Below are positions 1 to 20,129 of a stretch of DNA of 20,129 nucleotides, in pieces. Source of the DNA: a virus; IMG/VR virus record IMGVR_UViG_3300043409_002441, positions 1-20,129 of that record; one strand, given 5' to 3'. The stretch's first letter is position 1; every line of letters begins with the position of its first letter. The position numbers and the translations under genes are program-made. The notes beneath the pieces were generated by a model. That model did no database searches. It saw nothing but the letters and a program-made list of their open reading frames with translations, and was not told the origin of the DNA.

Positions 1-2
1 CT

Positions 3-137
3 TTTGATTTTTTAACAACCTATAGAACCGGACAAACAGAATCGGTAATTGAATATTCTGATTTATTAAACGCGGCAGAGCTTGTTGATACAAATAATAA
101 ATTTGAATTGTTATATTTTGAACAAACATATTTTTAA
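3..137 (+). CDS. C-terminal end of an unrecognised protein (5' partial)
   Basis: An open frame enters from the left edge and ends at a TAA at 135-137, giving the last 44 residues of a protein that ends in FEQTYF. The piece is acidic and polar with no motif I recognise. It is in the same orientation as everything downstream and its stop codon overlaps the AAGGAG ribosome binding site of the next small gene, so the two are probably co-transcribed. Codon use (AT-rich third positions) matches the neighbours. Function unknown; by position it could be a virion protein, but nothing in the fragment proves that. Confidence 0.6.
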   Translation, partial: FDFLTTYRTGQTESVIEYSDLLNAAELVDTNNKFELLYFEQTYF

Positions 138-145
138 GGAGTGTC

Positions 146-295
146 GTGTCAGCAGCTAAAGTAAAACAAATTGCCGGAAAAACTCATTTAGCAAAGCCTA
201 AAGTTAAAAGACCGGGTGTTCATGCAAAATGTAAAACTAGTAAAAATAAAACTAGTAAAAACTATGTTAAATCATATGTGTCTCAGGGAAGATGA
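146..295 (+). CDS. Small basic conserved phage protein (49 aa)
   Basis: GTG-initiated frame of 49 codons. The start is chosen because an AAGGAG Shine-Dalgarno sequence (136-141) lies four bases upstream, and no ATG exists before residue 49. The product is strongly basic (many Lys, few acids) and its second half is a Lys/Ser/Asn-rich run containing GVHAKCKTSKNK and ending in SQGR. I recall similar tiny Lys-rich proteins with a VHAK-K-SK-K-SKNY pattern in T4-like phages, but cannot verify this here. The basic charge would suit nucleic-acid or virion-interior binding (inference). Its TGA stop overlaps the ATG of the large gene downstream in an ATGA junction, which points to translational coupling. 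Confidence 0.7.
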   Translation: MSAAKVKQIAGKTHLAKPKVKRPGVHAKCKTSKNKTSKNYVKSYVSQGR

Positions 296-2826
296 ATACG
301 GTAAATCATATATTATCAGAACAATCACAAGCTGATACAAACAAGTTAAACGTTTTATTTATTGGTGATGAAGAAATTAAAGAACGAAGTAGTTTTGCAA
401 AAAGATTGATAGCATCTAGGCAAATCAACGGTGATATTAAATTCAAATATCAAGGAAATTCTGATAAATTACTTGAAATATTGCAAGGTAATATTGCTGA
501 CAATTTTGATTTAGTTGTATTTTTCTGTTCTGGAATTTACGAATCTAACGAATATAATGAAACAATTGAAAATTTAGAAATTGCAATTTCTATATGTAAA
601 AATTTAGATATTCCAATTATTATATTTACATTTCCGCAATATAATTTTATTCGAGATAAAAAACAAGAAACTCGCTTAAAAGAATTAGAGCCCGAACGGC
701 AACGTGTTAATCAATGGATAAAACAAGGTGCAGATGCTGATTATGTAATTGATTTAGATTTTAAATTAGATGAAATGTCAACCTTTTTCAGTGTATATGG
801 CGATAGAATTGGTTCAGACGGGCATGCTATTATAGCTCGTAAACTTACTAATATAATTAAAAATTTAGATGACAATATTGATGATTCTGAAATTGATACT
901 ACAGGAATAAATAATTTAATAACCGGTAATTCATTGCGAGTAATACAAAAATTACTTGTTAATTTAGGTTATAAAATTAAATTTTCAGAAATACGTACAA
1001 ATAAATTTGGATTAAGTACTAAAAAAGCAGTTGCTGCTTTTCAATTGAAAAATGGATTATTACCAACCGGTGACATAGATTTAAAAACAGTTAAACGGCT
1101 TAAGTCTCCAGACGCAATTCCATTTTCTAGTAGTAAATCAAAACAATTTAATAATATTGAACGTGCTGCTGATAAAAAAGATAAAAAATCTATAAAAACT
1201 GGTGATGGTGTAATTACTATTGGAAAAGCTGGAACTAGTGCTGATGCATTAGCAATGGCTAGAAATTTAATGCGGGATTTAGATTTAACAGAAGCCCAGG
1301 CAGCTGGGATCGTAGGAAATATGGTTGCTGAATCTGGAGTTGAAAATGCTAGACCGCAAGGTACCAAACCGGGCGTAAAAGGCCCATTGGTAGTAGATGG
1401 CGTTACTGGTTATGGTATAGTTCAATGGACTTCTATTAATCGGCAACAGGCATTAGCTGATTTTGCTACTGCTGAGGGAGCTGATTTGGCTGAGCCTCTT
1501 TCAATGGATATTGAATATCAATTTTTTATAAAAGAATTGTTAGGTGATTATAAAACTGTATACGATCGTATTCGTGAGAATGATGATGTAAAGGAATCAT
1601 CTACTATATTTATGCAGCAATACGAACGACCAGCTGGTTATGATACTGAATCAAAAATTAATGCGAGATATGAATTATCAAAACAAATTTATGATAAATT
1701 AGTTGGCGGTGAAGGCACTGAAACTGAAACAGCAGAAGATGATGTGTCTGTATTAGATGCTGCAGGGAATATAATAAAAGGCATTGGCGCCGGTATATTA
1801 GGACTAGGAACTATTGCTGCAATTAATTATGCACATAAATTAGAATATAATCCTAGTAGCGGGTTCCGATCACACGCTAGACCAACCCATGAAGGTGTTG
1901 ATTATCACGCATCCAAAGGTACTCCGGTTGTATTAACACAAGCAGGTACAATTGTACGTACTAATACCGGTTGTAATGATGAACATGATGCAAAGGGCAA
2001 CCCAGTGAATCCTAGATGTGGTGGTGGTTGGGGTAATTTTGTACAAGTTAAATTTGCAGATGGTGCATTTTGTACATTTGGACATTTTACAACGGTAGGT
2101 GTTGCTTCCGGAAAGGAAGTTGAACCTGGCACTGTTATTGGAACCGTTGGCGATACTGGCCATTCATATGGAGCACATCTTCATTTTGAATACACGGCAC
2201 CTGGTTCAAGCGGTAAATCTGCGGGAACTCCTTCTATTGCTGAACAATATTTTGGTTTTGGTACTGGTGGCACAGAAACGCCGTATGAATCACCAACCGT
2301 TAAAACAGTAACTCCAACTACTAATACAAAACAACCAAAAAATGCTAGCAAAAGTATTGTTATTGGTGATTCTCTAGTACCATATGTGGCAGCCCAATGT
2401 GATGCAAAACCATTATCAGCAACTCCTAGTGTAAAATCATTGCATACTGGCGGAAAAGGTACAAGTTGGTTGAGTAATGCTGTCGGACAACATCCTTTGA
2501 ATACTAGTGTTACAAATGTTATAATTGTTATTGGAACAAATGACATATATAGTAGTGCAGCTCCAATTGAATCATTGGTTAGCAATTTACGTATGACATT
2601 CCCTAGGGCAAAATTATTAGTTGTACAAGGAAATTATGGAGTAACAGCAACATGGTCAAAAGCATTAACAACCGTTACACAAAAACAAGTTGATGCATTC
2701 TATGGTAGATTTAAATCTATGGGTGTAACTGTTATACGTCCAGCTATTGGCGGACTTAAAGAACCACACGGCCATTATCCTATATATAAAACTATAGGTG
2801 CTAATATCAATAAAGAATTAAAATAG
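292..2826 (+). CDS. Multidomain cell-wall-degrading protein: degenerate SGNH / PG-binding / tail lysozyme / M23 endopeptidase / SGNH hydrolase
   Basis: 844-residue protein with at least five modules. Residues ~20-192 look like an SGNH-hydrolase fold with block I altered to FIGDEE (no GDS serine) and a block-V-like SDGHAIIA. Residues ~208-271 resemble a PG_binding_1 domain (VIQKLLVNLGY, AVAAFQ). Residues ~314-470 resemble the phage tail lysozyme family, with likely catalytic Glu347 in MVAESG and GYGIVQW at 373-379. Residues ~515-655 are an M23 (LytM-type) zinc endopeptidase: HEGVD gives H533/D537, H598, and HLHFE gives H629/H631. Residues ~688-844 are an SGNH/GDSL hydrolase with GDSL (692-695), GGKG (720-723), GTND (748-751) and a block-V-like His at 826 or 828. 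A glycine-rich hydrophobic segment (~491-512) sits before M23. Probably a virion or baseplate-associated peptidoglycan hydrolase used at entry; a soluble lysin is the alternative. It starts in an ATGA overlap with the preceding gene. Confidence 0.88.
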   Translation: MNTVNHILSEQSQADTNKLNVLFIGDEEIKERSSFAKRLIASRQINGDIKFKYQGNSDKLLEILQGNIADNFDLVVFFCSGIYESNEYNETIENLEIAISICKNLDIPIIIFTFPQYNFIRDKKQETRLKELEPERQRVNQWIKQGADADYVIDLDFKLDEMSTFFSVYGDRIGSDGHAIIARKLTNIIKNLDDNIDDSEIDTTGINNLITGNSLRVIQKLLVNLGYKIKFSEIRTNKFGLSTKKAVAAFQLKNGLLPTGDIDLKTVKRLKSPDAIPFSSSKSKQFNNIERAADKKDKKSIKTGDGVITIGKAGTSADALAMARNLMRDLDLTEAQAAGIVGNMVAESGVENARPQGTKPGVKGPLVVDGVTGYGIVQWTSINRQQALADFATAEGADLAEPLSMDIEYQFFIKELLGDYKTVYDRIRENDDVKESSTIFMQQYERPAGYDTESKINARYELSKQIYDKLVGGEGTETETAEDDVSVLDAAGNIIKGIGAGILGLGTIAAINYAHKLEYNPSSGFRSHARPTHEGVDYHASKGTPVVLTQAGTIVRTNTGCNDEHDAKGNPVNPRCGGGWGNFVQVKFADGAFCTFGHFTTVGVASGKEVEPGTVIGTVGDTGHSYGAHLHFEYTAPGSSGKSAGTPSIAEQYFGFGTGGTETPYESPTVKTVTPTTNTKQPKNASKSIVIGDSLVPYVAAQCDAKPLSATPSVKSLHTGGKGTSWLSNAVGQHPLNTSVTNVIIVIGTNDIYSSAAPIESLVSNLRMTFPRAKLLVVQGNYGVTATWSKALTTVTQKQVDAFYGRFKSMGVTVIRPAIGGLKEPHGHYPIYKTIGANINKELK

Positions 2827-2829
2827 TGT

Positions 2830-2838
2830 ATATTTATA
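2830..2838 (+). promoter_or_regulatory. Candidate phage promoter element ATATTTATA
   Basis: ATATTTATA followed by TATAAATT in the 29-base gap before the gene at 2856. It is one of six exact + strand copies found in intergenic gaps of this window. If it acts as a -10-like element, the transcript would start about 10 bases before the ATG. The motif resembles T4 late promoters (TATAAATA) in composition only. Confidence 0.35.
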
Positions 2839-2855
2839 TATAAATTGGAAATAAA

Positions 2856-3440
2856 ATGAAAATATTTGATAGTAAAAATACTAGACATAAACAAATTCTT
2901 AAAGAAGAATTAGTTAGGGCTACTAAAATTCTTCGTGAATATAATGAATCTAATTTATGGAAAAATCTGTCAATAGATGTTCGTAGAGCCGCATTAATGT
3001 CCGTTGATGATGATATGGGCCCGGATTTTGCTGATGAGTATGCAAATACAGAATGGATGCAATTACCAGATGTTATAACAAATAGACTCGATTTGTCACA
3101 ATTTGAAATTCCAGATAACATTAATCCAATGGCATTAGCTAGTTTTATTCAGAAAAATTCAAGTAAATTACCTAACGAAGCTTGGTACCAAGCTAGTGTT
3201 GGCCCTAAATTGCGTACGGATCAAATAGTTAAATTATTACAAGCTGGATTAACATCAACAAAAATTATTACAAAAGATATAATTGCGTTTATACTAGTTA
3301 ATGCACCTGCTATTACTATTGATTATAATCAATTGGTTGATACAGCCGGAGACGGTTCATCATTTACACCATTTACCGGAACAATTGGCGCACCAACAAA
3401 AAATAAAAATTATCCCGGTGGAACTTATACTGGTGATTAA
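2856..3440 (+). CDS. Unknown protein, 194 aa, acidic middle segment
   Basis: I do not recognise this family. Residues 1-35 are predicted amphipathic helix (many Lys/Glu, KEELVRATKILREYN). Residues 36-90 hold an acidic stretch (VDDDMGPDFADEYA at 50-63) followed by hydrophobic/proline turns. Residues 91-150 are helical and the last ~30 residues are Gly/Pro/Thr-rich and probably disordered (ending GGTYTGD). There is no signal peptide or membrane segment. The gene follows the large cell-wall hydrolase after a 29-base gap with a promoter-like element. Its TAA stop shares one base with the next ATG (TAATG). By position a virion or virion-assembly protein is possible, but this is inference. Confidence 0.75.
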   Translation: MKIFDSKNTRHKQILKEELVRATKILREYNESNLWKNLSIDVRRAALMSVDDDMGPDFADEYANTEWMQLPDVITNRLDLSQFEIPDNINPMALASFIQKNSSKLPNEAWYQASVGPKLRTDQIVKLLQAGLTSTKIITKDIIAFILVNAPAITIDYNQLVDTAGDGSSFTPFTGTIGAPTKNKNYPGGTYTGD

Positions 3441-3622
3441 TGAGAAAATTCATATCAATACATGTAATAATTGATGGAGAACAAATGCTCCAATTTATTA
3501 ATATTGATAACATCATCAGAATTTATGAAAATAATTCTAAAATTTACATTGAATTAATTGGATACACTACAATTGAAACAACAGAGACAAATATTCATTT
3601 ATTTATGGATAGATTCTGTTGA
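3440..3622 (+). CDS. Small beta-rich protein, FlbD-like (60 aa)
   Basis: Starts at an ATG that shares its A with the upstream stop (TAATG), a coupling arrangement repeated through the window. The 60 residues alternate short beta-like stretches: FINIDNIIRIYENNSKIYIEL at about 18-39, then IETTETNIHLFMDRF. This pattern (hydrophobic strand, Asn-containing turn, strand, then ETxxxI/V and a terminal helix) resembles small FlbD-type proteins that phage annotation often leaves as hypothetical. The resemblance is by eye only. The next gene begins 35 bases downstream with its own ribosome binding site. Function unknown. Confidence 0.65.
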   Translation: MRKFISIHVIIDGEQMLQFINIDNIIRIYENNSKIYIELIGYTTIETTETNIHLFMDRFC

Positions 3623-3626
3623 ATCA

Positions 3627-3643
3627 ATATTTATATATAAATA
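3627..3643 (+). promoter_or_regulatory. Candidate promoter: ATATTTATA overlapping T4-late-like TATAAATA
   Basis: The 35-base gap upstream of the Hc1-like gene contains ATATTTATA (3627-3635) immediately followed by a perfect T4-late-promoter-like TATAAATA (3636-3643). The ATG of the next gene is 15 bases further on, with an AAAAAGG ribosome binding site between. This is the clearest late-promoter-like site in the window, but the surrounding DNA is AT-rich and chance cannot be excluded. Confidence 0.4.
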
Positions 3644-3657
3644 ATAAAAAGGTTAAC

Positions 3658-3843
3658 ATGACATCACAAGAACTTTTCGAACAAATGGAACAGCACTGGT
3701 TATCGTTCAAAGAAAATCACGAACGTTTTCAAGAAAAACAAGTTAAAGCAGCGGGAGTTAGAGCTCGTAAGGCAATTAACGAATTAAAAAAATTATCAAG
3801 CAAATACAGATCAACTCAATTAGCAGAATCTAAAAAAGCATGA
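3658..3843 (+). CDS. Hc1-like (histone H1-like) small basic protein, 61 aa
   Basis: The start is the ATG at 3658, five bases after AAAAAGG, rather than a TTG further upstream. The product has an N-terminal acidic/aromatic helix (residues 1-27). It then has QVKAAGVRARKAINELKKL at 28-46 and a basic tail ending ESKKA. The AAG-RARKA-ELKKL pattern matches what I know of the Hc1/histone H1-like family common in Bacteroidota and chlamydiae, where small Lys-rich proteins bind DNA and compact the nucleoid. A phage copy could bind phage or host DNA, or be packaged in the head (inference). The stop overlaps the next ATG in an ATGA junction. Fairly confident on family, not on role. Confidence 0.7.
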   Translation: MTSQELFEQMEQHWLSFKENHERFQEKQVKAAGVRARKAINELKKLSSKYRSTQLAESKKA

Positions 3844-4646
3844 AACCAATAAACGAATATAATATACTACGTACGTTAAATACAATGATTTCTGAACAAG
3901 CAGAGAAAAAATCATTAGAAACTAACAATGCGCCATCTGCTGCAACAGAATCACCATTTACTCCAGCAGAAGAGCGATTTTTAGGTAAATTTGATGCCTA
4001 TGGGTCAAACCATTTAGGTATATTATATTCGACATCAGATATTGGTATTAGAGAATTTATTAGTAGAAGCGGCAAAGACTTAAACTTAACTCCGGAGATA
4101 TTAGCAGGATTAATTGAAAATGGAATTGTAAAAATTGTTGCATATACTGGCTTCGGCCGTAATACTGATTATACACTCGAATTACAATTGTCATTAGATG
4201 ATGTTAAAGGTTTAGGAGCCGAAGACAAAGCGGCAGCTGAATCGCAACCGGAAGGAGGTGCCGCCCCACCATCAGATATGGGAGGAGCTCCTCCACCAAT
4301 GCCTCCCGGGCCACCAATGGAATGGGTTATGGGTTATGGTGACTTATTAACAGAATCATCGTTAATAACATATCAATTGATATCTGAAAAAAAAGATATA
4401 AATCAAATACATACTAAGCAATCAAGAATCCTTAAAGATATGCCTAGAACATTTATTGCACATCTAAATAATATAATTGATACATTTTCAAAAAAGAAAC
4501 GTACGATTTCTGAGAAACAACGATTAATTGCTGATATTTTAGATAATTTAATGATTAACTTTGATTTGGATTCAAAACAAATTCGTCGCTCATATGAAAT
4601 GCACCGAGAACAAAAAAAATTAAATAAAATATTAGCTGATAAATAA
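3840..4646 (+). CDS. Unknown protein, 268 aa, with a Pro/Gly-rich hinge
   Basis: Unrecognised. Residues ~40-125 form a compact, mixed alpha/beta domain (PAEERFLGKFDAYG, then strand-rich sequence). Residues ~126-160 are Ala/Gly/Pro-rich, including PPPMPPGPP at 151-159, and are clearly a flexible linker. Residues ~165-268 are a long charged helical region rich in Lys/Glu/Arg, probably coiled-coil. The gene is ATGA-coupled to the Hc1-like gene. The N-terminal MKPINEYN...MISEQ resembles the starts of other proteins in this window and contains an I-S-E site of the kind T4-type prohead proteases cut, but cleavage is unproven. A virion-internal or scaffold-like role is possible; no function can be assigned. 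Confidence 0.75.
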   Translation: MKPINEYNILRTLNTMISEQAEKKSLETNNAPSAATESPFTPAEERFLGKFDAYGSNHLGILYSTSDIGIREFISRSGKDLNLTPEILAGLIENGIVKIVAYTGFGRNTDYTLELQLSLDDVKGLGAEDKAAAESQPEGGAAPPSDMGGAPPPMPPGPPMEWVMGYGDLLTESSLITYQLISEKKDINQIHTKQSRILKDMPRTFIAHLNNIIDTFSKKKRTISEKQRLIADILDNLMINFDLDSKQIRRSYEMHREQKKLNKILADK

Positions 4647-4691
4647 TTGGAAATCACCAATATTTTTCATATATTTTAAATAAGAAATAGT

Positions 4692-4699
4692 TATAAATT
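4692..4699 (+). promoter_or_regulatory. Candidate late-promoter-like TATAAATT
   Basis: The 65-base gap 4647-4711 separates two gene groups and is almost pure A/T. TATAAATT at 4692-4699 is one base from T4-late TATAAATA and lies 12 bases before the ATG at 4712. A promoter here would start the small-gene operon 4712-7437. Weak evidence because of base composition. Confidence 0.25.
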
Positions 4700-4711
4700 A
4701 AATTTTTAAAA

Positions 4712-4921
4712 ATGGGTTATTACACAGCAAAAGTGCAATTGGTTGAAACAATCGACACTCCGAAAGGAACAAAAGAAAAAAGAGTTACAGAAACGTATCT
4801 AGTAGAAGCATTATCAGTTACAGAAGCAGAGGCTAAAGTAATTCTAGACTTCAAAGGCGTTATGTTTGATTTTGAAGTAAAATCAGTGACTTCGAATAGA
4901 ATCATTAAAATTATTGAATAA
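4712..4921 (+). CDS. DUF4494-like small protein, 69 aa
   Basis: Residues 1-10 are YYTAKVQLV-type beta strand; residues 18-50 contain KEKRVTETYLVEALSVTEAEAKVI. The pattern of a short strand, K-VTE-YLV-ALS-TEAEA and a closing strand is what I associate with DUF4494, a small family known mainly from Bacteroidota and their phages and of unknown function. Length (about 70-150 aa in the family as I recall) is at the short end. It heads a run of small genes after an AT-rich gap. Its TAA overlaps the next ATG by one base. This is one of the better host-lineage clues in the window. Confidence 0.7.
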   Translation: MGYYTAKVQLVETIDTPKGTKEKRVTETYLVEALSVTEAEAKVILDFKGVMFDFEVKSVTSNRIIKIIE

Positions 4922-5199
4922 TGCCATATAGAATTGGTGAAACGGTGGTTGTTACTCGTGAAGAAATCAACCATGTAGGTGTCGTTTTAGATTCATTTAT
5001 TGTGAACAAAGGCATCATGTATGACGTATTATTAGAAAATCGCAGTGCATTTACCATGGTAAATACAAATACGTCCAATAATACCTATATTAACAAGCAT
5101 TTATCTAGCTTATTATGTGAATCTGGTATGATTCAAACAACCATTCCTTATAAGGAAATGCTAGCTAATGATCAGTTACCAATCGTTAGAGCAAGCTAA
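4921..5199 (+). CDS. Unknown beta-rich protein, 92 aa
   Basis: Translationally coupled to the DUF4494-like gene through a TAATG junction. The first 45 residues (RIGETVVVT, then HVGVVLDSFI and MYDVLLENRS) read as three or four beta strands with a KOW/SH3-like rhythm: a short barrel that starts with 'xIGExV' and returns with 'YDVLLENxxAFTMV'. The middle is Asn/Thr-rich and the C-terminus helical. No catalytic motif is visible. The family is not recognised, and the SH3-like reading is a guess from the strand pattern. Confidence 0.65.
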   Translation: MPYRIGETVVVTREEINHVGVVLDSFIVNKGIMYDVLLENRSAFTMVNTNTSNNTYINKHLSSLLCESGMIQTTIPYKEMLANDQLPIVRAS

Positions 5200-5204
5200 G
5201 ATAC

Positions 5205-5867
5205 ATGAAAACCGAAGAAATATTCAATCAAATTATGCAGAATTTAGATTATTCTGGTAAACAGTATGATATTTGGGATACATTGCAACCAACGGATCCG
5301 GATTATATGATGCATAGTCCTGCACCAGTTGGTTATAATACTACTGCAGAACAACGGTTCTTAATGCAAAATCTATTAATTGGATTTAATGGAGGCAGTC
5401 TATTAGATATTGGTTGTGGTAGATGCGATTTATATGCCGTAGCATCCGAATTGGCTGCGTTACAAGGCGATATCATTGTATATAATGCCATTGACCATAA
5501 TCCTATCATGACGCAGCTAGGCGAAGAAAAATGGGGTCTAACAAAGATTAATATTGGAGCTTTTGAAACTGCTAAATTTAATCCACATGACTGGGTAGTT
5601 GCATCAGGAGTATTCACACAACGTCGTTGCAAAACAGAAAATGAAGATTTAACAAAATTATTTGATGATGTTGATTTATTGTATAATATAGCAACTCAAG
5701 TAGTATCATTCAATTTACTTAATCCAATCAACACAACACACCACGAAGGCTTCTTTTATGTGCATCCTGGTTTAATGTTGGATATGTTAATTGAAAAATA
5801 TCAATACGTAACAATTAGAAACAATTATTCACGAGATGTCTATACTGTAAACATCTATAAATTTTAA
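5205..5867 (+). CDS. Class I SAM-dependent methyltransferase, 220 aa
   Basis: Rossmann-type methyltransferase. Motif I is LLDIGCGR at 66-73, the SAM-binding glycine loop. The acidic ribose-binding position is likely Asp97 in NAIDHNP. A motif-IV-like strand DWVVASGVF lies at 129-137, followed by helix and strands to the C-terminus. A preceding helical segment (1-60) carries YDIWDTLQPTDPDYM and may form the substrate lid. The substrate is not predictable: no DPPY-type DNA methyltransferase motif and no target-recognition domain are visible, so a small molecule, RNA cap-like or protein target is as likely as DNA. It is not paired with a restriction enzyme. It sits in a run of small genes, five bases from each neighbour. 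Confidence 0.85.
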   Translation: MKTEEIFNQIMQNLDYSGKQYDIWDTLQPTDPDYMMHSPAPVGYNTTAEQRFLMQNLLIGFNGGSLLDIGCGRCDLYAVASELAALQGDIIVYNAIDHNPIMTQLGEEKWGLTKINIGAFETAKFNPHDWVVASGVFTQRRCKTENEDLTKLFDDVDLLYNIATQVVSFNLLNPINTTHHEGFFYVHPGLMLDMLIEKYQYVTIRNNYSRDVYTVNIYKF

Positions 5868-5872
5868 ACAAC

Positions 5873-6259
5873 ATGATAAAAAGCGTAAATCACCCTTGGG
5901 GTATTTCAGACAAGAAAAGAAAACAATTAGGCGACACTTGGGCAGATATTGATTTTGTATTTCAAGATAAAATGTCATCAGAGAACTTTAAAGAAGATCC
6001 AATGAATTGTACAATTGGTTATTTGCAAGTAGCTGGAACGAGTATTAAAATGAAGTACAAAGATTTAATTGCATTTGAAAAATCTATACTGGATCAAGCA
6101 AATCGTACTTATAATGCAAATCCAGAAGATTCCTTTTCGGTAGATATTAAAACATATACAATGAATTTACGTCCCCACGAAATAGAAAAATTAGCGGAAA
6201 CTTTGCGAGATTCTTTGACAAGTTGTATGCGGGCTTATGAATTAGGACTATATATATAA
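5873..6259 (+). CDS. Unknown protein, 128 aa
   Basis: No recognised family. Features seen: an N-terminal HPWGISDKKRKQLGDTWAD segment (7-25), a central strand pair with MNCTIGYLQVAGTSIKMKY, and a C-terminal helical half (AFEKSILDQANRTY..., HEIEKLAETLRDSLTSCMRAYELG). The protein is soluble with no signal or membrane segment. It lies five bases from the upstream methyltransferase stop and five bases from the next ATG, so it is probably in the same operon. Codon use matches its neighbours. Confidence 0.7.
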   Translation: MIKSVNHPWGISDKKRKQLGDTWADIDFVFQDKMSSENFKEDPMNCTIGYLQVAGTSIKMKYKDLIAFEKSILDQANRTYNANPEDSFSVDIKTYTMNLRPHEIEKLAETLRDSLTSCMRAYELGLYI

Positions 6260-6264
6260 GTATA

Positions 6265-6453
6265 ATGAATACGTATACATACGCATATAAACAAGATTCT
6301 AAACAAGAACCAATTGGTCGTGTAATGGCAACGGGTTTGTACGAAGCACGAGAACAAATTGCTCAAATTAAACGGTTACCTGTAACTGAAATTGATGCAT
6401 TATTTGTAATTAAAACGGAGAACGACCATGCAAACAAAATTCGAATCAATTAA
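6265..6453 (+). CDS. Unknown small protein, 62 aa
   Basis: Short protein with a Tyr-rich first strand (YTYAYKQ), a helix EAREQIAQIKRLPVTEID and a closing strand LFVIKTEN. This strand-helix-strand layout resembles very small phage proteins of unknown role. Its last 26 bases overlap the start of the next gene at 6428, whose own ACGGAG site lies inside this frame. That overlap and the tight spacing support it being translated. No function can be offered. Confidence 0.6.
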   Translation: MNTYTYAYKQDSKQEPIGRVMATGLYEAREQIAQIKRLPVTEIDALFVIKTENDHANKIRIN

Positions 6454-6865
6454 TGTTTCCCGGGAAGAATACAATTACTTTAAAACGTTATCTGAACAAG
6501 ACCGTTTAGATTATGTATTCAATTTATATGCAACTGCCACAGTTGGAATCGATTTATCATCTTTCTTTAGTGCAATACATAAAGCATTAGATAATCCAGA
6601 AGCAGCAGTTAAAACTACAAACATCGAACCTGACAAAACTACTAAGAATTATGATCGAGTAGATGTAATGATTGATGACGAAATTATTATGGTAGAGGCA
6701 AATAGCTTAAGAGCTATGCGTCACGTAATTAATCGGTTCATGCAATCGGGATACATATTGCAACGAGACATTGAACAAGAAAAAATGTTCCGCAAAGATA
6801 AAATGACTCGATATATGCGTATATTTTATATTGTAGATCAAATTAGTGGTATTTGTTTTAATTAA
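6428..6865 (+). CDS. Unknown protein, 145 aa
   Basis: The start is supported by ACGGAG at 6415-6420, seven bases before the ATG and one of the few strong Shine-Dalgarno sites here. Residues 1-60 are helical (REEYNYFKTLSEQDRLDYVFNLY). After a polar linker (65-75), residues ~78-145 form strands and a helix: YDRVDVMIDDEIIMVEANSL, then RAMRHVINRFMQSGYIL and YMRIFYIVDQ. The C-terminal half repeats the strand-helix-strand flavour of the small protein encoded just upstream (V-A-SL-A---I---------L), so the two might be distantly related. Unrecognised family. Confidence 0.7.
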   Translation: MQTKFESINVSREEYNYFKTLSEQDRLDYVFNLYATATVGIDLSSFFSAIHKALDNPEAAVKTTNIEPDKTTKNYDRVDVMIDDEIIMVEANSLRAMRHVINRFMQSGYILQRDIEQEKMFRKDKMTRYMRIFYIVDQISGICFN

Positions 6866-6870
6866 ACAAA

Positions 6871-7437
6871 ATGGCAAAAAAATCTAACGTACCTGAAAGC
6901 GTAGAAAAACAATTTAATAAGGCTCTCTTTAAAGAAGGAGAGCCTGTTTTATTTACTTGGCTAGGTGCAAAAAAATATGGTTATGTTAAAACTTATAAAA
7001 AAGTTAGTTGGGGTATTCAATACAGTATTCTATCGTTCGGTACAACGTATCCGTGTGGTATTCAAATCAAAACGTATCGAACAAGTTACCATGTTGGATG
7101 CATCCTGTTCGAAGAAACAACCGGTTATGGAGTTAATAAACTTAAAAACCGAATTGACTCCGGACCAGAACCCCTTAGAGATACAGAAATTTTTAGAGAC
7201 ACCGCAAGGCCAAAAAATGAAGGCGGAAGCAATGATAACAGCAACGGAGGGACTGCTAATAACGTTATCCGGAAAACTAAATCAAACACCACCAGACCTA
7301 ATAGGGTGGAGAATGATGTTCGGCCTAGCGATAATGGAGTGCAGCAACGCAATACAAAAAAACGAAAAAACGTTGAACTTGACACTGCAATCGAACGACA
7401 AAGAAATTTCTTAAATGGATTTGTAAAAAAAGATTAA
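6871..7437 (+). CDS. Unknown protein, 188 aa: ordered N-half, disordered C-half
   Basis: Residues 1-90 look like a real beta-rich domain (GEPVLFTWLGAKKYGYVKTYKK..., a KOW-like start). Residues ~93-170 abruptly become polar and low in hydrophobics (GGSNDNSNGGTANN, KSNTTRPNR), reading as disordered. The last ~18 residues (DTAIERQRNFLNGFVKKD) look helical again. The disordered part coincides exactly with a second open frame (7127-7414) that encodes a more natural-looking protein. The stretch is richer in G+C than the surrounding DNA. Probable dual coding or overprinting. Alternatives: the real product of this frame ends near residue 90 in relatives, or a frameshift in this genome has joined frames. 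Confidence 0.65.
   Translation: MAKKSNVPESVEKQFNKALFKEGEPVLFTWLGAKKYGYVKTYKKVSWGIQYSILSFGTTYPCGIQIKTYRTSYHVGCILFEETTGYGVNKLKNRIDSGPEPLRDTEIFRDTARPKNEGGSNDNSNGGTANNVIRKTKSNTTRPNRVENDVRPSDNGVQQRNTKKRKNVELDTAIERQRNFLNGFVKKD
7127..7414 (+). CDS. Overlapping-frame protein, 95 aa, probable nested gene
   Basis: Lies entirely inside the 6871-7437 gene in another + frame. From the ATG at 7127 the product begins MELINLKTELTPDQNPLEIQ and continues with amphipathic helices: KFLETPQGQKMKAEAM, EGLLITLSGKL, and a hydrophobic GWRMMFGLAIMECSNAI at about 66-82. This composition is far more protein-like than the polar tail of the host frame here. An upstream in-frame ATG exists at 6965, but that part looks like translated noise, so I prefer 7127. 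No clear ribosome binding site is seen, so translation may depend on coupling or reinitiation. The family is not recognised. Confidence 0.5.
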   Translation: MELINLKTELTPDQNPLEIQKFLETPQGQKMKAEAMITATEGLLITLSGKLNQTPPDLIGWRMMFGLAIMECSNAIQKNEKTLNLTLQSNDKEIS

Positions 7438-7498
7438 AATTTTCAAAAAAAGTTTTTACGTTGGTTGGATAGTACTGTATTATTTTATATAATAAGAA

Positions 7499-7506
7499 TA
7501 TAAATA
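7499..7506 (+). promoter_or_regulatory. Candidate late-promoter-like TATAAATA
   Basis: The 97-base gap 7438-7534 is AT-rich. It holds TATAAATA at 7499-7506, 28 bases before the secreted-protein ATG. Upstream, a TTGGTTGG (7462-7469) and TATTATTTTAT region could instead resemble a Bacteroidota host promoter (-33 TTTG, -7 TAnnTTTG), though neither box matches well. It is plausible that this accessory gene has its own promoter. Confidence 0.3.
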
Positions 7507-7534
7507 ATTAGTTAACCATTTAAAAATTAGAGAC

Positions 7535-7978
7535 ATGAAAAAGTTCATTTTAGCATTCGCAACATTGATTAGCACCGTAAGCTTTTCACAAGTAATCACC
7601 GTAACTTGGAATAGAACCAAAGCATTTAACTTTCACGGAGATAATGCAAGAATACCAGAATTTGCCGCAGCAGGTAATTTAGTTTTTGACGTTGCTGGTA
7701 ATGGCAAAAAAGAATTAGATTTAAACAAAATGGAATCTAGATTCTATGAAGATAATCAGTTACGTAGTATATTAAAAATTAAATCATATCAAAAAACTAG
7801 TAATACTAGAATTGAAATAATATTGGAAGATTATGATTTACGCACCGGTAAACCGTTTGATACCTATCAAATTTTAGATTTAAAAACAAATACAAGTTAT
7901 TATTCTTGGTATTATAATGGCGATGATGATATAACTTGGGTTGTTTTAGAAACTAATGGAGTTATAAAAATTAAATAA
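7535..7978 (+). CDS. Secreted protein with Sec signal peptide, 147 aa
   Basis: Residues 1-18 form a textbook signal peptide: MKK, a hydrophobic core FILAFATLISTV, then SFS with predicted cleavage before Gln19, a form typical of Bacteroidota secreted proteins. There is no lipobox Cys, so the product is likely periplasmic or exported rather than a lipoprotein. The mature ~129 residues are beta-rich (VITVTWNRTKAFNFHG, TRIEIILEDYDL, TSYYSWYYNG, TWVVLETNG) and resemble small host stress-type beta-sandwich proteins, but no family is recognised. It is monocistronic, with its own gap upstream and a strong terminator downstream. Likely an accessory (moron-type) gene acting on the host envelope, for example in superinfection exclusion (inference). 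Confidence 0.8.
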   Translation: MKKFILAFATLISTVSFSQVITVTWNRTKAFNFHGDNARIPEFAAAGNLVFDVAGNGKKELDLNKMESRFYEDNQLRSILKIKSYQKTSNTRIEIILEDYDLRTGKPFDTYQILDLKTNTSYYSWYYNGDDDITWVVLETNGVIKIK

Positions 7979-7996
7979 TATATTTTTTTACGTAAA

Positions 7997-8018
7997 AAAG
8001 CGGGGCACGCCCCGCTTT
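7997..8018. terminator. Bidirectional intrinsic terminator between convergent genes
   Basis: A 9-bp perfect stem (AAAGCGGGG at 7997-8005 with CCCCGCTTT at 8010-8018) closes a CACG loop. Read on the minus strand the stem is followed by a run of six T (from 7999 to 7994), a classic intrinsic terminator for the 8048-8782 gene. On the plus strand it ends in TTTATT, giving termination for the secreted-protein gene. It sits 18 bases after the + stop and 29 bases past the - stop. The GC-rich hairpin stands out strongly in this AT-rich genome. Confidence 0.92.
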
Positions 8019-8047
8019 ATTCATTATATATAATGATATACTTTTGT

Positions 8048-8782
8048 TTACGCTTGAAATATTTTACATTCAATTACTTTTGATGGGTCCGTTTTATTTA
8101 CTATAGGTATTCTTAATGCATCTAAGGCATTAATTAAAGTATCGATTGCACTAGAAAACATATTAGTATCTTTAACATTAGTTACCGCCATCATATCTGC
8201 TTTTGAGACATTATTAAAAACGGATTTAGGATTATAAAATTTAGCTAAATGTGCTATTATAGTATTTTTTAACTCATCTTTTGTTAACATGTTAGCTTGC
8301 TTAGCGCCGACCGGCGCAATCTGACCAGTTGAAAATAATCCAACAGAATAGGGTCTAGCATCTGTATTAAGTAGCGTTAACCACTCTTTTTTTGGCTGTA
8401 CCGTGCCTACTACTGAATAATTTCCGGAAATAGTGCCTGGCGCATTAGTTATTTTGTTTGTTTTAGCTATAACATATGCTCCACTCAGATTCCCCGTTCT
8501 AATTTCTGCAGGTTGAATTCCACCTTTGATGTTAGCGTCTTGGCCGGGATTGGCTGGTACATACCTTATTGATATAGTCGGACAAAATTTTGCAGTTCCA
8601 CCTCCGCCCTCACCACCAACTGCTAATGGATTTTTTGCAGTTAATGTATTTAATGCTTTTACTGCAGCATCAACCAATTGTATTTGTTCTAATAATAAAG
8701 CTTCTGACAATACCGCTCTATCTTTTTCTTTTAAATTTTTTACTCCGAATCGAAGTAAATTTTCTGCTAAAATGTTTTTCAT
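8048..8782 (-). CDS. Unknown phage protein, 244 aa, the only minus-strand gene
   Basis: The start ATG is at 8782-8780, ten bases after an AAAAGGA site on the minus strand. Residues 1-52 are strongly helical (KNILAENLLRFGVKNLKEKD, then SEALLLEQIQLVDAAVKAL), followed by a Gly-rich hinge (AVGGEGGGG, about 54-62). The rest, ~64-244, is mixed alpha/beta with GAYVIAKTN and ARPYSVGLFS strands and a helical C-terminal third. There is no signal peptide or membrane segment. The MKNILAENLLRFGVKNL start feels familiar from virion-associated proteins of Bacteroidota phages, but I cannot name a family. I-L-A-E at 4-7 would fit a prohead-protease-type cut (inference). Being opposite to the late genes, it is likely a separately regulated accessory gene. 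Confidence 0.8.
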   Translation of the reverse strand: MKNILAENLLRFGVKNLKEKDRAVLSEALLLEQIQLVDAAVKALNTLTAKNPLAVGGEGGGGTAKFCPTISIRYVPANPGQDANIKGGIQPAEIRTGNLSGAYVIAKTNKITNAPGTISGNYSVVGTVQPKKEWLTLLNTDARPYSVGLFSTGQIAPVGAKQANMLTKDELKNTIIAHLAKFYNPKSVFNNVSKADMMAVTNVKDTNMFSSAIDTLINALDALRIPIVNKTDPSKVIECKIFQA

Positions 8783-8816
8783 TGTTTTTGTATCCTTTTA
8801 GGGTTATTTTCTTTTA

Positions 8817-8825
8817 TATAAATAT
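8817..8825 (-). promoter_or_regulatory. Candidate promoter element ATATTTATA (minus strand)
   Basis: Reading leftward, ATATTTATA lies 34 bases before the ATG of the minus-strand gene, followed by AAAAG and then the AAAAGGA ribosome binding site. The same bases read rightward give TATAAATA, so the site is ambiguous in direction. It is the minus-strand counterpart of the motif seen before several plus-strand genes. Confidence 0.3.
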
Positions 8826-8851
8826 ATACATCTAAAAAAAAACTAATTTAT

Positions 8852-8860
8852 ATATTTATA
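8852..8860 (+). promoter_or_regulatory. Candidate promoter element ATATTTATA before the pseudoknot-like leader
   Basis: ATATTTATA on the plus strand, seven bases before the first base of the interleaved inverted repeats (8868). If it works as a -10-like element, transcription would begin almost exactly at the 5' edge of that structure and read into the HNH gene. On the minus strand the overlapping bases read TATAAATA. Confidence 0.3.
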
Positions 8861-8867
8861 TTCGTAG

Positions 8868-8943
8868 GGTGGAAGCTACTAGTAGAAAATATTAATAAAA
8901 CCGTATGCTTAGTAGAGTCTTCCACCTCGAAAAGCATACGGTT
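8868..8943 (+). promoter_or_regulatory. Interleaved inverted repeats: putative RNA pseudoknot or switch upstream of the HNH gene
   Basis: Two perfect inverted repeats interlock. GGTGGAAG (8868-8875) pairs with CTTCCACC (8919-8926). AACCGTATGCTT (8899-8910) pairs with AAGCATACGGTT (8932-8943). The first stem can extend with CTACT (8876-8880) to AGTAG (8911-8915) past a three-base bulge, which places it directly against the second stem (8910/8911) for coaxial stacking. The order 1-2-1'-2' is that of an H-type pseudoknot, or of two mutually exclusive hairpins. It ends 10 bases before the HNH ATG, which lacks a Shine-Dalgarno site, so a role in controlling translation or transcription of that gene is likely. 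No known riboswitch consensus was recognised. Confidence 0.6.
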
Positions 8944-8953
8944 ACTTACTATT

Positions 8954-9601
8954 ATGGATTATAAAAAAATACATGATTTGATTATTGAACGAGCACGAAC
9001 AAGAGTATTAACTGGTTACAAAGAACGACATCATATCGTTCCAAAATGTATGGGTGGGACAAATGATTCAACAAATTTGGTTGAATTAACAGCTCGAGAA
9101 CATTTCATAATTCACAAACTACTTTATGAAATACATCCAGAACATCATGGCTTATTTAAAGGATATTATGCCATGGCCATGTTAAATTCACCGGATAGAA
9201 ATATTTCGTTAACTGCTCGTGAATATGAATATTTGCGGATTGAATTTGCAAAACGAAATACCGGAGTACTAAATCATTATTATGGTAAAAAACATAGTGA
9301 AGAAGTACGTGCTAAAATGAAAAAAAATAGTACACGTAAAGGTACACCTCCATGGAATAAAGGTTTAACTAAAGATGATGTACGAGTTGCAAAATATGCA
9401 AATGTCGTTAGATGGAATACTGGATTAACTAAGGATGATATACGAATACAAGAACAAATTAAAAAATCAATTGAAACTCGTACAGGTAAGTCTCGAGGAA
9501 ATTATAATGTACAATATGTAACATGTCCTTATTGTAACGTAACAAACACAACAACAGTAATTAAACGAGCTCATTTAGAAAAATGTAAATATAAAATTTG
9601 A
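8954..9601 (+). CDS. HNH homing-endonuclease-like protein with NUMOD3-like repeats and a zinc finger, 215 aa
   Basis: The HNH nuclease core lies at residues ~24-57: ERHHIVPKCMGG (likely catalytic His26/27), then the Asn-Leu pair NLVELTAREH at 41-50 and H54. Downstream are short DNA-binding repeats of NUMOD3 type: YYGKKHSEEVRAKMK (109-123), then two copies of a WN-GLTKDD-R motif (WNKGLTKDDVR at 134-144, WNTGLTKDDIR at 154-164). The C-terminus carries a C2HC-like finger with C191, C194, H207 and C211. Free-standing genes of this kind are mobile endonucleases in T4-like phages, cutting a homologous genome that lacks the insertion. There is no flanking self-splicing intron core that I can see. 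The gene lies between a structured leader and UvdE, which is consistent with insertion into an intergenic region. Confidence 0.88.
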   Translation: MDYKKIHDLIIERARTRVLTGYKERHHIVPKCMGGTNDSTNLVELTAREHFIIHKLLYEIHPEHHGLFKGYYAMAMLNSPDRNISLTAREYEYLRIEFAKRNTGVLNHYYGKKHSEEVRAKMKKNSTRKGTPPWNKGLTKDDVRVAKYANVVRWNTGLTKDDIRIQEQIKKSIETRTGKSRGNYNVQYVTCPYCNVTNTTTVIKRAHLEKCKYKI

Positions 9602-9653
9602 AATGTGAATTAATTTTTATATATTATATAATATAATCAATTAATTTATTTTT

Positions 9654-10682
9654 ATGATACGTTATGGCTATGCATGCAATTGTATGCACCTATCTACATC
9701 TGGTATCCGTACCGGTCGTACAATGATTGAACGCAAATTTAAAATTGGCGGTATGCAATTAGCTTCTGACATTGCACTTGCAAACGCAAAAGATTTTTTA
9801 ACTATACTTAAATGGAACGAGCAGAATGGCATTCGTCTATTCCGTTTAGGCTCTGAATTGTTTCCGCGATGGAATCATTATGAGTTGCATGACCTTCCAG
9901 GTATTGCCGAAATTACTCAGTATCTTCGTGCAGCCGGTGATTATACCAAGCAACATGGTCATCGCATTACAACGCATCCTGGTATGTTTCATATCCTAGG
10001 TAGTCCGGATGCTGTAATTGTTGATAACTCTATTGTTAGTTTAGAACGCCACTCCCAGTTGTTTGATCTTATGGGTTTTACGCCTAGCTTTGAAAATAAG
10101 ATTAATATACATGTTGGTGCCACTTACAATGATAAGCCTGGTACTATTGCCCGATGGTTAGCCAACTATTATCGTTTATCAGAATCTTGTCGTGCGCGTT
10201 TAGTCATAGAAAATGATGATAAGGCTTCCATGTATTCCGTACGAGAATTATATGAGTATTTGCATGTTCCAACCGCTATTCCAATTACATTTGATTATTG
10301 GCATCATACTTTCAATACTGGTGACTTAACCGAGCGTGAAGCCTTCTTTTTAGCTCGCGAGACGTGGGATCGGCATAACATAACCCAATGTACCCACTAT
10401 TCAGAGTCACGTCGTAGAGAGTCTCAAATACTAATAGAACGTATGTTTGCCCATCATAATATTGCAATAGAAGATTTAGCTAAATGGCCTACCTTTCAAA
10501 AACAATACAAAGAGTTTACCAAGATCAAAGAACAAGCCCATGCAGATTATATTACGCAGTTACCTAATACATATGGTGTTGATACCTTAGATGTTATGGT
10601 AGAAGCAAAGGCTAAGGAGCAATCGTTATTAAAATTAGGTGTTACGTGTTGTCAAGAAAATACCGCATTAATTGTGGATTAA
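9654..10682 (+). CDS. uvdE: UV-damage endonuclease, UvdE/UVDE family, 342 aa
   Basis: TIM-barrel (xylose-isomerase-like) endonuclease that nicks 5' of UV photoproducts and other distortions, starting alternative excision repair. Family landmarks in order: MIRYGYACNCMHL at the N-terminus, RLGSELFPRW (64-73), THPG (107-110, metal His108), IHVGA with H153, VIENDD with E186, FDYWHHTF with D214/H217, THYSE with H248, HADYI (296-300, the family HSDYI) and DVMVEAKAKE (313-322, E317). All expected metal-site regions are present, so the enzyme should be active. About 40 residues lie between THYSE and HADYI, longer than I remember for the family. The gene is visibly richer in G+C than its neighbours, suggesting separate acquisition. 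Phage repair of UV damage in exposed waters is a plausible role. Confidence 0.93.
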   Translation: MIRYGYACNCMHLSTSGIRTGRTMIERKFKIGGMQLASDIALANAKDFLTILKWNEQNGIRLFRLGSELFPRWNHYELHDLPGIAEITQYLRAAGDYTKQHGHRITTHPGMFHILGSPDAVIVDNSIVSLERHSQLFDLMGFTPSFENKINIHVGATYNDKPGTIARWLANYYRLSESCRARLVIENDDKASMYSVRELYEYLHVPTAIPITFDYWHHTFNTGDLTEREAFFLARETWDRHNITQCTHYSESRRRESQILIERMFAHHNIAIEDLAKWPTFQKQYKEFTKIKEQAHADYITQLPNTYGVDTLDVMVEAKAKEQSLLKLGVTCCQENTALIVD

Positions 10683-10683
10683 C

Positions 10684-10692
10684 ATATTTATA
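10684..10692 (+). promoter_or_regulatory. Candidate promoter element ATATTTATA
   Basis: ATATTTATA immediately after the UvdE stop, 32 bases before the ATG at 10725. It is followed by TATAGTATTAATAATAAAATA and then AAAAGGG. It would start a transcript covering the two small genes and the HD hydrolase. Confidence 0.3.
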
Positions 10693-10724
10693 TATAGTAT
10701 TAATAATAAAATAAAAGGGTTACA

Positions 10725-10904
10725 ATGGCACATTACCGTTACAAAAACAAAGTTACTGATGATTTAGAAGCTACACGTGAAATTATACGTTTATTGGGTA
10801 GAATGATTACAGAAGGCAAAATTGACAAAGATTCAACGCTAGATAATTTAAGCAGGGCATTAAAAAAAGTAGAATCGGCAATATATTACGTAGACCGAGA
10901 ATAA
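10725..10904 (+). CDS. Unknown small protein, 59 aa
   Basis: The ATG lies five bases after AAAAGGG (10713-10719), one of the clearest ribosome binding sites in the window, which fixes the start. The product begins MAHYRYKNKVTDDLEATREI and is almost entirely helical and charged: one helix through LEATREIIRLLGRMITEG, a turn at KIDKDSTLD and a second helix NLSRALKKVESAIYYVDRE. A two-helix hairpin of this size is typical of small phage regulators or adaptor proteins, but no family is recognised. Its stop is followed one base later by the ATG of the next small gene. Confidence 0.65.
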   Translation: MAHYRYKNKVTDDLEATREIIRLLGRMITEGKIDKDSTLDNLSRALKKVESAIYYVDRE

Positions 10905-10905
10905 T

Positions 10906-11067
10906 ATGAAAGTTACAAAAAGTTATGTGCCGAAAGGCTTTAAAAAAATGCAATGTAAATATTGCACTGATATATGTAATCGTGTTGATGAAAATGCTAC
11001 AGCAATAACTTGCTCAACATGCACATCAAAGCTAGTAAATGGCAAAGTCTTGGAACTACGCAAATAA
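10906..11067 (+). CDS. Small zinc-ribbon protein, 53 aa
   Basis: Begins one base after the preceding stop, so the two are likely translated together. The sequence carries two Cys knuckles: C17-x2-C20 (plus C24) and C36-x2-C39, spaced as in a zinc ribbon, with a Lys-rich N-terminus (MKVTKSYVPKGFKK). Such small treble-clef or ribbon proteins in phages often bind nucleic acid or a polymerase, but the ligand cannot be read from sequence. The frame ends 24 bases before the HD hydrolase gene. Confidence 0.7.
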   Translation: MKVTKSYVPKGFKKMQCKYCTDICNRVDENATAITCSTCTSKLVNGKVLELRK

Positions 11068-11091
11068 TTACATATATTAAATAAAAAAGTT

Positions 11092-11862
11092 ATGATTGAA
11101 GCAGAAAAAATAAAATCCAATTGGGAAAGATACCGCGAATTGGTTAATGATTCATTTCCTACCCGTAAAGATGCATTAAACCAAATGTATGATGCATTAG
11201 AAGATCGTATGGTATTTATGCCAGCATCTTCCATGGAACATTTTCACAATGCATTTGCCGGTGGCTATGTTGATCATGTACTTCGAGTAATGGATTGTGC
11301 AGTAACATTGCATAATACTTGGACTGCAATGGGGGCTGATATGACCGGATATACCCAAGAAGAATTATTGTTTGCAGCAATGCATCATGATTTAGGTAAG
11401 GCAGGTTTTCCCGGGGAAGGCAATGAAGTATATCAAATTGAAACTTCGGATTGGCATCGTAAAAATCAAGGTAAACTTTACAAGACAAATTCCAATATTC
11501 CTTTCACAATGGTACCAGATCTTTCAATTTGGTTGTTACAGGAATACAATGTAAAAATGTCTTGGACAGAATACCAATCGATTAAGATACATGATGGTTT
11601 ATATGATGAAGCAAATAAACCGTATTTTATTGCGCGCTCAGCCCAAGCCAGATTAAAAACAAATTTACCTATTATTTTGCATCACGCAGATCATATGGCA
11701 TCTACCATTGAATTTGAGCGTTGGAGAAACGGAAAAACTTCTTCTCCAGCACCAGTTGCAGATAAAAGCAAAACACAAAAAAGTAACGGATTAAAAAACT
11801 TAGCAGAAAATAATCCAGCAGTTCAAGAATCATTAAATGAAATTTTTAAAGCATTCCAATAA
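11092..11862 (+). CDS. HD-domain phosphohydrolase, 256 aa
   Basis: HD superfamily metal-dependent phosphohydrolase. The ligand set is visible in order: H62 (GGYVDHVLRV), the H98-H99-D100 doublet in MHHDLGK (97-103), H167-D168 in IHDGLY, and H197/H198...D200-H201 in LHHADHMA. The first ~55 residues are helical and the last ~40 (PAPVADKSKTQKSNG...) are a flexible tail. Substrates in the superfamily include nucleoside mono/triphosphates, cyclic nucleotides and (p)ppGpp. Nothing here discriminates, so nucleotide-pool adjustment or removal of a host signalling nucleotide are both possible. A TAATG junction couples it to the following membrane protein. Confidence 0.85.
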   Translation: MIEAEKIKSNWERYRELVNDSFPTRKDALNQMYDALEDRMVFMPASSMEHFHNAFAGGYVDHVLRVMDCAVTLHNTWTAMGADMTGYTQEELLFAAMHHDLGKAGFPGEGNEVYQIETSDWHRKNQGKLYKTNSNIPFTMVPDLSIWLLQEYNVKMSWTEYQSIKIHDGLYDEANKPYFIARSAQARLKTNLPIILHHADHMASTIEFERWRNGKTSSPAPVADKSKTQKSNGLKNLAENNPAVQESLNEIFKAFQ

Positions 11863-12164
11863 TGACAATATTTTTATCGATAACAAGCATTGCGTTTGCA
11901 ATTGCTTTTGGATATTTTGCTCGGAGAGCATATGTATTAGCAGGTTTATTAGCAGATAGTGATGATCATCATGAATCCGTTGAAATGACAAATATGTACA
12001 TGTATTCTAAAATATGTGAATCCTATACTAAAATGCAAGAAATTGACCGCATTGGTGCATTTGAACAAGATGATGAAGCCGGAACAACGTTTTCATTGTT
12101 GAAAGAAGTAATTATTAATCTTAAAACGGAATTTGATGGCGAAGCGCGCAAAGAAGAAAAGTAA
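11862..12164 (+). CDS. Small single-pass membrane protein, 100 aa
   Basis: Residues ~3-20 (IFLSITSIAFAIAFGYFA) form one strongly hydrophobic segment followed by ARR, predicting an N-terminal transmembrane anchor with the rest in the cytoplasm by the positive-inside rule. The remaining 80 residues are charged and helical (SVEMTNMYMYSKICESYTKMQEI, LLKEVIINLKTEFDGE). It is coupled to the HD hydrolase by TAATG, and its last 29 bases overlap the sigma-like gene. Unrecognised family. Lysis-related or membrane-recruitment roles are only guesses. Confidence 0.7.
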   Translation: MTIFLSITSIAFAIAFGYFARRAYVLAGLLADSDDHHESVEMTNMYMYSKICESYTKMQEIDRIGAFEQDDEAGTTFSLLKEVIINLKTEFDGEARKEEK

Positions 12165-12837
12165 TAATTACTTTACCAAGATAACTGATATAGCTATTAG
12201 TGCTTATAATAAATCAGATAGTATGGTAAAACGAGAAAAAATATATCGACGGTTTATCTATCCAGCATTTATGAAACTAGCTGAAAATCTAATTAATAAA
12301 ATGAAACCAGGTTATATTGATTCATCGTTTTACGATTTACAAACTGACCTAGTTACGTTTTTAACGGCTCGATTAGATAAATTTAATCCGAATGCTGGAA
12401 AGGCTTATTCTTATTATACAAGAACTTCATTTAATTATTTAATAGGTGAAAATCAAAAAGCATATGCAAAACTTAAACAGACTACACAAACTTTAGATAT
12501 TGATGAACAACGCAATATTATCACGGAAATTCACAATGACGAAATGCGGGAAACATTGCATTACTTTATGGATGCGTATATTGAATATTGTTATGATAAT
12601 CTAAATTATATTTTTAATAATGCAACCGATATCCATGTAGCAGATTCAATACTTCATATTTTTGAAACTCGAGAAAACATTGAAGATTTTAATAAAAAGG
12701 CATTGTATATTTTTATACGGGAACGTACCGGTTTAGCAACTACAAATATTACCCGGGTAATTAAAACTTTTAAGCAAATTTACGATACCAAATTTAAAGA
12801 ATACGAACAAACAGACTTCATAAAATTGCCGTTTTGA
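12136..12837 (+). CDS. 55: Late sigma factor, T4 gp55-like, 233 aa
   Basis: The ATG at 12136, preceded by ACGGA, is preferred over an adjacent TTG. A basic N-terminus (MAKRAKKKSNN) is followed by a region-2-like helical core. Residues ~48-110 run ENLINKMKPGYID..., then DLVTFLTARLDKFNPN (71-86) and YSYYTRTSFNYLIGENQK (91-108). That matches the order of T4 gp55 (AEGLS..., helical segment, HNFDETKY, HAYITQACFNAF) with Phe/Tyr-rich -10-recognition helix features. The C-terminal half is helical and ends in a hydrophobic, basic-poor tail (TDFIKLPF), as expected for a late sigma that contacts a sliding-clamp coactivator. It overlaps the upstream gene by 29 bases. Identification is by pattern, not alignment. 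Confidence 0.72.
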   Translation: MAKRAKKKSNNYFTKITDIAISAYNKSDSMVKREKIYRRFIYPAFMKLAENLINKMKPGYIDSSFYDLQTDLVTFLTARLDKFNPNAGKAYSYYTRTSFNYLIGENQKAYAKLKQTTQTLDIDEQRNIITEIHNDEMRETLHYFMDAYIEYCYDNLNYIFNNATDIHVADSILHIFETRENIEDFNKKALYIFIRERTGLATTNITRVIKTFKQIYDTKFKEYEQTDFIKLPF

Positions 12838-12845
12838 TATTTATA
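12837..12845 (+). promoter_or_regulatory. Candidate late promoter ATATTTATA before the baseplate cluster
   Basis: Begins at the last base of the sigma-gene stop codon, 17 bases before the ATG at 12863, and is directly followed by a TATAAATG (12848-12855) one base off T4-late TATAAATA. This is the natural place for a late promoter of the baseplate operon. Confidence 0.4.
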
Positions 12846-12862
12846 TTTATAAATGTCTCATT

Positions 12863-13297
12863 ATGGATAAAAACGAAGAATTATTTAAAGGTACATCTTT
12901 TGCAGATTTAATGTCTGATGTATATCATAACAGCAAAAAGAAAGACCGACAAATTACACAATTAATAGCCCAGTTGCAACCGTTGATCCGGAATGCATCT
13001 GATGCTACAATCATAGTACCACTAATCAAAGAATATCTAGACGTTGCAGTTAAGAATGATGATCATCTTGTAAAATTAACTGCAATTGTTCAACGCTATA
13101 TTTCAACTCAACAAACTATTGCGGGAGCAGATTCCCTTTTAAGTGATGACGAAAAACTGCAATTACTTAGAATTGCAGAATCTACATTGGAAACGGAATT
13201 AATTGATGAAATTGAAGATTTGCAAAAATTAGATCAACAAGATCGAGTTATGCAATCTAAAATAGATCAAGCAAAGAAAAAGTTATCAAATGACTAA
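12863..13297 (+). CDS. Unknown helical protein, 144 aa, first gene of the baseplate cluster
   Basis: Almost wholly helical and acidic. Residues 1-30 are polar, residues 30-100 form helices (ITQLIAQLQPLI, IIVPLIKEYLDVA, LVKLTAIVQRYIST), and residues ~110-144 (ETELIDEIEDLQKLDQQDR...) are a probable coiled coil. There is no signal or membrane segment. It lies directly between the sigma factor and the spike gene. In other T4-like phages this neighbourhood holds small late-transcription or assembly factors, such as the gp33 coactivator, but I see no convincing gp33 motif. It overlaps the next gene by 8 bases. Unassigned. Confidence 0.7.
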   Translation: MDKNEELFKGTSFADLMSDVYHNSKKKDRQITQLIAQLQPLIRNASDATIIVPLIKEYLDVAVKNDDHLVKLTAIVQRYISTQQTIAGADSLLSDDEKLQLLRIAESTLETELIDEIEDLQKLDQQDRVMQSKIDQAKKKLSND

Positions 13298-14318
13298 TCA
13301 CGAACAGGTAAAACTTGAATTAGCAGAAGTAATAGGAATCAATGGCTCATTAAATTACATTGAAGCTTCTACTACACAGGCAGGAAATGCTGATCAGCTA
13401 TTTTCAATTCAAGTTCAAACTGTTAATCGATATACAAGTAAAAAGGATATTCGGACCGCTAGACCAATCAATATGAATGCATTGCAAATTCCATTGATTG
13501 GTGAACATGTTTTAATATTCAATGCATATAATCAACAAACTACATTGAATAATACCGGAATACAGTGGTATTATTTTCAACCATATGCAATACAATCTAA
13601 TATTAATTCAAATTTAGTTCCCGGCATTTCATATCGCGATACAATTAATAACTCGGATGTTGAGTCTGTTAAGCCCGGTGAGAATTTTACTACTGCATCT
13701 ATATCTCCATTACAACCATATGAAGGTGACATTATACATCAAGGTCGGTATGGTAATACAATTAGATTGAGTAGCACTACAAATTATTCAGCTGCAATGT
13801 TGCCGACTCCGTGGTTAGGTAATACACCAGGAGATCCAATTATTATAATTTCAAACGGTCAACGGAATTTACCTAATAGAAAATTTGTAGTTGAAAATAT
13901 ACAAGAAGATCCGGCATCAATTTATTTAACAAGCACACAACGACTGCCTAGTTTCAAACTAAATAATAAATTGAATCAGGCAGCATCTGAATCAGCCTAT
14001 GCGTATCCACAAATAATTGCAACTGCCGATCGGATTACATTAAAAGCAAAAACTGATTCTGTTATTTTAGATTCTCAAACTGGTATTGAAATAAATTCAC
14101 CTAAAATATATTTAGGCAGTTCTCGGGAGAAAGAACCATTATTGCATACTGATGCTGTTGTAAAATTAATACAAAAATTAATTGATGTATGTAGTATGGG
14201 CTTTGTTGATGCTGGTGGTAAGATATCTACTCCGGTATACAATGCATTACAAGATGCCGGTACATTATTAAAACAAATTAAAAATTACAACATAATGGTT
14301 GATAAATATAAAAACTAA
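13290..14318 (+). CDS. 5: Baseplate central spike/hub protein, gp5/VgrG-like, 342 aa
   Basis: Residues ~8-95 are strand-rich with a gp5-type OB-fold start (LAEVIGING..., NMNALQIPLIGEHVLIFNAYN). The segment 142-215 contains QPYEGDIIHQGRYGNTIRLSS, GDPIIIISNGQ and ENIQEDPASIYLTSTQRLP, a combination I associate with gp5-like spike proteins of marine T4-like phages. Residues ~240-285 (ADRITLKAKTDSVILDSQTGIEINSPKIYLGS) repeat short strands as in a small beta-helix. It is shorter than T4 gp5 (575 aa) and carries no lysozyme domain. It forms the membrane-puncturing tip at the baseplate centre. Its stop shares a base with the next ATG. Confidence 0.78.
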   Translation: MTNHEQVKLELAEVIGINGSLNYIEASTTQAGNADQLFSIQVQTVNRYTSKKDIRTARPINMNALQIPLIGEHVLIFNAYNQQTTLNNTGIQWYYFQPYAIQSNINSNLVPGISYRDTINNSDVESVKPGENFTTASISPLQPYEGDIIHQGRYGNTIRLSSTTNYSAAMLPTPWLGNTPGDPIIIISNGQRNLPNRKFVVENIQEDPASIYLTSTQRLPSFKLNNKLNQAASESAYAYPQIIATADRITLKAKTDSVILDSQTGIEINSPKIYLGSSREKEPLLHTDAVVKLIQKLIDVCSMGFVDAGGKISTPVYNALQDAGTLLKQIKNYNIMVDKYKN

Positions 14319-15130
14319 TGGCAATAGGAGCAACAATACCGGCAAATTTAATACAGCGAATCATACCGCTGTTAATGAAACAATCAGAACAACTTTCTGA
14401 TATTGCAACTAAATTTACGGATAAAGTTATGCAACTTAATTCAAAAACAAAATGTTCTGATCCACAAGTTGCCCAATTAAAATCTGATTTACAAAAAATT
14501 TATCAGTTAATTACTACAATTAAACAAGGATTAAATTCTATTAATAATATTGTACCAGTAATTACTACCATATCCACCGTTGCAAAAATATTAAAAACGG
14601 TTCAATTGGTAATTCCTTCAGTACCAGGTGTACCATCTGGTCCAGTAACTGAACTAATTAATACATTTGATAATTTAGGTACTAATGCTAAATCATCAAC
14701 CGCATCTTTGAAAGGATTAATTTCTAGTGTCAATTCTAGGCTTGATTTAATTAATAAATCATTGGCAGTTGCAATAGATAAATTAGCATCTATATGTAAC
14801 AGTGATACGTTCAATGTAACGGCAGATATTGCAGCGGAATTGGATGCCATCAATTTAGATTATGATTCTTTAGCACCAACACAATTTTATACAATATTAA
14901 ATGTATCAGATGACGATTTAGAAAATAGAATTGCAATTATACAAGATTTATTACAACAACAATTAAATATATTACAAAATCTTAAAGAAGCCCCTAGTAA
15001 AGTAATAGCTGGAGTATTAACACCATCCGTTGATACAGGAGATATCAATGATTATTATATTTCTACCGACGAAGAAAAAATATATGGTCCAAAAACAAGT
15101 ATAGGTTGGGGCGTAGGCATAAATATCTAA
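14318..15130 (+). CDS. Unknown helical virion-cluster protein, 270 aa
   Basis: TAATG-coupled to the spike gene. Residues ~10-75 and ~120-165 are long heptad-like helices rich in Ile/Leu/Ser/Asn/Lys (QSEQLSDIATKFTDKVMQL, KGLISSVNSRLDLINKSL). They are separated by a Pro/Gly segment, VIPSVPGVPSGP (98-109). Another helical stretch (DLENRIAIIQDLLQQQLNILQNL, about 204-226) precedes a Tyr/Gly-rich end, SIGWGVGIN. No family is recognised. Its place between gp5-like and gp25-like genes argues for a baseplate or tail protein, possibly a hub-associated or tape-measure-related coil. Confidence 0.72.
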   Translation: MAIGATIPANLIQRIIPLLMKQSEQLSDIATKFTDKVMQLNSKTKCSDPQVAQLKSDLQKIYQLITTIKQGLNSINNIVPVITTISTVAKILKTVQLVIPSVPGVPSGPVTELINTFDNLGTNAKSSTASLKGLISSVNSRLDLINKSLAVAIDKLASICNSDTFNVTADIAAELDAINLDYDSLAPTQFYTILNVSDDDLENRIAIIQDLLQQQLNILQNLKEAPSKVIAGVLTPSVDTGDINDYYISTDEEKIYGPKTSIGWGVGINI

Positions 15131-15148
15131 TCAAATTTACATTCATTC

Positions 15149-15157
15149 ATATTTATT
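15149..15157 (+). promoter_or_regulatory. Near-consensus ATATTTATT element
   Basis: One base off the recurrent ATATTTATA, 14 bases before the ATG at 15172, in the 41-base gap after the helical virion-cluster gene. Weaker than the exact copies. Confidence 0.22.
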
Positions 15158-15171
15158 AATAAAGTTATTAT

Positions 15172-15657
15172 ATGGATTCAAAAACATTAATCAAAGCACT
15201 TAAAATAGCCGTACGTGATGTTATTAAAGAAGAATTGACTGAAATACTTCGAGACGGACTACAATCAACTATCAATGAGATAAAATCTGCACCGCAAGTA
15301 CCAGTTAGTCGCGTAACAAGTAAACCGGTGGCAACCCCCCCTGTGAAAAACAAAGTTCAATTTCAAAAGACAGGATTTGCAGATATTTTAAATAGTACCC
15401 CGTCAATGAAAGATGCATCACCACCTATTTCTAGTTTTTCGGAGTTAATGAATGAAAATTATCAAGATTTATCATTTACATCTGCAGATGCTCAAGGTTT
15501 TGGAATGCTTAGAACAGGACAACAACCTGCTACACAACAAGTAATGAATGATCCCGAAACGGGACAAGTATTTGAAGTTGATCCAGCAATACAAAAAGCT
15601 ATGACCCGGGATTATTCTGCGCTAATGAAAGCAATAGATAAAAAGAAAGGTAAGTAA
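15172..15657 (+). CDS. Unknown baseplate-cluster protein, 161 aa
   Basis: The N-terminal helix (residues 1-38, KALKIAVRDVIKEELTEILRDGLQSTINEIK) is amphipathic and likely oligomerises. Residues ~40-75 are Pro/Val/Lys-rich and disordered (VATPPVKNKVQ), followed by short motifs (FADILNST, SFSELMNENYQDLSFTS) and a C-terminal VDPAIQKAMTRDYSALMKAIDKKKGK. The layout of one N-terminal coil plus short linear motifs suggests a linker or chaperone-like baseplate assembly protein, by position only. Its TAA shares its last base with the gp25-like ATG (TAATG). Confidence 0.7.
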   Translation: MDSKTLIKALKIAVRDVIKEELTEILRDGLQSTINEIKSAPQVPVSRVTSKPVATPPVKNKVQFQKTGFADILNSTPSMKDASPPISSFSELMNENYQDLSFTSADAQGFGMLRTGQQPATQQVMNDPETGQVFEVDPAIQKAMTRDYSALMKAIDKKKGK

Positions 15658-16118
15658 TGGGCTATACATTAGTAACAAATGATTCTAATAATTCATTATT
15701 TGGTCCACAATTACCAATTGGCATTGGATTAAATTTTCAAAATACAGCATTATTTCAAACATTACTTAGTAATCCAGATCAGCTAGTAAATAATTTAAAA
15801 AATTTATTACTAACAAAAATAGGAGAACGATATGGCGTACCTACATATGGATCGGATTTATTATATATTTTATTTGAACCAAACTTAAATGATTTAAAAG
15901 ATAACATAAAAGACTTAATTCGAACTCCAATAAATAAATGGCTTCCTCAAATTAATGTTATTGATATTGTTATTACTACTGCAGAAGATAATCCAGACTT
16001 GCAACACGAAATAGAAATTAAGATTATATTTTCTACAGATGATAATTTTTTACAATCATTAGATATTACTGGATTATCTACGGGTGCGGTATCGGCAACG
16101 AGTACAGTTGTAATTTAG
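15657..16118 (+). CDS. 25: Baseplate wedge protein gp25-like (GPW_gp25 family), 153 aa
   Basis: The core of the family is visible at residues ~40-75: VNNLKNLLLTKIGERYGVP, then TYGSDLLYILFEPN. That is the helix, G-R/ER-x-P-xYGS-x-L and L-F-E run shared by T4 gp25, P2 gpW-type and type VI secretion sheath-initiator proteins. The C-terminal half (NVIDIVITTAEDNPDLQHEIEIKIIFSTDDN) gives the closing strands. Slightly longer than T4 gp25 (132 aa). It sits in the inner baseplate ring where it starts sheath polymerisation. It overlaps the preceding gene by one base, and the gp6-like gene begins seven bases later, the canonical 25-6 order. Confidence 0.9.
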   Translation: MGYTLVTNDSNNSLFGPQLPIGIGLNFQNTALFQTLLSNPDQLVNNLKNLLLTKIGERYGVPTYGSDLLYILFEPNLNDLKDNIKDLIRTPINKWLPQINVIDIVITTAEDNPDLQHEIEIKIIFSTDDNFLQSLDITGLSTGAVSATSTVVI

Positions 16119-16125
16119 GAAATTT

Positions 16126-18006
16126 ATGGAAACAAAAAAAGATATATCATACTTATCAAAAAATTTTAGTGAGTTTAGAACCAATTTAATTGATTTTGCT
16201 AAACAATATTTTCCAAATACATACACTGATTTTGATACATCATCACCTGGTAGTATGTTTATTGAAATGGCAGCATATGTTGGGGACGTACTTAGTTTTC
16301 ATGCAGATACTAATTTAAAAGAATCATTTTTACAACATGCAACGGAACGGGAAAATGTATATGACATTGCTCGTATGTTAGGATATAAACCTAATAATAT
16401 TGTACCGGCATCTGTTGATTTAGATGTATTTCAACTAGTACCAGCAATAGGTACAGGAGTAGATGTTCGTCCTGATTTTAATTATGCCCTTTCAATAAAA
16501 CCTGGGTTAGTTGTAAAACAAAACAATGGACCAGCTACTTTTAGAACATTGGATACTATTAATTTTATGTATTCATCGTCGGCAGATTCTACCGATGTAA
16601 CTATATATGATGTGGATTCTGCTACAAAATTACCTACATATTATCTTCTTAAAAAATCAGCTCGGGCAATTTCTGGTGATGTAAGAACACAAAAATTTAC
16701 ATTTAGCACACCATTACCATATGACAAAGTTGTATTAGCCGATACAAACATTGTAGAAATTATATCAGTAGAAGAATCAGATGGCGATAATTGGTATGAG
16801 GTTCCATACCTAGCACAAGATACTATATTTGAATCAGTTCCAAATTTAATAGAAAATGATCCGGAACTTTCTGTGTATCGTTCTGGTGCACCAAATTTAT
16901 TAAAATTAAGAAAAACTGCAAAAAGATTTATAACAAAACTACGCAGTGATACTAAATTAGAATTGCAATTTGGCGCTGGTATTTCTGATAATAACGATGA
17001 AGAGGTATTACCAAATCCAGATAATGTAGGAAATGGATTAGCCAATATTCGACGTACAATTGATATTGATATTGATCCATCTAATTTTTTATATACTAGA
17101 ACATACGGACAAGCTCCAGCAAATACTACATTAACTGTAACATATTCTGTAGCAAATGGGATTGCTGATAATGTTATTGCTAATGTGATTACAACGATTG
17201 ATCAAATACAATTTCATGATGATATTAATTCATCTATTGGCGCTGGATTAACTAATTTTATTAAAGGAACTGTTGCAATAAATAACCCAACTCCGGCAGC
17301 TGGGGCAAAATCAAATGAATCTGCAACCGATGTAAAAAATAATGCGTTGGCTGCTTTTGCAACTCAAAATCGTTTAGTAACTAGAGATGATTATATTATA
17401 CGTGCTTATTCAATGCCGGCAAAATTTGGTAGTGTTGCAAAAGCATATATTGTACCAGATGATCAATTATCGCAAACGGAGGCAACTACAAATAGAATTG
17501 CAAATCCATTAGCAATGAATATGTATGTGTTAGGATACAATGAATCTAAACAATTAACCGAATTAAATTTGGCAATCAAAGAAAATTTAAAAACATATTT
17601 AGGTTATTACCGCATATTAACTGATGCTGTAAATATTAAAGATGCATTCATTATTAATATAGGTATTGATTTTGAAATTTCAGTATTACCAAATTATAAT
17701 AGCAATGAAATACTTCTTCGTTGTGTTGATGTAGTTAGATCTTTGTTTGATATTACAAAATGGCAAATAAATCAACCAATAATTAAATCAGATATTACAA
17801 CTTCATTGGCCAATGTTAAAGGAGTTCAAAGTGTAGTTGGTGTTAAATTATTAAATCTATATGATACTGATTTTGGTTATTCTGGAAATATATACGATTT
17901 AAGCACTGCAACTCGCAATGGCATAGTGTATCCTTCATTGGATCCTAGTGTTTTTGAATTAAAATATCCAAATCAAGACATCCGCGGACGGGTAGTAAGT
18001 TATTAA
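16126..18006 (+). CDS. 6: Baseplate wedge protein gp6-like (baseplate-J type), 626 aa
   Basis: Length close to T4 gp6 (660 aa). Residues ~35-95 carry the family N-terminal region: TDFDTSSPGSMFIEMAAYV, GDVLSFHADTNLKESFL and ERENVYDIARMLGYKP. Residues ~100-370 are strand-rich. The baseplate-J signature lies at ~405-445: AAFATQNRLVTRDDYIIRAYS, then KFGSVAKAYIVPDD. The C-terminus has the typical alpha/beta end (NYNSNEILLRCVDVVRSLFDI, DITTSLANVKGVQSVVGV). It forms the wedge ring that couples host contact to sheath contraction. No frameshift or truncation. It follows gp25-like immediately. Confidence 0.93.
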   Translation: METKKDISYLSKNFSEFRTNLIDFAKQYFPNTYTDFDTSSPGSMFIEMAAYVGDVLSFHADTNLKESFLQHATERENVYDIARMLGYKPNNIVPASVDLDVFQLVPAIGTGVDVRPDFNYALSIKPGLVVKQNNGPATFRTLDTINFMYSSSADSTDVTIYDVDSATKLPTYYLLKKSARAISGDVRTQKFTFSTPLPYDKVVLADTNIVEIISVEESDGDNWYEVPYLAQDTIFESVPNLIENDPELSVYRSGAPNLLKLRKTAKRFITKLRSDTKLELQFGAGISDNNDEEVLPNPDNVGNGLANIRRTIDIDIDPSNFLYTRTYGQAPANTTLTVTYSVANGIADNVIANVITTIDQIQFHDDINSSIGAGLTNFIKGTVAINNPTPAAGAKSNESATDVKNNALAAFATQNRLVTRDDYIIRAYSMPAKFGSVAKAYIVPDDQLSQTEATTNRIANPLAMNMYVLGYNESKQLTELNLAIKENLKTYLGYYRILTDAVNIKDAFIINIGIDFEISVLPNYNSNEILLRCVDVVRSLFDITKWQINQPIIKSDITTSLANVKGVQSVVGVKLLNLYDTDFGYSGNIYDLSTATRNGIVYPSLDPSVFELKYPNQDIRGRVVSY

Positions 18007-18013
18007 TTCGCCT

Positions 18014-18022
18014 ATATTTATA
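18014..18022 (+). promoter_or_regulatory. Candidate promoter element ATATTTATA
   Basis: In the 29-base gap after the gp6-like gene, 13 bases before the next ATG. The following bases CTAAAAG nearly recur after a second copy of the motif that lies inside the downstream gene (19009-19017). Confidence 0.3.
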
Positions 18023-18035
18023 CTAAAAGTATATT

Positions 18036-19169
18036 ATGTTTAGAATATTTTATCCGGAGTCTGATGCTACTGTTTATGAAAGTATACCAACTACGAATAC
18101 AGGGTTAGATGAAATTTTAGAAATTGGTAAACGATTAGGAACGGATGGTTCAACATTACAAAAATCTAGAATATTAGTTAAATTTGATATGGATGAAGTT
18201 ACTAGTGTAGTTTCTAAATATGCAACTAATATTAGTTCATCCAAATTCGTATTACAATTATATACTAGCAACGCAAAAAATTTACCAGCTCAATATACAA
18301 TTGATGCCCAAATGACCGGTCAACCGTGGACCAATGGTACGGGATATGTAGCATCAAATCCAATTGTATCAAATGGCGTTCAATGGGCAACTCCGTATGC
18401 ATCTTGGTCATTGGATTCACAAACGGGTGGAATGTGGATTTCAAGTTCACAACAAATTGATTTAGGCACATCAGGAATCCGGGTATCAGGTTCGGGAGAA
18501 GGTGGTAGTTGGCTGTACAGCACGGGGAGCACATCGTTTTCTAGTTCGCAGGCATTTTCCTATCAAACAACTGATTTGTCAATTGATGTTTCTAGTTTAA
18601 TTCTAAAATGGGTTAGTGGAAGTAATAGTCAATCGATTGCTAATAATGGATTCTTACTTAAATTTTCAAATGCTGATGAATTAAATGATGCAGTTACTGG
18701 TTATATAGATTTTTTCAGTCGAGATACCCATACAATATATGTTCCTAAATTAACAATGTATTGGAATGATACGGTTTATTCATCATCATTATCCGCTGCA
18801 GATTTAGAATCATACACTGTATATACTAAATTAAAATCAGAATATAAAGATACTGAAATAATTAAAATGCGTATTTATACACGCGATAAATATCCGCAAA
18901 AATCACCAACCAATTTATTTCCAACCCAAACGGTTAAACGATTGCCAGCAACTACATATTATACAATACTTGATGCCGCTACAGATGAGACCATAATTCC
19001 CTACGACGATATTTATACTAAAGTAAGTTGCGATAATACTAGTAATTACATCTATATTGATATGAATGGATTTATGCCAGAACGATATTATCGTTTACAA
19101 TTCAAAATTGAAGATGGATTTACAGAACAGTATATTGATGACGATGTATATTTTAAAGTAGTTAGATAA
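18036..19169 (+). CDS. Baseplate-associated protein with DNRLRE-like N-terminal domain, 377 aa (gp7 position)
   Basis: Residues ~1-60 (FRIFYPESDATVYESIPTTN, then GLDEILEIGKR and KSRILVKFDMDEV) match the DNRLRE-type fold, in which a 'DATVYxSxPxxNxG' start leads to an 'S-xLVKFD' strand. Such domains are mostly seen in secreted, surface-binding proteins. A Ser/Gly-rich middle (~100-200) and strand-rich remainder follow. Residues ~268-377 (IIKMRIYTRDKYPQKSP..., LPATTYYTILDA, FMPERYYRLQF) resemble the C-terminus of structural proteins in marine T4-like phages. It occupies the T4 gp7 slot after gp6 but is much shorter than gp7. A baseplate component with possible host-surface contact is the best reading. 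Confidence 0.75.
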   Translation: MFRIFYPESDATVYESIPTTNTGLDEILEIGKRLGTDGSTLQKSRILVKFDMDEVTSVVSKYATNISSSKFVLQLYTSNAKNLPAQYTIDAQMTGQPWTNGTGYVASNPIVSNGVQWATPYASWSLDSQTGGMWISSSQQIDLGTSGIRVSGSGEGGSWLYSTGSTSFSSSQAFSYQTTDLSIDVSSLILKWVSGSNSQSIANNGFLLKFSNADELNDAVTGYIDFFSRDTHTIYVPKLTMYWNDTVYSSSLSAADLESYTVYTKLKSEYKDTEIIKMRIYTRDKYPQKSPTNLFPTQTVKRLPATTYYTILDAATDETIIPYDDIYTKVSCDNTSNYIYIDMNGFMPERYYRLQFKIEDGFTEQYIDDDVYFKVVR

Positions 19170-20116
19170 TGTTAATACCAAAATTAAACATAAATAAATT
19201 ATTAGATCCAGCAAAAGTTCAGCAGGCAATAAAGTACCAAAACAACTTAACTGTAACATCAAATGATTCTAACATTATTCCTAGGGATGATGCTGGAAAC
19301 ATACAATTGGAATCTAATTCAACCACAAATCCATTGCTTATCATTGAACCAGTAGCAACAAAAATATTTTTATCGTCAATGCTTAAAGTTTTAGATACTA
19401 GATTTCAATATTTTAAATTTCCTGCAACAACTCGAGTTATTGATGAACCCCCGGTTGATATTGATTTGTCAATTCCGGAATTTGAAGATACGATAAAAAC
19501 GGAATATACATTACCTATAACATATGATTCACAAAATCAGCCAAATGAATTTATACCTTTAAATACTAGTTTTCCATCTAAATGGTATTATAATGATGGG
19601 ATAACAGAGTCATCAGGATTTAAACAACTACCATTTACTGGAGAAAATCAAACTAAACCAAATGGATATACGGTAACTCAAAATGTTATTGATTTATTAC
19701 GTTCTAGAAATAAAACTTTGAAATTTACTATTACTGCTCAAGTTGCATGGAATCCAAATAATTCTAATAATATTATACGACTATTACGAAATAATCCGAA
19801 ATTTTGGAGAATATTTGAATATCCTAGAATCGATGCAATTGCAAATTCAGATAACGCGGCACCGGTTTTATCATTAACATATGTTTTAAATACAAGTGAT
19901 TTAGTTGATGGTGATTTTTATGTTGTAGAAGCTGAAGCTGGAAGTACAAATAATTTATATGCATCTAGCTGTTTTTGGACAATTGAAGAAGTAGATATTC
20001 CAGAAACTGAATCACTTTCTGAAACTGTTGGATTTGGTGTATATGCAGCTCAAGGAGATGAGTTACGTGTTATTAATTCATATGATAATGCAGAAATTTT
20101 AATAATTAATATATAA
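19169..20116 (+). CDS. Baseplate-cluster protein, gp8 position, 315 aa
   Basis: TAATG-coupled to the preceding gene. A short helical start (LNINKLLDPAKVQQAIKYQN) leads into strand-rich sequence with EPPVDIDLSIPEF, KWYYNDGITESSGF and, later, VLSLTYVLNTSDLVDGDFYVVEAEAG. There is no catalytic motif, signal peptide or membrane segment. Length is close to T4 gp8 (334 aa) and the gene holds the same relative place (6-7-8), so a wedge role is a reasonable inference. I cannot confirm homology by eye. Its stop again shares one base with the next start. Confidence 0.72.
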   Translation: MLIPKLNINKLLDPAKVQQAIKYQNNLTVTSNDSNIIPRDDAGNIQLESNSTTNPLLIIEPVATKIFLSSMLKVLDTRFQYFKFPATTRVIDEPPVDIDLSIPEFEDTIKTEYTLPITYDSQNQPNEFIPLNTSFPSKWYYNDGITESSGFKQLPFTGENQTKPNGYTVTQNVIDLLRSRNKTLKFTITAQVAWNPNNSNNIIRLLRNNPKFWRIFEYPRIDAIANSDNAAPVLSLTYVLNTSDLVDGDFYVVEAEAGSTNNLYASSCFWTIEEVDIPETESLSETVGFGVYAAQGDELRVINSYDNAEILIINI

Positions 20117-20129
20117 TGTTAACACAATA
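20116..20129 (+). CDS. Start of the next gene (3' partial)
   Basis: An ATG at 20116-20118 overlaps the preceding TAA in the same TAATG arrangement used at six other junctions here, and the frame (MLTQ...) stays open to the window edge. By context it would be the next baseplate or tail gene. Too short to identify. Confidence 0.5.

Follow-up and report, generated by a model that had tools for sequence, protein, structure and literature searches.

The HNH homing endonuclease gene of the window, by which is meant the whole 20,129-nucleotide stretch of viral DNA that was analysed, is preceded by a leader whose fold is well supported by sequence comparison as a kissing-loop pseudoknot, with interleaved helices that are maintained by compensatory changes. 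Two hairpins, P1 and P2, together make up the entire 5' leader of this gene, and the loop of the one pairs with the loop of the other. As the same fold lies before many unrelated phage enzyme and replication genes, it is probably an undescribed RNA control switch. The RNA class is absent from Rfam 15, and its fold is backed by strong covariation. A kissing helix is rarely provable by sequence alone, yet one is supported here.

Architecture and covariation of the leader

The element was noticed as two inverted repeats interleaved in the order 1-2-1'-2', at 8868-8875/8919-8926 and 8899-8910/8932-8943, that end 10 nt before the ATG at 8954. Both the arrangement, with 12 of 12 pairs in the second repeat, and the distance are confirmed in the sequence. 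The resulting features are listed in Table 1.

Table 1. Positions of the promoter, leader and gene features in the window
Feature	Position	Strand	Remarks
Promoter-like TATATTTA	8851..8858	+	Bacteroidota -7 box TAnnTTTG with final A (consensus of PMC6847099)
5' limit of promoter-leader-HNH cassette shared with L007	homology from 8852		
P1, 5' strand GTAG	8864..8867	+	4 of 4 pairs changed on both sides, 100% paired; predicted independently by RNAalifold
P1 loop	8868..8875	+	5' kissing strand GTGGAAG at 8869-8875
P1, 3' strand CTAC	8876..8879	+	Pairs with GTAG 8864-8867
A/U-rich linker	8880..8898	+	
P2, 5' strand AACCGTATGCTT	8899..8910	+	Covariation
AGTA, 5' side of conserved internal loop	8911..8914	+	Alignment conservation
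Upper P2 stem, 5' strand GAG	8915..8917	+	AAG, GGC, GGG or AGG in relatives
P2 apical loop	8918..8925	+	3' kissing strand CTTCCAC at 8919-8925
Upper P2 stem, 3' strand CTC	8926..8928	+	Covariation
GAA, 3' side of internal loop	8929..8931	+	Alignment conservation
P2, 3' strand AAGCATACGGTT	8932..8943	+	Covariation
Spacer ACTTACTATT before ATG	8944..8953	+	Occupies the U-tract position of 79/84 copies
HNH homing endonuclease gene (phrog_655, NUMOD3)	8954..9601	+	

An alignment of 30 sequences, pre-filtered for an exact kissing match, gives a model in which P1 consists of 4 bp and an 8-nt loop and is joined by an A/U-rich linker to a P2 of about 10-12 bp. At the top of P2 an AGUA/GAA internal loop, the most conserved unpaired part of the alignment, leads into a GAG/CUC stem of 3 bp that is capped by an 8-nt loop. 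The two hairpin loops are joined to each other by 7 bp. The internal loop resembles a bulged-G (loop E) motif and is tentatively so named. All four helices covary, with 95.9% of cells paired against 31-44% in slid controls, and both-side changes are seen in 19 of 25 pairs. Unprompted, RNAalifold recovers P1, P2 and the upper stem, and in the relatives the upper stem occurs as the compensated variants GGC/GCC, GGG/CCC, AGG/CCT and AAG/CTT. The kissing helix alone is 100% paired in this alignment, with 39 double-change cells as against 9.5 in shuffles. Because the alignment was filtered for the kissing match, the unbiased tests are the scans in which loop bases were left free. With four loop bases free the kissing partner is present in 47 of 47 matches (0.2% in shuffles). 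With all eight free, a fully pairing 7-nt partner lies upstream in 81 of 86 distinct matches (0.6% in shuffles); four of the five partnerless matches look like chance pattern matches and one is truncated. The window leader is more stable than dinucleotide shuffles (folding z -2.57), and P2 would form whether or not the loops kiss.

The compensatory changes that the earlier note had set as its own test are thus found in all four helices, and its proposal of an RNA pseudoknot in a homing endonuclease leader is borne out, in the form of a loop-loop kissing pseudoknot. Its 8-bp first repeat holds for a conserved part of 7 bp (8869-8875/8919-8925), while C8926 pairs in the conserved GAG/CUC stem. 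An extension of that repeat past a bulge (CTACTA/TAGTAG) is rejected, with 63.3% of cells paired compared to 64.7% in shuffles. Two mutually exclusive hairpins, offered as an equally good model, are unsupported since all four helices are compatible with a single structure and every aligned relative retains all of them; coaxial stacking at 8910/8911 is likewise unsupported, because the conserved internal loop sits at that place. The hairpin P1, the GAG/CUC stem and the U-tract found in most relatives were absent from the note. It recognized no known riboswitch class, in agreement with the Rfam 15 covariance models at the gathering score, for which the window copy attains at best 27 of 52.7 bits, far below the cut-off, and eight of its relatives give no convincing match. 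Self-cleaving ribozymes (HDV-like and pistol), suggested by the interlocked topology, were rejected as they give no Rfam match and differ in their P1/P2 layout.

Promoter, U-tract and candidate mode of control

The promoter-like TATATTTA pointed out upstream of the structure is supported. Its position is an ordinary one for a promoter, and other window genes are preceded by similar motifs. Of the 45 copies with a TAnnTTTR box near P1, 42 have 4 or 5 nt between the end of the box and P1. Many transcripts of F. johnsoniae have their 5' ends 4 or 5 nt beyond the -7 box (PMC6847099), and from this equal spacing the leader probably begins at P1. The window leader has no Shine-Dalgarno site before the HNH ATG, as had been observed, which is normal if the host belongs to the Bacteroidota (PMC6847099). 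The -7 box and the relatives among Flavobacterium and Cellulophaga phages point to such a host. The window's baseplate protein, however, finds its best match (52%) in a Microcystis phage record.

A TATATTTATA-like motif is present in gene orientation about 20-30 nt before several start codons of the window (2829-2838, 12836-12851 and 18013-18022, and 8817-8826 on the minus strand) and probably represents a promoter motif of this phage itself. The minus-strand promoter at 8817-8826 and the plus-strand one at 8851-8858 are divergent. A T4-type late promoter TATAAATA at 8817-8824 on the plus strand was considered and rejected: since TATATTTATA precedes other window genes in gene orientation, 8817-8824 more likely serves the minus-strand gene. 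This gene (8048-8782, minus strand) starts MKNILAENLLRFG, and a pattern search of IMG/VR found no relatives of it. Three tandem genes with starts resembling MKNILAENLLRFG are located beside the same HNH cassette in L004 (428-2335, minus strand).

Directly after P2 at least six T in eight positions are found in 79 of 84 copies (94%) compared to 10% of 625 other ORFs, and at least seven in 88% of copies compared to 2% of those ORFs. The five copies that have no U-tract are exactly the window clade. The AUG is positioned 18-28 nt past the core in 76 of 83 copies, and 48-60 nt away in several of about ten copies before unclassified genes. A terminator scan that admits loops of 3-8 nt only found no terminator.

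The reading that we favour, as somewhat likelier to be right than wrong, is of a portable leader that acts in cis to restrain expression, by attenuation in most copies and at the level of translation in the window clade. The transcript would begin at hairpin P1, the loop of which would pair through 7 bp with the P2 apical loop, and only a few bases would separate the end of P2 from the start codon. P2 and the U-tract would in most copies form an intrinsic-terminator-like attenuator that keeps the downstream homing endonuclease or replication gene low or conditional, a restraint in which the kissing contact may have a role. With no U-tract the window copy could not work by attenuation; its loss in the window clade means that control there would be translational, the fold acting via the 12-bp stem that lies 10 nt upstream of the AUG. 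Leader, promoter and endonuclease gene would move between phages as a single cassette.

A possible but rather unlikely alternative is that all copies are purely translational operators or enhancers, the leader gating 30S access to an AUG without a Shine-Dalgarno site and the U-tract being a ribosome (bS1) landing site instead of the tail of a terminator. The near-constant AUG distance, the retention of the fold, with covariation, in a window clade devoid of the U-tract, and the tuning of F. johnsoniae initiation by mRNA structure (PMC6847099) all agree with this, but the U-tract is anchored directly after P2, where a run of at least seven T in eight is about 40 times commoner than before other ORFs. 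It is quite improbable that the leader is a riboswitch or protein-binding aptamer read via the AGUA/GAA internal loop. Although this loop is the most conserved unpaired part, few unpaired bases are conserved, no metabolite is common to the downstream genes and there is no Rfam riboswitch match. The put RNA of phage HK022 binds RNA polymerase and suppresses downstream termination, and a similar antiterminator could carry polymerase past terminators including the leader's own U-tract. The predicted 5' end, the two hairpins, the restriction to phages and the fact that no shared phage protein would be needed are consistent with such a leader, but it has no homology to put and this explanation is very improbable. 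Finally, an element acting as DNA, whether a cruciform, a recombination site or the endonuclease's own target, could explain why it moves together with an endonuclease gene. It is scarcely credible, however, as the element is also located before replication genes, and the G-U pairs common in P2, the fixed orientation and the fixed distance to the AUG argue for RNA rather than DNA.

Copies, downstream genes and mobility

A protein search of IMG/VR gave 15 relatives of the window HNH protein. The same element precedes the ATG in L002, L003, L004, L007 and L014, with repeats that are changed but complementary, and is missing from the remaining HNH relatives of the 15. In L009, L010, L011 and L016 the HNH homologues have a TATTTATATATAG promoter-like motif but no kissing element; they represent natural leader-free controls. 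Copies were collected by pattern scans of IMG/VR and covariance searches of whole records, and the collected loci contain 85 distinct copies together with several more diverged ones. The core pattern has 0 exact matches in 84,980 prokaryote genomes, an exact search that variants would escape, and a protein search of the same genome contigs found no relatives. When the element was compared by BLAST with cultured phages, only promoter or chance matches came up. A divergent candidate copy (E about 0.07) is present in the Cellulophaga phages phi10:1 (KC821618, 10258-10341) and phi19:1, and inspection by eye allows P1, the kissing pair, P2 and the upper stem to be traced in it; these two cultured phages offer a laboratory system for the candidate. 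The likely hosts are Bacteroidota, in which post-transcriptional control is little known.

The earlier description of an HNH-gene leader is true of the window copy, but the element is not restricted to HNH genes. Most of the genes downstream encode homing endonucleases, which belong to several unrelated families; DnaD-like replication genes come next in number. Among 83 downstream proteins Pfam identifies 21 NUMOD4 + HNH_3, 10 NUMOD3, 8 GIY-YIG and 6 DUF6291 proteins, PHROGs identifies 13 replisome organizers, and manual reading gives about 55 endonucleases, 17 replication proteins and 11 others. This suggests that a single portable control device serves both unrelated homing endonucleases and phage replication genes. 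A 102-kb phage (G031, the record of L159) contains four paralogous leaders, at contig positions 40022, 52497, 62229 and 82798, each before a different homing endonuclease; their P2 stems are nearly unchanged and their four kissing pairs are different.

There is one clear case of a moved cassette. The similarity of L007 to the window is confined to 8852-9138, a tract that starts at the promoter and ends inside the HNH gene. Their flanking genes differ, so that promoter, leader and gene travel as one. In the window the HNH gene is directly followed by a phage-encoded UvdE-type UV endonuclease (9654-10682). In L037, L124, L228, L244, L284 and phi10:1 (L227) a further conserved segment, which may form a hairpin (GGTTATCTTAAAACC or CGGTAATCTTAAAACCG), is located between the element and a small gene, most of these starting MERxKxIF. 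The AUG of this type of small gene is 53-55 nt away in the IMG/VR copies.

Variability of the kissing strands and comparison with known systems

Between orthologous genes that are 94-97% identical, the per-site change is 0.24 in the kissing strands and 0.25 in the linker; P2 has about 0.045 and the gene 0.043. These figures come from ortholog pairs that are not independent of one another. L124 and L228 are 97.6% identical over 2.9 kb, and their fully compensated kissing pairs differ at three positions per strand; their linkers differ too. In the five multi-copy phages in which paralogues were compared all kissing pairs differ. The presence of different types within one phage was rejected as proof of selection, as chance explains it given the allele pool. 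The simplest cause of the variability is exchange of the inner tract between phages, and selection for new kissing types is possible. This fast compensated exchange makes RNA self-recognition directly testable. It is distinctly unlikely that the leaders constitute a new phage RNA class with an internal kissing code that diversifies by inner-tract exchange, each leader recognizing itself and not the leaders of other cassettes or co-infecting phages. If true, such a code would be an incompatibility-like system for homing endonucleases and phage replication genes.

A diversifying code acting in trans is improbable. Here terminated or co-infecting leaders would pair their loops, a shared type would interfere and new types would be favoured, as in plasmid antisense incompatibility. 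The rapid change of the kissing strands relative to P2 and the gene, the compensated difference between L124 and L228, and the differing paralogues would all suit it. However, the linker changes equally fast, so plain inner-tract recombination fits, differing types inside one phage are expected by chance, and no trans RNA or antisense promoter was found. A conserved antisense promoter of the -7-box type, the type that was searched for, is not observed (9 of 83 copies).

The preferred cis-acting leader is functionally reminiscent of several known systems but shares no family with them (PMC3014915, PMC10724649). The leader hairpins of I-TevI, mobE and segB in T-even phages and Aeh1 similarly restrain phage homing endonucleases through a structured leader (PMC3014915). 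These are single hairpins that hide the ribosome binding site of one gene each. The element, in contrast, consists of two hairpins that kiss, has a U-tract but no Shine-Dalgarno site, and keeps one fold across unrelated endonuclease families and replication genes. In the window leader the structure lies directly before the endonuclease start codon, as in the I-TevI/mobE type, but sequesters no Shine-Dalgarno site. The T4 gene 32 operator is also a pseudoknot in a phage leader upstream of the start codon, of the H-type, located about 67 nt upstream and bound by the gene's own product (PMC3014915); the element, in contrast, is a loop-loop kissing structure adjoining the AUG of many genes. The I-complex plasmids (RNAI/SLI, pseudoknot, repZ) likewise have a replication gene whose leader engages in loop kissing, and their variable loops determine compatibility (PMC10724649). 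The kissing partner there is an antisense RNA in trans, whereas in the element it is part of the same RNA and no antisense promoter is seen. A stem followed by a U-tract, as in 79 of 84 copies, is shared with intrinsic terminators and attenuators, though not by the window copy; unlike a plain terminator, the stem contains an internal loop and its apical loop kisses an upstream hairpin. The Guanidine-II riboswitch consists of two kissing hairpins with short conserved loops and a ligand. The element also has two kissing hairpins, but with variable 8-nt loops and 7 kissing pairs.
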